Positions 1 through 64,000 of a DNA stretch of 64,000 nucleotides are shown here, piece by piece; the stretch's first letter is position 1, and each line of letters opens with the position of its first letter. The DNA lies in NCBI RefSeq assembly GCF_005405065.1, contig NZ_BJDI01000001.1, positions 124,001-188,000 on the forward strand, in the 5' to 3' direction. The notes beneath the pieces are model-generated. The model did not search any database and was not told where the DNA came from. It saw only the letters and a list, made by a program, of their open reading frames with translations. The stretch is from Lactiplantibacillus nangangensis (lineage in GTDB: Bacteria; Bacillota; Bacilli; Lactobacillales; Lactobacillaceae). The position numbers and the translations under genes are program-made.

Positions 1-225
1 ATTCGCAAATTCAGGCTTCACAATATCTGTTCGTGAAGACAAAATCTGACCAACTTTAATAAAAGTCGGCCCAAGCTCTTCAAAGGCGGCCCGCACCTGA
101 CTTGGATGCTTTTGGCGTGCTAAATTGCTCAACACATTATATTTACGGATCACACTGACAATCGTTCGGAACCGTGTATGTCGGTTCTGATTGGCTTGCC
201 ACTTAGGAATTGGTTCTTCAGCCAT
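1..225 (-). CDS. AarF/ABC1/UbiB-family kinase-like protein, N-terminal part (runs off window)
   Basis: Only the first 75 codons are inside the window. The start ATG at 223-225 follows a GGGGG-type ribosome site. The visible residues include LGPTFIKVGQILSSR, the hallmark KxGQ segment of the ABC1/AarF/UbiB atypical protein-kinase-like family, at about residues 50-65. Members are implicated in isoprenoid quinone biosynthesis or lipid homeostasis; lactobacilli carry them without a full ubiquinone pathway, so the exact role is unclear. It is transcribed away from brnQ. The catalytic domain lies outside the window, so intactness cannot be judged. Confidence 0.8.
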   Translation of the reverse strand, partial: MAEEPIPKWQANQNRHTRFRTIVSVIRKYNVLSNLARQKHPSQVRAAFEELGPTFIKVGQILSSRTDIVKPEFAN

Positions 226-317
226 TTGCAGGCCCCCTTGCTAATCATAATTTATCTCTATTATCCATCTTTCAACCTAAATTCGCACTAACTGAATCAC
301 CTTTTTCAGAAAAAAGG

Positions 318-346
318 TTGACAGGAACTCAAAACGGCTGTAAATT
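318..346 (+). promoter_or_regulatory. Promoter of the brnQ T-box transcript
   Basis: A -35 box TTGACA (318-323) and a -10 box TAAATT (341-346) are 17 bp apart, about 45 bp before the start of the T-box fold. It lies in the 468-base gap between the divergent AarF-like gene and brnQ, and nothing else was recognised between 226 and 317. Confidence 0.7.
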
Positions 347-394
347 ATAGGCACATTAAAAAACGGTTAACAAACGCGTTGATAAACACAGTAC

Positions 395-661
395 GTGATT
401 GTCGTCCTTTTCAGAGAGTGCCGGTTTGGTGAGATGGCACAATGACACAATTACCGAAAATCAGTTTTGAGCGGCAGTGACGATGGCTTAGCCTAGTTGC
501 TGTTGGGTGCTCCCATTATCGAGCCAGGGTATCGCAAGTGACCGGTCACTTGCCGTACCTGTGAAGGTAATTATAGCAATATAATTACAAAGCTAAGGTG
601 GTAACGCGTTTTAAACGTCCTTGTATCTGAGAGATCTCTCAGAATGCAAGGACGTTTTTTT
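395..661 (+). ncRNA. T-box riboswitch leader of brnQ
   Basis: The leader has the layout of a tRNA-sensing T-box. There is a long stem I region with the AGAGAG/GGTGAG-type elements (about 420-470), the T-box/antiterminator sequence AAGGTGGTAACGCG (595-608) whose TGGT pairs with the tRNA acceptor end, and an intrinsic terminator whose arms are AACGTCCTTG and CAAGGACGTT followed by seven T (613-661). Uncharged tRNA would stabilise the antiterminator and permit brnQ transcription. Because it precedes a branched-chain amino acid carrier, the specifier should read Ile, Leu or Val; the codon could not be assigned by eye. Confidence 0.85.
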
Positions 662-693
662 GTTTAACCGGCAAAAATTAAGGAGTGTTTTAC

Positions 694-2079
694 ATGCTAA
701 ATAAAATCCAAAAACGAAACTTAACAAAACGTGATTATGTCACCCTCAGTTCCATGATCTTCGCCCTCTTCTTTGGCGCTGGTAACTTAATCTTTCCACT
801 GCATCTTGGGCAATTAGCTGGGAGTCATTGGGGTGTTGCGGCCGTGGGCTTTCTAGTAACAGCCGTCCTACTCCCATTGCTCTCCGTTTTAGCCGTCTGC
901 GTGACCAAATCTAAAGGCGTCTACGACATTGGTAAGCCGCTCGGCGCAACGTTTGCCATTGTCTTTATGGTTCTGATTCACTTTACCATCGGCCCCTTCT
1001 TCGGTACGCCACGGACCGCGACCGTTTCTTTCACCGTTGGCCTGGCACCATTTTTCCCAGCTAAGTATCAAACGCTGGCTTTACTTGTCTTCTCCGCCGC
1101 TTTCTTTGGCCTAGCTTATTACTTATCCTTGGAACAACATAAAATCATGAACCGTGTCGGTAAATTATTAAATCCCTTATTTTTGCTATTATTAGTCGTC
1201 GTTTTCTTTGTCGCTTTCAGTAGTCCCCTAGCTAGTGCCGGAAACACTGCGGCTACTGCAGCTTATCAAACAGCTGGTTTCACAAATGGCTTCTTGCAAG
1301 GCTATAACACGATGGATGCCTTGGCTGGGTTGGCATTAGGCGTCACCATCGTCACCGCCGTCAACTTCATGGGTCAAACCGATCCGAACAAGGCTGCTTG
1401 GGTCACCGCACGCGCTGGGCTATTTTCCATGAGCTTTGAAGGCGTCATCTACGTGCTCTTAATCCTAGTCGGTGCGCAATCGTTAGGCATGTTTAAACTT
1501 TCCGATAACGGCGGGGTCGCTTTTAATCAAATCGTTAATCATTACATGGGTACTTTTGGTCAAGCCGTTTTGGCCGTTCTGATCATCACGACCTGTTTAA
1601 CGACCGCGATTGGTCTAGTCGCTGCTTTTGCTCAAGACTTCCATAAACACTTTGGCTTTTTGAGTTATAAGGCTTGGTTACGACTCACTTGTTTGGCGTC
1701 ATTCTTGACTGCCAATGTTGGCCTAAACCAAATCATTGCTTGGTCGACCCCCGTCCTCATGTTTCTTTACCCGTTGGCCATGGCACTCATCTTCTTGTCC
1801 ATCTTATCGCCATTATTCCACCGAGCAGCGGTCGTTTATCGCTGGGTCGTGGTCTTCACCGTTGTTCCTGCGCTATTTGATATGATGGCAGCCTTCCCAG
1901 CATCCGTCAGTCAATCAGCGCTTGGTCACGCAATGGCACACGTTCAATCGTTCATGCCACTCGCAGCTAGCGGGATGGATTGGCTCGTTCCCGCTTTAGT
2001 CGGCGCAGTCTTTGGTACCTTACACTACCTGTTATTACAACATAGTAAAAATGCGATGACCGTTGGCGAACATGACTAA
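694..2079 (+). CDS. brnQ: Branched-chain amino acid transport system II carrier protein (LIVCS family)
   Basis: This is a 461-residue integral membrane protein. It starts with SSMIFALFFGAGNLIFPLHLG, the conserved BrnQ first transmembrane segment, and continues with about 12 hydrophobic helices. BrnQ proteins are Na+- or H+-coupled symporters for Leu, Ile and Val. An in-frame GTG at 685 is embedded in the ribosome site AAGGAG (680-685); the ATG at 694 has ideal spacing and was chosen. Length is normal for the family. It is monocistronic, controlled by the upstream T-box and closed by a strong terminator, which fits induction by starvation for a branched-chain amino acid. Confidence 0.95.
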   Translation: MLNKIQKRNLTKRDYVTLSSMIFALFFGAGNLIFPLHLGQLAGSHWGVAAVGFLVTAVLLPLLSVLAVCVTKSKGVYDIGKPLGATFAIVFMVLIHFTIGPFFGTPRTATVSFTVGLAPFFPAKYQTLALLVFSAAFFGLAYYLSLEQHKIMNRVGKLLNPLFLLLLVVVFFVAFSSPLASAGNTAATAAYQTAGFTNGFLQGYNTMDALAGLALGVTIVTAVNFMGQTDPNKAAWVTARAGLFSMSFEGVIYVLLILVGAQSLGMFKLSDNGGVAFNQIVNHYMGTFGQAVLAVLIITTCLTTAIGLVAAFAQDFHKHFGFLSYKAWLRLTCLASFLTANVGLNQIIAWSTPVLMFLYPLAMALIFLSILSPLFHRAAVVYRWVVVFTVVPALFDMMAAFPASVSQSALGHAMAHVQSFMPLAASGMDWLVPALVGAVFGTLHYLLLQHSKNAMTVGEHD

Positions 2080-2088
2080 ACCATAAGC

Positions 2089-2142
2089 AAAGGTCGTCCT
2101 AAAATCACCCCAAGACTGGTGAATTTTAGGACGACCTTTTTG
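2089..2142 (+). terminator. Intrinsic terminator of brnQ
   Basis: Long arms AAAGGTCGTCCTAAAATCACC and its complement (one mismatch) enclose an 8-nt loop and end in a T-rich tail. It also lies just past the stop of the convergent gene at 2145, so it may serve both. Confidence 0.9.
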
Positions 2143-2144
2143 TA

Positions 2145-2438
2145 TTAAAGCATTTGCGTGGCATGTTGCCGTCGATAGTCATCAATATTAACGGATACAA
2201 TCACGACTGTTGCTGATGTCGCTGGAATCGTTTCAGAATTAATTGGTAATGATTGCCCATTTTCCAAACGTAGGTTAGCTGCTAATCCGATATAATCCTG
2301 TGCCATCGCAATACCGTCTGTCAGCGAACTACCTTGCGTCATTCCTTCAAATGTCGGAATTTCAACCAGATATGGCACATCCGTATCATCTTCAGCGTAA
2401 CTAATTATAATTGGACAGGTGATTACGCAATCTTCCAT
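2145..2438 (-). CDS. HicB-like small protein (orphan antitoxin-family domain)
   Basis: This 97-residue protein has the alpha/beta pattern of HicB-like domains: a strand with YLVEIP, then TFEGMTQGSSLTDGIAMAQDYIG, the region where HicB proteins carry a helix after the partial RNase-H-like fold. The ATG at 2438 is preferred because GAGGAAG lies 7-8 nt before it; an upstream in-frame GTG overlaps that site. No HicA-like partner (about 60 residues with a double-stranded RNA-binding fold) is next to it. The role is therefore uncertain: solitary HicB-like proteins are common in lactobacilli and need not be antitoxins. Confidence 0.6.
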   Translation of the reverse strand: MEDCVITCPIIISYAEDDTDVPYLVEIPTFEGMTQGSSLTDGIAMAQDYIGLAANLRLENGQSLPINSETIPATSATVVIVSVNIDDYRRQHATQML

Positions 2439-2464
2439 TTCAATCTTCCTCACTCAATGTTATT

Positions 2465-2510
2465 AATAAAGCTACGATTGGCACTATTAAACCCAATCGT
2501 AGCTTTTAAA
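2465..2510 (-). terminator. Terminator downstream of galR (gal operon end)
   Basis: Perfect 14-bp arms (AAAGCTACGATTGG and its complement) flank a 10-nt loop. A-rich sequence on one side and T-rich on the other make it potentially bidirectional. It ends the galK-galE-galT-galR transcript and lies before the HicB-like gene. Confidence 0.7.
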
Positions 2511-2593
2511 TTTTAACTCATTTGATTAAAGTAAGTATAACATTGGTGCTTGAAGAACCTGATTAAAGCCACTCACCAATTAGCTTATATTAG

Positions 2594-3622
<1,029 letters not shown>

Positions 3623-3638
3623 TTAGTCATTTCAAAAA

Positions 3639-5105
3639 TTACTGTGCTTTTACCGTCGCCACGAAGCGATCAAAAGCCGCTTCGCCGGTCGCGTCCCACT
3701 TAAATACCCCAGCATCTGCTAAGACGCGGGCAAAGACTTGGCCCACTTCACGGTCGATGATTTCGGTGACGTTGGCTTCAGTAAAGTCATACTTATTTTT
3801 GAGTGCATCCGCCCAAGGTTGATGCATCGCTACCATCTGATTATGACGGCCCAAAACATAATTTGCAACCTCATGGAGTTCCGTCTTCAATCGTGCTGGC
3901 AAAATAGCGCGTCCCATGACTTCGATTAGACCGATATTTTCTTTCTTAATGTGCTGAACATCCTGATGTGGATGGAAAATACCATCTGGATATTGTGCAG
4001 AAGTCTGATTATCCCGCAACACTAAGTCTAAGACATAGTCATCGCCAACTTTACGAGCGATTGGCGTCGTGGTGTGGTGACGCACATTGTCGGTATACGC
4101 CCGCACATCAACACTTTCATCAGAATAGGTCATCCACGCTTGATGGATCTTCGTGGCAGCGTCTAATAACGCCTCAGTGTTCGAACTCGTCAAGCGAATC
4201 GTTGACATGGGCCATTTAACAATGCCAGCGGACACGCCAGCGACACCCAAATCAATGGCGCGTGCAATCGGCGCTTTCATCATTGGAAAGACATGGCGCC
4301 CGCCTTGATAATGTTCATGTGTCAGCATCGACCCCCCGACAATCGGGAGATCCGCGTTACTGCCGACAAAATAATGTGGAAATTGTTTAACAATTTCAAT
4401 TAAATTGCTGAACGTCTGGCGATTGATCACCATTGGCCGATGCACTTTATCTAAGAAAATCGAATGTTCATTAAAATAGGCATAAGGTGAATATTGGAAT
4501 CCCCAAGTTTCACCGCCTAGCGTCATACGAATCACCCGATGATTACTCCGGGCTGGGTAGCCCAAACGCCCAAGATAGCCTTCATTTTCCATGCAAAGTT
4601 GGCACAATGGATAACCATTTTCTGGTTGATCCTTTGCGGCCGCGATAGCTTTCGGGTCCTTTTCAGGCTTCGATAAATTGATGGTAATTTCCAAGTCACC
4701 AAAATCAGTTTTAGCCGGGAAAACCACATTTTTCGCGATTGCGCGGGTTTTGATGTAGTCATTGGCCTTGCTCAAGTTGTAAAAATAATCTGTCGCAGCT
4801 TGAGGACTCGTCTGATATTTATTCCAAAACGTCTGATTTAAAGCCGATGGTAACGGCGTCACGAGATCCATTAATTGATCCGCCAAAATGTCTTTATCAG
4901 ACGGACTATCTTCAATCTTGCCTTTCTTGATAGCCGTTTGTACTAAGGCATCTGTCAGACTCGTTAATTGGTCATCAGCAGCTTCAACTGGCGTCTCATC
5001 GCCGACAAGCGCACAAACGCGGTTATGCACATAAATTTGGTCTAATTCAGTATATTGCGAAGGCGACGCAATGACGGCCGCCACAAATTGATCAACGGTT
5101 GTCAT
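3639..5105 (-). CDS. galT: UDP-glucose--hexose-1-phosphate uridylyltransferase, class II
   Basis: This is the 488-residue Gram-positive type 2 GalT, which exchanges UMP between UDP-glucose and galactose-1-phosphate in the Leloir pathway. Type II features are the great length (type I is about 350) and the HEHYQGGRH segment near the middle that carries the active-site histidines. Its ATG overlaps the stop of galE by one base (TAATG), implying translational coupling. It lies between galE and galR in the operon. Confidence 0.95.
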   Translation of the reverse strand: MTTVDQFVAAVIASPSQYTELDQIYVHNRVCALVGDETPVEAADDQLTSLTDALVQTAIKKGKIEDSPSDKDILADQLMDLVTPLPSALNQTFWNKYQTSPQAATDYFYNLSKANDYIKTRAIAKNVVFPAKTDFGDLEITINLSKPEKDPKAIAAAKDQPENGYPLCQLCMENEGYLGRLGYPARSNHRVIRMTLGGETWGFQYSPYAYFNEHSIFLDKVHRPMVINRQTFSNLIEIVKQFPHYFVGSNADLPIVGGSMLTHEHYQGGRHVFPMMKAPIARAIDLGVAGVSAGIVKWPMSTIRLTSSNTEALLDAATKIHQAWMTYSDESVDVRAYTDNVRHHTTTPIARKVGDDYVLDLVLRDNQTSAQYPDGIFHPHQDVQHIKKENIGLIEVMGRAILPARLKTELHEVANYVLGRHNQMVAMHQPWADALKNKYDFTEANVTEIIDREVGQVFARVLADAGVFKWDATGEAAFDRFVATVKAQ

Positions 5106-6109
5106 TAAGCTTGGCCTCCCCGATCGTTATAACCAGCTGGATGACTCTGTTTCCAGTTCCAGGCTGTCTTAATAATTTCTTTGACATCATCATACTGTGG
5201 TGCCCAGCCCAAAACGTCGCGAGCCTTGTCACTAGCCGCAATCAAAGTGCTAGGATCACCCGCACGCCGTGGCGCCATCACTGCTGGAATCGGTTTGCCT
5301 GTGACTTCGCGAGCCGCATCCAACATCTGTTTGTTTGAGAACCCAGTTGATGAGCCAAGATTGAAAGCATTGCTGTCATGGCCTTGTTTCAAATATTCCA
5401 AGGCCAAAATGTGGGCATCCGCCAAATCGACGACGTGGACGTAATCGCGCACATTGGTGCCATCTGGGGTTGGATAATCATCACCGAAAATTTGTAATTG
5501 ATCGCGTTCACCAGCAGCCACTTGTAAAATAATTGGCACTAAATGCGTCTCGGGATGGTGGTCTTCACCGATGCTCCCATCCGGCTTCGCACCAGCCACG
5601 TTGAAGTAGCGTAAGGCCACAAACTTAATGCCATACGCGATGTCCGACCAGTGCATGATCTTTTCCATCGCTAGTTTACTTTCACCATAAGGATTCGTTG
5701 GCACTTGTGGATCAGTTTCTTTGATTGGCACTTGCTTGGGTTCACCATAAGTCGCGGCGGTTGATGAGAAGACGATTCGTTTCACATCATGTTTGTGCAT
5801 GACTTCGAGCAATTTGACCATGCCAGCTGTATTATTATCGAAATATTTGAGTGGATCCTTCATCGATTCTGGGACAACAGAAAAGGCCGCAAAGTGAATC
5901 ACGCCTTCTACATTTTCCCAATCGAAGACTTCGTTCATAAAGTCAGTATCCCGCACATCACCTTCGTAGAAACGCGCCTTAGGATTAATCGCAGCCTTAT
6001 GTCCAGTCACCAAATTATCCACTACTGCGACGTCGTAACCTTTTGCAATCAACCGATCAACTGCGTGTGAGCCGATGTAGCCCGCACCGCCTAAAACTAA
6101 AACTGCCAT
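5105..6109 (-). CDS. galE: UDP-glucose 4-epimerase
   Basis: A 334-residue short-chain dehydrogenase-type epimerase. The NAD-binding motif GGAGYIGSH is at residues 7-15 and the catalytic YGESK (YxxxK) sits near residue 150. It interconverts UDP-galactose and UDP-glucose, regenerating the cosubstrate of GalT. It follows galK by 27 bp and overlaps galT by one base. Size and motifs are normal for GalE. Confidence 0.96.
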
Positions 6110-6136
6110 GTCAATTCCTCCGCTTTCTCTAAATCC

Positions 6137-7315
6137 TTAAGCTTCAACCAAATTCAATTCTTTAGGGCCATCCGCAATTTCAGCAATATAGAAATCTGCG
6201 TCATAGCCAATCGTCTCATGATAAGCCTTGCCAACCGCAGCCTTGAAGTTTTCCACTTCATCTTTAGCCACAATGGCAATCGCACAACCGCCAAAGCCAG
6301 CACCAGTCATCCGGGCACCTAAGACGCCAGGTTGTTTCCAAGCCGTTTCGGCCAACGTATCAAGCTCTTTCCCGGTGACTTCATAGTCAAAATGTAATGA
6401 CACGTGCGAAGCGGTGACTAAGCTCCCAAAGGTGGTTAAATCATCGTTGGCCAACGCTTTCGTTGCACGAATTGCACGTTGGTTTTCGAATACCGCGTGC
6501 CGGGCCCGTTTGATCAAAGTGGCATCATTAATGAGGTAAGCCGCTTCGTCAAATTCCGCTTCAGTCAAATCACCTAATGACTTAATCGCAAGTTTCGTTT
6601 GTAACCGGCGCAACGCTTCTTCACATTCAGCGCGACGTTCATTGTATTTAGAATCTGCTAATTCGCGGCGTTTGTTCGTATTCATAATCACAATCACATG
6701 ATCGCCCAATTTTACTGGGGCATAGGAATAGTCCATGGTGTTGGTATCAAGCAAGATAGCTTGATCTTTTTTACCCATTCCCACGGCAAATTGATCCATA
6801 ATCCCAGAATTAACACCAATATAGTTGTTTTCACATTTTTGACCCAATTTGACCAAATCGAGTTGACTCACCGTCAAGCTAAAGGCCGTCTTCAAAACGA
6901 TCCCAGTTAACAATTCAATGGAAGCCGATGACGATAAGCCGGCACCATCTGGCAAGTTACCATGGACGTATAAATCAAAGCCATGGTCAAACTTAACCCC
7001 AGTCTTAATTAGCTCTGCCATCATGCCCTTAGGATAATTCGTCCAACCAGCGGCTTTGTTATAAGTCAAATCGTTCACATCAAAGGTAACGATTCCTTGA
7101 TCAGCAATATTCGCCGAGAACATCCGCACAGTTTGGTCCGTCCGCGCCGCATACACACCGTATGTCCCAATGCTAATGGCACAAGGGAAAACGTGACCAC
7201 CATTATAATCAGTATGTTCACCAATCAAATTGATCCGACCCGGTGAAAAGAAGACCCGTTCTGGTTCACGATCAAAAGTTGTTTTGAATTCTTGCTGTAA
7301 GTCGCTGGTTTTCAT
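6137..7315 (-). CDS. galK: Galactokinase
   Basis: A GHMP kinase of 392 residues that phosphorylates galactose at C1 with ATP. The galactokinase signature GRINLIGEHTDYNGG spans residues 26-40, the ATP-binding LPDGAGLSSSAS lies near residue 125, and a C-terminal GARMTGAGFGGCAIA closes the GHMP fold. It is the first gene of the gal operon, preceded by AGGG ribosome sequence and by a strong promoter with an operator-like dyad. Intracellular unphosphorylated galactose would come from the divergently transcribed MFS permease. Confidence 0.96.
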   Translation of the reverse strand: MKTSDLQQEFKTTFDREPERVFFSPGRINLIGEHTDYNGGHVFPCAISIGTYGVYAARTDQTVRMFSANIADQGIVTFDVNDLTYNKAAGWTNYPKGMMAELIKTGVKFDHGFDLYVHGNLPDGAGLSSSASIELLTGIVLKTAFSLTVSQLDLVKLGQKCENNYIGVNSGIMDQFAVGMGKKDQAILLDTNTMDYSYAPVKLGDHVIVIMNTNKRRELADSKYNERRAECEEALRRLQTKLAIKSLGDLTEAEFDEAAYLINDATLIKRARHAVFENQRAIRATKALANDDLTTFGSLVTASHVSLHFDYEVTGKELDTLAETAWKQPGVLGARMTGAGFGGCAIAIVAKDEVENFKAAVGKAYHETIGYDADFYIAEIADGPKELNLVEA

Positions 7316-7334
7316 AATTAAACCCTCCGTTTTG

Positions 7335-7408
7335 TTTTACTAAAAGTTTTACTAGAGTTAATATAAGCCTTTCCATCACCGCTGTCAATCGGTCTCAACC
7401 GTTTTCAT
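7335..7408 (-). promoter_or_regulatory. gal operon promoter with GalR-like operator and cre-like site
   Basis: Read on the minus strand there is TTGACA (7383-7388), a 17-bp spacer and TATATT (7360-7365). The dyad TTTTACTAAAAGTTTTACTA (from 7335) covers the transcription start, a classic repressor position. ATGAAAACGGTTGAG (7394-7408), a near match to the CcpA cre consensus, lies just upstream of the -35. The TAAAAGTTTTA core recurs before galM. Confidence 0.7.
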
Positions 7409-7496
7409 TTTTTGCGGCCTGTTTTCAATGTCAACTAATGGCTTAACAACACTCTTCGACCACCAAATGATTGACTAACTCCCTCGTTTTCAACAA

Positions 7497-7560
7497 AGAA
7501 AGCGCTTGACAAAGGCACTAATCTTGACCTAAACTCTTTTAAGTAAACTTTAGTAAATAA
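7497..7560 (+). promoter_or_regulatory. Promoter, cre-like site and weak GalR-like operator of the MFS sugar transporter
   Basis: TTGACA (7506-7511) and TAAACT (7530-7535) are 18 bp apart. AGAAAGCGCTTGAC, a cre-like sequence, overlaps the -35 (7497-7511). TTTAAGTAAACTTTAGTAAA (from 7538) resembles the dyads before galK and galM but has a shorter core, so GalR binding here is an inference. A ribosome site AGGAGG precedes the ATG at 7598. Confidence 0.6.
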
Positions 7561-7597
7561 AATTGTAATTGCTTAACCTATTTAGGAGGAAATCAAC

Positions 7598-9058
7598 ATG
7601 GCATCTAAGGAAGAGACTCATCGCAAGTTTTACGTTATCCTCATCTCACTCGCGGCTGGGATGGCGGGCTTGCTCTACGGCTACGACACCGCCTGTATTT
7701 CAGGGGCCATTGGCTTTTTAAAGACCCTTTATCATCTGTCCCCGGCCGCACAAGGCTTCATTACGTCTAGTATTATGATTGGGGGCGTTGTTGGCGTCGC
7801 CTTCTCCGGATTTTTGAGTGATCGTTTTGGTCGCCGGAAGATTCTGATGTGGGGCGCGGGGTTGTTCTTTATCGCCGCCTTGCTTTCAGCCGCTACCCAT
7901 AGTCCTGCCGAATTAATTGGCGCTCGCATCATTGGGGGCATTGGGATCGGCTTAGCCTCCTCACTCGCAACGACCTACATTTCCGAAGTAGCACCGGCCG
8001 CGATTCGTGGAACTTTGTCTTCCTTATACCAACTGTTGACCACGATTGGGATTGCCTTGACTTACTTCGTGAACCTCTTGATCGTTAATCAAGGCGGTTA
8101 TCATTGGGGCGAAGTCACTGGTTGGCGCTGGATGCTCGGCATCGGTGCCGTCCCAGCCTTACTTTTCTTCATTGCCTTAGTTGTCGCCCCCGAAAGTCCA
8201 CGTTGGTTAATTCAACATACAAAAGTCGAAGCTGGCTTTAACATTCTCGTTAAAATCAACGGTCAGGCTGGCGCACAAAATGAAATGACTGAAATTGCGA
8301 CTGCTATTCGTCGTGATCGCAATTCAACCTTAGCCAAGCTGTTCCAACCAGGCTTGCGGCGCGCACTTGGTATCGGGATTTTTCTAGCCTTCTGTAATCA
8401 GGCTGCTGGGATGAACGTCATTATGTATTATGGCCCGCAAATTTTCCAGACGGCTGGCTTTGGTGGAAACTCCCAATTCATGGCAACTGCTGGGATTGGG
8501 GTCGTGAACATGTTGGCCACGATTGGCGCTACCTTAATGATCGACCGTGCCGGCCGGAAAAAGTTACTGATGGTCGGTGCCGGCTTGTTAACCGCTTGGT
8601 CAGCCGCAATTGCTTACGCCTTCGCTAGTGGTAACGGCCTGTTGTTGTTAGTGAGCCTCTTTGGTTTCGTGATCTCATTTGCGATTTCAATGGGACCGAT
8701 TCCTTGGATCATGATTCCCGAACTCTTCCCTACTTATTTACGGGCTCGGGCTTCCGGTATCTGTACCGTCTTCCTATGGGGCGCCAACTGGGCAGTCGGC
8801 CAATTTACCCCGGTCATGCTAAATGCTTGGGGCGGTCGCAATACCTTTATCTTCTTCGCCTTGATGAACGTCATCATCTTCGTCGGCGTTCACTTCTTCG
8901 TTCCAGAAACGAAAGACAAAACTTTAGAAGAAATCGAAGCCTTCTTCTGGCCTAAGAACCACGCTCGCGCTACCGACGCCAAGGTCGATTTGGCCCAAAG
9001 TCAAAATGAAACGCGGGCACAAGTCAAAAAAGCCGACCGAAAGACTTTCATTAAATAA
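7598..9058 (+). CDS. Sugar-porter-family MFS transporter (likely galactose:H+ symporter)
   Basis: A 486-residue protein with 12 predicted helices and sugar-porter signatures: GLLYGYDTACISG in helix 1, DRFGRRK after helix 2, PESPRWL before the central loop, and PETKDKTLEEIE near the C terminus. This family includes GalP, XylE and AraE of E. coli. Divergence from galK and the similar operator sequences suggest galactose as substrate, but arabinose or xylose cannot be excluded from sequence alone. The hydrophilic C-terminal tail after the PETK motif is somewhat long. Confidence 0.85.
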   Translation: MASKEETHRKFYVILISLAAGMAGLLYGYDTACISGAIGFLKTLYHLSPAAQGFITSSIMIGGVVGVAFSGFLSDRFGRRKILMWGAGLFFIAALLSAATHSPAELIGARIIGGIGIGLASSLATTYISEVAPAAIRGTLSSLYQLLTTIGIALTYFVNLLIVNQGGYHWGEVTGWRWMLGIGAVPALLFFIALVVAPESPRWLIQHTKVEAGFNILVKINGQAGAQNEMTEIATAIRRDRNSTLAKLFQPGLRRALGIGIFLAFCNQAAGMNVIMYYGPQIFQTAGFGGNSQFMATAGIGVVNMLATIGATLMIDRAGRKKLLMVGAGLLTAWSAAIAYAFASGNGLLLLVSLFGFVISFAISMGPIPWIMIPELFPTYLRARASGICTVFLWGANWAVGQFTPVMLNAWGGRNTFIFFALMNVIIFVGVHFFVPETKDKTLEEIEAFFWPKNHARATDAKVDLAQSQNETRAQVKKADRKTFIK

Positions 9059-9098
9059 ATTATGTGATACTATTATAAGTATAATTATTAGGTACAGT

Positions 9099-9134
9099 AA
9101 GGGCCGCATCTTTCGATGTGGCCCTTGCTTTTTG
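9099..9134. terminator. Bidirectional terminator between the MFS transporter and galM
   Basis: Arms AAGGGCCGCATC and GATGTGGCCCTT (one G-T pair) with a 4-nt loop and a T-rich tail on the plus strand lie between two convergent genes. Confidence 0.85.
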
Positions 9135-9135
9135 T

Positions 9136-10167
9136 TTATTTGGTTAAACGCTCATATTGATAACTGATTGTGTGAGTCACCGGTTGACCGGGTCGTAAGA
9201 TGATATCACCAAAATCTTTTTGGTTGATCGCATCTGGCAACGTTTGCGCTTCAGTCGCTAAAGCATTGTAGTGATGGGCCGCTTGTGCTTCACCATCAAA
9301 GGGATTAGCCGTGAAAATAATGAGACTATTCCGATCCGAATATAAGGTCACTTGCCGCTGTCCTTCAGTATCACCTAACGCCGCAATCGGGATCGTTGCA
9401 CTTGGGGTCACTTCATAGGCATCGTCAAATTCAACGCCATCACTTTCAACCTTAAGTTGCTTCAATGCTTCCTGAACAGGTTGTGGGTAGTTAAAATCAT
9501 AGGCAGTGTCTTTAACCGCTAATTTCTGCCCAGTTGGCACCTTTTCAGCGTCGAAGGCTAAATGCTGATCACTATGGATCTGTAACCATTGATGATCTAA
9601 GCTCGTCCGATCGTCCGCGACATTCCAGTAAACATGATTCGTTGGATTAAAGAGCGTGGCTGCATCCGTCGCACCAGTAAAGGCAATCGAAACGCGGTTC
9701 TCGTTATTGAGTGTAAATTTAATCTGTAAGTCTAAATTGCCTGGATAATTGTCATCCGTGGCTTCAATGTGATGACTCAACGTTACACTCACACTGTCGG
9801 CTGTTTGGCTAAACTCACCAGCAAAATTCAACGTGTTGAACCCATGGTAACCGCCATGTAAAGAATGCGTCTGTTCATTCATATCAACTTGATAAGTTTG
9901 CCCATCGATTTTAAATTTGGCGCCGCCAATGCGACCAGCTACCCGACCAATTGATTGGCAAAGACAAAAACCGACCCGCTGGTAATCTGCCAGACTATCG
10001 AGCCCCCAGATCAAGGGATGCTCAACACCATCTTCGTTGACGACAAACTCCTGCCAAGTCCCGCCATAGCTCAAAACTGAGATTCGCGTTTGTTGATCAT
10101 TAATTAAGGTATACCGCATCACATCTTGACCATCAAGTTGGTCAAAAACTGTTGCTTTAGTTTCCAA
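9136..10167 (-). CDS. galM: Aldose 1-epimerase (mutarotase)
   Basis: A 343-residue galactose mutarotase that supplies alpha-D-galactose to GalK. Family motifs are HSLHGG (catalytic His, about residue 97), NPTNHVYWN (second His) and a C-terminal ATEAQTLPDAIN holding the presumed catalytic Glu. The gene is transcribed alone from its own promoter carrying a GalR-like dyad and a cre site. It is convergent with the MFS transporter. Confidence 0.93.
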   Translation of the reverse strand: METKATVFDQLDGQDVMRYTLINDQQTRISVLSYGGTWQEFVVNEDGVEHPLIWGLDSLADYQRVGFCLCQSIGRVAGRIGGAKFKIDGQTYQVDMNEQTHSLHGGYHGFNTLNFAGEFSQTADSVSVTLSHHIEATDDNYPGNLDLQIKFTLNNENRVSIAFTGATDAATLFNPTNHVYWNVADDRTSLDHQWLQIHSDQHLAFDAEKVPTGQKLAVKDTAYDFNYPQPVQEALKQLKVESDGVEFDDAYEVTPSATIPIAALGDTEGQRQVTLYSDRNSLIIFTANPFDGEAQAAHHYNALATEAQTLPDAINQKDFGDIILRPGQPVTHTISYQYERLTK

Positions 10168-10187
10168 TTAAAACACCTCCGTAATTT

Positions 10188-10252
10188 ATAAACCGTTTTC
10201 ATTATTTATTATAGCAGAAGCGCTCACCAACTTTAGTAAAAGTTTTAACTAG
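10188..10252 (-). promoter_or_regulatory. galM promoter with cre site and GalR-like operator
   Basis: On the minus strand there is an extended -10 (TGC then TATAAT, 10208-10213). ATGAAAACGGTTTAT (10188-10202) matches the cre consensus at all but one position just downstream. The dyad TTTAGTAAAAGTTTTAACTA (10232-10251) occupies the -35 region, where no good -35 hexamer is seen, and shares its core with the galK operator. Confidence 0.65.
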
Positions 10253-10277
10253 CTGTAAATCCAACTAGGCTTGACTA

Positions 10278-10323
10278 TTGACAGCTTTCAGGAATATTGC
10301 TAAGCTTTTAGAAAGCGCTTTAT
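10278..10323 (+). promoter_or_regulatory. Strong promoter with cre-like site before the 73-residue orphan gene
   Basis: TTGACA (10278-10283), 17 bp, TAAGCT (10301-10306), then TTAGAAAGCGCTTTAT, a cre-like sequence overlapping the expected start of transcription. This placement would give CcpA repression on preferred sugars. AGGAGG lies about 8 nt before the ATG at 10365. Confidence 0.65.
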
Positions 10324-10364
10324 TTAACAAACAAGTCACGCTTACATACTAGGAGGATTCACTT

Positions 10365-10586
10365 ATGATTTTTGTAAACTCACCACTCATGCAGGACAAA
10401 ATTATCGACTTACTCAACAACTTCGACGAAGACGGCATCAACTTCGAATTCGTTGATAAGCAAGGAATGAAGATGCGTTTCAAGACTAACGCCGATGACA
10501 CCGAAGCAGCTGCTAAACGTGCCAAGTCAGCAATCAAAGCCCAAGATTGGGGTACCGCTATTTTCTTCCAAGCAGCAGCCGAATAG
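10365..10586 (+). CDS. Small uncharacterised cytoplasmic protein, 73 residues
   Basis: Not recognised. It is a soluble, acidic protein with alternating predicted helices and strands, no signal peptide, no membrane segment and no cysteine. The middle part KQGMKMRFKTNADDTEAA looks like a strand followed by a helix. Coding is supported by an ideal AGGAGG ribosome site, a strong promoter, a cre-like site and a dedicated terminator. It lies between galM and the aro genes and belongs to neither operon. The carbon-catabolite signal suggests a metabolic or stress-linked role, but no function can be proposed. Confidence 0.75.
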   Translation: MIFVNSPLMQDKIIDLLNNFDEDGINFEFVDKQGMKMRFKTNADDTEAAAKRAKSAIKAQDWGTAIFFQAAAE

Positions 10587-10602
10587 CACCGTGCAATTCA
10601 CT

Positions 10603-10635
10603 AGCAATGTCCTTCGTGGCATTGCTATTTTTTTA
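10603..10635 (+). terminator. Terminator of the 73-residue gene
   Basis: Eight-base arms TAGCAATG and CATTGCTA with a short G/C loop are followed by seven T. Confidence 0.85.
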
Positions 10636-10747
10636 TCATTTAATTTATGAGTGGCTTTAGTATTAGGCTAATGATTCTAATGGGATACTAAACATACAGG
10701 AAGTTTTGAGGGTAGGTGGCTGTTTAGACTTGAAAGGTGGTGGTGCA

Positions 10748-10895
10748 ATGCAAAATATTGTACCGATACTAGGAAAGGATTCCAGCCTTGGACGTTTTGG
10801 GTTGGCTCGGAATTGGACTTGGGTGTGCACGTTTGACACTTGATCTGTTCAAATTCATCTATCGAGTCATACAAGACCAGAAAACAAAAAAATAA
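10748..10895 (+). pseudogene. Possible decayed Fst-like type I toxin gene
   Basis: An ATG at 10748 behind AAAGGTGG reads MQNIVPIL and then leaves the toxin-like frame, stopping at 10843. A second frame, open from a TTG at 10788 to a TAA at 10893-10895, reads GIGLGCARLTLDLFKFIYRV followed by a charged tail ending KTKK. Joining the two parts by removing 37 bases (about 10772-10808) would give a peptide of about 36 residues: hydrophobic N-terminal half, LF, aromatic residues and polar tail, as in Fst/Par-family toxins. The family has the architecture of a short membrane-active peptide with a convergent antisense RNA, and such an RNA is suggested here. Alternatively the TTG frame is itself a 35-residue peptide. 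Evidence is by eye only. Confidence 0.35.
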
Positions 10896-11009
10896 CCACC
10901 TAATCAACTTTAGCCGGTTTTAGGTGATTATCATCATCAATTACTTGTTGCTGGCCACTGCCTTTGAAGCAGCTTGCCAAGGGAGTGCTCATTTGCACTT
11001 CCTTTTTAC
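10883..11009 (-). ncRNA. Putative antisense/regulatory RNA convergent with the Fst-like peptide
   Basis: On the minus strand an extended -10 (TGG then TATAGT, 11016-11021) would start an RNA near 11009. It begins with a hairpin (arms at 10979-10988 and about 10995-11005, G-T tolerant). It ends at a hairpin with arms AATCACCTAA and TTAGGTGGTT (about 10894-10929) followed by seven T. The same hairpin lies just after the peptide stop on the plus strand. An antisense RNA of about 120 nt sharing a terminator with a short hydrophobic peptide gene is the Fst/Par type I layout. No good -35 box is seen. From 11022 to 11112 nothing else was recognised. Confidence 0.4.
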
Positions 11010-11112
11010 GTTTTCACTATACCATATTTTTCAAAAATAGCGCGCTTTTTACGCTTCTATTTAAAGTTACAATATCATTTAGCAAGAAACTGGTCTACTA
11101 AGTTTTATGGGT

Positions 11113-11874
11113 TTACCCCTTCAGCTTCAACTCGTCTAACACTGGCCGTAATCGATCCACCGCAATTTGTCCGGGAGCGGACGCTGCCCCAACCGTCGCG
11201 AATGATAAACACGACCCAAAGACCTCACCCGCGAGACGTGAAACTTTGCCCAGATCACCCATCGACATCGTAATAATTGGTTGATTCAGCGTCTCGCGTG
11301 CCTCATTAGTGGCGGCTAACAACGTCAAAACATCTGTTGGCGACTGTGGCATCACCGCAATTTTGGCAATGTCAGCGCCCCAAGCGACCATGCTCGTCAA
11401 TCGCTGAACCAGTTCAGCTTGCGCTGGCGTTTTTGCAAAATCATGATTACTCATAATGACCACAACATTTTGCTGATGGGCTTGAGCAACGACTTGTTTC
11501 ACACTAGCCTCATCGTGATAGCGTTCCACATCCAATGCATCCGTAAACCCACCGACCAAGATCGCATGACAAAGCTGGAAGTAAGCTGTCTCGTTTAAAG
11601 CGAGCTCGCCACCTTCCCCGTGCGTCCGAAAAGTAGTCAGCAATGCTAAATTTCCTAGTGCTGCCCGCAACTGTTGCCCCGTTTGCTGTAATTTTTCGGC
11701 ATCCGTGACATCCTCATAGAAATCCACCCGCCATTCAACTAAATCTGGCTGGGCTGCTTTAATCGGCGCAACCGCGGCCAGAATTTCAGCGGTCGTGTGG
11801 CCGGTAATCGGGACGGCAATTTTAGGCCGCCCGGTGCCGAGTGCGAGTTGCCGACAATTAACGACTCCTGCCAT
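11113..11874 (-). CDS. aroD: 3-dehydroquinate dehydratase, type I
   Basis: A 253-residue class I dehydroquinase that dehydrates 3-dehydroquinate to 3-dehydroshikimate through a Schiff base. The catalytic set is visible: VEWRVDFYE, the general-base His in MSNHDFAKTP and the Schiff-base Lys in DIAKIAVMPQS. It follows aroE by 24 bp with AAAGGGG before its ATG. Because only the DHQ dehydratase and shikimate dehydrogenase are paired, apart from the rest of an aro operon, the pair may serve quinate/shikimate catabolism rather than, or besides, biosynthesis. Confidence 0.9.
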   Translation of the reverse strand: MAGVVNCRQLALGTGRPKIAVPITGHTTAEILAAVAPIKAAQPDLVEWRVDFYEDVTDAEKLQQTGQQLRAALGNLALLTTFRTHGEGGELALNETAYFQLCHAILVGGFTDALDVERYHDEASVKQVVAQAHQQNVVVIMSNHDFAKTPAQAELVQRLTSMVAWGADIAKIAVMPQSPTDVLTLLAATNEARETLNQPIITMSMGDLGKVSRLAGEVFGSCLSFATVGAASAPGQIAVDRLRPVLDELKLKG

Positions 11875-11898
11875 AATCCAAACCCCTTTCGACCACTG

Positions 11899-12789
11899 TT
11901 AGTTAGCGGCATCCGTTTCATCATCAAATAAAATTTGGTGAATGTAATCCACCGGCATATCTTCCCCCGTCCAAAGTTTGAAGGCAGCGGCACCTTGTTC
12001 CAACATCATGCCAAGACCGTTGAAGACGTGTTCGACCCCAGCAGCCTGAGCGACCGCCATCAATTTCGTCATCCGTGGGGCGTAAACGGTGTCAAAAACA
12101 ACGAGGTCTTTGCGGAACCAGCTTGGATCATCGATCAAAGTCTGACCTTCCAATGGCTTCATCCCGACACCAGTTGAATCTGTGTAAATGAACGAGTCTT
12201 GAATCTCAGCTTTGAAATCGTCACGATCTTCTAGCGCATGCAAAGTGGCGTGACAATCAGTCCGTTCGTTGATCAACTTAACGTTGCGAACCGCATTATC
12301 CCATTCCGCATCATGCAAATTAAAGATCGAGAGCTCGCTAACGCCATCGAGAGCCGCCTGCACCGCAATCGCTGTCCCCGCCCCGCCAGCACCGGCTAAG
12401 GTCATCTTATGACCGCGAATATCGATGCCTTCGTCGTCCAAAGCTTTCATAAAGCCAATCCCATCGGTCGTATAACCAGTCAACACGCCGTCATCGTTCA
12501 CGATTGTGTTCACCGCGCCAACCATTTCAGCGGCTGGATCTAACTTATCTAACAATGGAATCACTTTTTGCTTGTTAGGCATGGAGATATTTGAGCCACG
12601 CATGTCGAGCGTCCGCAAGGCATTGATCGCAGCTGGCAACTTCTCAGCTGTCACATCAAAGGCTAAGTAAGCGTAGTTTAGGCCGAGTTTTGCAAAAGCG
12701 TTGTTGTGCATGGTTGGCGACATGGAGTGCCGGATTGGGTAAGCCATTAAGCCGATTAAGATCGTGTGTCCATCAATTCGTTCTGTCAT
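11899..12789 (-). CDS. aroE: Shikimate (or quinate/shikimate) dehydrogenase
   Basis: A 296-residue AroE-family enzyme reducing 3-dehydroshikimate. Substrate-site residues appear as HSMSPTMHN (Ser pair), SMPNKQ (catalytic Lys) and TTDGIGF (catalytic Asp). The nucleotide-binding GAGGAGTAI follows. It lies first in a two-gene unit with aroD, with AGGAGG before its ATG. The slightly atypical SMPNKQ (often TIPHK) and the pairing with aroD fit the quinate/shikimate-using paralogues seen in plant-associated lactobacilli; this is inference. Confidence 0.88.
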   Translation of the reverse strand: MTERIDGHTILIGLMAYPIRHSMSPTMHNNAFAKLGLNYAYLAFDVTAEKLPAAINALRTLDMRGSNISMPNKQKVIPLLDKLDPAAEMVGAVNTIVNDDGVLTGYTTDGIGFMKALDDEGIDIRGHKMTLAGAGGAGTAIAVQAALDGVSELSIFNLHDAEWDNAVRNVKLINERTDCHATLHALEDRDDFKAEIQDSFIYTDSTGVGMKPLEGQTLIDDPSWFRKDLVVFDTVYAPRMTKLMAVAQAAGVEHVFNGLGMMLEQGAAAFKLWTGEDMPVDYIHQILFDDETDAAN

Positions 12790-12873
12790 TAAGAATTCCT
12801 CCTGAAATTTTAACCGTATTTTAACTTATCTACCATCTTAGCAAACTCGCTGGCCTTAATAAACCGTAAAATA

Positions 12874-12908
12874 AAAATAGTGCCCAGCAAATTTGCTGAA
12901 CACTATCA
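12874..12908 (-). terminator. Terminator of the downstream beta-glucosidase gene
   Basis: The self-complementary core CAGCAAATTTGCTG is extended by ATAGTG/CACTAT arms and followed on the minus strand by TTTTTATTTT. It closes the gene ending at 12918. Confidence 0.85.
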
Positions 12909-12917
12909 TTGAACGGT

Positions 12918-14435
<1,518 letters not shown>

Positions 14436-14464
14436 TTATTAGGCTTGTTAGCCCTTACATTCTT

Positions 14465-14494
14465 AGTATAATCAATGTTAGTTAGTAAATTCAA
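14465..14494 (-). promoter_or_regulatory. Promoter of the 6-phospho-beta-glucosidase gene at 12918
   Basis: On the minus strand TTGAAT (14489-14494) and TATACT (14465-14470) are 18 bp apart, about 60 bp before the start codon. An AGAAAGGGTG ribosome site follows. Confidence 0.55.
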
Positions 14495-14527
14495 CCTTAA
14501 ATCGGTCCGAATAACTAAACGTTAGCT

Positions 14528-14568
14528 AAAATAGTGACCACCGGCAGTCGTCAGCAGTCACTATTTAA
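14528..14568 (-). terminator. Terminator of the bgl PTS operon
   Basis: Arms AAATAGTGAC and GTCACTATTT with an inner hairpin and a T-rich tail on the minus strand lie directly after the stop at 14571. Confidence 0.8.
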
Positions 14569-14570
14569 CG

Positions 14571-16055
<1,485 letters not shown>

Positions 16056-16061
16056 TCACTA

Positions 16062-18062
<2,001 letters not shown>

Positions 18063-18084
18063 CTAAAAATTAACCTGAGGTAAA

Positions 18085-18190
18085 CAAAAACCCAAATACC
18101 CTTGCCTAAAACGCCAGCAACCAAGCACACTTGATTGTGGCACCTTTTGAGCAAAGAAATTTGGGTTCATGCCTGCCTAACCAGTAACAC
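18085..18190 (-). promoter_or_regulatory. RAT antiterminator/terminator switch in front of the PTS gene
   Basis: On the minus strand the RAT-like sequence GTTACTGGTTAGGCAGGCAT (about 18163-18190) overlaps the 5' arm AACCCAAAT of a terminator. The 3' arm ATTTGGGTT is followed by a T-rich run at about 18085-18097. Binding of the BglG/LicT-type protein to the RAT hairpin would block the terminator. The internal loop of about 60 nt is long. Confidence 0.85.
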
Positions 18191-18212
18191 ACCTACTAAA
18201 TCTTCGGTTTAC

Positions 18213-19064
18213 TTATTCTGTTTTTTGACGATGCGTCACACGCCAAATGTGTAAGGTTAAATAGACCTTGTCATCTGGTGATAATGACCAATTTGTCTTA
18301 CTTTGTAAAAAGGTATCGATTCGTTCGACTGTTTCATAAGCAAACGAATATTTTACCTGCATTAACTGGAGTAATGACGGATCCAGCTCCCCACCACCAA
18401 CAGTGGTCTGAGCCACCCGCTGCACCATCAACGATCGTAGATGGGCAACGAACCGGTTGTAGTTAAAAGAATCTGGATCAAGCGTTATCTGATATTGATA
18501 CTGCACAATATCGATAATGCCCGCAATTAATTTGGTAATCTTGATGGTCTCCTGAAGCTTAGAACCATCAGACGCTGCATTGACGAAGTGATAGGTCATG
18601 AAGACCACTTCACTCTTAGGTAAAGAAATCTTAGCACAATCTTTGATCATCGCGACAGCTTTTTCAGCGGCCTGATATTCCTTACTAAATAACTTACGAA
18701 CTTCCCATCGGACCGTTCCATTGTCCACATCGATACCATCATTCGCGCGTTTGATGGCAAAGTCGATGTGATCGGCTAAAACAAAATATTGATAATCGCT
18801 AAAACTAAGACCTAACAATGGTTCAACCAAATGGATGACTCGCGTCGTAATCAATAAGGCTTGGGGCTTAATATCTTTAAAACTATCAACGTCGATATTG
18901 CCTTGCATGGTTGCAATGAAGCGGCGTTCGATCTTCGTTTCATCGAGGGCGTCCCCCGGATGTTTGCCAAAACCGATGCCTTTGCCAATTACGACCCACT
19001 CAACACTTTCGTCGTCTTCCACCAGGGCAGCGTTATTATTAAAGTTCCTTAGAAATTTCATCAA
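18213..19064 (-). CDS. BglG/LicT-family transcription antiterminator
   Basis: A 283-residue protein with the RNA-binding CAT domain at residues 1-56 (FLRNFNNNAALVEDD, then GKGIGFGKHPGD), followed by PRD1 and PRD2, the PTS regulation domains with conserved His positions. In the absence of beta-glucoside the cognate EIIB phosphorylates a PRD and inactivates it; HPr phosphorylation activates it. RAT elements lie both upstream of this gene and between it and bglP, so it should be autoregulated by antitermination. The second residue is also Met (MMKF); the RBS AGGAGG favours either. Confidence 0.93.
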   Translation of the reverse strand: MMKFLRNFNNNAALVEDDESVEWVVIGKGIGFGKHPGDALDETKIERRFIATMQGNIDVDSFKDIKPQALLITTRVIHLVEPLLGLSFSDYQYFVLADHIDFAIKRANDGIDVDNGTVRWEVRKLFSKEYQAAEKAVAMIKDCAKISLPKSEVVFMTYHFVNAASDGSKLQETIKITKLIAGIIDIVQYQYQITLDPDSFNYNRFVAHLRSLMVQRVAQTTVGGGELDPSLLQLMQVKYSFAYETVERIDTFLQSKTNWSLSPDDKVYLTLHIWRVTHRQKTE

Positions 19065-19084
19065 CGTGCCTCCTGGATTTTAAA

Positions 19085-19222
19085 TAAAAAAACCTGCCAC
19101 AATGTAGACCAATCCCCTTAGGAAACCGGTTGTCCAAATTATAGTAGGTTTATGCCTGATCGAGTCAGTAACACGCTTTTATTTATACTAGTTATGTTAT
19201 CAGGTGATGTAACCGCTGTCAA
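19085..19222 (-). promoter_or_regulatory. bgl operon promoter and first RAT/terminator switch
   Basis: On the minus strand TTGACA (19217-19222) and TAACAT (19194-19199) are 17 bp apart. Downstream is a RAT-like element GTGTTACTGACTCGATCAGG (about 19155-19174, continuing to 19146) overlapping AAACCTAC. That arm pairs with a distal GGCAGGTTT followed by seven T (19085-19098). The operon leader therefore carries a LicT-responsive terminator. Confidence 0.85.
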
Positions 19223-19405
19223 CGGTTGTTTCAAATTTTGTTAGAATTAATTTAAAAGCCTATACCAATATTATAAATGTTAAGACTAATGTGCAGATTT
19301 GGCAGTGTTAACTGAGTCATATTCAGGTTTTTAGTCACGATTCAATGTTCGGGTCGTGTTAAACTAAATAGATAACAGTTTTAATTTGAAAGGATCACAA
19401 CTCAT

Positions 19406-20032
19406 ATGACTTATAAAACCATCTTATTCGATGTCGATAATACCTTGATCGACTCTGCTGCCATTGCGGCCACCGTTTTCCACGAAGTCGCTGCTAAGTA
19501 CGGCGTCGACGTTCCAGCTAAAACAGTACGTGGGTTAGTCGGAATTCCAACTGATAAAATTATCCAACAACTTAAATTAGGCCACGCGACTGAAATCAAT
19601 ACTGACTTTACGCGCGAAATTGGCACCCATAAAGATGAACTTCGTTTGTTTGATGGCATCCATGAAACTTGGGCCAAATTACGCGCGCTGGGTTTGGAAA
19701 TTGGCGTCGTTACTTCGCGTACCGCAGCAGAAGTGCAAAGTGACTTAGGCAATTTTCCTGAAATCACGAGTCTTCCTATTATTGTGACCGCCGACAAAAC
19801 GACCGAACACAAACCTAGTGGCGCCCCACTTGAATACGCCATCAAGCAACACGGCCTGGCCAAAGCCGAAACCATGTACGTCGGCGATACCGTCTACGAC
19901 ATGCAATCAGCTTTAAACGCTGGCATCGACTTTGCCAGTGCAACTTGGGGGGCATTACCAACGACCGATTTCTCTAAAGCAACCTACCAGCCAGAAGAAC
20001 CTACCGATTTATTGGAAATTGTTAGAAAATAA
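19406..20032 (+). CDS. HAD-superfamily hydrolase (subfamily IA, phosphatase-like)
   Basis: A 208-residue haloacid-dehalogenase-like phosphatase. Motif I is LFDVDNTLID, with the nucleophile and acid/base Asp pair. Motif II is VVTSRT, and motif IV is MYVGDTVYDMQSA. A helical cap lies between residues about 18 and 80. Such proteins hydrolyse sugar or nucleotide phosphates; the specific substrate is not apparent. Asn rather than Gly follows the second Asp of motif I, as in some pyrophosphatase/YjjG-like relatives. It is monocistronic with GAAAGGA before its ATG and a strong terminator. Confidence 0.85.
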   Translation: MTYKTILFDVDNTLIDSAAIAATVFHEVAAKYGVDVPAKTVRGLVGIPTDKIIQQLKLGHATEINTDFTREIGTHKDELRLFDGIHETWAKLRALGLEIGVVTSRTAAEVQSDLGNFPEITSLPIIVTADKTTEHKPSGAPLEYAIKQHGLAKAETMYVGDTVYDMQSALNAGIDFASATWGALPTTDFSKATYQPEEPTDLLEIVRK

Positions 20033-20050
20033 TTTTTCACACTAGCGCTT

Positions 20051-20093
20051 GTGGTGCACTGAGCTTTCTATTCTCAGTGCACCACCTTTTTTT
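20051..20093 (+). terminator. Terminator of the HAD hydrolase gene
   Basis: Perfect 13-bp arms GTGGTGCACTGAG and CTCAGTGCACCAC are followed by seven T. Confidence 0.92.
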
Positions 20094-20153
20094 AGTGCAA
20101 AAATCAACCCTCACATTTAATAAAATGCCTATAAATAAGGGTTTATAGACTAA

Positions 20154-20236
20154 TTCAAAACAAACATGCATTTTGAAAAGTTGCACAACTTGAGGTATAT
20201 CAATATTTTTAAACTGATGGTGGTGCACCGATTGCA
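20154..20236 (+). promoter_or_regulatory. Sigma-54-like -24/-12 promoter with upstream dyads before the Gat-type PTS
   Basis: TGGTGCACCGATTGCA (20221-20236) has GG and GC exactly 10 nt apart with the flanking TGG and TTGCA of the RpoN consensus. Upstream are two dyads suited to an activator: TTCAAAA-N10-TTTTGAA (20154-20177) and the perfect AAGTTGCACAACTT (20178-20191). No convincing sigma-70 promoter was seen in the 320-base gap. Sigma-54 PTS operons with LevR-type activators are known in lactobacilli. Confidence 0.6.
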
Positions 20237-20261
20237 CCAAAAGTCGTCATCCAGATTCACT

Positions 20262-20276
20262 TTTAAAGCGTTTTCA
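20262..20276 (+). promoter_or_regulatory. cre site in the leader of the Gat-type PTS operon
   Basis: TTTAAAGCGTTTTCA matches the CcpA consensus WTGNAANCGNWNNCW with one mismatch. It lies downstream of the proposed -24/-12 promoter, where CcpA would act as a roadblock. Confidence 0.65.
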
Positions 20277-20352
20277 ACGATGGTTTAATAAGCATTGTAA
20301 GTTAAGCAAGCGGATTCAAGTCATCAATGCCGTTCAGTTGGGAGGTGTATTC

Positions 20353-20805
20353 ATGAGTATCTTAAGCAAAGAGTTAGTTTTTTCACAAGTAAAAGCCAGC
20401 ACTTCTGACGAAGTCATTCATTACTTAGCAGAACAACTCCATCAAGATGGTAAAGTTAAGGACACTTTTGAACAAGCAGTTAAAGATCGCGAAAAAGTTT
20501 ATCCAACTGGATTACCAACTGGAAAGATTGCTGTTGCGATTCCACATACTAATGTTGAATATGTCAACGAGGCCGCGATTGCTTTCGCTACTTTGGCAGA
20601 ACCGGTCAAGTTTCACAACATGGCAGTCACTGATCAAACTGTCGACGCACAAGTCGTGGTCATGCTTGCAATGAAAAATCCACACAGTCAGGTTTCAATG
20701 TTACAAAAGCTAATGGCGTTATTCCAAGATCAAGCGTTATTAGCCCAATTGCAACAAATTACAGATAATGAGCAATTATTCAAGATCGTTTCCGAGCACA
20801 TTTAA
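20353..20805 (+). CDS. PTS galactitol-family enzyme IIA
   Basis: A 150-residue EIIA of the fructose/mannitol fold (PTS_EIIA type 2). The phosphorylated His65 lies in AVAIPHTN. ATG at 20353 is chosen because GGGAGGTG lies about 8 nt before it; an in-frame TTG upstream lacks a site. It receives phosphate from HPr and passes it to EIIB (22248). It is the first gene of an EIIA-EIIC-EIIB operon of the Gat family, whose members take up galactitol or related pentitols or sugars. The actual substrate is unknown. Confidence 0.9.
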   Translation: MSILSKELVFSQVKASTSDEVIHYLAEQLHQDGKVKDTFEQAVKDREKVYPTGLPTGKIAVAIPHTNVEYVNEAAIAFATLAEPVKFHNMAVTDQTVDAQVVVMLAMKNPHSQVSMLQKLMALFQDQALLAQLQQITDNEQLFKIVSEHI

Positions 20806-20819
20806 GGGGGGTATCATTA

Positions 20820-22214
20820 ATGAAACCTATCATTGATTTTATTATGTATATTGTCGGTTTAGGACCAACCGTCCTGATTCCGATTGTCATGCTAATTTTT
20901 GGATTAGTTGTTAGAGTACCATTCACCAAAGCTTTACGTGGTGGCTTAATGGTTGGGATTGGTTTTATCGGGTTAAATGCGACTGTTTCAATTTTGACCG
21001 ATGTTATGAATCCAGCTATTAAGAACATGATTTCCGTCATGCATTTGAACCTACAAGTAATTGATGTTGGCTGGCCTTCAGCTTCTGCAATTGCTTATGG
21101 GACTGCCGTTGGTGTAAGTATGATTCCGTTAGGTATTGCTATTAATATTATTATGCTACTTACTAAAACGACTTCAACGATTGACGTTGATATTTGGGAC
21201 TTCTGGCATTTCGCATTTAGTGGCTCATTAGTTTATGCCTTAACTCGTGACATTGCCTTAAGTTTATTCCTTGCCAGCGTTAACATGATTGTCATCATGG
21301 TGATTGCCGACCGAACTGCACCATTATCAGAAAAGTACTTAGGCTTACCAGGGATTTCTATTCCTCATGGGTATGCCGGTTCCTTTGTTCCGATTGCCAT
21401 TGTCCTCAACTGGATTCTAGACAAGATTCCTGGTGTTAATAAGATTCATTTGGACGCTAAAGGATTCAACACGAAGTTCGGGTCTTGGGGCGAACCAACC
21501 TTACTTGGCTTCTTAATTGGGTTGATCATTGGGGTCCTAGCTTATGGCTTTATTCCTGGGATGGCAATTTCTGCTAAACTTGGTAAAATTATGTTAATGG
21601 GTGTCACACTTTCAGCGGTTATGATCATCACACCAAAGATGGCGGCACTCTTACTTCAAGGGGTTGTTCCTGTTTCAACTGCCATTCAAGCTTATACGCA
21701 AAAGAAGTTCTCTGGCAAACGTAAGATTTACATTGGGATGGATACCGCCGTTGGGATTGGTAGCCCAGTCGTCTTAGCTTGTGCAACCTTAATGATTCCA
21801 GTAGCTTTACTATTCGCCTTTATCTTACCTGGTAACCAATTCTTACCAACTATTGGTTTAGTCGGCTTCGTCTTCATGTTCCCATTGATCGTTGCGATTA
21901 CCCACGGAGACTTTTTCCGTTCATTCATCATTGGTGCCGTCAACGTTATCCTTGGTCTTTGGATTGGGACCGATTTAGCCCCATTAATCACCAAGAGTGC
22001 GCGGGCTGCTCACTTTACGATTCCAAAGGGTTCATCCTTAATCTCAAGTATCGATTACGGGTCTAACCCATTCCCATGGTTATTCGTACAAGTTGCCACC
22101 CATAAGATTACAGCATATGTCATTGGCTTAGTTCTAATTCTTGGACTCTGCTGGTGGAACCACAAGAAGATCGTCGAAGAAGAAAAAGGCTTATCAGAAG
22201 AAACTGCTAAATAA
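20820..22214 (+). CDS. PTS galactitol-family enzyme IIC
   Basis: A 464-residue membrane permease with about 11 hydrophobic segments, starting with IIDFIMYIVGLGPTVLIPIV as in GatC-type EIICs. LRGGLMVGIGFIGLN and the conserved GSPVVLACATL are typical of EIIC-GAT. It translocates the substrate while the separate EIIB phosphorylates it. The gene follows EIIA by 14 bp with AAGGGGGG before its ATG. Family assignment is firm; the substrate (galactitol, another hexitol or pentitol, or a ketopentose) is not determined. Confidence 0.92.
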   Translation: MKPIIDFIMYIVGLGPTVLIPIVMLIFGLVVRVPFTKALRGGLMVGIGFIGLNATVSILTDVMNPAIKNMISVMHLNLQVIDVGWPSASAIAYGTAVGVSMIPLGIAINIIMLLTKTTSTIDVDIWDFWHFAFSGSLVYALTRDIALSLFLASVNMIVIMVIADRTAPLSEKYLGLPGISIPHGYAGSFVPIAIVLNWILDKIPGVNKIHLDAKGFNTKFGSWGEPTLLGFLIGLIIGVLAYGFIPGMAISAKLGKIMLMGVTLSAVMIITPKMAALLLQGVVPVSTAIQAYTQKKFSGKRKIYIGMDTAVGIGSPVVLACATLMIPVALLFAFILPGNQFLPTIGLVGFVFMFPLIVAITHGDFFRSFIIGAVNVILGLWIGTDLAPLITKSARAAHFTIPKGSSLISSIDYGSNPFPWLFVQVATHKITAYVIGLVLILGLCWWNHKKIVEEEKGLSEETAK

Positions 22215-22247
22215 CTTAATTCAATCAAAATATAGGAGTGTTTATTT

Positions 22248-22538
22248 ATGAAAAAAATCTTAGTTGCATGTGGTGCCGGCGTTGTTACAAGTACAGCTGC
22301 TATGAATAAATTACAAGAAGAATTAGAAAAGCGTGGTATTTCAACCGATGAATACAAATTAGGCCAAGCTTCAGTTGCTGAAGTTCAATCTTTAGCTAGC
22401 CAATATGATATGGCAATTACCACGACTCAATATGACAATGATGCCATTAAGATTCCCGTTATCAACGGTCTCCCACTATTAACTAATATTGGTGTTGACA
22501 CGGTTATTGATAAAGTCGTCAAAGAACTTGGCCTTTAA
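22248..22538 (+). CDS. PTS galactitol-family enzyme IIB
   Basis: A 96-residue EIIB with the phosphorylated Cys8 in ILVACGAGVVTSTA, the P-loop typical of the galactitol/lactose-like fold. It forms the B component of the PTS with the genes at 20353 and 20820. It starts 33 bp after EIIC behind AGGAGTG. A strong hairpin follows before the regulator gene. Confidence 0.92.
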   Translation: MKKILVACGAGVVTSTAAMNKLQEELEKRGISTDEYKLGQASVAEVQSLASQYDMAITTTQYDNDAIKIPVINGLPLLTNIGVDTVIDKVVKELGL

Positions 22539-22550
22539 TTAAAGCGCTTG

Positions 22551-22595
22551 AACAAAGGGCAGATAGTAAGCATTAGCTGCTATCTGTCCTTTGTT
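22551..22595 (+). terminator. Hairpin (partial terminator) between EIIB and the PRD regulator
   Basis: Arms ACAAAGGGCAGATAG and CTATCTGTCCTTTGT differ at one base and enclose a 13-nt loop; only a short T-rich tail follows. It probably ends or attenuates the PTS transcript so that the regulator is made in smaller amounts. Confidence 0.65.
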
Positions 22596-22640
22596 TGCAT
22601 TCCAGCAACTAACTCTGATTAGAAATGAAAGGTGATTATA

Positions 22641-24746
22641 TTGACTAAAGATAATTCAGCCGAATTAACTGGTGCTGATCGTTTATTAGACTATTTGGTT
22701 TATTCTACTGAATATATTAGCCTCGAAGAAATTCTAGAACTATTCAATATCTCACGTCGAACAGCCTTCAATTGGCTAGCGAACATCAATGCACGCCTAA
22801 AAACCAAGAATTTGGCTCCAGTCACAAATATCCCGCGTTATGGTTATAAATTGACTGACCAGGCTCGTCAACAACTCAGTAAGCAGCCGCATCATCCAGT
22901 TGAAGCCCCTGCCAATGAGACAAGGCTCAATCTTGGTCCATTAGAACGCCGAACTGAAATTATCTGGCTATTACTCAAGAATCAAGACGATATCTCAATC
23001 AACAAGCTGGCAGAGCGCTTTGATTGTTCACGGAACACCGTTATTAAAGACTTCAAAGAGATTAGTCAGACTTTTCCAAATTTGACTATTATTAGTACTC
23101 GTCAAGGTCGTAAAATCGACAGCGATGAACGCACTGTCCGTTTAGTCATTTACGAACTACTACAACGACACAACACAGCATTATTCAAATTTATTGGCAG
23201 TCTCGGCTACAACATCACACAATATGAGCAGATCATTATTGACTGCCAGGCGACGCTCCACATGAATTTCTCGGAAAATGCCATTCACCAGTTAACTTTC
23301 CTGTTAATCTTTTCGGATTGGCGGATTCATCAAGGTAAAGTGATTCAAGATGAAAGTGATTATTATTGGATCATGGAAAATACAACGGATGTCATCTCGA
23401 CTAGTGAGCAAATTATGGAACGAATGCTTGGTAAAGATTATTCAGTGGGTGAAGTGATTTTTCTCAGTAAAGTCATTCTATGCTCACAAGCCACTGAAAT
23501 GGACTGCGTAAATGCCAGTCTTTATGATGATCTAAACGATATCGCTCAAGAAATTATCTTTCGTTACGAGCAACTGACTGGCGAAAAGGTTTCCTATAAG
23601 TTATTTACTAAAGTGCTTAGCAACCACCTCTACGCCACGTTTTTCCGAGTAAAGTTTGGAATTCCATTTTCTTCCAGCGAAGTTGATGAAATCAAAAAAC
23701 GCTATCCTCAACTGGTCAAATTTACAGCCATTGCCTGCAATCCACTTGAACACTATCTTGGTAAGCACCTGCCAAGCAACGAAGTGGCCTTAATTTGCTT
23801 ATACTTTGGCTCTGGCAATAGTAATGACTATCAAGATTTACAAGACACCGACAAGTATAAACGAGCTTCATTAGCTGAAGTTTTAGTGGTCTGTTCAAGT
23901 GGTATCGGAACCTCGGTCATGCTTTATAATGAATTAAGTAACACGTATCCGTTAATCAAATTTTCCTTGCCATTAGAAATTCGTGAACTACCACAGATTT
24001 TCAAATTTAATTACCAAGCTAAATTAATTATCAGTACAGCACCACTCGCAGCAAGTGATTATCCAATTCCAGTCGTTAACGTTAAGGCGATTCTGACTGA
24101 TCATGATCAAAGTATGATTGAAACGCAATTTCGCGAAAAATTACCACGAAAAATTGAACATAATACCAACGTCGTCACTAGTTTATTAAAAATAATCAAT
24201 CAATATGCCACTATCAAAGATGAAAATGGCTTACGAATGAGCCTAGATAAGTTCATTTTTCCGGAGACCAATCGTACGCCGCAATCACCTGACCATCCGT
24301 CTTTGGGAAGCATTTTGCCAGCAGAACATATTAAAATTATGCATAATGATGGCAACTTAGCTTGGCATGACGTTTTAACCGTCGGCTGCGAGCTACTGGT
24401 CAAGGATAATATCATTGAAACCCGTTACCAATCAGAAATTTTAAAACTAATTGATCAGTACGGTCCTTACATGCTAATTGCTAACGATATTTTTTTGGCT
24501 CACGCCGCACCAAATCAAGGGAGTAAAAAAATTGGCTTATCTTTAGTGCTCTTAGACCATCCGGTGAAAATCACTGCCAAGAATCAAAGTGTCTACGTCA
24601 CTTGTATCTTTGTCCTCTCACCAGGGCTCAAGCGTGAACACGAAAAAGCGTTAACTGAATTAATCGATATTGTTCGAAATACTGATAATGTCAAAAAGTT
24701 ACTCAGTGCCAAAGATCCAAAGACCGTTCGAAATATTATTGTTTAG
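22641..24746 (+). CDS. PRD-containing PTS-dependent transcriptional regulator (MtlR/LicR type)
   Basis: About 701 residues. Two N-terminal helix-turn-helix domains are visible (SLEEILELFNISRRTAFNWL and INKLAERFDCSRNTVIKDF). Two PRD domains follow over roughly residues 190-400. Next is an EIIB-Gat-like domain with the Cys loop VLVVCSSGIGTSVM, and last an EIIA-like domain with LAHAAP holding the candidate phospho-His. No AAA+ sigma-54-interacting domain is present. It should sense the PTS by phosphorylation and control the neighbouring operon. TTG at 22641 has GAAAGGTG at proper spacing; the GTG at 22632 overlaps that site. Confidence 0.88.
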   Translation: MTKDNSAELTGADRLLDYLVYSTEYISLEEILELFNISRRTAFNWLANINARLKTKNLAPVTNIPRYGYKLTDQARQQLSKQPHHPVEAPANETRLNLGPLERRTEIIWLLLKNQDDISINKLAERFDCSRNTVIKDFKEISQTFPNLTIISTRQGRKIDSDERTVRLVIYELLQRHNTALFKFIGSLGYNITQYEQIIIDCQATLHMNFSENAIHQLTFLLIFSDWRIHQGKVIQDESDYYWIMENTTDVISTSEQIMERMLGKDYSVGEVIFLSKVILCSQATEMDCVNASLYDDLNDIAQEIIFRYEQLTGEKVSYKLFTKVLSNHLYATFFRVKFGIPFSSSEVDEIKKRYPQLVKFTAIACNPLEHYLGKHLPSNEVALICLYFGSGNSNDYQDLQDTDKYKRASLAEVLVVCSSGIGTSVMLYNELSNTYPLIKFSLPLEIRELPQIFKFNYQAKLIISTAPLAASDYPIPVVNVKAILTDHDQSMIETQFREKLPRKIEHNTNVVTSLLKIINQYATIKDENGLRMSLDKFIFPETNRTPQSPDHPSLGSILPAEHIKIMHNDGNLAWHDVLTVGCELLVKDNIIETRYQSEILKLIDQYGPYMLIANDIFLAHAAPNQGSKKIGLSLVLLDHPVKITAKNQSVYVTCIFVLSPGLKREHEKALTELIDIVRNTDNVKKLLSAKDPKTVRNIIV

Positions 24747-24758
24747 GAGTGAACTTCC

Positions 24759-25457
24759 ATGCTAGAATCGTTAAAAAAATATGTCTATGAACAAAATATG
24801 CGCCTTCCCAAGTTGAATCTAGTCACCTTCACTTGGGGTAATGTCTCTGCTGTCGACCGTGACAAGCAACTATTTGTCATTAAACCATCGGGGGTCGCCT
24901 ATGACGAACTCACACCTGATGATATGGTCGTCTGTGACTTTGAAGGAAATGTCGTTGAAGGTCATCTCAACCCTTCTAGCGACACCCCAACGCATGCCTA
25001 TCTCTACCAAAAGTTTCCTAAAATTGGTGGTATCGTGCACACCCACTCACCTTGGGCCGTCTCATTTGCCCAAGCTGGAATGGACCTACCGGCACTCGGG
25101 ACAACACACGCTGACACCTTTTATGGCCCAGTACCCGTTTCTGAAGCCTTAACTAAGGAAGAAATTGAATCAGATTACGAAAAAAATACTGGTATCGTAA
25201 TCGAACGGACTTTCAAGGATCATCAGATTGATCCAATGGCCGTGCCAGCTGTCCTGGTTCGCCAACATGGTCCCTTTGCTTGGGGTGAAACTGCAGCTAA
25301 AGCCGTGTACAATGCCAAAGTTCTAGAAGTTGTTGCCCAGATGGCCTACCACACGCTTCAATTAACACGAAATGACAGCTCAGTGCCACAATACCTACTC
25401 GACAAACACTACTACCGTAAGCATGGTAAAGACGCTTACTACGGTCAGAAAAAATAA
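24759..25457 (+). CDS. L-ribulose-5-phosphate 4-epimerase-family protein (AraD/UlaF/SgaE)
   Basis: A 232-residue class II aldolase/epimerase. Zn ligands are visible as HTHSPWA and the later RQHGPFAW; NVSAVDR and KPSGV are the phosphate-binding segments of the family. It interconverts L-ribulose-5-P and D-xylulose-5-P. It follows the PRD regulator by 12 bp. It is strikingly similar along its whole length to the ulaF product at 27056. Its association with a Gat-type PTS implies that the imported sugar enters as, or is converted to, L-ribulose-5-P, yet no dehydrogenase or isomerase is in this cluster. Confidence 0.88.
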   Translation: MLESLKKYVYEQNMRLPKLNLVTFTWGNVSAVDRDKQLFVIKPSGVAYDELTPDDMVVCDFEGNVVEGHLNPSSDTPTHAYLYQKFPKIGGIVHTHSPWAVSFAQAGMDLPALGTTHADTFYGPVPVSEALTKEEIESDYEKNTGIVIERTFKDHQIDPMAVPAVLVRQHGPFAWGETAAKAVYNAKVLEVVAQMAYHTLQLTRNDSSVPQYLLDKHYYRKHGKDAYYGQKK

Positions 25458-25466
25458 GACTTAATC

Positions 25467-25515
25467 GAAAAAGGTCGCGCTATTAAATTCAAAATGCGCG
25501 ACCTTTTATTTTATT
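25467..25515 (+). terminator. Terminator after the epimerase gene
   Basis: Perfect 12-bp arms AAAAGGTCGCGC and GCGCGACCTTTT with a 15-nt loop and TTTTATTTTATT tail. Confidence 0.9.
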
Positions 25516-25538
25516 GCAACCTAATTCAAGCGATTAGT

Positions 25539-26810
25539 TTAGACACCTAACACGTCTAACGCTAATTCACAATAAGTCATGTTTGCCCATGAGAACCAAT
25601 CACGCGTATATTGACTAACATCATCAACACTCACACTTTCGTGGCATTGGCCAGTCTCATTGTCAGTCACAGCAATCTTTTCAAGTTGCGCCACTTTCAC
25701 AGCTTGATCCATCGACGTTAAACCTTCCATCGCCAAGCTAATTGGCCAAACATAGGCTTCTGGCGTGTGGTTGCTCCCAATCCCCGCCAAGACTTTACCT
25801 TGATAATAATAAGGATTTTGATCACTTAAAATGAATTCACGAGTATTTTGATAAATCGAATCATCAATTGACGTATAACCAATAAATGGCAAAGCCAACA
25901 AGCTTGGCACATTGGCATCATCCATTAACTTTTGATGACCGAGTCCATCAACTTCATACGCATAACCAACTTGACCAGTTGGCAAAGTTACCATTGCATA
26001 GCGTGTTACCCCTTGCTGGATCGCCGCAACCAGCGTTTCAACGCGAGCTTTTAATGCATTAAACTTAGCTGGAATCAGTGGTGTAATTTTAGTCAAAACA
26101 GCCACTAAGAACAAGTTAGAGGGGACGTGATAACCATACTCACAGGCGTTATCACTCGGACGGAACCCATCCCAGACCATGCCAGTGTACCCCACCGGCG
26201 TACCTCTACCATCGTTGGTCAAAGTATCATTATCTGGACAATCAAGCCGCTTGAAATAATACGAAGACTGGTCATGATGCTGTTCTGTTTCCAGAACGGT
26301 CATGATGAGCTCAAGGGTCTGCCAAAATTCATCATCTAAGAAATCAATGTTATCAGTATTTTCATGTAGCTTTAATGCTAATAGTAATGGGGCACAAAGC
26401 GAATCGATTTCAAATTTACGTTCCCAAACCAAATCAGAAACTGGAATGTCCGATTCATCGTCACTCCAATGTGCACCGGACGCCGTTTGATTAAACGCAT
26501 TGGCATAAGGATCATGTTGAACGTAACGTAATTCTCGGCGTAAAACGCCAACTAGAACAGTTTCTAATTCAGGAATCGCTTTCATTAATTTGATATAAGG
26601 CAGTACTTGGAATGTGGCATCCCGCAGCCACATTGCTGGAATATCGCCTGTCTTGACGAAATAGGTGCCATCCGCTTCAGCACTAGTCGCTTTCGCCAAC
26701 GCATCACTCAATAGGCTACGAAATAAAGCAGTTGTTTTAGCGGTTGGTAGGGTCTGTTGAACGGCATAATCCTCAATTTTTGCAATAATCTCAGTTAAAT
26801 TCGTTTCCAT
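25539..26810 (-). CDS. GH125 exo-alpha-1,6-mannosidase (solitary copy)
   Basis: A 423-residue member of the metal-independent GH125 family (former DUF1237). Conserved blocks in order are GDIPAMWLRDATFQV, DPYANAFN, WERKFEIDSLC, GMVWDGFRPSDNACEYGY and DDANVPSLL. Streptococcal and clostridial homologues release mannose from alpha-1,6-mannosides of N-glycans. No signal peptide is seen, so it is cytoplasmic. It is transcribed alone with a cre site upstream, whereas its paralogue (38925) lies in the GH38/GH92 cluster. The two share all family motifs but differ considerably between them. Confidence 0.9.
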   Translation of the reverse strand: METNLTEIIAKIEDYAVQQTLPTAKTTALFRSLLSDALAKATSAEADGTYFVKTGDIPAMWLRDATFQVLPYIKLMKAIPELETVLVGVLRRELRYVQHDPYANAFNQTASGAHWSDDESDIPVSDLVWERKFEIDSLCAPLLLALKLHENTDNIDFLDDEFWQTLELIMTVLETEQHHDQSSYYFKRLDCPDNDTLTNDGRGTPVGYTGMVWDGFRPSDNACEYGYHVPSNLFLVAVLTKITPLIPAKFNALKARVETLVAAIQQGVTRYAMVTLPTGQVGYAYEVDGLGHQKLMDDANVPSLLALPFIGYTSIDDSIYQNTREFILSDQNPYYYQGKVLAGIGSNHTPEAYVWPISLAMEGLTSMDQAVKVAQLEKIAVTDNETGQCHESVSVDDVSQYTRDWFSWANMTYCELALDVLGV

Positions 26811-26887
26811 AATTAACTCCCTTTAATTAAAGTCACTCACCATATCCAATGAGCGCTTTTTTACTCAGCAATCAACCTACCCATCTT

Positions 26888-26902
26888 AGTAAGCGCATTC
26901 AT
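26888..26902 (-). promoter_or_regulatory. cre site upstream of the solitary GH125 gene
   Basis: On the minus strand ATGAATGCGCTTACT matches the CcpA consensus with one mismatch, about 80 bp before the start codon. The same core recurs at the ula promoter (33667-33681). Confidence 0.6.
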
Positions 26903-26996
26903 TTAACTAGGTAGATACCGCTGCCAACTTCAATTTTATCACGTTACCCCTGAATTTCTCAGGAACAACGTCATATAAATTTAATTATCATCAAAA

Positions 26997-27040
26997 TAAA
27001 AATAGTATGAACGGACTTAGCCAATTCATACTATTTTGCA
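26997..27040 (-). terminator. Terminator of the ula operon
   Basis: Arms AAAATAGTATGAA and TTCATACTATTTT with a 13-nt loop; T-rich tail on the minus strand after the ulaF stop at 27056. Confidence 0.85.
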
Positions 27041-27055
27041 TACTTATTTAATTAC

Positions 27056-27787
27056 TTACAGTGTATGTTCATGCGTCATTGATTTGGGATTACTTTGCCC
27101 ATAATAGGCGTTGTCACCATGCTTACGATAATAATGCTTATCTAAGAGGTATTGTGGGACAGATGGATTCAAGTGACCTGAGAGTTGCATCGTATGGTAA
27201 GCCATCTCCGCAACTACTTCTAGCACTTTGGCATTATAAACTGCTTTATCCGGAGTAGCCCCCCATGTAAATGGCCCATGATCCTGGACCAAAACACCAG
27301 GGACAGCATCCGTATCTAGGCCACGCTTCTTGAAAGTATCCACGATTACCCGACCAGTATTACCTTCATAATCATCCGCAATTTGAGCCTTGCTTAATTG
27401 CGGTGTAACTGGAACCGGCCCATAAAACGTATCCGCATGAGTTGTTCCACAAGCTGGAATGTCCATCCCAGCTTGTGCAAAGGAAACGGCCCAAGGAGAA
27501 TGAGTATGAACGATCCCACCAAGCTCTGGAAATTGACGATATAGAATGGCATGCGTCGGCGTATCGCTTGAAGGATTCAACTCCCCTTCAACAATTTTCC
27601 CATCTAAATCAACAACAACCATATCACTCGGTTTCAGCTTATCGTAATCAACCCCACTTGGCTTAATGACAAACAAGCCTTTTTCGCGGTCAATGCCACT
27701 GACGTTGCCCCATGTAAATGTGACCAAATTCAGCTTTGGCAACTGCATGTTAGCTTCATAAACTTCCTGTTTTAGTTCTTCAAGCAT
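27056..27787 (-). CDS. ulaF: L-ribulose-5-phosphate 4-epimerase
   Basis: A 243-residue class II epimerase with Zn-binding HTHSPWA and QDHGPFTW and the KPSGV phosphate site. It performs the last step of L-ascorbate catabolism, giving D-xylulose-5-P. It overlaps the end of ulaE by 16 bases and has GGAGGAAG inside ulaE, so translation is coupled. Its C-terminal tail is about 8 residues longer than the paralogue at 24759. It is last in the operon. Confidence 0.93.
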   Translation of the reverse strand: MLEELKQEVYEANMQLPKLNLVTFTWGNVSGIDREKGLFVIKPSGVDYDKLKPSDMVVVDLDGKIVEGELNPSSDTPTHAILYRQFPELGGIVHTHSPWAVSFAQAGMDIPACGTTHADTFYGPVPVTPQLSKAQIADDYEGNTGRVIVDTFKKRGLDTDAVPGVLVQDHGPFTWGATPDKAVYNAKVLEVVAEMAYHTMQLSGHLNPSVPQYLLDKHYYRKHGDNAYYGQSNPKSMTHEHTL

Positions 27788-28656
27788 GCGTCTTCCTCCT
27801 GTTCCAGTCCGACTTTCGTAAATAAGTCATCAAAGTATTGTTTGGCAACTTTAACTTCATGAATTGGATCAGCGGCTTTTTCGGTCCACATTTCGATTGT
27901 GAATGCGCCGTGATAATCGAGTCGTTTTAGCGTCCGCAAACACCCTTCAAAATCGACCGTTCCATCACCAAATGGCACATCGCGGAATTGACCCTTGCTT
28001 GTTGCTGTAACGGGTTGGGTGTCCTTCAAGTGAACCGAGACAATGTTATCTACGCCGACTTCTAGTTCACGCGCCACATTATTGCTTGGCCAAGCACTCA
28101 GATTGCCTACATCTGGATAAGCTTGTAACCAAGGACTGTGAATTTGTGTCTTAATCTCACAAATTTTTTCTAACGAATTGATAAATGGATCATCCATTGT
28201 TTCAATCGAAAGCATGATTTCTTTAGCCGCAGCGTATTCAACACCTAGTTTGAGATCTTCATAAAAATACTCACGGGTAGTCACCGTCTTAGGTTCATAA
28301 TAAACATCATAACCAGCTAATTGAATGTTCCGAATACCAAGATCACTGGCTAAATCAATCGCCTGATAAAGCATCCGTAAACTCGTTTTTCGAACTTCAG
28401 CGTCCGCAGAACCTAACGGAAACCGCCGATGACCACTCAACATCAAGGTATGAATTCTAACACCAGTCTCCCAGCTTGCATTCCGAACCTCTTCACGTTG
28501 CGCCTTTGTCCAATTTAACCGTGCTAAACGTTCGTCACTTTCATCGACCGATAATTCAATAAAGTTAAAGCCTAGCTCACGAACCAACTGTAATCGTGAC
28601 AACCACGATTCAGCTTTTGGTAAGGCTTTTTCATAAATTCCTAACGAAACCATCAT
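27772..28656 (-). CDS. ulaE: L-ribulose-5-phosphate 3-epimerase (L-xylulose-5-P 3-epimerase)
   Basis: A 294-residue xylose-isomerase-like TIM barrel. It contains LGIYEKALP at the N terminus, FNFIELSVDESD-type first metal region, and conserved acidic metal ligands in LSIETMDDPF, AYPDVGNLSAW and FTIEMWTEK. It converts L-xylulose-5-P to L-ribulose-5-P. Two consecutive Met codons open the gene; the second has the better distance to AAGGAGG. It sits between the DeoR-type regulator and ulaF. Confidence 0.92.
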   Translation of the reverse strand: MMVSLGIYEKALPKAESWLSRLQLVRELGFNFIELSVDESDERLARLNWTKAQREEVRNASWETGVRIHTLMLSGHRRFPLGSADAEVRKTSLRMLYQAIDLASDLGIRNIQLAGYDVYYEPKTVTTREYFYEDLKLGVEYAAAKEIMLSIETMDDPFINSLEKICEIKTQIHSPWLQAYPDVGNLSAWPSNNVARELEVGVDNIVSVHLKDTQPVTATSKGQFRDVPFGDGTVDFEGCLRTLKRLDYHGAFTIEMWTEKAADPIHEVKVAKQYFDDLFTKVGLEQEEDACLKN

Positions 28657-28664
28657 GGTCCTCC

Positions 28665-29438
28665 TTAATTCGCCACCTGGATCACTTCAATGCCACGATG
28701 GCGAAAATCACGAATCACGCGTTCATTCGCAAAAGCATCCGTGATCAAAACATCAACCGAGGATAAATCAGCCACATGATAATTACTCGAAACACCAATC
28801 TTACGATAATCTGCGACGCAAATAACTTTCTGCTTGGTACGCTGAATCATCGTACTATTCACTTGTGTTTCATAAATATTCTGAGTTGTCACACCATTTT
28901 CAGCATTGATGCCATCACAACCAATTAAGGTATAATCCGATTGCATCGTTTCTAGGAGTTGGATGGCCACAGTCCCAACGAGGGATTCCTTGGGGTACCG
29001 AACCTCCCCACCCGTTAAAATGATGGACGTTTCTGGGTGACGCGCACATTCAGTGGCTCGAATATTGTTCGTAATAATGGTCAAGGGCTTCGTCGCTAAT
29101 TGATTGATTGCGCGCCAACAGAGTGAACTAGAATTCACAAATAGTGTACTATTATCACCAATGTAACTTGGTACTGCGGCGGCAATACTATCTTTTAGCT
29201 GTTCAATTTTGGATCGTAAAGAATTGTCCTGGGATGATGCAACATCAACTTTTTCAACGATACCATGATGCCAGTTAACCCGTCCCATCTCGTTCAATGC
29301 TTTTAAATCTCGTCGAACTGTAATCTCAGATACGTTTAACTGCGCAGCCAAATCCTTAACAGTAATCGAATCAAGTTGCTTCAATTCTGCCAACAGTTGA
29401 TTACGTCGATTTTGAACATTTTCCATGGAATTCTTCAC
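28665..29438 (-). CDS. DeoR-family transcriptional regulator of the ula operon
   Basis: A 257-residue DeoR/GlpR-type protein. The N-terminal winged helix contains SITVKDLAAQLNVSEITVRRDL (about residues 22-44, written in part), followed by the sugar-phosphate-binding DeoR C-terminal domain with NSSSLCWRA and IGCDGINAENGV. Lying inside the ula operon it is the functional counterpart of UlaR and probably senses L-ascorbate-6-P. GTG at 29438 behind GGGGA is used; an in-frame ATG lies four codons on. Tandem repeats at 33708-33743 are candidate binding sites. Confidence 0.85.
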   Translation of the reverse strand: MKNSMENVQNRRNQLLAELKQLDSITVKDLAAQLNVSEITVRRDLKALNEMGRVNWHHGIVEKVDVASSQDNSLRSKIEQLKDSIAAAVPSYIGDNSTLFVNSSSLCWRAINQLATKPLTIITNNIRATECARHPETSIILTGGEVRYPKESLVGTVAIQLLETMQSDYTLIGCDGINAENGVTTQNIYETQVNSTMIQRTKQKVICVADYRKIGVSSNYHVADLSSVDVLITDAFANERVIRDFRHRGIEVIQVAN

Positions 29439-29471
29439 GATTACATCCCCGATCTACAACGTTATATTAGT

Positions 29472-30113
29472 TTATTTGCCCCAAAGACGGACTAATTCGT
29501 CTTGGAAGGCTTGGGCAGCCTTAGCTGGATCATCAGCTTGGGTAATGGCGCGGCCAGCAATAAACGTGTAAACGTTTACACCCTTGAATAGCGCTAACTT
29601 GTCAACACTTAGTCCACCCGTAACTGAAACTCGGAAACCCATATCTACTAACATTTTAACCTTATTTAAATCTTTTTCACCCCAACTACCCCCAGATAAG
29701 AGCGCATCCCGGCTTTGATGGTAAATTGCTTGGGTAATTCCGGCATCTAACCACTTCTGAGCGTCTTCACGTGTCCAGTTACCATATAATTCAACTTGGA
29801 TTTCAGAAATTTCCTTATTGGCAGCTTTCATCGTTGGGATCGTCGCGGCACAAATGCAAGTCATCCAGTCAGCACCGGCATCCGCCATGTTCTTAGCAAC
29901 TGTGCCACCAGCATCTGCACATTTGGTATCCGCAATAATGGTCTTGTTTGGGAATAATGCCCGCATTGATGAAACCGCTTTAGTTCCTTCTTGTAAAATA
30001 AGAATGGTTCCAGCTTCAACAATATCAACAATCGTGCCGACTTCGCGTACGTCTTCTAAAGCACTTTCTAAAGTATTGTTATCAAGTGCAACTTGTAAAT
30101 TTGGTTTTGTCAA
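29472..30113 (-). CDS. ulaD: 3-keto-L-gulonate-6-phosphate decarboxylase
   Basis: A 213-residue member of the orotidine-phosphate-decarboxylase superfamily. It contains LQVALDN at strand 1, the DTK metal/catalytic segment (ADTKCADAGG) and GADWMTC. It decarboxylates 3-keto-L-gulonate-6-P to L-xylulose-5-P. TTG at 30113 is chosen as start: AGGAGG lies 7 nt before it and the size equals the E. coli enzyme; upstream in-frame codons would add an unrelated extension. An intercistronic hairpin separates it from ulaB. Confidence 0.92.
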   Translation of the reverse strand: MTKPNLQVALDNNTLESALEDVREVGTIVDIVEAGTILILQEGTKAVSSMRALFPNKTIIADTKCADAGGTVAKNMADAGADWMTCICAATIPTMKAANKEISEIQVELYGNWTREDAQKWLDAGITQAIYHQSRDALLSGGSWGEKDLNKVKMLVDMGFRVSVTGGLSVDKLALFKGVNVYTFIAGRAITQADDPAKAAQAFQDELVRLWGK

Positions 30114-30144
30114 TTTAAACCCTCCTAATGAGTCTGTTAAACAC

Positions 30145-30177
30145 GACAAGCGAACCTACATTATCGGTTCGCTTGTC
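30145..30177 (-). other. Intercistronic hairpin between ulaB and ulaD
   Basis: Perfect 12-bp arms GACAAGCGAACC and GGTTCGCTTGTC with a 9-nt loop, without a T-tract. It probably sets mRNA stability or relative expression of the PTS and enzyme halves of the operon rather than ending transcription. Confidence 0.75.
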
Positions 30178-30194
30178 AAATAGTCACCGATTGA

Positions 30195-30488
30195 TTATTT
30201 AACTAAATCGGTTTCTTCACGTACATGTTGCATAATTTCTTTATCACTCATGACGTTCTTCACACCGATGATCATGACACCCTTAGCCTTAGCTTCATCA
30301 AACATGTCAACGAAGTTCATTGGCGTAAAGACCATGTCGTATGAACGGGCGTTACTCTTGCCTTCTGCTAGACTGGTATGTTCGATTTTTGAAATTGGAA
30401 TATTCAATTGCTTAAAAGCTTTTTGAACACTCTTCATCATCATCAAACTGGTTCCTGATCCATTGGCACAAGATACTAAGATATTCAT
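30195..30488 (-). CDS. ulaB: PTS L-ascorbate-specific enzyme IIB
   Basis: A 97-residue EIIB with phosphorylated Cys7 in NILVSCANGSGTSLM, the SgaB/UlaB P-loop. It phosphorylates L-ascorbate during uptake through UlaA. It follows ulaA by 33 bp with a GGGGG ribosome site. Length and motif are typical. Confidence 0.93.
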   Translation of the reverse strand: MNILVSCANGSGTSLMMMKSVQKAFKQLNIPISKIEHTSLAEGKSNARSYDMVFTPMNFVDMFDEAKAKGVMIIGVKNVMSDKEIMQHVREETDLVK

Positions 30489-30521
30489 AATAAAATCCCC
30501 CTAATAGTTTTAAACGTACTG

Positions 30522-32042
30522 TTATTTTACCGCTTTCTTTTCAGCCATGTTCTTCTTATATTGTTCGTAATCCGTAACCATCAAGAAGTAATTCTTTGGA
30601 TCGTGACGGTATTCGAGTTGTGGAATAATAACCAAGATAATGACCACTGCAATGATCCCAAAGACGCCAAGGAATTTCATGAGGACGGTGAAGAATGGCC
30701 AAACTGTATCCCAGTCGAACATCCCAAGGTAACCACCGAACTTCGATAAACCAACCCAGCTAGAAATCAAGGCGGCCCCAAAGACTTGGATCAAACCACT
30801 GAGGAACGGTAATAACATCGCTGCTTTGGCACCGGCACGTTTGTTGGCATAAATCCCAAAGGCCACATTATCAAAGAACAACGGAATAAATCCAGCGATG
30901 ATAATAGTTGGTGAATGGAAAATAAGCAACGCACCAATCGCGATAAACTGACCCAAAGCCCCAAATAAGAAACCAATCGTAACAGCGTTTGGTTCGCCAA
31001 AGGCAAAGGTTGCAGCCACATCGATCCCTGGCACTGAACCAGGTAATAGTCGGTCTGAAATACCAGTAAAACTTTCAGTTAATTCGCCGACGAAAGTCCG
31101 AACCCCAAGTTGTAGGATGGCTAAGTTAACCGCAAAACTTAATGAAGTCGTTAAAATGTAAAATAAGAAGCTACCTTCTGGTGCAAGGCCGGATGCCCCT
31201 TTAGTGGCAGCATAGACGCCATTAAAGTATGGCCGACCAAGAACTAACATAATGATTCCGAAGAAGAACAGCATTAAAATCCCAGTTGCAACCATGTTTT
31301 CGTTAAAAATCTTCAAGAAACCAGGGAGTTGGATATCTTCCAACCGTTGCGCTTTCTTGTTAGATTTAACTTCATGTGCTTTGAATTTATCCGATAACCA
31401 TGACACAAAGGCAATCCCGAAAACTTGTTGATGGGCGATGGCAAAGCCACCACCATCCGTTAAATCTTGGGTATAGCGAATCGTTAAGTTAGACCCAACT
31501 GCCCAATAGAGACCAAGGATAACACCCATGACCAACAGAACTTCAATCCGACCCATTTTAGGGAAACAGAAGAGTAATAGCCAGAATGCCGTTGCCGCTT
31601 GTTGAACTTGAACATTACCAGTTGTGAAAACGGCTCTTAATTTAGTATATTTCTGGAACCGAACTAATAAAATATTGAAGATAAATGCAAACAGCAACAA
31701 CAGCATGACATCACCGAATGTCCGCCCAAAGGTTTTCATCAGCCCATCAGTAACCGCGTTTTGACCAAAATATGGGTCGATCACCGTCGCTGTTAAATTA
31801 AAACGATCCTTTAATCCAGTTAAGATTGGTCGGAAACTACTTACCAAGCCACCAGAACCAACCATTAAGATCATGTACCCGATAACCGCTTTCAAAAAAC
31901 CGGCAATTGATTCATACAATGGTTTACGTTCCAAGATGTAGCCGAGTAACACGATAAACCCAATCATGTAAGCTGGTTGCGTCAAAATGTTATTGGCGAA
32001 GTAATCCCATATTTTCATTAAAATATCTAGAAACTGCGACAT
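30522..32042 (-). CDS. ulaA: PTS L-ascorbate-specific enzyme IIC
   Basis: A 506-residue membrane permease of the EIIC-SgaT/UlaA family with about 11 hydrophobic segments. It contains NILTQPAYMIGFIVLLGY at the N terminus and DGGGFAIAHQQVFGIAF in the transport domain, both typical of UlaA. It is slightly longer than E. coli UlaA because of a C-terminal cytoplasmic tail. It lies between the EIIA and EIIB genes. Confidence 0.94.
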   Translation of the reverse strand: MSQFLDILMKIWDYFANNILTQPAYMIGFIVLLGYILERKPLYESIAGFLKAVIGYMILMVGSGGLVSSFRPILTGLKDRFNLTATVIDPYFGQNAVTDGLMKTFGRTFGDVMLLLLFAFIFNILLVRFQKYTKLRAVFTTGNVQVQQAATAFWLLLFCFPKMGRIEVLLVMGVILGLYWAVGSNLTIRYTQDLTDGGGFAIAHQQVFGIAFVSWLSDKFKAHEVKSNKKAQRLEDIQLPGFLKIFNENMVATGILMLFFFGIIMLVLGRPYFNGVYAATKGASGLAPEGSFLFYILTTSLSFAVNLAILQLGVRTFVGELTESFTGISDRLLPGSVPGIDVAATFAFGEPNAVTIGFLFGALGQFIAIGALLIFHSPTIIIAGFIPLFFDNVAFGIYANKRAGAKAAMLLPFLSGLIQVFGAALISSWVGLSKFGGYLGMFDWDTVWPFFTVLMKFLGVFGIIAVVIILVIIPQLEYRHDPKNYFLMVTDYEQYKKNMAEKKAVK

Positions 32043-32058
32043 GAGTGTTCCCCTTTCT

Positions 32059-32517
32059 TTAACTCATTCCGTCAACAATTGCCTTAAAGTCAGCAACACT
32101 GTCAACAGCTAGAAGTTTATCAATCAGACCATCCGTCATTAATAAATCCGATAAATCACTAATGTTTTTCAAATGCTGATCCGGATCCTTCGCTGCTAGC
32201 GTAAAGAACAATTGTGCATGTGAGTCAGGGTTATCTTTATCGAAAACCACTGGTTCTGGAAACTTTGTAAAGCTAATCGCAGTTCCTAAGACATTTGTAC
32301 TTTCAGCTAATGCATGTGGCATCGCCACACCAGGTACAATCACGATATATGGCCCATTTTTCTCAACGTTTAAAATAATTTCGTCAAGATATTCTTTTTT
32401 AATATACTGATGTTCAATCAATTTAGCTCCTGATTGACGCAACGCATCGCGCCAGTCTTTGGCTGGTTCATGGCGAATATCAACAAGGTCTTTTTCTAAG
32501 AAATCATTCAGTAGCAT
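32059..32517 (-). CDS. ulaC: PTS L-ascorbate-specific enzyme IIA
   Basis: A 152-residue EIIA with His68 in VPGVAMPHALAES, the same position as the phospho-His in E. coli UlaC. It donates phosphate from HPr to UlaB. It is the second gene of the operon, directly after ulaG. Confidence 0.93.
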   Translation of the reverse strand: MLLNDFLEKDLVDIRHEPAKDWRDALRQSGAKLIEHQYIKKEYLDEIILNVEKNGPYIVIVPGVAMPHALAESTNVLGTAISFTKFPEPVVFDKDNPDSHAQLFFTLAAKDPDQHLKNISDLSDLLMTDGLIDKLLAVDSVADFKAIVDGMS

Positions 32518-32540
32518 TTCAACTCACCAACTTCGTTATT

Positions 32541-33611
32541 TTATAGGAATGATGGGAATGGGGTATCGTTATCAATTGAGAAAGCATCGTGGAAACCACG
32601 GTCAAAGTTGAATTCCATCCGATCCTTATCATCTGGATATGTGAATTCCCCACCAACTTGCCAGATATATGGCTTGAATTTGTATTGCAAACGATCCTTC
32701 TTAAAGTTCCATAACATGGTAATTTCTTTAGGATCTGCCATAAAGTTTGTCCAGATATCGTAATGAACTGGAATGATAACCTTTGTCTTTAAGGATTCAG
32801 CCATCCGCAAGATATCAACGGAAGTGACCTTATCCGTGATCCCACGAGGGTTTTCACCGTAAGCGCCCAAAGCAACATCGACATGATTTTCGTTACCATG
32901 CTTAGCAAACATATTTGAATAATGTGAATCAGCTGCATGATAGAGATTCCCACCAGTTGTTTCAAAGAGGTAGTTGACTGCGATATTATTCATATCTTGT
33001 GGCATCTTACCTTTCAACGTAACATCTGGATCATCTTCCGTAACCAATGCAGTCCGATCGAAGCCTTCAAGCACTTTAACCTTAGTCTTACCGATTGTAA
33101 CGACATCCCCAGGCTTTACGACAACGGTCTTTTCAGCAGGAACACCCCAGCTTTGCCAAATTTCACAAACCTTTTTTGGCCCGTAGAATTTTGCATTTGG
33201 GCAGTTCGCATTAACTGCAGCCGCCGTATTAACATCCAAATGATCACTGTGAATGTGACTAACGAACAAAGCATCAACATCTTTAATAGCGAATGGGTCA
33301 ATGACGAATGGTTGGTTCCGTAAGTTTGGTTGCATTGCTTGAACACCGCTCATCCGTTGCATTTGATGACCGATCCGCATCTTGCCATTACCATGCGATT
33401 GCTTACCAGTCCCACACCACATATCAACTAAAATGTTGGTTGATTCAGCGGTTTTCAACCAAATCCCGGTACAGCCTAACCACCACATTGAAAATGTCCC
33501 TGGCTTAACTTGCTTGTCAGCAATTTCTTCATTCAACCAAGTCCCCCATTCAGGAAATGTGTTTAAGATCCAACTTTCACGTGTTACGTTATTGATATTT
33601 TTATCTGCCAT
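32541..33611 (-). CDS. ulaG: L-ascorbate-6-phosphate lactonase
   Basis: A 356-residue metallo-beta-lactamase-fold enzyme that opens the lactone ring of L-ascorbate-6-P. The Mn/Zn-binding HxHxDH motif appears as [12 protein letters not shown] at 33611 follows GGGAGGA; an upstream ATG would add ten residues including the ribosome site. It is the promoter-proximal gene of the ula operon. Length matches E. coli UlaG. Confidence 0.95.
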
Positions 33612-33666
33612 GATAATTCCTCCCATAAATTCATATCTCATATTTCATGTCTAATGATAAATGGGA

Positions 33667-33743
33667 TTGAATGCGCTTACAATACCATGTTATGTTCGTT
33701 TTAAGGCTTTATGAATGTTATAGGGTTCTTTTATGAATATTAT
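33667..33743 (-). promoter_or_regulatory. ula operon promoter, cre site and tandem operator-like repeats
   Basis: On the minus strand an extended -10 (TGG then TATTGT, 33679-33684) is overlapped by the cre-like TTGAATGCGCTTACA (33667-33681). Just upstream of the -35 region are two direct repeats TTTATGAATGTTAT (33708-33721) and TTTATGAATATTAT (33730-33743), 22 bp apart, i.e. two helical turns. They are candidate sites for the DeoR-family regulator. The rest of the 304-base gap, up to the terminator at 33853, shows nothing recognisable. Confidence 0.65.
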
Positions 33744-33852
33744 CATTTATTTACACTCTTAGTCCATATTTTTCTTAAAATACGCCTTTTTGTTAATCAT
33801 AAAACAATTACCACTGGTCAATTTATGATTGTGAAATCTTCCAAATTAGTCG

Positions 33853-33897
33853 TAAAAGATCCGCTGGCATCCTTAGACGATGCCAGCGGATCTTTAG
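33853..33897 (-). terminator. Terminator of the GH1-ROK-GH38-GH125 operon
   Basis: Perfect arms AAAGATCCGCTGGCATC and its complement with a 7-nt loop, followed by TTTT on the minus strand. Confidence 0.9.
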
Positions 33898-33915
33898 TTA
33901 GTTATGACAAGTTAC

Positions 33916-35307
33916 TCAATTCTCAAACGTTCCCGTCTCGCTAAGCGCCTTAAACCACCCAGCCGACTTCTTCAACGTCTTCTCCTGCGTATGAATATCA
34001 TCGCGAATCAAGCCGTAACGGTTGTGATAAGCATGGTTCCAAGACCAGCAATCAATCGCCGTCCAAACAAAGTACCCTTTGCAATTTGAACCAGCATCAA
34101 TGCCTTTAGCCAGTGCTGTCAGATGTTCTTTCATGAAATCGATCCGATAGTCGTCTTGAACGACCCCGTCAGCGTCCATGAAGCGTTCTTCACCGGCGAC
34201 ACCCATCCCATTTTCGGAAATGAACCATGGAATGTTGTGGTAGTTTTCGCGAATGTTGTCGGCAATATCCGCCATCGCTTGGGGATAGATTTCCCAACCG
34301 CGGTCCACGTTCATCACGCGACCAGGCATGGCATATTCCTTGAAGTAAATGTCTGGCAGCCATGGTTGCAAGCTCTTAGGACTGATATCTGGGCGTTCAA
34401 CTCGGAAGGGGTGATAATAGTTCACACCCAAATAATCGACCGGATTAGCGGCGATAATCGCCAACTCTTCGTCCGTTGCATCCCATAAAACGCCATCTTG
34501 ATCTAAGGTTTTCACCAATTTAGCTGGAAAATGACCCAATACCGCGGGATCCAAGAATAAGTTGTTCGACCACAATTCCGCAAATTCAGCCGCAGCCACA
34601 TCCGCGGGATCATCCGTCGCGGCATACGCTGGCGTCAAGTTTAAAATAATCCCAATCTTCTTAGTCGATCCCGGGCAAATTTTATGGAAACTAGCAATTG
34701 CCTTCGCTGAGGCCAAATTCATGTTATAAGCGACTTGCACCGCTTTCGGCCCATCTTTCAAACAAGGATAGTGCCAGCCATACAAGTATTGCCCATCAAC
34801 GACGACTTTCGGTTCATTAAATGTGAACCAATCATCGACACGATCACCAAATAATTTGAAACATTGCTCCGCAAACTTGACGAATAAGTCCACCACATGC
34901 TTAGATTCCCAACCACCGTATTTATCATACAGTTCAACTGGCAAGTCAAAGTGATGCAAGTTCAGATAAGGCTTGATATGATGGGCCAGCATCGAATCGA
35001 TCACATGGTTATAAAACGCCACGCCATCCGGATTCAAACTAGCTGTTTCAAAGTCATCAATCAGACGGGTCCATTGAATCGAGGTCCGCAACCCTTTAAT
35101 CCCAGCCTGCGCCATTTTCGCTAAATCAGCGTCGTAATCATTATAGAAGTTGGACGCCGTATCGGGCCCGACGCCGGCATCAAAGGCTTCCGGTTCAGTT
35201 GCAAACCAATAATCAAAGACGTTTTGATGTTGTTTATGAAAATTACCTTCAGTTTGCGGGCCCGACGTTGCGGCGCCCCAAACGAAATCCTTGGGAAAAG
35301 TGACCAT
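33916..35307 (-). CDS. GH1 beta-glycosidase of the alpha-mannosidase operon
   Basis: A 463-residue family 1 hydrolase. FPKDFVWGAATSGPQTEG opens it, TFNEPK carries the acid/base Glu and ISENGMG the nucleophile. In the C-terminal loop that binds the 6-phosphate in LacG-like enzymes it reads CWSWNHAYHNRYG: the Ser and Tyr are kept but the Lys before RYG is Asn. Hydrolysis of a non-phosphorylated beta-linked sugar is therefore plausible. As the last gene of an operon with ROK, GH38 and GH125 it could split Man-beta-1,4-GlcNAc, the core left after alpha-mannose removal; that is inference. Phospho-beta-galactosidase or beta-glucosidase remain alternatives. Confidence 0.85.
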   Translation of the reverse strand: MVTFPKDFVWGAATSGPQTEGNFHKQHQNVFDYWFATEPEAFDAGVGPDTASNFYNDYDADLAKMAQAGIKGLRTSIQWTRLIDDFETASLNPDGVAFYNHVIDSMLAHHIKPYLNLHHFDLPVELYDKYGGWESKHVVDLFVKFAEQCFKLFGDRVDDWFTFNEPKVVVDGQYLYGWHYPCLKDGPKAVQVAYNMNLASAKAIASFHKICPGSTKKIGIILNLTPAYAATDDPADVAAAEFAELWSNNLFLDPAVLGHFPAKLVKTLDQDGVLWDATDEELAIIAANPVDYLGVNYYHPFRVERPDISPKSLQPWLPDIYFKEYAMPGRVMNVDRGWEIYPQAMADIADNIRENYHNIPWFISENGMGVAGEERFMDADGVVQDDYRIDFMKEHLTALAKGIDAGSNCKGYFVWTAIDCWSWNHAYHNRYGLIRDDIHTQEKTLKKSAGWFKALSETGTFEN

Positions 35308-35319
35308 CCAAAATTCCTC

Positions 35320-36201
35320 CTAATTCACTGATTGCTCAAAGTCGACTGCCGCACCGCGCAAGTTCGCTTCGCTCGTATATTGGCACAACGCCAACTCTGG
35401 TTTAAGCGTTGCAATTTTGACTTGCTGATAAATCTTATCCAGGGCCGTTTCAATGCCTGGAATCAGTTGCGGATTGTTCGAAATTCCGCCACCTAAAACA
35501 ATCTTTTCAGGATCAAAACTATATTGAATATTGAAAACACCTTGGGCGAGCGCCGCATACATCGTGTTTAATTCGCGTTGCGCATCCAAATCGGCCTTAG
35601 CTGCCAGTGTATATAACATCTCACCCGTCAACGGTTCCGAAAATTGCTTGTCGGTGTGGGCTAGATAGCGTTTGATCGCATTCGGTACGGTTCCCAGTTC
35701 ACTGAGTGTCCCGTGATCATTGACTTTCGTGTAGCCAAATTCACCACCAAATAAATGCGCGCCGTGCCAGATTTGATGATTGAAGATCAGCGCGCCACCA
35801 ACCCCGGTACCAATTACCAAGAAGGCTAAACTACTAGCGCCGCGGCCGGCACCACTAGCTAACTCCGCTAAAGCGGCACAGTTGGCATCATTTTCAATAC
35901 TAACCGGTAAGCCAAAACGTGCCACTAATTCCGCTTGAATCGGGAAATTATGAATGTACGGAATCGCGCTGGCGCCTTCGATAACCCCGGTCGCCTTGTT
36001 GACTGACCCCGGTGAACTGATACCGACCCCGGTAATTGGCGCTTGCGCCTTCATTTTTTCAACTTCAGCCGTCAGCAATGTCATAAACTCAGCTTTGGTT
36101 TCCGGCGTTGGAATTGCGTGATGGCCGACCAAGGTCTCATTTTGCCAAATAGCAAACTTGATACTGGTCCCACCGATATCAATTAATCCTAACGTTGACA
36201 C
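35320..36201 (-). CDS. ROK-family sugar kinase
   Basis: A 293-residue ROK kinase with the ATP-binding LIDIGGTSIKFAIW at the N terminus, catalytic Asp in ENDANCAALAE and GTGVGGALI for phosphate binding. The HxCxCGxxGC Zn motif of typical glucokinases is missing: the corresponding region reads GGEFGYTKVNDHGTLSELG. This is as in Zn-free ROK beta-glucoside or hexose kinases. It lies between GH38 (2 bp away) and GH1, so it probably phosphorylates the mannose, or a glycoside, released by them. The pneumococcal N-glycan cluster has a ROK gene at the same place. Confidence 0.87.
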   Translation of the reverse strand: MSTLGLIDIGGTSIKFAIWQNETLVGHHAIPTPETKAEFMTLLTAEVEKMKAQAPITGVGISSPGSVNKATGVIEGASAIPYIHNFPIQAELVARFGLPVSIENDANCAALAELASGAGRGASSLAFLVIGTGVGGALIFNHQIWHGAHLFGGEFGYTKVNDHGTLSELGTVPNAIKRYLAHTDKQFSEPLTGEMLYTLAAKADLDAQRELNTMYAALAQGVFNIQYSFDPEKIVLGGGISNNPQLIPGIETALDKIYQQVKIATLKPELALCQYTSEANLRGAAVDFEQSVN

Positions 36202-36202
36202 G

Positions 36203-38914
36203 TTACTTCACCTCGGCGTCCTTAAATAATAGCGTCTTGATCTCAGCTGGAGCTAAGGTATCGACTGCTTTATCGGTTAATGGTTCTTCAAAGAAGTTGA
36301 CCACTTGTGGGGTTTCACCCTTAAAGTTGACCACTAATGGTGTCTCTGCTTGGCCTAAGTTGTAACCTCGTAGCGTGACGCCATCAGAGTCGTTAGCCCG
36401 TTTCAAGCTAGTGACCGCAAAGGCTGGTGTATCGAGTTGGACATATTGCCCAGCCGGTGCTAAATCGCCAGCGTGGTGTGCGGTTGTTTGTACACTGAAT
36501 GGCACTTGGAACGTCTGAGCATCGTGGTAACTGGCCAAACGTTGCGCCTCAGTCCCATCATGTAATTCCAAATTGTAGTCAAACGTAAATTCGCCTTGCG
36601 TTTGCGCTTCCGGCGTTGCAAAGTAGCCCCAATCCCCTAATTCGCCCACAGAGCGAATCAAAGTAACTGCGATGGTGCCGTCTTCAGGTAAGATTTCGTA
36701 TTCGTTCAGACCTAAGTTCCCAACCGTGACCCCATTTTCAGCGTCATGCAAGTTAACAAAGGCTTGTTGATGTTGTGGGTTCGTTGGGTTCTGCCAAGTC
36801 TTCGCTGGATGATTTGGCCGCGTCACCGTTTCGTAGATGGAATCGGCTTCGTTCGTTTCAGTAACCAAGCCCGTCTTGAATAACACGCGGACCCGATGAT
36901 CACGCATCTGGTTATTTAATTTCGTTTCAAATTGTAATTGTTTGCTATGCCGACCTAAAGTAATTGTGGTCGTAATGTCTAATGGCTGTAATTCAGCTGA
37001 CCGTTTAGCCGTCCGTTGCGTAATATCAATGATGGCTTTTTCTTCTTTGATCAACGTTTCATCCGCTGAAACTGGAATTTGTAAGTGGTTGATCACTTTG
37101 AGTTCTGTCCCCAAGGCATCATCGTGTACCAATTCAGTTTCCATTGGGAAGTCTGTCGATAAAATCGCGTGATTGTCAGCCGTTTGACGATAAATATATT
37201 CATTACCCATATCGCCGGTATCTTCAAAGACCATCATTTGATGATAAGTCTTACCCGTTTCGCGGTTTGTTACCGTTAAGCTACCATCTGCTTCAAGCGT
37301 GGCTTTCACCCATTCGTTGCTGAGTTCATGGTCATTGCTTGGCGTCGTTGGTGCGACTTCGATGGCTTTCGCAGCCACAGACTTCGCTTGTAGACCAAAG
37401 GCTTCCCAAGCAAAGGCTGGTAATCCAGTGATGTTCAAGGCAACGGTAATTTCAATCGCTTGATAAGCAATCCGGAAACTATCCTTTGGCAAGTCATAAT
37501 GGAAGCCAATTTCTTGGTTAACAATCCGGAATGGGACTGCTTGGCCATTGTGATCCACAACCGCTAATTCTGGTAAGGCTGCTAATTCGGCTTCAAGTTC
37601 AGCCCGTTGTTCTTGAATCGTGCCGGCTTCGCTAAAGTTACGGCGATCCCATTCAATCGTGGCTTCGGTGATTCCAGACTTCGTGTAACCAGCTGTGTTC
37701 ACTACGACAAATGGCTTGGCGCTGGCGTCAAAATCAGTCGTCTTGACCCGACTAGCGAGCAACGTCAAAGCATCTTGGGCTACGAAGCGACCAACTTCAC
37801 TCGACTTCGCAAACCGCGTCATCATTTCACGATGAACTTCATCAACCGAGCAGCCACAAATACTGTCATGTGGGTGGTTTTGGAGCAATAATTTCCAAGC
37901 ATAACGTAGCCGGTCATGTGGATAGTCTTTAGCTGGATAAGCCATCGTTGCCAATGGTTCTGCCTGATTTTCCAATAACCGTTCCGTCTTAGTGTTCGTT
38001 TGTTTCAAGTAGACCCGACTGGAAGCCGTGTTGGCCAAAGTGTACCAGCCATCGGTTTCTTGGCTCGTCAATTCGCCGTTGATCGTGCTGAGATCCTTTG
38101 GCAGATCTTCGCTCAACGTCTTCAAATAATCCGTAAAATTCGTATGAATAAATTCATAATCAGGATAGAGTTGATTGGCAACTTTGATGGCTTTTGTCAC
38201 GTTCAATTGAACTGGTTGGTGATCGACCCCATTCATCATCAACAAATCGCCAGTGGACGCAAACTTTTCAGCATCCGCTAACTTTTGATCCCAGAAGACC
38301 TTCGCTTGTGCGGGGTCAACGGGGATTTCATTCCCATTACTGTACCAGTTTGCAAATAACAACCCTAAAATCTTTGACCCATCAGGACCTTGCCACCACA
38401 TTTCTGAATATTGTGATTCGTAGTCCGCATCACCGGTTTGGTTATTAAACCCAGTTGGCGTGACCCCACGACCAAAGGCAGCCGTCTTTAAGTTCGCTAA
38501 GGCCATCATTTGTGGCGTTTGGCCCATGTTCCCGAAGGTATCTGGGAAGTAGCCGAGTGGTACCGCCTGACCATACTTTTTAGCTTCATCACGACCCACG
38601 ATCATGTTACGGACATTGGACTCAGGACTGATCAAGAAATCATCTTGTAAAATGTAGAATGGTCCAATGCGCAACTTACCGGCCCGAATTGCCGCCGCAA
38701 CTTCTGGTTTACGTTCTGGGCGAACTTCCAAATAATCATCAAGCGCAATCATTTGGCCGTCTAAATGGAAACTATCAAAGTCGGGATCATTTTTGAAAAT
38801 ATCAAGTAAGTTATCAACTAAAGTGACCAAACGCATGTGATGTTGTTCAAATGGCATGTACCATTCGCGATCCCAGTGGCTGTGTGAAATAATGAATACT
38901 TTTTTCTTTGTCAT
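36203..38914 (-). CDS. GH38 alpha-mannosidase
   Basis: A 903-residue cytoplasmic GH38 enzyme. The N-terminal Zn site is HSHWDREWYMPFEQH, DTFGNMGQTPQ holds the nucleophile region and HPHDSICGCSVDEVH completes the metal site. Central alpha-mannosidase and C-terminal beta-sandwich domains follow. The size and motifs match the streptococcal GH38 enzyme that removes alpha-1,3-mannose from N-glycan cores. It has no signal peptide, so substrates must be imported. It starts 10 bp after GH125 and runs almost directly into the ROK gene. Confidence 0.94.
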   Translation of the reverse strand: MTKKKVFIISHSHWDREWYMPFEQHHMRLVTLVDNLLDIFKNDPDFDSFHLDGQMIALDDYLEVRPERKPEVAAAIRAGKLRIGPFYILQDDFLISPESNVRNMIVGRDEAKKYGQAVPLGYFPDTFGNMGQTPQMMALANLKTAAFGRGVTPTGFNNQTGDADYESQYSEMWWQGPDGSKILGLLFANWYSNGNEIPVDPAQAKVFWDQKLADAEKFASTGDLLMMNGVDHQPVQLNVTKAIKVANQLYPDYEFIHTNFTDYLKTLSEDLPKDLSTINGELTSQETDGWYTLANTASSRVYLKQTNTKTERLLENQAEPLATMAYPAKDYPHDRLRYAWKLLLQNHPHDSICGCSVDEVHREMMTRFAKSSEVGRFVAQDALTLLASRVKTTDFDASAKPFVVVNTAGYTKSGITEATIEWDRRNFSEAGTIQEQRAELEAELAALPELAVVDHNGQAVPFRIVNQEIGFHYDLPKDSFRIAYQAIEITVALNITGLPAFAWEAFGLQAKSVAAKAIEVAPTTPSNDHELSNEWVKATLEADGSLTVTNRETGKTYHQMMVFEDTGDMGNEYIYRQTADNHAILSTDFPMETELVHDDALGTELKVINHLQIPVSADETLIKEEKAIIDITQRTAKRSAELQPLDITTTITLGRHSKQLQFETKLNNQMRDHRVRVLFKTGLVTETNEADSIYETVTRPNHPAKTWQNPTNPQHQQAFVNLHDAENGVTVGNLGLNEYEILPEDGTIAVTLIRSVGELGDWGYFATPEAQTQGEFTFDYNLELHDGTEAQRLASYHDAQTFQVPFSVQTTAHHAGDLAPAGQYVQLDTPAFAVTSLKRANDSDGVTLRGYNLGQAETPLVVNFKGETPQVVNFFEEPLTDKAVDTLAPAEIKTLLFKDAEVK

Positions 38915-38924
38915 AATTAATTAG

Positions 38925-40214
38925 CTACCTTTCAATTTTTAAGCCAAGTGTCGTCAATAATAATTCGCAATACATCATGTTGGCCCATGAGAACCATTCG
39001 CGCGTAAAATGATGATCATCGTTCACATCAAATGACTCGTGCATCAAATCGGTCTCACCGGTCGTTTTAATCAATGTCTGGAGTGCCGCTAATTGTTGCT
39101 CGCGGCTGTTCGTCGTCAAGCCTTCCATTGCAATCGCAATTGGCCAAATGTAATTTTTCGGCGTGTGTGGGCTCCCTTGCCCAGCGGCTAATTTGCCACT
39201 GTAATAGTAAGGATTTTCTGGGCTCAGCAGCGTTTGCCGAGTCCGTTGGTAATTGACATCTAGTAAGTCGCAATAACCAAGGTATGGCGCGCTTAGCAAG
39301 CTTGGCACATTCCCATCATCCATCAAAATTGCCTGACCTAAGCCATCCACTTCGTAGGCGTAAACTTTTTCGCCATTGGCATTAGTCGTGTAACCGTACG
39401 TTTCAATCCCAGCTTTAACGGTTTCTTGTAACCGTTTGGCGCGGGAAACGATATTCGGATCATCGAGAATACTGCTAAAGATCGTCTGCAAGTAGCCCAG
39501 GATTACCACGGCAAACATATTCGCTGGCACCAGATAACCATATTCACAAGCATCATCGCTTGGCCGGAAACCGGACCAGATCATGCCGGTATCACCAACT
39601 GGACGCCCTTTACCGCCTTGTGGCAAGGAATCTTCAGGATGATCCTGCGTTCGAATAAATTGATAAAGTGACGTCGCATGGTGTTGTTCGACTTCAAAGG
39701 TCGTTAGCAGCTTTTTGATACCGGTTACAAAATTGTCATCAAATTGCGCGGTCGCACCGGTATTCTTATATAGTAGGTAAGCGAGCTGTACCGGATAACA
39801 CAGGGAATCAATTTCAAATTTACGTTCCCAGATCCAAGGCCCCATCTCGGTCTGATCGGATTGGTGCCCATGATTGTTGGCGGTTTCATTAAACGCGTTC
39901 GCATACGGATCAATGGTCATATTGAAGAATTGCCGTTGCACGACCCGTGTAATCAAGTGTGCGATTTTCGGTTCCTCATGGGCTAACGCGAGATACGGTC
40001 GGACTTGTGCCGTTGAATCACGTTGCCACATCGCCGGAATATCACCGGTCAAAATAAACGCATACCCTTGTTCGTCGTCAGAAATCGTCGTTTCTAACGT
40101 ATTTAAAAAAGTCTTCTGAAAAACAGTGCCTAATTTTGGATTTAAAGGTTGGCTTAACTGATTGATCTTGGTGACAAATGCTTGGACATCTTCATCAACA
40201 TAGTTCGTTGTCAT
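38925..40214 (-). CDS. GH125 exo-alpha-1,6-mannosidase (cluster copy)
   Basis: A 429-residue GH125 enzyme with GDIPAMWQRDSTAQV, DPYANAFNETANNHG, WERKFEIDSLCYPVQ, GMIWSGFRPSDDACEYGY and DDGNVPSLL in order. It removes alpha-1,6-linked mannose. ATG at 40214 behind GGGGTGA is chosen; the upstream in-frame ATG lies within an operator dyad (TGATATATCA). It is the first gene of the GH125-GH38-ROK-GH1 operon, divergent from the GntR-type regulator. Confidence 0.92.
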   Translation of the reverse strand: MTTNYVDEDVQAFVTKINQLSQPLNPKLGTVFQKTFLNTLETTISDDEQGYAFILTGDIPAMWQRDSTAQVRPYLALAHEEPKIAHLITRVVQRQFFNMTIDPYANAFNETANNHGHQSDQTEMGPWIWERKFEIDSLCYPVQLAYLLYKNTGATAQFDDNFVTGIKKLLTTFEVEQHHATSLYQFIRTQDHPEDSLPQGGKGRPVGDTGMIWSGFRPSDDACEYGYLVPANMFAVVILGYLQTIFSSILDDPNIVSRAKRLQETVKAGIETYGYTTNANGEKVYAYEVDGLGQAILMDDGNVPSLLSAPYLGYCDLLDVNYQRTRQTLLSPENPYYYSGKLAAGQGSPHTPKNYIWPIAIAMEGLTTNSREQQLAALQTLIKTTGETDLMHESFDVNDDHHFTREWFSWANMMYCELLLTTLGLKIER

Positions 40215-40228
40215 CGTTTCACCCCATA

Positions 40229-40330
40229 TTTGATATATCATTTTCTGTCATTATAACATGCTGGTTCCGGTTGTCTATATCAAATTGCGACTTTTTCTTC
40301 CCTTTTTCACCCAAAAATGATATATTAACA
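40229..40330. promoter_or_regulatory. Divergent promoter region with three TGATATA operator-like sites
   Basis: Three related sites are visible: TTTGATATATCA (from 40229), its inverted variant TTTGATATAGACAA (40271-40284 region, minus strand) and AATGATATATTAACA (from about 40316). On the minus strand TATAAT (40250-40255) of the GH125 promoter lies between the first two sites, one over the -35 and one after the -10. The third overlaps the -10 of the regulator gene. This layout suggests repression of the mannosidase operon and autoregulation. Confidence 0.7.
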
Positions 40331-40364
40331 TTGAAATCAAACAATCAAAGGAGGAACTAACGTT

Positions 40365-41432
40365 ATGCCAAGGAAAGAGCCCCGTTATATGACGATTTAT
40401 AACGATTTAAAACAGCAAATTCTAACTGGCGAACTTCAACCAGATGACCAGTTACCCACAGAATTACAACTCACCAAAACATACCATGTGAGTCGGATCA
40501 CTTCAAAACGGGCTCTGACCGAGTTAGAAAGTCGCGATTTGATCTATCGTAAGCAAGGGAGTGGCAGTTTCGTCCAACGGCATGCGCAGACGACAACCAG
40601 TAAACAATTGCTCGTCGTCTTGCCATTTCCGACCGACGCTGGTTTAGGTGACTATGCTTCCGGTATCAGCGCCGCCGCCAACGCCCGCAACTATCAAGCC
40701 GTCACGATGGATCCCCGTGGTTTTGCCCAGTTGACCACGACACAAATCAAGCGCAACTATGCCGGGATTATTTATTTACCACAAGACCTTTATCAGGAAG
40801 CGGAACAACTCTATCTCTTAAAGTTGGATCACGTGCCCGTCGTCTTGCTCGATAAATCACTGCCCGAATTAGAATTACCCGTGGTCGCTGCCGACAACTT
40901 CAACGGTGGTCAGCTCGCCACGACCCACTTGATTAAACAGCACCATCAACATATTTTATTCTATGCACAAAATCCAGGGGCAGTCCTACCAAGTTCAGTC
41001 TATGAACGTTACTTTGGTTACTTACAAGCCTTACATCAAGCCGGTTTGAAGCCTGTCGCGTCGATTCACGAACTCGTGGCCCTCAATGAACTCACACCGA
41101 CCGCTTGGTTAGACTATCTCAAGCAGCATCAAATTACGGCCATTGTGGTTGAAAACGACTTAATCGCCATCAAGTTGATGAATCGTTTACGCGCCGTTGA
41201 CCCAGCAATTTGGCAACGGCTCTCGATCATCGGCTTCGACAATATTCAGGCGGCCAGCTTGACCTATCCCGCTTTGACGACGATTGCCCAGGACTTTAAA
41301 GGCATGGGCCGAAAAGCGGTTGAACTCTTACTCAATACACCTGCTAATCCGAAAATCGTGCGTTTGCCAGTAAAATTGATCAAACGCGCTTCTACTAGAA
41401 TTCTAGCTTCCAAGGAGGAAACAAACTCTTGA
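40365..41432 (+). CDS. GntR-family regulator with LacI-type sensor domain (AraR-like)
   Basis: A 355-residue chimeric regulator. An N-terminal GntR winged helix (PRYMTIYNDLKQQI, ELQLTKTYHVSRITSKRAL and QGSGSFVQRH, about residues 6-70) is joined to a LacI/PurR-like periplasmic-binding-protein domain with DNFNGGQLATTHLI and SIIGFDN. This is the architecture of AraR of Bacillus subtilis. It most likely binds a mannoside or mannose-derived effector and controls the flanking mannosidase genes through TGATATA sites. Its stop overlaps the start of the GH92 gene. Confidence 0.9.
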   Translation: MPRKEPRYMTIYNDLKQQILTGELQPDDQLPTELQLTKTYHVSRITSKRALTELESRDLIYRKQGSGSFVQRHAQTTTSKQLLVVLPFPTDAGLGDYASGISAAANARNYQAVTMDPRGFAQLTTTQIKRNYAGIIYLPQDLYQEAEQLYLLKLDHVPVVLLDKSLPELELPVVAADNFNGGQLATTHLIKQHHQHILFYAQNPGAVLPSSVYERYFGYLQALHQAGLKPVASIHELVALNELTPTAWLDYLKQHQITAIVVENDLIAIKLMNRLRAVDPAIWQRLSIIGFDNIQAASLTYPALTTIAQDFKGMGRKAVELLLNTPANPKIVRLPVKLIKRASTRILASKEETNS

Positions 41433-43564
41433 AAATTGATGAAATTGATATTCGCCAGGGAACTGCTAATACGCCGCAACGTTCCCACGGTAACTGTTTA
41501 CCATACGTTGGTGTACCATTTGGCATGAACTACTTTAGTGTTCAAACGAACGGCGCTGACGGCGCTTGGTTTTTCCAACCCGCCTCACCACGTTTCGAAG
41601 GGATTCGTTTGACCCATCAGCCTAGTCCGTGGATCGGCGATTACAGCCACTTGCTGTTAACGGCCGTGCAATGGGCTGATCCTGACAAAAAGCCTGATCT
41701 AGTTGGGAACTATCGGCCAAATGAAGCCACCTTTAACGCTCACCATTTAGCGCTTTTCGACGATCATTTCAATGTGCAAACCGACTTAGTCCCAACTGCT
41801 TATGGTGCCGCCCTGAATTACGACTTCCAACAGTTAGAACTCGCCCATCACGGGATTGCGATCCAATTACCCGATGACGGTCAATTCGAATTCACGGCAA
41901 CTGGCGTCAAAATGAGTGTCTCCGATTACCACGGTGGCGAAGATCCAAACTTGGCCATGGCGTTTGAACTCGCAATTCCTAATTTTGATGTTGTTAATTC
42001 TGGTTTTTACGATGCCGATAATCAGTGGCATGCCGCAACTAAAGGCGCCGGCAAACAACTGACCTTACTTTTAGCGACCACGGTAGCCCAGGTTGACTGT
42101 CGCTTAGCCACTTCTTATCTCAACGCAGCCCAAGCGACCCGGAACTTGCAACGGCTACAGACGCCAACCTTTAACATGTTACTAAATGAAAGCGCTGACC
42201 TTTGGAATAATTACCTCGGCCGCATCACGGTTGAGGATCATCATCCAGCAACGGTGAAGACCTTCTACACTTGCCTTTATCGCTTATTCTTGTTCCCACA
42301 ACGTTGCTATGAATTAGATGAAACTGAACAACCGATTCATTACGACACCATAGCAAAAACGGCCAAACCTGGGCTACTTTATACCAACAATGGTTTCTGG
42401 GATACTTCGAAGACGGTCTACTCACTCTTCTCAATTCTGGCACCCGAACTATTGCCAAAATTCCTGCGGGGCTTCTTGACTAGTTACCAAGAAACAGGTT
42501 TCTTACCACGCTGGCTCGCACCAGACGAACGCGGCATGATGCCCGGCAACCTCGTTGATTCCGTGATCGCTGAAAGTGCTAAAAAAGGCTTAGCCGCGGA
42601 TTTAATGCCTGAACTGTTGGCCGCCATGCAAGATAGCGATTCTAAAAGCGCTACAGGTGAACGCTATGGTCGTCAAGGTAGCGCCGATTATGACAAGTTT
42701 GGCTATATTCCAGCCGATAAATACAAGGAAAGCGTGAACTGGACACAAGATTACTCATACAGTGACTACTGCATCGGGCAAGTGGCCGACACGTTAGCCC
42801 AACCGAAAGTCGCGGAAAAATACTGGCAATTATCGAAACGCTATCTTAATTTATTAGACCCTGAAACTGGCTTTTTACGCCCTAAGAATAGTGACGGTAA
42901 CTTCAAGCCTAACTTTGTGCCAGACCGCTGGGGAACCGACTATACGGAAGGTAGTGCTTGGCAAAACAGTTACAGCGCCTTTCATGACATCTCCGGTTTA
43001 ATGACGGCGCTGGGTGGTAAAGACCGATTTAACGCCCAACTAACTGAATTATGTAACACTAAACCGACTTATCACGTCGGCGGCTATGAAATGGTTATCC
43101 ATGAAATGTCTGAATTAGCTGCTGTAGACTACGGCCAACTGGCGATTTCCAATCAACCAAGTTTCCATCTGCCTTACTTGTTCGACTTCGCTGGTCATCC
43201 TGAGAAGACGCAAGTTGCAGTTAAACAATTACGGAAACTATTCAACGCTTCGGCCACTGGTTTCCCTGGTGATGAAGATAACGGCTCAATGGCTGGCTGG
43301 TTCATTTTTGCCTGCTTGGGCTTCTACCCAGTATGCCCCGCTGACGCGGAATACGCCCTCGGGATTCCTGCTTTTGACCAAGTGACCTTGCACTTGGCAG
43401 GTCACGATTTACAGCTGACGACCACTAATAACCACGATCACAACAACTTCGTTCAAAGCACGAGTATTGATGGTGAACCGTTGACAGATTTCACAATCAG
43501 CCATGCAAAATTGATGACAAGTACCCATATTGCCACTCGCTTAGGCCTAGTTCCAAATAATTAA
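41429..43564 (+). CDS. GH92 alpha-1,2-mannosidase
   Basis: A 711-residue Ca2+-dependent exo-alpha-mannosidase of family GH92. Recognised blocks are HGNCLPYVGVPFGMNYF, GFWDTSKTVYSLF (family GxWDT), YTEGSAWQNSYSAFHD and the C-terminal GFPGDEDNGSMAGWFIF and LGFYPVCPAD. It lacks a secretion signal, as does the streptococcal enzyme that trims alpha-1,2-mannose of high-mannose N-glycans. TTG at 41429 with AAGGAGG 8 nt before it overlaps the regulator stop, indicating coupling. GH92, GH38 and GH125 together can remove every alpha-mannose linkage of a high-mannose glycan. Confidence 0.93.
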   Translation: MKIDEIDIRQGTANTPQRSHGNCLPYVGVPFGMNYFSVQTNGADGAWFFQPASPRFEGIRLTHQPSPWIGDYSHLLLTAVQWADPDKKPDLVGNYRPNEATFNAHHLALFDDHFNVQTDLVPTAYGAALNYDFQQLELAHHGIAIQLPDDGQFEFTATGVKMSVSDYHGGEDPNLAMAFELAIPNFDVVNSGFYDADNQWHAATKGAGKQLTLLLATTVAQVDCRLATSYLNAAQATRNLQRLQTPTFNMLLNESADLWNNYLGRITVEDHHPATVKTFYTCLYRLFLFPQRCYELDETEQPIHYDTIAKTAKPGLLYTNNGFWDTSKTVYSLFSILAPELLPKFLRGFLTSYQETGFLPRWLAPDERGMMPGNLVDSVIAESAKKGLAADLMPELLAAMQDSDSKSATGERYGRQGSADYDKFGYIPADKYKESVNWTQDYSYSDYCIGQVADTLAQPKVAEKYWQLSKRYLNLLDPETGFLRPKNSDGNFKPNFVPDRWGTDYTEGSAWQNSYSAFHDISGLMTALGGKDRFNAQLTELCNTKPTYHVGGYEMVIHEMSELAAVDYGQLAISNQPSFHLPYLFDFAGHPEKTQVAVKQLRKLFNASATGFPGDEDNGSMAGWFIFACLGFYPVCPADAEYALGIPAFDQVTLHLAGHDLQLTTTNNHDHNNFVQSTSIDGEPLTDFTISHAKLMTSTHIATRLGLVPNN

Positions 43565-43590
43565 CCAACTAATTTTCAATGCTTAAACAC

Positions 43591-43640
43591 AAACCGAGCA
43601 GTCCATGATCTGAATGCGATTATCGACTGCTCGGTTTTTA
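43591..43640 (+). terminator. Terminator of the gntR-GH92 transcript
   Basis: Arms AAACCGAGCAGTC and GACTGCTCGGTTT with an internal loop, followed by TTTTTACTT. Confidence 0.9.
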
Positions 43641-43680
43641 CTTAATATCTAAAAATTGCAAAAGCTCAACCCTTTAACAA

Positions 43681-43866
43681 GCCGGAGGGCACTGCTGATT
43701 GCATCGGTCGTGATGGTGGCGTTTGGTCGGCTGGTTTTTCGCCGGCCTTACGCCACGGACGGTCCGGGACAATTGCGACCTTGGCAACTGTTCCGGGCGA
43801 GGGTCAAGACGTTTTTCAGGCTTGGCCCGGTCCCACGACCGCATGTCATCAGCAGTGCCCGGAGGC
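43681..43866. repeat. GC-rich fold-back element of unknown type
   Basis: A 186-base non-coding block clearly richer in GC than its surroundings. Its ends form an inverted repeat: left GGGCACTGCTGAT plus CGGTCGTG, right CACGACCG plus ATCAGCAGTGCCC. Inside are further stems: GGCTGG/GCCGGCC around a T5 loop, and a 13-bp near-perfect stem with arms CCGGGACAATTGC and GCAACTGTTCCGG. It fills the gap between the convergent GH92 and response-regulator genes. No reading frame looks genuine. It resembles a multi-copy structured intergenic repeat or small RNA; copy number cannot be seen from this window. Confidence 0.5.
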
Positions 43867-43890
43867 AAACCGTTTTAATAATTGCAAAGA

Positions 43891-45365
43891 CTATCTCATC
43901 GGCTGCGTTAACGCTTGGCGCCGATATTCCTTTGGTGAAATATCACAAATCAACCGGAAGTTCTTATAAAAATAACCACTATTCGTATAACCAATATCTA
44001 ACGCAATGTTACTAATACTTTCATCCGTATGCGTCAGCATTTCTTTGGCTTGGTCGATGCGATGCTGATTCAAATACTTCGAAAAACTCGTGTGAACCTC
44101 TTTTTTAAACAACTGGCCCAAATAGACCGGGTTCAAATGCAGCCGATCCGCTACTTGCGTCAGCGATAAATCCTGCGCATACTCTTGCGCCACGATATCG
44201 ATAACTTGTCGCACGTTCTTAGAAAAGCTCGGCTGCGTCTTCGGCTCATATCGTTGTACGATTGCGACAACGGCTTCTTCCAACCGCGCAATCGTCGGTG
44301 CATTGTCGATTGCCGTGAGTTGCCGCTCGTAATCTTGATTGCTGAATGTCTGGTAATTACTCAACACATTTAGCACCAGAAAGGCGACTTGCCGCGCATA
44401 CGACGGGGCGACGTGTTCATTACTCAACTTGGCAAACATCGCCCGCGTCAACGTGACCATGAGGGTTTGGTTGTCACTCCCTAGCGCCCGTTTGAATTTG
44501 TCCAACGAAATTTTAGGAATCTCCGCTTGCCGCAACCATTCAGTTCGCATTGCCCCCGATAAAAATGGCGACCGATCTTCGTAAAATTGGTATAGCTCGG
44601 CCAGTGTTTGCGCCTGTTCCAAACTATCGGCCAATTCCGAAAGCTCACTGACCCGTTGCCCCACGGTCACAAAGGACTCACCCGTAATCAGCTGTTGCGC
44701 TTCTAACTGCTGAATAAACTGCGTTAAGGCAATGTGTGAGCCGATAAAACAAATAATAAACTGATCCTGACTCGCATAATACAGATTTTGTTTCTGCTGC
44801 TGACAAGCCTGACTTAAAGCATCATAATTTGTCACAGCATTACAACAGATGACCGTAAACTTATGTTGGTTAGTCGCTGCGCCTGCGCTGTCCAATAATT
44901 GGGTCGCTTGCTCCGGGTCAGCTCTTGTGAGATCAACCGTTCTGTCTGCATCTCTAAGTAATAGTGCTTCGTCGCATCCGTCTTCGTGCGTAAGTCTAAC
45001 TGCTGCTTGGCACGATCCAATACCTGATCTAATTCCTGCGCATCAATTGGTTTAACCAAATAATCCATGGCGCCAAAATGCAGCGCTTGTTTCACATAAT
45101 CAAATTCTTGAAAGCCTGACAAAACAATGACGACCGGCGCTTGTGGCAACGCTTGCAGTTTTTGCATCAACGCTAGCCCAGTCATCTCCGGCATGCGGAC
45201 ATCCGTAATCACTAAATCCACCGGTTGCTGCTTAAATGCGGCTAAAGCCTGCTTCCCATTGCGGGCCGTTTGAACAATTTCAAAGCCGTGACGCTGCCAA
45301 TCAACGATTTTTGCCATCCCTTTGAGGATCATGTACTCGTCATCAACAATCATTACACTGTGCAC
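43891..45365 (-). pseudogene. Frameshifted YesN-type AraC response regulator
   Basis: Two overlapping frames together make one protein. The first (GTG at 45365, stop at 44832) encodes a receiver domain: MIVDDEYMILKG with the acidic pair, DLVITDVRMPEMTG with the phospho-Asp, and DYLVKPIDAQ. The second (to 43891) encodes the linker and a C-terminal AraC helix-turn-helix pair (LSLTQVADRLHLNPVYLGQLF and GYTNSGYFYKNF). Alignment to the intact paralogue at 48134 places a one-base deletion near 44911-44925. The joint length of 1475 bases is one short of a whole number of codons and matches the paralogue. Sequencing error is possible; otherwise the regulator lost its DNA-binding half. Confidence 0.85.
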
Positions 45366-45431
45366 CTAATCCACCCTCTTTTAAACTCTAACTCCAAAAC
45401 ATGTTATCGCTTACTTTTAGCTTAACATGTC

Positions 45432-45459
45432 AATCGACAATTGTGTACAATTGTCGATT
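45432..45459. promoter_or_regulatory. Perfect 12-bp dyad upstream of the frameshifted regulator
   Basis: AATCGACAATTG and its exact complement flank TGTA. It lies about 70 bp before the regulator start, next to a second dyad ACATGTTA-N16-TAACATGT (about 45400-45430). A TTGACA begins inside this second dyad on the minus strand, so both probably are operator elements. The binding protein is unknown. Confidence 0.5.
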
Positions 45460-45495
45460 CAAAGTGTCTGACTAGTTCGTAGTCATTAGAACAGT

Positions 45496-45617
45496 AAAGG
45501 CGCTCGCAGATAGTCTGCGAGCGCCTTTGGCAAGGGTGTGGGAAGCTCAAAATCATTATGATTTGGGATGATCATATTGAGTTGTCGATGGTTAGGAGTC
45601 ACCGGCGAGCTTCCCAC
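45496..45617 (-). terminator. Structured 3' region and terminator of the MsmK-type ATPase gene
   Basis: A very strong stem (AAAGGCGCTCGCAGA, 3-nt loop, complement; 45496-45528) is preceded on the minus strand by a wide perfect inverted repeat GTGGGAAGCTC/GAGCTTCCCAC (45538-45548 and 45607-45617). The latter encloses the small palindrome AAATCATTATGATTT. The first stem is the probable terminator; the wide fold of about 80 nt is unexplained and may be a 3' UTR RNA structure. Confidence 0.6.
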
Positions 45618-45672
45618 GGAGAGTTTTTGGAAGCAGTTTTAAGTCGACAAGGTTAGGGGGCTTGTCAATAAC

Positions 45673-46812
45673 TTAAGCTTCAGTTGGTTGGTTTTCTTCT
45701 TCTTCGTCTAACATGATTGAACTTTGGTTGTCCTTATCGAAGAAGTGCGCTTTGTTAATATCAAAGCCCATGTCCACTTTGGCACCTGGCTTGTGGAAGT
45801 CACGTGCATCAACGTTAGCCACAAATTCAGTATCGCCAACTTGACTGTACAATTGACTCGTCGCACCAAGCAATTCAGACACGTTAATCGTGGCATGTAC
45901 GGTTTGTTTTGGCCAAGTATCAATAAAGACTTTTTCAGTATGGATATCTTCTGGACGAATCCCGAAGACGATTTCCTTACCGTTGTAGCCCCGCTTGTCC
46001 AAAATGTTGCTCATCCCTTCAGGAACGTGCAATTCAACCCCTTTATGGTCATTGATCACGCCATCACGGTAGCTGACATTAAAGAAGTTCATGGCTGGTG
46101 ACCCGATAAAGCCGGCAACAAACATGTTCCGTGGCCGATCATAAATTTCAGAAGGGGTCCCGATTTGTTGGATCTGACCAGTTGACATAACAACCACCCG
46201 ATCAGCCATCGTCATCGCTTCAGTTTGATCATGAGTAACGTAAATCGTGGTCGTATTCAAGCGACGATGTAACTTCGCGATTTCGGCCCGCATTGAAACC
46301 CGCAATTTGGCATCCAAGTTAGACAAAGGTTCATCCATCAAGAAGATTGGGGCATCACGCACAATGGCCCGGCCTAAAGCGACCCGTTGCCGTTGACCAC
46401 CAGATAAATCGGCCGGTTTACGGTCTAAGAAGTCCGTTAAACCTAAGATTTCAGCGGCGTTATCAACTCGTTTAGCAATATCTTCTTTGCTATATTTACG
46501 TAACTTCAACCCAAAGGCCATGTTCCCCGCAACGGTCATATGTGGATACAAGGCGTAGTTTTGGAAGACCATGGCAATATCACGGTCACGCGGTGGAATA
46601 TCGTTCATGACTTTCCCACCGATTTCCAAGGTCCCCTTTGTAATATCTTCCAGACCCGCGATCATCCGTAAAGTCGTTGACTTCCCACAACCAGAAGGTC
46701 CAACGAAGACGATAAATTCCTTATCTTTAACGTGGAGATCAAAATCATTAACTGAATTTTTATCAGCGTTTGGGTAACGTTTATAGATATGTTCCAGATT
46801 AATTTCAACCAT
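45673..46812 (-). CDS. Carbohydrate ABC transporter ATP-binding protein, MsmK/UgpC type
   Basis: A 379-residue ATPase of the CUT1 sugar importers. Walker A is [10 protein letters not shown]-loop [11 protein letters not shown], signature [15 protein letters not shown], Walker [12 protein letters not shown], and the C-terminal regulatory TOBE-like domain has the GIRPEDIH motif. Such ATPases are shared by several permeases in one cell. No other ATPase is in the island, so it probably energises the permeases at 55410-57320. It is transcribed alone behind a good cre site (46911-46925). Confidence 0.92.
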
Positions 46813-46910
46813 AATGTATACCAGCCTTTCTCACAATGCTTTCGAATATATATCAGATTAGTTAATATCTTTTGTTTATTTATACCAACTTTCAACAGTT
46901 TCTATTCTAG

Positions 46911-46925
46911 TTGAAAGCGTTGTCA
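46911..46925 (-). promoter_or_regulatory. cre site of the MsmK-type gene
   Basis: TTGAAAGCGTTGTCA fits the CcpA consensus WTGNAANCGNWNNCW without mismatch. It lies about 100 bp upstream of the ATG. A -10-like TATAAA is between it and the gene on the minus strand. Confidence 0.7.
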
Positions 46926-46945
46926 TTTACCATGGGCACATTGTA

Positions 46946-47082
46946 CAAAAAGCCAGTCATTTGGCTGGTCAATGTACCAAAAAGGTCTGGTCACTGGCAT
47001 TCCAGTGACATTTACAGCTTCGGCGCACCCTGTTAATCAAAATTGGTGTGCCATTTTTCATAGCACACCAATTTGATTAACA
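46946..47082 (-). terminator. Tandem hairpins between the ROK kinase and MsmK-type genes
   Basis: Three stem-loops follow each other on the minus strand. The first has arms of about 20 bp (TGTTAATCAAAATTGGTGTGC region, one bulge; 47031-47082). The second is the perfect GTCACTGG-N4-CCAGTGAC (46990-47009) followed by TTTTT. The third is AGCCA-N6-TGGCT followed by TTTTT (46946-46965). The last two look like successive terminators of the ROK gene. The gap is 327 bases and also contains the msmK promoter. Confidence 0.65.
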
Positions 47083-47139
47083 GTTATTACTAAAAAACAA
47101 CTTAAATATCTAAAATCACTTACTTAGCCAGCAGTTAGC

Positions 47140-48003
47140 CTACTTTAGTAATGAAGCTGCCAAGGCAAAATCACCGACAGTCGCTGAAGCATTGTCAGCG
47201 AAGTGACTGTGAACGATCAAGTTTTCTGGAATCTTGACATAGTCATTATTCAACTTGTCGAAGTATTGACGCACTTTGATCATATCGTCGTCATTGACCA
47301 CTGAGCCACCAAAAATAATCTTTTCTGGGGCATAGTTGACGTAAGCGCTGAAGGCCATTTGAGCCGCGTAATAGTCAATGTAATCAAAGACTGGATTGTC
47401 ACGTTCCAACTTTTCACCAGGAATACCGGTCCGCGCTTCAATGGTAGGGCCAGCTGCGACCCCTTCAAAGCAACGATTACCATGGAATGGGCAGAAACCT
47501 TCGTAATGGTCATCTGGGTGCATCATGACCGGTGCGTGCCCCATTTCAAGATGGGAGTAGCCACCAATAAACTTACCATCTTGGATGACGCCACCGCCAA
47601 TCCCAGTCCCAATGGTGAAGTAAACCGCCGAATGAACGTCTTTAGCGCTACCGGCGATATATTCACCATAAACAGACGCGTTCACATCGGTCGTAAAGTA
47701 AACTGGCACGTGCAAAGCGTCAGTCAAGGTACCGACCATATCCGTGCCAGCCCAACCAGGCTTTGGCGTTGATAAGATATGACCATAGTCCTTGTTGCCC
47801 TTATTGATACCAATTGGGCCAAATGACCCTAAACCAATGGCATCCACAGGGTTTTCCTTGAAGAAGTCAATACAACCTGCCAACGTCGTTTTAGGGTCTT
47901 CCGTTGGGATCCGTTTTTTAGCAATAATTTTATATGATTCATCTGCGGCTGCTAAAATAAATTTAGTCCCGCCTGCTTCAATACTACCTAATGTTTTGCT
48001 CAT
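47140..48003 (-). CDS. ROK-family fructokinase/mannokinase
   Basis: A 287-residue ROK kinase close to ScrK-type fructokinases. GSIEAGGTKFILA is the ATP site, TTDVNASVYGEY carries the catalytic Asp, GTGIGGGVIQDG binds phosphate. The Zn motif is present as EMGHAPVMMHPDDHYEGFCP and HGNRCFEG. Enzymes of this group phosphorylate fructose and often mannose at C6, which would suit mannose released by the neighbouring mannosidases. ATG at 48003 behind AAGGGTGA is chosen over a GTG three codons upstream. It has its own promoter-like sequence. Confidence 0.87.
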   Translation of the reverse strand: MSKTLGSIEAGGTKFILAAADESYKIIAKKRIPTEDPKTTLAGCIDFFKENPVDAIGLGSFGPIGINKGNKDYGHILSTPKPGWAGTDMVGTLTDALHVPVYFTTDVNASVYGEYIAGSAKDVHSAVYFTIGTGIGGGVIQDGKFIGGYSHLEMGHAPVMMHPDDHYEGFCPFHGNRCFEGVAAGPTIEARTGIPGEKLERDNPVFDYIDYYAAQMAFSAYVNYAPEKIIFGGSVVNDDDMIKVRQYFDKLNNDYVKIPENLIVHSHFADNASATVGDFALAASLLK

Positions 48004-48133
48004 TATAATCACCCTTATTAGTTAATTTCGTTATACTCTTTATCATAGATGAAACCGGATACATTAGTTAATAAAACCCTACTTTTAAGGCAAGTTGCCG
48101 AATGGCTTTAGGCTTTTTACCGAATTTTCACGG

Positions 48134-49624
48134 TCAACGCCCGCTGGTTCCCGCTTTACGGTACTCCCCTGGTGACATCCCGGTCTGATTCTTAAACAAT
48201 TTGAAGAAATAACTCGAATTTTGATACCCAATCATCGTCGCAATTTGACCAATATCTTGGTCCGAGTGGCGCAACAAATCTACGGCCACGTTAACCCGAT
48301 AGTCATTGAGATACTGAGAAAAGCTGCGGCCGACCTCTTGCTTGAATTGTTGCCCCAAGTAGACCGCGTTTAAATGTAACTCGGCCGCGACCATCGCTAG
48401 CGACAATTGCTCCGAAAAACGTTGTTGCGCCAATTGACGCATGGCCGTCACATTTCTTGAAAACTTGGGCCGGCCATGCTGCTTGGCTAACTTGGCTATT
48501 TGCGATAGCGTCGCTTTGAGATCACTCACGTCACGCGCGCGATTGATGGCCGCAATCGTCGCCGACTTGTCATTGACCGTCGTTAAATGATCACTGAGTA
48601 CGAGCAATACAACTAGTGCAAACTGACGGGCATAGCCATCCGAAACATTCGCCTGTTTCATGTCATCAAATTGCGTCGTCAACCAAGCTGAAAAATCGGC
48701 AAAATCCAAATTATCGATCATGTCTTTGACATCTGAATAACTCGGCAACACTAAAGTTGCTTGTTCTTGATTTTCCGGCAACATGACTCGTAGCCCCGCC
48801 GCCGTTTCAAAGAAGTACTGCCGCGCAATTTCTTGGCGTAATTGCTGATAACGCTGCTTCAACAGCGCCATCGTCTGGCAAGGCGCCCCGATTAAGAACG
48901 GCCGGCGTTCAGCCCCAATTTGATGGGGTGCCTCGGCAATGAAGACATCGAGTTCTGCCGCCGTTCCTTGAAAAATAATGATGAAATCCTTGGCTTCTGT
49001 GTAGAACCCTTTGACCGTCGTTAAGGCTCGTAAATACGTCACGAGATCTTTCGGGGGTAAAGGATTCAGAACACCGATTAAACGGATTGGCTGGGTCTCA
49101 CCAAACTGCAGCCCTAACGACTGGCACACCTGCTGCTGTAGCGCGGCATCATCACTTGTTAGCAAGGTGCGGACTTGTGTTTGCACCGCCAATGACGCGT
49201 TTTGCGTCACCTGCTGCCGCGCATCAATGCGGGCAAGTGTCCCGTGTAGCGTTTCTAGTAGCTCGTCCGTATCGATTGGTTTACGGAGATAATTGACCGC
49301 GTTTTGTTTTAAGCCGGCATGGACATAATCAAAATCTGAATAACCAGAAATCACGATTAATTCCATTTCCGGTCGCAACGCTTTGGCGCGCGTCACAAAT
49401 TCAGGCCCCGCCATTTCTGGCATATTCATATCCGAAATCAAAATATCGATCGAATTCGTCTGTAAATACTTGATTGCTAAACGTGGATTCTGTTCCGTAT
49501 TCACAATTTCTAAGCCAAGACTTTCCCAGTCAACGAGTCGTTTTAAGCCACGCAGGATCATGTACTCATCATCAACTAGCATGACTTTTCGCATCGGTTT
49601 ATTCTTTGAGATCAAACTGCACAT
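48134..49624 (-). CDS. YesN-type AraC-family response regulator
   Basis: A 496-residue two-component regulator. Receiver domain: VMLVDDEYMILRG, ILISDMNMPEMAG with the phospho-Asp, NYLRKPIDTDE. A long linker is followed by an AraC domain (LSLAMVAAELHLNAVYLGQQF, and GYQNSSYFFKLFK near the end). It overlaps the kinase gene by 26 bases. ATG at 49624 has AAGGAG 9 nt upstream within the kinase gene; MRKVMLVDDEY at 49594 is a possible shorter start lacking a ribosome site. It probably activates the adjacent ABC importer and GH13 genes, as YesN-type regulators do. Confidence 0.92.
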   Translation of the reverse strand: MCSLISKNKPMRKVMLVDDEYMILRGLKRLVDWESLGLEIVNTEQNPRLAIKYLQTNSIDILISDMNMPEMAGPEFVTRAKALRPEMELIVISGYSDFDYVHAGLKQNAVNYLRKPIDTDELLETLHGTLARIDARQQVTQNASLAVQTQVRTLLTSDDAALQQQVCQSLGLQFGETQPIRLIGVLNPLPPKDLVTYLRALTTVKGFYTEAKDFIIIFQGTAAELDVFIAEAPHQIGAERRPFLIGAPCQTMALLKQRYQQLRQEIARQYFFETAAGLRVMLPENQEQATLVLPSYSDVKDMIDNLDFADFSAWLTTQFDDMKQANVSDGYARQFALVVLLVLSDHLTTVNDKSATIAAINRARDVSDLKATLSQIAKLAKQHGRPKFSRNVTAMRQLAQQRFSEQLSLAMVAAELHLNAVYLGQQFKQEVGRSFSQYLNDYRVNVAVDLLRHSDQDIGQIATMIGYQNSSYFFKLFKNQTGMSPGEYRKAGTSGR

Positions 49625-51302
49625 TGACTGTCACTCCTTGCTGTCCATCACTGCTGATTGCCATGGTAAATGACTCACCAAACGTATCCAACAGTCGTGA
49701 ATAAACATTTTGTAAGCCAATCGACTTTTGTTGTTCCGCATCTAATGGTTGGCGCATCTTCACGTTGACCGCTTTGACTTCGGCGGCGGTTAACGGCCGC
49801 CCGTTGTTAATAATCTTGATATAGACGGTTTGACCTTGCCGCCAAGCTTTCACACTCAAGGCATTGTCTTGGCGGGCAAAATCGACGCCATGCACGAAGT
49901 AGTTTTCAACTAGCGGCTGCAAACTGAACTTCGGTAACGCCACGTCAGCGACTTCCGGCGCCACTTGAAATTGATAAGCCAATCGATCTGGGAAACGCAC
50001 TTGGTATAAAAAGACGTACTTTTCGACAAATTTCAGCTCTTGCTTGATCGTCGTGCGCGGCGACAAATCCGTATTGTTCCGCAATAAGGCCGCAAAACTG
50101 TAGACCACATTAGCCAGTTCCGGTTGGTCAGCATCTAGGGCGGCCATCCGAATGTATTCCAACGTGTTCGACATGAAATGGGGATTGATCTGCGCTTGCA
50201 ACGCTTTACGGTTCGCTTCTTGCTGCGCAATCTGTAACTGATAGATCGTATTAATATGTTCATGAATCTCTTCCAACATCGCATTGATCCCATCCGCCAA
50301 CGTTCGTAAATCGGTGGGCTTGAGATCGACTGGGACCCGCGCCGACAAGTTGCCATCTGAGACATCTTGAACTGAGACCACGATCGCTTTCAATTGATGT
50401 TGATAACGTCTAAAAGTCAACCAGAGTCCAATACTTAAACCTAATAGGAGCACTAACCCTAATAAGATCAACGGTAAAACATGGTCCAATAACAACGCAT
50501 GTAGCGTCGCCTGATTAACGACCATCGTTAACTGATAACCAGAGGGCAAGTCTTTCGTATTGACGTGAAAGCCACGCAAACGAGCCATGTTATCAGCGGC
50601 TAAGGCGCGTTTGAAAGCTTGTTTGGAATGGGCCTTGACCTGCTTACCGGCATAGTAAAAGACCGTATCGTTCGCATCGGACTCAACCGCAATCTGAAAG
50701 GCCCGCGTCGCTGGTAACTGCTGTAATTGGCGCTTTAACGCCGTCTGATCAAAGCTGAGACTGATGACCCCATCCGTCTCCAACGTATATTGATTGACCA
50801 ACGGTGCACTGATTGCAAACTGTTGGGTCACGGCTTTAGCCGGATACAGTCCACCACCAGAATTGGTTGGGGTCGCCATAAAGACCTTTTTCTGGTTACC
50901 TAGTCGGAGCGTGAGTTGACTGACTTGGTCATGTTGGACAAAGAATTGCCGCGATTCCGTTGGCCAGAAGAAATACGGCTCACCTTTAATACTTTTATTA
51001 ATGGCGTAATCGCTATAATCGGACAGTGATGAGTCAAAATATTTTTCCACACTCGGTAAATTGCCCGCATTAGCCGTCAACTGCGTCGCAAATTGCGAGA
51101 TCAGTTGTTGGTTCTGGGCAATCGTTTGTCCAACTTGGGTCGCAGCCGTTGTTTCTGCTTGATGGACCTCAGAATCATAAGTTCGCACACTCACGAGTAC
51201 AAAAACACTGGTTGCCAAAACAACCATCACCGAGATGATGGTTGTGTAAAGCTTGATCAAACGGACAAAACTTGACCGCATCATGTAATCACGCGCCCGC
51301 AT
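49599..51302 (-). CDS. YesM-type sensor histidine kinase
   Basis: A 567-residue membrane sensor. One helix near residues 17-38, an extracytoplasmic domain of about 240 residues, a second helix (LPLILLGLVLLLGLSIGLWL), a HAMP region, the His_kinase motif QINPHFMSNTLEYI with the phospho-His, and an ATPase domain with LQPLVENYFVHG and GIGLQNVYSRL. It partners the regulator at 48134. Pneumococcal YesMN-type systems respond to host glycans, and Bacillus ones to plant polysaccharides; the signal here is unknown. Its ATG directly abuts the yesL stop. Confidence 0.93.
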   Translation of the reverse strand: MRARDYMMRSSFVRLIKLYTTIISVMVVLATSVFVLVSVRTYDSEVHQAETTAATQVGQTIAQNQQLISQFATQLTANAGNLPSVEKYFDSSLSDYSDYAINKSIKGEPYFFWPTESRQFFVQHDQVSQLTLRLGNQKKVFMATPTNSGGGLYPAKAVTQQFAISAPLVNQYTLETDGVISLSFDQTALKRQLQQLPATRAFQIAVESDANDTVFYYAGKQVKAHSKQAFKRALAADNMARLRGFHVNTKDLPSGYQLTMVVNQATLHALLLDHVLPLILLGLVLLLGLSIGLWLTFRRYQHQLKAIVVSVQDVSDGNLSARVPVDLKPTDLRTLADGINAMLEEIHEHINTIYQLQIAQQEANRKALQAQINPHFMSNTLEYIRMAALDADQPELANVVYSFAALLRNNTDLSPRTTIKQELKFVEKYVFLYQVRFPDRLAYQFQVAPEVADVALPKFSLQPLVENYFVHGVDFARQDNALSVKAWRQGQTVYIKIINNGRPLTAAEVKAVNVKMRQPLDAEQQKSIGLQNVYSRLLDTFGESFTMAISSDGQQGVTVNVQFDLKE

Positions 51303-51911
51303 TTAGGCCGCCTCAAGCATCTTATCGATTTTGGCATACCATTGATGTGACAAGACATCGGTCGCAAACACGTAAATGCCGGGGCTCAAGAATAGAATCA
51401 AGCCAGGCCATTTCAAGGAAACAATGATCAAGACGATCGTCACAATCACGAAGACTAATAGTTGGATAAAACTACTGAAAAATTGCACAATCGCTAACTT
51501 AACGGCATCTTTAAAGGACACATCATAGTGTGAGCGTAACATTGCCGTAAACATCGCCAAACTGAAATCAAAAATCAAAGCGGCGACGATCACGAATTGC
51601 ACGAATAACATCCAAGCTTGGTTAACCGTGGTGCTTAAGTAAAGGTTGTAGGCTAAAACAATCCCAGCGCCTGGGAAATACCACGTATGCAAGTTTTCTT
51701 GCCAAAAGTCTTGTTTAAACCGACGCCAAGCCTTGCCAAAGCCGTATTTTTTATAATCCCATTCGTTATCCATATACATTTCAGTCACAGTCCGCAGTGC
51801 TGGACCAATCCCTAAAACGACTAAACCAGCTACCGTTAATATCCAGAAATAGACCGTCATAATTAAAAAGATAAAGATTCTTGTAAAAATTTTATCTGCT
51901 GCACGTCCCAT
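51303..51911 (-). CDS. YesL-like DUF624 membrane protein
   Basis: A 202-residue protein with about five hydrophobic segments of the DUF624/YesL family. Members nearly always neighbour YesM/YesN and Lpl-type sugar importers, and their role is unknown. It is first in the yesL-yesM-yesN unit, adjoining the kinase gene without a gap. AAGGGGG precedes the ATG. Confidence 0.88.
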   Translation of the reverse strand: MGRAADKIFTRIFIFLIMTVYFWILTVAGLVVLGIGPALRTVTEMYMDNEWDYKKYGFGKAWRRFKQDFWQENLHTWYFPGAGIVLAYNLYLSTTVNQAWMLFVQFVIVAALIFDFSLAMFTAMLRSHYDVSFKDAVKLAIVQFFSSFIQLLVFVIVTIVLIIVSLKWPGLILFLSPGIYVFATDVLSHQWYAKIDKMLEAA

Positions 51912-52021
51912 GCTAATTCCCCCTTGCTGTTGTTACCATTGCCGTTCCCGTCAAGTCACGGTTTGTGACCACTTTTCACGTCGTCACAACGTCTTCAATC
52001 ATACCAAAAATCGCTTGTTTT

Positions 52022-52036
52022 TGATAGCGCTATCAG
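52022..52036 (-). promoter_or_regulatory. cre-like palindrome upstream of yesL-yesM-yesN
   Basis: The perfect palindrome TGATAGCGCTATCA next to the GH13 stop fits the cre core with two deviations. Downstream on the minus strand lies an extended -10 (TGG then TATGAT, about 51990). The 125-base gap thus probably holds a CcpA-controlled promoter for the sensory genes. Confidence 0.45.
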
Positions 52037-53668
52037 TTACACATCCAAAGCGACCATGAAGGCCTCATACGGCCGTAATTTCACAGTTCCCAACTGCTGA
52101 GGATAATCCGGATAGTTGCCAACTAAGCGGTGCGCCGACCGTGCTGGTAACCTTACTTCAACCGGTTCGGCGCTAAAGTTACTACAGATCAACCAAGTCT
52201 GATCAGCCAACGTCCGGGTATACGCAAATACGGTATCTGGAACACCTTCAATCGCCGCAAACGTCCCAGTTTGCAGGACTGGATTCGTTCGCCGCAACTT
52301 GATCAATTGCTGATAAGTGTTAAAAATACTGTCCGATTCAGCTAAAGTTGCTTGGACGTTAATTTGAGTATAGTTGGGATTAACCGCTAGCCACGGCTGA
52401 CCAGTACTAAAGCCAGCATTGGCACTCGTATCCCACTGCATTGGCGTCCGCGCGTTGTCCCGGCTAAACCGATTCAATTTAGCCATTGCCGCGGACTCGG
52501 ACTCACCGCGGTCGCGTAATTGGCGATAGATCGTACGTGCCTCAACATCGTTCACTTGTTCAATCTTGTTAACTGGACAATCGGTCATCCCGATTTCTTC
52601 GCCTTGATACAAATACGGGGTCCCTTTTAAGCCGTGCAACGTTATTGCCAACATCTTGGCGCTCAACTCACGGTTTGGCCCAGTCGTTGCCCCAAATCGT
52701 GACACAGCGCGTGGTAAATCATGATTGTTCCAAAATAAACTGTTCCAACCTTGCTGCCCTAAAACGCGTTGGCAGTCATATAGCGCCTGCTTCAAACGTT
52801 TCACCGATAGCGGTGTGGTTTCCCACTTTTCCCCGCCAACTTTACGGTCAGCCCACAAGTGACCAAACTGAAAAATCATACTCAACTCTTGGTTCGCCGG
52901 ATTGCTGTATTGCAAGGCGTCTTTCGGGCCCGCGCTCCACGCCTCGCCGACCGTCAAGAAATCTCGGTCAGCCCACGTTTGACGATTCATCTCATGCAAA
53001 TAATCATGTAAATGAGTTCCGTTAACGAGCCGTTTTTTGAACGGTTCCTTGCCAATCATATCAATGACATCCATCCGGAAACCACCGATGCCCTTATCGA
53101 TCCAAAAGTTCATCATGTCGTAAATGGCTTGTCGTAACTTGGGATTCTGCCAATTTAAATCAATTTGTTTGGCCGAGAACAGATGTAGGAAATATTGACC
53201 GCTTGGCTCATCTTTTTCCCAAGCAGAACCACCAATGAACCCCGAGGTTAAGTCATTCGGTTCATGCCCATCGACCGGATCTGACCAGACATAATAATCA
53301 CGCGTCGGGCTAGCTTGATCAGCCCGGGCATTCACGAACCAGGCATGCTCATCACTTGTATGATTGACCACCAAATCCATAACAACGCGAATGCCACGCC
53401 GCTTGGCTTCAGCAATTAACCGATCCATGTCAGCCATTGTGCCATACTCCGGATTAATGGCCTGGTAATCGGAAATATCATAACCATTATCCGCATTCGG
53501 ACTTTGATAAACTGGGCTCAGCCAAATGGCGCCAACGCCTAATTTTTGCAAATAGTCGAGGCGACTGATAATTCCGGGCAAATCACCGATCCCATCACCG
53601 TTGCTATCTTGAAAACTCCGGGGGTAGATTTGATAAACCACCGCGCTTTGCCACCAATGTTGACTCAT
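52037..53668 (-). CDS. GH13 oligo-1,6-glucosidase-type alpha-glucosidase
   Basis: A 543-residue cytoplasmic GH13_31 enzyme. Conserved regions are DLVVNHTSDEH, GFRMDVIDMIG with the nucleophile Asp, TVGEAWS with the acid/base Glu, and FWNNHDLPR. The Val directly after the nucleophile is the residue associated with alpha-1,6 specificity in isomaltases. Likely substrates are isomalto-oligosaccharides or panose, perhaps also glucosylated oligosaccharides brought in by the ABC system. It follows the solute-binding protein gene, separated by a hairpin. Confidence 0.9.
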   Translation of the reverse strand: MSQHWWQSAVVYQIYPRSFQDSNGDGIGDLPGIISRLDYLQKLGVGAIWLSPVYQSPNADNGYDISDYQAINPEYGTMADMDRLIAEAKRRGIRVVMDLVVNHTSDEHAWFVNARADQASPTRDYYVWSDPVDGHEPNDLTSGFIGGSAWEKDEPSGQYFLHLFSAKQIDLNWQNPKLRQAIYDMMNFWIDKGIGGFRMDVIDMIGKEPFKKRLVNGTHLHDYLHEMNRQTWADRDFLTVGEAWSAGPKDALQYSNPANQELSMIFQFGHLWADRKVGGEKWETTPLSVKRLKQALYDCQRVLGQQGWNSLFWNNHDLPRAVSRFGATTGPNRELSAKMLAITLHGLKGTPYLYQGEEIGMTDCPVNKIEQVNDVEARTIYRQLRDRGESESAAMAKLNRFSRDNARTPMQWDTSANAGFSTGQPWLAVNPNYTQINVQATLAESDSIFNTYQQLIKLRRTNPVLQTGTFAAIEGVPDTVFAYTRTLADQTWLICSNFSAEPVEVRLPARSAHRLVGNYPDYPQQLGTVKLRPYEAFMVALDV

Positions 53669-53714
53669 CCCAAATCATCCTTTCCATGACACTTTAAAAA
53701 ATAGGGCTATGTAG

Positions 53715-53754
53715 ACAAAGAAGTCGTAGCGCAAGTTGCACCCGACCTCTTTGT
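53715..53754 (-). other. Intercistronic hairpin between the solute-binding protein and GH13 genes
   Basis: Arms ACAAAGAAGTCG and CGACCTCTTTGT (one mismatch) with an internal loop, followed by sequence lacking an immediate T-run. Such hairpins after binding-protein genes raise their mRNA level above the downstream gene. Confidence 0.65.
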
Positions 53755-53774
53755 GATAACGCGTTAATTGCTAA

Positions 53775-55241
53775 TTATTGTTTAGCAAGAAAGGCATCGT
53801 ATTGCTTTTGTAATTCTTTTTGAACCTTGTCGTAACCGGCAGTCTTCAGTTCCTTATCCATCTTCTTGATGGTTGGTTCTGGATCAGCGGTACCAGTGTT
53901 AAGAATATCGAGGTACTTACTCATAACGTTTGACAAGTTGGTGATTTCAGTCTTCATTGAGCTGGTATCAGGGTTGAAGCCTAAAGCAGCTGAAGTCTTA
54001 GACGCTTTAATGCCAGCATCACGTTTGTTGATCATGGCATCAGTTGTGGTATCAAGCGTGTACAAGTTCTTGTTGTTACCCATCATCCAAGCGCCGATGA
54101 AGTAGTTTGGTTTGTACTTCTTAGTAAGTTTGATCTTACCCTTAGCTTCATCCGTGTAGTTCCATTGTTGACCTTGAAGACCCCAAGTGATGTTGTTAAG
54201 GAGCTTCTTATCAGTGTTCAATAAGTTCAAGACTTTCATTGCTTCGGTCTTGTGCTTAGAAGTCTTAGAGATGTTCCAAACAGCAACTTGTGCTTGTGCT
54301 GATGACTTGTATGGATCAGTGATGGCTTTAGATTGCATCTTCTTGCCACCGGCATTGTTTTCCAAGGTTGAATCGCCGTAATCGTAAGGACCTTGGGTTT
54401 CTTGACGAACGAACCAAGTGTTGTCTTGCAAGTTGTATTGGGTACTTGAAGTAGCAGCATCCTTAGGAATGTAGCCCTTTTCATAATAGCTGTGCAAGGT
54501 CTTCAAGATACCACGCATTTCAGTGGTGTCATAAACGTTAACGATCTTCTTACTCTTACCACTTGAATCAATGGCAAATGGTAGGCCGTTACCCAATGGG
54601 AAGTCCATGTGCGCTGGTGAAGCCTTGAAGCCTTGGCCAATCGCGAAGGCTGCGACACCAGGGTTCGCTTTATGGAATTTCGCTAAAGCTGGTTCCATGC
54701 TAGCGTATGAGTTCACGCCACTGATCTTAATATCATTTTTGTCTAAGAATGACTGGTTGAAAGTTAACATGTTTTGCGCATAGATGTTAGCGTTTACAGG
54801 GAAGCCGTAAATCTTACCATTAACTTTCAAGCCTTTCCAATATGAAGGGTTAACTTCTTTGTAAGCCTTCTTGGCAACACCGCTCTTAAGTTCGCTGGTC
54901 ATATCAGCGTAGGCCCCTTTGAGGGCATTATTCGTATAGTTTTGTGAGAATGCTAAATCGTAGCTGTTCCCAGAAGTAACCATGACGTTATACTTTTGCG
55001 CATAATCGCCCCAGCCAATAAAGTTCATTTTGACGTTAATATCTTTATACGTCTTATGAATTTCTTTGTTAGCCTTTTTGATCATTGCTGAGTAGTTCTT
55101 AGGCTTATCCCCAGGCATATACATGTTAACCGTGGTCATCTTGCTAGCAGAATCGCTACCAGACTTGCCACAGCCAGCTAAGGCAATGGTCCCTAATGCA
55201 GCAATACTGACAACCGCTGCACCTTTAATTAATTTGTTCAT
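53775..55241 (-). CDS. Extracellular solute-binding lipoprotein, LplA type
   Basis: A 488-residue ABC sugar-binding protein. A signal peptide with lipobox LAGCGKSGSD (Cys about residue 23) anchors it to the membrane. The mature part is a large family-1-like binding protein of the LplA/YtcQ group (about 490 residues rather than 400), which bind complex oligosaccharides. ATG at 55241 is preferred, as an ATG three codons upstream touches the ribosome site GAGGAGG. It belongs with the permeases at 55410 and 56340. Confidence 0.9.
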   Translation of the reverse strand: MNKLIKGAAVVSIAALGTIALAGCGKSGSDSASKMTTVNMYMPGDKPKNYSAMIKKANKEIHKTYKDINVKMNFIGWGDYAQKYNVMVTSGNSYDLAFSQNYTNNALKGAYADMTSELKSGVAKKAYKEVNPSYWKGLKVNGKIYGFPVNANIYAQNMLTFNQSFLDKNDIKISGVNSYASMEPALAKFHKANPGVAAFAIGQGFKASPAHMDFPLGNGLPFAIDSSGKSKKIVNVYDTTEMRGILKTLHSYYEKGYIPKDAATSSTQYNLQDNTWFVRQETQGPYDYGDSTLENNAGGKKMQSKAITDPYKSSAQAQVAVWNISKTSKHKTEAMKVLNLLNTDKKLLNNITWGLQGQQWNYTDEAKGKIKLTKKYKPNYFIGAWMMGNNKNLYTLDTTTDAMINKRDAGIKASKTSAALGFNPDTSSMKTEITNLSNVMSKYLDILNTGTADPEPTIKKMDKELKTAGYDKVQKELQKQYDAFLAKQ

Positions 55242-55409
55242 ACTTTTCATCCTCCTCGGAATGAGTCAATGCGTGCTTTTCATTTGGTCAAACAAGCTCA
55301 CTGCTGAAACATAAGATCCCGAATCTCTGAATGGTACGAAAGTCAGCTGTTCTCTGAAATGACACCCGCATCGGCATTAAATTTAAACACAACCTGATGC
55401 TCGAATTAA

Positions 55410-56336
55410 TTAACCTTTGACCCCGCCAATGGTCATCCCTTTGACGAAGTACTTTTGGAAGAATGGGTAGGTCAACGCAATTGGTAACGTTGCCACTACG
55501 ACGACCGCGAAACGCATCCCTTCGGTTGGCACACTGGTTGCACCAGCGATCGCCCCGTTGTTGGACATGTTCTGAGTCATGTATTGGATATTGTTTTGAA
55601 TCTTGACCAGCAAGTATTGCAGTGGTGTGACACTGTCCTTGTTGATGTAAAGTAAAGCGTTCATCCAATCGTTCCAGTAACCTAATGACGTAAACAAACT
55701 GATCGTGGCAATCCCAGGAATCGCTAATGGGACCACGATGTTCCAGAAGATCCGCATTTCACTGGCACCATCGATCCGCGCCGATTCAATAATGGCTTCC
55801 GGAATCGATGTCTTGAAGAACGTTCGCATGATCAGCACGTTATAAACCCCGAAACTCATCGGTAAGATCAAGGCCCAGATGTTATCCTGCAAGCCCAACA
55901 TTTGTGTCACAATCAAGTATGTTGGCACCATCCCAGGAACAAATAGCATTGAAATCAAAGCGAAAATCGTAAAGAATTTAGCATACGCGAAGTCTCGACG
56001 AGAGATGGCATAGGCATAAGTGGAACTAAACAAACTGTTCATGATCGTCCCAACGATGGTCACGAATATTGTCACACCAAGTGAAACTAAGACTTGGTGA
56101 CCCATCCGTGAAAGGTATTGGTAACTGGCGAAAGTCCAATGCTTTGGCCAGAATTGATACCCGTAAGCGGTAATATCCGATTCCTTCGTCAAGGACAAGA
56201 TAATGATGAAGAAAAATGGCAAGATACAAGTTAAAGCGAAAATACCAAGGAAAATGTTGAAAAACAGGTTGGCGCCAGGTCCGAACTTGCGAATTTCAAC
56301 TGCTGAAATATGCTTTTTTTTACGCAATGGCGTCAC
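55410..56336 (-). CDS. Carbohydrate ABC transporter permease, LplC/YtcP type
   Basis: A 308-residue inner membrane permease with six helices and the EAA loop EAIIESARIDGASEMRIFW. The MTQNMSNNGAI region and the C-terminal QKYFVKGMTIGGVKG are hallmarks of the LplC/YtcP group. It pairs with the LplB-type subunit three bases upstream and with the binding protein. An unstructured 159-base spacer separates it from the binding-protein gene. Confidence 0.93.
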   Translation of the reverse strand: MTPLRKKKHISAVEIRKFGPGANLFFNIFLGIFALTCILPFFFIIILSLTKESDITAYGYQFWPKHWTFASYQYLSRMGHQVLVSLGVTIFVTIVGTIMNSLFSSTYAYAISRRDFAYAKFFTIFALISMLFVPGMVPTYLIVTQMLGLQDNIWALILPMSFGVYNVLIMRTFFKTSIPEAIIESARIDGASEMRIFWNIVVPLAIPGIATISLFTSLGYWNDWMNALLYINKDSVTPLQYLLVKIQNNIQYMTQNMSNNGAIAGATSVPTEGMRFAVVVVATLPIALTYPFFQKYFVKGMTIGGVKG

Positions 56337-56339
56337 CTC

Positions 56340-57320
56340 CTAAAATAGCGCTGATTCTGGTTGTACTCGACGAACAATCCAGTTGCTGACGATAATGAGT
56401 AAGGCCCCGACGACGGATTGTAATAGCCCAGCGGCGGTTGACATTCCAATATCGTTGGTAGTCGTTAATGCCCGATAAATAAAGGTATCGAACGTTTGAG
56501 TCACATTGATTAAAGCCCCAGAAGAACGTGGAATTAAGTAGAACAGCCCGAAGTCACTCCGGAAGATCCCACCGATGTTCAAGATCAGCATTAAGGTTGC
56601 AACAGGTAAGATGTGTGGCAAAGTAACATTCTTGATTTGTTGCCACTTGTTCGCACCATCCATCATTGCGGCATCATAGTATGATGGGTCAATCCCCATG
56701 GCGGTGGCGAAGTAAAGGATACTGTTATAACCGATCCCTTTCCAAACCCCTAGGAAGATAATGATGAACGGCCAAACCCACGGTGTATTGTAGAAGTCAA
56801 TTGGCGTCCCACCCATCGCTTGGATAATGTGGTTAAAGATCCCTTTATCCGAGCTGAGGAAGGCGTAAACGAAATATGACAGAATCGCCCATGACAAGAA
56901 GTATGGGAATAACATTGAAGTTTGGTAAACCTTCAACAACCGTTGATTCCGCATTTGACTCATCACAACCCCAAAGAAGATGGCGAAGAAGAAGTTCAGT
57001 AACAAGAAGGTCAAATTGTACCCGATCGTGTTACGAATAACTAACCAAAAGTCCGCGGACTTGAAGAAGAACGTGAAGTTTTGGAAACCAACCCAAGGAC
57101 TGTGAAGCACACTATAGATAAAGCCTTGATCTGAGTATTGAAAATTTTGGAAGGCCACAACGTTAGCCAACACTGGAATATAGAAGAAAACGATTAAGAA
57201 TAGCGTCCCAGGCGCAACCATGAGTAAGAACACGCGGTTGTCTCGAAGCTGCCGAAAGAAAGACTTTTTCTTAACCGGCGGTAATTCGACTGTGTCGTTA
57301 ACAATAGGATCTTGTACCAT
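56340..57320 (-). CDS. Carbohydrate ABC transporter permease, LplB/YteP type
   Basis: A 326-residue permease with six membrane segments and the EAA loop DAAMMDGANKWQQIKNVTLP. It resembles LplB/YteP and the NgtP-type subunit of the pneumococcal N-glycan importer family. First gene of the importer operon; its promoter contains a cre site. The ATPase is not encoded here and is presumably the MsmK-type protein at 45673. Confidence 0.93.
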   Translation of the reverse strand: MVQDPIVNDTVELPPVKKKSFFRQLRDNRVFLLMVAPGTLFLIVFFYIPVLANVVAFQNFQYSDQGFIYSVLHSPWVGFQNFTFFFKSADFWLVIRNTIGYNLTFLLLNFFFAIFFGVVMSQMRNQRLLKVYQTSMLFPYFLSWAILSYFVYAFLSSDKGIFNHIIQAMGGTPIDFYNTPWVWPFIIIFLGVWKGIGYNSILYFATAMGIDPSYYDAAMMDGANKWQQIKNVTLPHILPVATLMLILNIGGIFRSDFGLFYLIPRSSGALINVTQTFDTFIYRALTTTNDIGMSTAAGLLQSVVGALLIIVSNWIVRRVQPESALF

Positions 57321-57353
57321 CGTTTCTCCCTCCTTTCATTTATTACACTTGCT

Positions 57354-57382
57354 ATAGTAACCGCTTTCTTTTGTTGCAACAA
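57354..57382 (-). promoter_or_regulatory. Promoter and cre site of the ABC importer operon
   Basis: On the minus strand TTGTTG (57377-57382), 17 bp, TACTAT (57354-57359). AAGAAAGCGGTTACT (57356-57370), a cre with one mismatch, covers the spacer and -10, giving direct CcpA repression. AGGAGGG precedes the ATG at 57320. Confidence 0.7.
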
Positions 57383-57566
57383 TCAACTAACTTAAGGGAT
57401 ATGTTAACAAATTTAAGATTTAGGTAAAATTAGGTATATTTTTTGTACAAAAATCAACAAGAAGGGGTAAACGGCCTATTTACAGTTGTTCGCCAGCAGT
57501 CTGATTTTACACTTACTTGACTCGCTGGGTACCGCCACAGTAACTGTAATTAGTTGATTTTCCCTC

Positions 57567-57606
57567 AAAAAAACGAGCCTGGTAAGCATTCCCAGACTCG
57601 TAAAAT
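57567..57606 (-). terminator. Terminator between the importer promoter and the GH20 gene
   Basis: An interrupted stem (ACGAG and CTGG blocks pairing with CCAG and CTCGT) is followed on the minus strand by TTTTTTT. It ends transcription coming from GH20 or from the promoter at 57767-57795. From 57383 to 57566 nothing else was recognised. Confidence 0.75.
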
Positions 57607-57743
57607 TAACCTTAAGCACTGCAATTAACCAACTGACTCGGTGGACTAGCTAGCCTCATAAATTGATCGCACAAGCGAGGTTAGTCCTAGCCTTGTTATC
57701 ATCCAGTTTGCAGTAGTTTTCTAGTTAAGTGAAACTTATTAAC

Positions 57744-57798
57744 AAGTTGATTATACACATAGACAATTTATAATGGTTGTCTATACATTAGTCAACTT
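57744..57798 (-). promoter_or_regulatory. Nested palindrome containing a promoter, downstream of GH20
   Basis: ATAGACAA-N10-TTGTCTAT (57759-57784) is nested within AAGTTGA/TCAACTT (57744-57750 and 57792-57798), all centred near 57771. On the minus strand TTGACT (57790-57795) and TATAAA (57767-57772) are 17 bp apart within it. The RNA would run about 190 nt from about 57760 to the terminator at 57567 and contains no supported reading frame. A regulated small RNA is a plausible reading. Confidence 0.5.
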
Positions 57799-57815
57799 AT
57801 GACAACTTGACCCCA

Positions 57816-59669
57816 CTAGAACGAAATATCACAGGCACTGACGATTTCCTTATAGAGCCCGTGACCAATCAGACCGTTGCTACGCTTGTCCATTGGCAAC
57901 AATGGTTCATGTAGCTCCGCTAAATCATCACGACCAGCTTGCCAGGCTTTAATCCGCCAACTGACGGTGTCACAACGCGCAATTTGACCACCCAAGCGCA
58001 CGTCAATGATTTCAAAACCGTTGCCGCGGCGTTGCTGCTGCCAAACTTCACGGAACAAGCCTAATAATTTGACGAGTGCTTGCTTGCAGGCGGTGATTGC
58101 CGTCAAGGCGGCTGTCGCAGTCTCATCGGCCGCATCCGCAGCGCCAAGTTTTGCCACCGCTTGTAGCGCTTGTGACTTCGCTAAAACGGTTTGCGCGAGT
58201 TGCCTGTAAAACGTCAATGTCAGGCGATTATCCGCGCGTACTTGCAACTTGCCAAGCGCGCTGATCAAGGCTTGATACTGTGTACTGATATCGGCTTTTT
58301 GCAAATTTTCCCGGTAACGTTGCAATAACAAGTCTTCGTAGAGCACAATCTTGCTAACATTATCAGCATCAGCGTTAATGCCTTTGGTAAAGTTATCAAA
58401 TTGATCCAATAGTTTGTAAAATTCTGGCGATTCACCTTGCGTCAACGCATATTCGTCATCAATCGTTGCCGGTTGCACGTCATCGTGATATTGATACGCG
58501 GCAAAGGCTTGTAACCCATACCAAGATGCGCTCAGTGGCACTTCTGCCCCATCATCAAACCACATCGTGGCGACGACTTGTTCGACGCCACTCGCTTTAG
58601 CGGCATTCAGACCGGCTTTAACTGTTGCCAGCATCTTGCTTTGGTTCGGTGCGAGAGCACTCCAAGTCCAGATACCGCCGGCAAAGACCACGTCATCACT
58701 CAGTTCAAAGTGTTGCGCAAAGCGGTCACGGTAAGTCTGTTCATCTTCATGGTAATAATCCCAGTAAACTTGACCAACCGGTGGCAAACTGGCCTTGAAG
58801 TCAGCGTCAAAATGCACATCGGGATCATACATTTCATGCTTTGGCGACGCAAAGGTAAACCAGAGATCACTCCACATGTAAGCCTTGAGCCCCAGTTCTT
58901 TCGTCAACCCAACAACCATCTTTAATTGCGCCAAGATCAACGTTTGTTGGTCCGTATAACCATTTTGATCCAAGTAACTCCCGCGACCTAGTTGATACGC
59001 TTCGTCCATCCCAATATGAATCTTATTGGTGATAAATGGCGCACTCGCCGCCCGCAATAAGTGGGTCAAGAAAGTCTTGGTCGCCGGGGCACCAACCAAT
59101 AGCGTATCATCCGTGTCTTTGACCGCGTGATGCGCGTCCCATTTCAAGGCGTTGTGAACATGGGCCAACGTTTGGACGGCTGGTACGATTTTGACGCCAA
59201 AACGATCACCGTATAGCGCCACTTCATGTAACTGAGCTTGACTGTAGCGACCACGTTCACGGCCAAAGTAAGGTTCTTCTGGGATTTCAAATAAGTCTTC
59301 TAAATAGAGCCACAATTCGTTATAACCCATGCTAGCTAAACGCTGGATCATCTGCTTAAGCATCGCAACCGTTGGCACCCCGTTACGGGCCACATCTAAC
59401 ATAGCAGCCATCACTTTGAATTGTGGGCGTTGCTCAATTTCAAACGTCGTGGCTTGCGTTGCTTTACCCGCTAATAACGCTGCCCCACGCATCAAATCAA
59501 CCTTGCTACCATAAATCAGGGTTGCCTGCGACCCGTCACGAGTCAGGGCAACGCCTGCCGCCCCAGGCCGACAATCAACGGTCAATTCAACGTCGCTCAA
59601 CTCATCCACAGCACAAACGGCTTTCACCGCTTGAACTTGTTCTGCGTGTAACCCACGCCATACTATCAT
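57816..59669 (-). CDS. GH20 beta-N-acetylhexosaminidase, GcnA-like
   Basis: A 617-residue cytoplasmic GH20-type enzyme. After an N-terminal domain of about 90 residues the barrel begins (FKVMAAMLDVARNGVPTV). The catalytic Asp-Glu pair lies in KIHIGMDEAYQLGRG; MWFDDGAE and WSALAPNQ lie further on. A helical C-terminal domain follows. Size and order resemble streptococcal GcnA, which removes terminal beta-GlcNAc or GalNAc. It has its own promoter-like extended -10 (about 59725) and AGGAGG. Its position next to the ABC importer suggests that imported oligosaccharides carry beta-linked amino sugars; this is inference. Confidence 0.85.
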   Translation of the reverse strand: MIVWRGLHAEQVQAVKAVCAVDELSDVELTVDCRPGAAGVALTRDGSQATLIYGSKVDLMRGAALLAGKATQATTFEIEQRPQFKVMAAMLDVARNGVPTVAMLKQMIQRLASMGYNELWLYLEDLFEIPEEPYFGRERGRYSQAQLHEVALYGDRFGVKIVPAVQTLAHVHNALKWDAHHAVKDTDDTLLVGAPATKTFLTHLLRAASAPFITNKIHIGMDEAYQLGRGSYLDQNGYTDQQTLILAQLKMVVGLTKELGLKAYMWSDLWFTFASPKHEMYDPDVHFDADFKASLPPVGQVYWDYYHEDEQTYRDRFAQHFELSDDVVFAGGIWTWSALAPNQSKMLATVKAGLNAAKASGVEQVVATMWFDDGAEVPLSASWYGLQAFAAYQYHDDVQPATIDDEYALTQGESPEFYKLLDQFDNFTKGINADADNVSKIVLYEDLLLQRYRENLQKADISTQYQALISALGKLQVRADNRLTLTFYRQLAQTVLAKSQALQAVAKLGAADAADETATAALTAITACKQALVKLLGLFREVWQQQRRGNGFEIIDVRLGGQIARCDTVSWRIKAWQAGRDDLAELHEPLLPMDKRSNGLIGHGLYKEIVSACDISF

Positions 59670-59834
59670 TTAGTATTCCTCCTCGTAGTTAGTCATTCAT
59701 AACTTGATCTATTTATCCGACTGAAATATACCATACCGGGTGATGTCGGGCTAGGTAAGCGCCATCATTTGGGCCTAAAGTTGTTAGTTGGCTTATACCA
59801 AGTGGCCGATTCAGCCCGCTTTCAAGGCACCGCT

Positions 59835-60677
59835 TTAGATTTCAACCGTTAACCCATCATAGGCCACATCAACGTTACTTCCCTGAACTAACGCCACCAT
59901 TTGGGCATGGTTTAGCCCAGAATTATGTGAAAAATGACTCACAACATAATGCGTTTGCGCATCACCCAAGCCAAGTTCAGCGAACCGGGCGATCAACCGT
60001 TGATTATCCGGCCACCCCATATGAGGTCCTCCCGGCTCGCCAGCGTGAGCTTGGTTGTTACAGTCCAGTGAGACGAAGTCAAAGTGTAGCTTTTCAGCCA
60101 CTAGATATTGAAACATCGGTTCACTGAAATAGGCGCCATCATGCGTCCAAAGCATGGTCTTACCCGTCGCATCACGAATCACATAGATCGAACAGTCACC
60201 CCGATAATGCCCATGTTGCGCGGCTAGCAACCAAACTTGATAGCGACCAACTTGGAACCGACTAAAATTCTTTTCGCAGTGATAAACGATACGACTCGCA
60301 TCATGACGGCCCTCCAGTTTAAAGGCGCGTTCATAAAATCGTTCGACAAACGCATTGCCGTACACATTTAACGTTTGAGGTAAATTTTGACCGTAACCGT
60401 GCATCCGTAGCGCTAAGTCTTCCGCATAGAGGTGGTCGCTATGCCAATGCGTAATTAGCAAATTTGTGAAGTCCGAAAAATCTAACCCGTACGCCCGCGC
60501 ATGCAAATAAGTATCACCCGGGAAATCAATTAACAATTGCCCGTCATCGATCACGGCTTGTGTCTGAGTGCGCAAATCTTTCCCGCCATGCTGACGGGCA
60601 TAGTTGCACACCGGACAATGACAAAACAAGGCTGGCACGCGCTCCGCGGCCCCAGTTCCTAAGTACTGTAGCTTCAT
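59835..60677 (-). CDS. Metallo-beta-lactamase-fold hydrolase, PhnP-like
   Basis: A 280-residue MBL-fold protein. The metal-binding motif is THWHSDHLY, with further ligands in WTHDGAYFSE and SHFSHNSG. A CHCPVCNYA cluster near the N terminus resembles the structural Zn site of PhnP, a cyclic phosphodiesterase. No phosphonate genes are nearby; it lies 165 bp before GH20 in the same direction, behind a strong cre site, so it may be a phosphodiesterase for sugar-linked phosphates. The substrate is unknown. Confidence 0.75.
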   Translation of the reverse strand: MKLQYLGTGAAERVPALFCHCPVCNYARQHGGKDLRTQTQAVIDDGQLLIDFPGDTYLHARAYGLDFSDFTNLLITHWHSDHLYAEDLALRMHGYGQNLPQTLNVYGNAFVERFYERAFKLEGRHDASRIVYHCEKNFSRFQVGRYQVWLLAAQHGHYRGDCSIYVIRDATGKTMLWTHDGAYFSEPMFQYLVAEKLHFDFVSLDCNNQAHAGEPGGPHMGWPDNQRLIARFAELGLGDAQTHYVVSHFSHNSGLNHAQMVALVQGSNVDVAYDGLTVEI

Positions 60678-60742
60678 AACTAACGACCCCCTACACTTAA
60701 CTCATTTCACAACCACCCGAGTGTACACCTTGATTTTTGACG

Positions 60743-60757
60743 ATTAAAGCGCTTTCA
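60743..60757 (-). promoter_or_regulatory. cre site in front of the PhnP-like gene
   Basis: ATTAAAGCGCTTTCA contains the ideal AAAGCGCTTT core. It is 66 bp upstream of the PhnP-like start and 168 bp before the divergent ABC exporter, so control of the former is more likely. Confidence 0.65.
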
Positions 60758-60924
60758 AAAATAACTTGGTTTGAGCATTTTCATCACATCCCTTTGGCAA
60801 AAAAAGCCATGTAATCAGTCAAAATATTCCATTCAGATTCTCGCCGTTTACCGGCATACTAATAACCTAAGCTGGTGTCAGCGAGACTGTCTCGCAAATT
60901 TCACACCAAGAGAGGTTGTTAACT

Positions 60925-62688
60925 ATGAACCCTTACCAGTGGGTCTGGCAATACGCCAAACGTAGCCGGTGGCAAATTATTGTGGCCCTTATTCTGATCG
61001 TGATCAATGCGGCCGGCATCGTGGTCGTCCCATTACTGGGTGGGATCATCGTCGATCGGGTCATTAATCAAGGTCATACTGAATTATTAATCCCTTATTT
61101 AGCCATTATGATCGGGGTGACCGCCTTGCGGACCCTGATTCGATACTGCTATATCATTTTGTGCGAACGGGTCGGTCAAAATTCACTCTTCGATATTCGC
61201 CATGACCTATTTACGAAACTCCAGTCGCAAGACTACACATTTTTCGGCTCCGTCACTAGCGGGGACATTATGGCCCGCCTGACCGGTGATACCGACGCTA
61301 TTCGGAATTTCTTATGTTGGGTCACTTACAATACCATGGAATGTATTTTATGGTTTCTTACAGCCGTCGTGGTCATGGCGACCATTAACTGGCAATTGAT
61401 GCTCGCGCTAGTTATTTTGACGCCCTTTATCGGAATCTTAACGACACGCATGAGTAAAGAAGCCCACACCGTCTTCTTCAACATTCGGCAAAGTTTTGCC
61501 CGTTTGAATGCGATGGTCGAAGAAAACATCTCTGGGAACCGCGTGATCCGCGCCTTTGCCCGTGAAAAGTTTGAAGTTCAGAAATTCGAAAAGTTAAATC
61601 ACGACTATCGTGAAAAGAACATGGCTTCGGCCGCAGTTTCACGGCGTTACTTGCCAGCACTGGATTTCTTAGCTTCCCTCTTATCCGTGATCGTACTACT
61701 GTTCGGGAGTTTTCTCGTCATCAATCATCAGATGACTTTAGGCGCACTGGTATCGTTCAACGGGTTTCTCTGGATGTTGAACCAACCGATGCGGATGAGT
61801 GGTTGGCTGATCAACGATATTCAGCGTTTCTCAGCCGCCACGATCAAGATTCGAGCCATGCTCGACTCGCAACCAGTGATCAAACCAACTAAGGCCGTCG
61901 ATGTGCCTAAGATCAAGGGTGAGGTTACTTTTGAACACGTTGATTTCGCCTTTCCATATGCACCTGACGTCAAAGTCCTCGATGACATCAACTTTACGGT
62001 TAAACCGGGGCAAACACTCGGCATCTTAGGAGAAACCGGTTCTGGTAAATCAACTTTGATGAATATGATTGCGCGCTTTTACGACCCAACTAGCGGCAAA
62101 GTCTTGGTCGACGGCCGCGATGTTCGCGATTGGCCGGCGCAAGAATTGCGGAATCAAACCACGATCGTGACCCAAGACTTATTCTTATTCTCGGACTCGA
62201 TTGCGGACAACATTAATTACGGTAACCCCCAAGCCCCAGAACAATTCATTCGGGACATGGCGGACATTGCGGATGCAAATAACTTTATCAACACGATGCC
62301 GGATGGCTATGGCACGGTCGTTGGTGAACGTGGCGTTGGCCTGTCTGGTGGTCAAAAACAACGAATTTCGTTAACGCGGGCGCTAGTTAAAGATCCCCGG
62401 ATTCTGATCTTGGATGATACGACCAGTGCCTTGGATATGGAAACTGAAGCCACAATCCAGCAACGACTGCGCAAAGTCACTCGCGATAAGACTGTCTTCA
62501 TCATCGCGTCACGAACGTCATCGCTCCGCCGCGCTGATCAAATCATTGTCTTACGCCACGGCCGCATCGTTGAACATGGGACTCACGACGAGTTGTTGGC
62601 CCAAGATGGCTACTATGCTGAAACTTACCGCCGTCAACTAGGCTTACTCAAAGAAGCGAAAGGAGCTGAAGACCTTGGCGAAGCGTAA
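60925..62688 (+). CDS. Heterodimeric ABC exporter subunit with degenerate NBD (LmrC/BmrC-like)
   Basis: A 587-residue half-transporter: six membrane helices then an ATPase domain. Walker A is GETGSGKST and the signature LSGGQKQRI is intact. Walker B ends LILDDTTSALD, with Asp in place of the catalytic Glu, and the H-loop reads IIASRTSS without the His. Such a non-hydrolysing site is typical of one partner of heterodimeric multidrug exporters (LmrCD, BmrCD). ATG at 60925 behind AAGAGAGG is preferred over a TTG nine bases earlier. It overlaps the next gene by 14 bases. Confidence 0.9.
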   Translation: MNPYQWVWQYAKRSRWQIIVALILIVINAAGIVVVPLLGGIIVDRVINQGHTELLIPYLAIMIGVTALRTLIRYCYIILCERVGQNSLFDIRHDLFTKLQSQDYTFFGSVTSGDIMARLTGDTDAIRNFLCWVTYNTMECILWFLTAVVVMATINWQLMLALVILTPFIGILTTRMSKEAHTVFFNIRQSFARLNAMVEENISGNRVIRAFAREKFEVQKFEKLNHDYREKNMASAAVSRRYLPALDFLASLLSVIVLLFGSFLVINHQMTLGALVSFNGFLWMLNQPMRMSGWLINDIQRFSAATIKIRAMLDSQPVIKPTKAVDVPKIKGEVTFEHVDFAFPYAPDVKVLDDINFTVKPGQTLGILGETGSGKSTLMNMIARFYDPTSGKVLVDGRDVRDWPAQELRNQTTIVTQDLFLFSDSIADNINYGNPQAPEQFIRDMADIADANNFINTMPDGYGTVVGERGVGLSGGQKQRISLTRALVKDPRILILDDTTSALDMETEATIQQRLRKVTRDKTVFIIASRTSSLRRADQIIVLRHGRIVEHGTHDELLAQDGYYAETYRRQLGLLKEAKGAEDLGEA

Positions 62689-64000
62689 TACGTATAATGA
62701 AGATGAAAAATTAAACGAACACTTTAATTGGCATGATTACGCGCGGCTGGGTCATTATCTGCGACCTTACTCACTTCGAATGTTGCTCGTGCTTGGTTCC
62801 ATCTTAATTGGGAATATTGCGATCATCTTGGGACCTTATTTGATGAAAGTGGCTATCGATACCGCCATTCCACAACGCAACTTCAATTTGCTGTGGCTAC
62901 TAGGCGGAATCTTCCTCGCCAGTCTACTAGTTGCCTTTGGCTGCTTTCGTTATCGAATCTGGGCGATTACTGAGATCGGTCAAAATCTCTTGATCGATAT
63001 GCGGACGGACCTATTTACGAATCTCCAAGAATTGCCATTTGCCTATTTCGACTCACGGCCGCATGGTAAGATCCTCATTCGAGTCGTTAACTACATTAAT
63101 ACGCTGAGCGATCTGCTGGCGAACGGACTGGTCAACTTGATTTCGGATATTATTTCCTTAATCGTAACCCTAGTCTTCATGTTTGCCATCAACTGGAAAC
63201 TAACTTTAGATAGCTTAGTGTTGATTCCAATCTTGATTTTGTGGGCCTACTATATTCAAAAGAAACAACGCGTGGCCTACCGTGAATTGAGTAACAAGCA
63301 GTCCAATTTAAACGCTTACATTCACGAAAGTATCGACGGCATCAAAGTGACTCAAGGCTTCGCCCAAGAAAAACATGCCATCAACGCCTTTGACACCGTC
63401 GCTAACGATAATCGGGACTCATACATGCGGGCCGTTAAGGTGCAATACGCCCTGAGCCCCGGGGTTCAAAATATTTCGACGATCACCACGGCATTGATCT
63501 ACTTTATCGGTGTTCAGCAACTTGGCGTCGTCGTTAGTACTGGGACCTTGATCGCCTTTCTAGGCTATATCAACAACTTCTGGAATCCCGTGCTAAATAT
63601 TGGGAACTTCTATAATTCGTTGATTACGGCGACCGCTTATTTGGAGCGTATCTTTGAAACGATGGATGAGAAGCCTAATGTTGTCGACGCCCCCGAAGCC
63701 TTCACCTTGCCACCAATCAAAGGTGACGTCCGCTTCAATAACGTCGCGTTCCGTTACGACGAAGATGGCCCGCTGAACTTGCATGACGTTTCATTCCATG
63801 CGAAAGCTGGTCAAACGATTGCCCTAGTTGGCCCGACTGGTGCCGGTAAATCAACGATCATCAACTTGCTATCACGCTTTTACAACGTTTCTGGTGGTAA
63901 TATCACGATTGATAATGTGGATATCAGTCAGGTCACGTTGAAATCGCTACGGACGCAAATGGGCGTCATGCAACAAGATACGTTCATCTTCTCCGGCACG
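62675..64000 (+). CDS. Heterodimeric ABC exporter subunit, second half (LmrD/BmrD-like; truncated by window end)
   Basis: The start TTG at 62675 has AAAGGAG 9 nt before it and overlaps the partner gene, indicating coupled translation. The first 442 codons are visible: a hydrophilic N terminus (KRNTYNEDEKLNEHFNW), six membrane segments and the start of the ATPase domain with Walker A GPTGAGKST and Q-loop MGVMQQDTFIFSG. The signature and Walker B lie outside the window. It should supply the catalytically competent site that its partner lacks. Substrates may be drugs, peptides or lipids. Confidence 0.88.
   Translation, partial: MAKRNTYNEDEKLNEHFNWHDYARLGHYLRPYSLRMLLVLGSILIGNIAIILGPYLMKVAIDTAIPQRNFNLLWLLGGIFLASLLVAFGCFRYRIWAITEIGQNLLIDMRTDLFTNLQELPFAYFDSRPHGKILIRVVNYINTLSDLLANGLVNLISDIISLIVTLVFMFAINWKLTLDSLVLIPILILWAYYIQKKQRVAYRELSNKQSNLNAYIHESIDGIKVTQGFAQEKHAINAFDTVANDNRDSYMRAVKVQYALSPGVQNISTITTALIYFIGVQQLGVVVSTGTLIAFLGYINNFWNPVLNIGNFYNSLITATAYLERIFETMDEKPNVVDAPEAFTLPPIKGDVRFNNVAFRYDEDGPLNLHDVSFHAKAGQTIALVGPTGAGKSTIINLLSRFYNVSGGNITIDNVDISQVTLKSLRTQMGVMQQDTFIFSGT

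Follow-up and report, generated by a model that had tools for sequence, protein, structure and literature searches.

A folded, GC-rich block between two convergent genes

What is the GC-rich, fold-back block that separates two convergent genes of Lactiplantibacillus nangangensis, and how did it come to lie there? We analyzed it within a 64-kb window (the whole stretch of 64,000 nucleotides studied, part of a 2.9-Mb draft genome in 39 contigs). The initial annotation had placed the block at 43681-43866 and described inverted ends, an extension of these ends, and an internal stem. All were located: the inverted ends, GGGCACTGCTGATTGCAT and ATGTCATCAGCAGTGCCC (43687-43704 and 43843-43860), are 89% complementary; their extension, CGGTCGTG and CACGACCG (43705-43712 and 43834-43841), is exact; and the 16-nt internal stem (43716-43731 with 43741-43756) is 81% complementary. 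The same annotation called the composition GC rich and unlike that of the surroundings, and the GC content is 62%, versus 44.8% for the window. The neighboring genes do converge, with a GH92 glycosidase gene on the plus strand and an AraC-type regulator gene on the minus strand; a response-regulator receiver gene lies beyond the latter. The block itself is real, but its ends, as judged from aligned copies, are at about 43679 and 43868, two bases further out on each side. The locus is composed of the following features.

41429-43564, plus strand: GH92 glycosidase gene
43592-43639, plus strand: intrinsic-terminator-like hairpin and T-run of the GH92 gene (sequence; inverted arms), a neighbor outside the repeat
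43679-43868, plus strand: structured repeat, module A (alignment of 30 own-genome copies; match to covariance model R2 at 43681-43867, 156 bits)
43681-43712, plus strand: 5' arm of closing stem P1, with a 3x3 internal loop, GGA/GGA, near the stem base (MFE structure; compensating changes in own copies and across genera)
43716-43756, plus strand: hairpin A (MFE structure; own-copy covariation; helices 2 and 3 of the cross-genus alignment)
43757-43833, plus strand: inner stem enclosing hairpins B and C, 43757-43760 pairing with 43830-43833 (MFE; covariation; cross-genus helix 4)
43762-43798, plus strand: hairpin B (MFE; own-copy covariation; helix 5 of the cross-genus alignment)
43801-43828, plus strand: hairpin C, with an AGAC...GGCT motif (MFE; covariation; helix 6 of the cross-genus alignment)
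43834-43866, plus strand: 3' arm of closing stem P1 (MFE structure; compensating changes in own copies and across genera)
43891-44895, minus strand: AraC-type regulator gene

The fold of this module of about 190 nt consists of a long stem, an inner stem, and three hairpins. Folded as plus-strand RNA, the block has an energy of -120.9 kcal/mol (z = -9.7), which no sequence in a set of 200 dinucleotide shuffles equaled; the z scores are -8.1 for minus-strand RNA and -7.8 for DNA. The window contains one copy of the repeat, set between the GH92 terminator, whose T-run lies 39 nt upstream, and the AraC-type gene, whose stop codon lies 22 nt away on the other side. It has no partner module beside it, no T-run directly 3' of it on either strand, and no terminal inverted repeats (TIRs) around it, the inverted match of its 60-nt flanks being 6 nt, which equals the background. 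A nine-base direct repeat, AATTGCAAA, flanks the copy at 43654-43662 and 43880-43888 and might be a target duplication; it is the longest flanking direct repeat among the own-genome copies, which as a set show no excess.

Copy number and host range

Using a 351-base query, BLAST retrieved at least 41 matches in the L. nangangensis genome, at 73 to 100% identity and with the query's own place counted; since 40 of 92 candidates were scored, 41 is a lower bound. Over the genus, the same approach was positive for 10 of 21 Lactiplantibacillus genomes. From 34 copies we built a covariance model (R1), which gave at least 106 matches in the L. nangangensis genome (126 candidates scored) and reached 14 of the 21 genomes, and copy number within the genus ranges from 0 to more than 100. 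The BLAST and covariance model matches bear out the earlier suggestion of a dispersed structured repeat: far from being a single copy with unconserved stems, the block has many relatives, and their stems covary. Named relatives with the repeat include Lactiplantibacillus pingfangensis, Lactiplantibacillus xiangfangensis, Lactiplantibacillus daoliensis, and an uncultured Lactobacillus MAG.

In a family-wide search that scored no more than 10 candidates in each genome, R1 matched 39 of 251 Lactobacillaceae genomes from 10 of 40 genera, and all matches listed were full length. A second covariance model, R2, matched 1 of 398 genomes across the class, that of L. nangangensis itself, a weak bound on range given six candidates per genome and strict filters. 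The window copy had no Rfam match at gathering or relaxed thresholds, and 12 loci holding relatives yielded nothing relevant up to an E value of 0.1. No description of the repeat family was found in the open-access PMC literature.

The window copy had no match in plasmid and phage collections, nor did three relatives (L276, L282, and L303) among plasmids. A Loigolactobacillus-type copy matched five plasmids at one common place, and one copy of this type had no match in the phage collection. The plasmid-borne repeat (L323:2497-2689) is found on beer plasmids of Loigolactobacillus backii and Pediococcus damnosus, is identical in the five records, and sits between MerR/SMR-efflux genes and a cupin/decarboxylase pair.

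Conservation of the fold

Among 30 own-genome copies, 28 of 65 predicted pairs had double changes that kept the pairing. We also aligned 66 matches, drawn from 46 loci in other genera, and 55 of 59 pairs had changes on both sides. In this alignment, 92.1% of cells were paired versus 67.3% after shuffling, a percentage biased upward by an alignment fitted to the model and by loci drawn from the model's better matches. Because of this fitting and choice, the covariation argument is carried by the shuffle and slide controls: shuffling lowered the number of double-change cells from 972 to 256, and sliding the partners lowered the covariation score from 0.655 to at most 0.106. Several unpaired or facing bases are nearly invariant across genera, including the unpaired TG at the first junction (63/64 and 63/65), the facing A and G of hairpin B (62/64 and 59/64), and the AGAC...GGCT motif of hairpin C (A, 62/65; C, 64/65; G, 63/65; G, 65/65). 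Not all matches share the GGA/GGA loop near the P1 base; both sides read GGA in 17 of the 66. These results show that compensating changes maintain the fold, both within and between genera.

Compensating changes can also come from template switching in a palindrome or from gene conversion between copies, and copy L024 has a block of paired changes that resembles one or the other. Five sites common to two genomes, G011 and G020, allow copies to be compared in place. Over 310 pairs, there were 18 compensated doubles, where chance would give about 1.6, and 4 doubles that broke the pair; single changes comprised 19 to G-U and 6 to A-C, with 7 other breaks. Module identity at these sites was 81.5 to 92.7% versus mostly 86 to 96% in the alignable flanks; the left flank of one site was worse (72% over 83 columns). 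Pairing is therefore kept in place, and sequence is not.

The departures from pairing also carry information about the strand. We counted them in 173 of 188 nonredundant full-length copies, those scoring at least 140 bits, where the commonest pair is Watson-Crick. In the 56 own-genome copies, inherited departures were 40 G-U versus 3 A-C, and private departures were 59 G-U, 38 A-C, and 51 other. In 117 copies of relatives, G-U exceeded A-C by 118 to 85 among inherited and by 101 to 95 among private departures; in other genera, the counts were 135 and 68. A G-U pair on the plus strand corresponds to A-C on the opposite strand, and the plus strand is thus favored as the folded one. These counts suggest that the plus strand is the one that folds, clearly for the inherited changes of own copies and weakly elsewhere. 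The third suggestion of the initial annotation, a free-standing structured RNA, may apply, given a fold conserved over several genera and this preference for plus-strand G-U pairs.

Module pairs and their genes

Modules often come in pairs whose two members have diverged. Close pairs in other genera were head to head in 18 of 19 cases, with their 5' ends facing and 54 to 287 nt apart; in Lactiplantibacillus, all 23 adjacent pairs counted were head to head, and most had about 24 nt between the modules. In the larger Lactiplantibacillus unit, the second module is also a full match to the model in its own right.

The 3' side of the module has a preferred neighborhood. Of 30 copies in L. nangangensis, 26 have a gene on this side whose end is toward the repeat. 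In the family sample, with ORFs called by a simple longest-ORF rule, genes facing the repeat make up 36 of 61 counts, and 13 of the 14 in which the gene lies within 25 nt. The L. backii plasmid has the same 3'-side arrangement beside the MerR gene. A terminator is present on the 3' side of 18 of 34 own copies and on the 5' side of 2 of 34. Polar insertion was considered as the cause of this bias and dropped, since, with modules head to head, both edges of a unit are 3' ends and no polarity is needed. An ORF of at least 80 amino acids runs across the module in 9 of 30 own loci.

TIR-ended units and an IS4-family partner in Lactiplantibacillus

Some modules lie within units bounded by CTAAAGGTTGAAAG and its complement. 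Allowing no more than 3 mismatches at either end and 4 over both, and a length of 250 to 650 bp, we collected 78 nonredundant units from Lactiplantibacillus. Module A is present in 70 of the 78, which is no unbiased rate, as loci were mostly chosen for module A or TIR. Exact flanking direct repeats were of length 0 in 27 units, 4 to 6 in 9, and 7 to 9 in 42; a repeat of at least 6 nt flanked 44 of 78 units versus 1.1% for mismatched flanks. A T-run within 25 nt pointed at the unit in 50 of 78 cases and away from it in 14, and a hairpin plus T-run stood beside 37 of 78. The TIR-ended units, with their 14-bp TIRs, are thus shown by these counts to insert just downstream of terminators and to generate duplications of 7 to 9 bp.

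Exact CTAAAGGTTGAAAG at both ends was found in 12 units of one genome (G001) and in a 1.57-kb IS of another (G004), from a sister species. In G004, the same ends, 1,565 bp apart, enclose a single ORF of 451 amino acids that belongs to the IS4 family (NF049925; 2.1e-144). The first 18 bases of this IS are identical (18/18) to a MITE end, and in a BLASTN comparison of the IS with the units, good matches were confined to the ends. The TIR-ended units fit MITEs of an IS4-family IS, with a module pair or a single module as the core. The earlier proposal of a mobile, nonautonomous element accordingly holds for the family in Lactiplantibacillus, with its TIR units, target duplications, and IS4-family partner; it is only a possibility for the window copy, which has no recognizable ends.

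At an E value of 1e-20, matches to the IS4_4 transposase were present in 5 of 21 Lactiplantibacillus genomes, and none was found in that of L. nangangensis. In G012, G013, and G017 (contigs G012:C1, G013:C2, and G017:C5; loci L259, L261, and L262), relatives of the transposase match in pieces, with stops in G017. Genome G009 has 71 exact TIR sites, and each of its units L241 to L243 has two modules that share the fold and have diverged strongly. The window itself has an isolated TIR-like sequence, ACTTAAGGTTGAAAG, with one mismatch, on the minus strand at about 9443 (G000:C1:133443-133457).

Copies without ends

The copies that lack these ends behave differently. In the own-genome set, most of it without TIRs, target duplication was not above the mismatched-flank control (5.8 versus 6.1), and in 17 head-to-head pairs of other genera neither TIRs nor target site duplications (TSDs) rose above background. 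The IS4 route therefore cannot explain the whole family. IS4_4 was over the cutoff in 24 of 251 Lactobacillaceae genomes, and no co-occurrence with the repeat was found across the family: by an eye count, 6 of these 24 are among the 39 repeat-positive genomes. No clean ancestral empty site was found between G011 and G020, and no precise gain of an end-less copy was found. Two candidates for a precise empty site were rejected: L136 retains the start of a TIR and is more likely a deletion, and L125 retains part of the module. End-less copies are either decayed units or members of a family with another way to move.

At the window site itself, a full copy in G020 and a truncated one in G011 lie next to the corresponding AraC-type gene, oriented like the window copy. 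This insertion probably predates these species, barring parallel insertions.

Origin and meaning of the repeat

We consider it probable that the window block is an old, end-less copy belonging to a family of small nonautonomous interspersed repeats of Lactobacillaceae, with units that an IS4-type element would have moved and a fold that may be selected at gene 3' ends. An IS4-type transposase would have moved the TIR-ended units in trans; single-module units are deletion derivatives of the head-to-head pair. The window copy would be a single module that has lost its ends and partner or that arrived by a second route without ends. Selection may act on the folded plus strand, either as RNA or as single-stranded DNA. 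The most likely reason, which we offer with more reserve, is that a compact structure at gene 3' ends could stop read-through and invading transcripts and so make an insertion tolerable; the module might sometimes be retained for such transcription-blocking use.

A more far-reaching reading, which we raise tentatively and find rather doubtful, is that these repeats are a new mobile class in Lactobacillaceae, made of twin head-to-head folded modules that spread and persist through the folded plus strand, as RNA or single-stranded DNA, by a TIR-free route, later hijacked by IS4-type ends in Lactiplantibacillus and in places serving as a 3'-end RNA. It is unlikely, in our estimate, that the repeat is simply a mobile element moving as folded single-stranded DNA by a route of its own, with an enzyme that recognizes the fold and a later capture by an IS4-type MITE in Lactiplantibacillus. 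Such mobility would fit the lack of TIRs and TSDs in the 17 pairs of other genera and in the own TIR-less copies, the strand-biased tolerance of G-T, and the spread over 10 of 40 genera, but no enzyme was found (co-occurrence was examined for IS4_4), no precise empty site was found for an end-less copy, the G011/G020 differences inspected consist of a TIR unit and deletions, and neither the window copy nor one Loigolactobacillus-type copy was matched in the phage collection.

The excess of compensated doubles and of G-U over A-C at the five shared sites would also be expected of a structured RNA that serves the host at gene 3' ends, by end protection, as a transcription barrier, or in trans, and that spread by transposition and is now selected in place. 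The same place and orientation at the same AraC-type gene in three species and the near-invariant unpaired bases across genera point the same way. Against this stand a module that diverges as fast as or faster than most alignable flanks, orthologous copies that are deleted or truncated (L125 and L042), a copy number that falls from more than 100 to 0 within one genus, and 24-nt spacers that leave little promoter room between paired modules; we judge such a host role, as the whole explanation, to be improbable. A chance palindrome or plain terminator, as the site between convergent genes and near a terminator might suggest, is refuted by the z score of -9.7, the many copies, the cross-genus covariation, and the lack of a T-run directly after the block on either strand.

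Several known systems resemble this repeat. REP/BIME repeats are paired, inverted palindromic units of 20 to 40 nt that lie between genes and are associated with RAYT transposases. The repeats studied here likewise form inverted pairs of palindromic units between genes, but each unit is about 190 nt with three hairpins. The IS4-family IS (NF049925) includes the autonomous partner in G004, which has the ends of the repeat units, but the repeat probably encodes nothing and also occurs in genera without these ends.

The closest described elements are BOX, RUP, and SPRITE of pneumococci (PMC3049150) and MITEs generally (PMC10969869). BOX of Streptococcus pneumoniae is likewise small, modular, tightly folded, dispersed in more than 100 copies, equipped with TIRs and TSDs, overrepresented between convergent genes, and accompanied by little evidence of a host role (PMC3049150). 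It belongs to another host family, and BOX, RUP, and SPRITE are reported there to be infrequent outside close relatives; here, two copies of one fold stand head to head, the fold covaries across ten genera, and no TIR was seen outside Lactiplantibacillus. SPRITE is terminator-like and AT rich, with one 18-bp duplex plus a U-rich tract; it too occurs near gene 3' ends, but our repeat is GC rich and has no U-tract (PMC3049150). Bacterial IS MITEs share the nonautonomous state, TIRs, target duplication, and an autonomous IS with identical ends (PMC10969869); here, the interior is a conserved two-module structure and not a deleted IS, and singles without ends are common.

The family thus presents one fold kept by compensating change over at least 10 genera, in up to at least 100 copies per genome, that is absent from Rfam. 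In one genus, it is tied to a named IS family and to a target rule, just after terminators. Why an apparently noncoding repeat conserves its structure and whether this structure acts at gene 3' ends become testable questions in food-grade bacteria.

Other observations in the window

The spacer orthologous to that of the window holds different GC-rich fold-back modules in other Lactiplantibacillus species (L047, L048, and L050), as if the space between the GH92 and AraC-type genes collected such modules. Elsewhere in the window, a T-box leader at 370-625 on the plus strand (114 bits) is the sole Rfam match at the gathering threshold.
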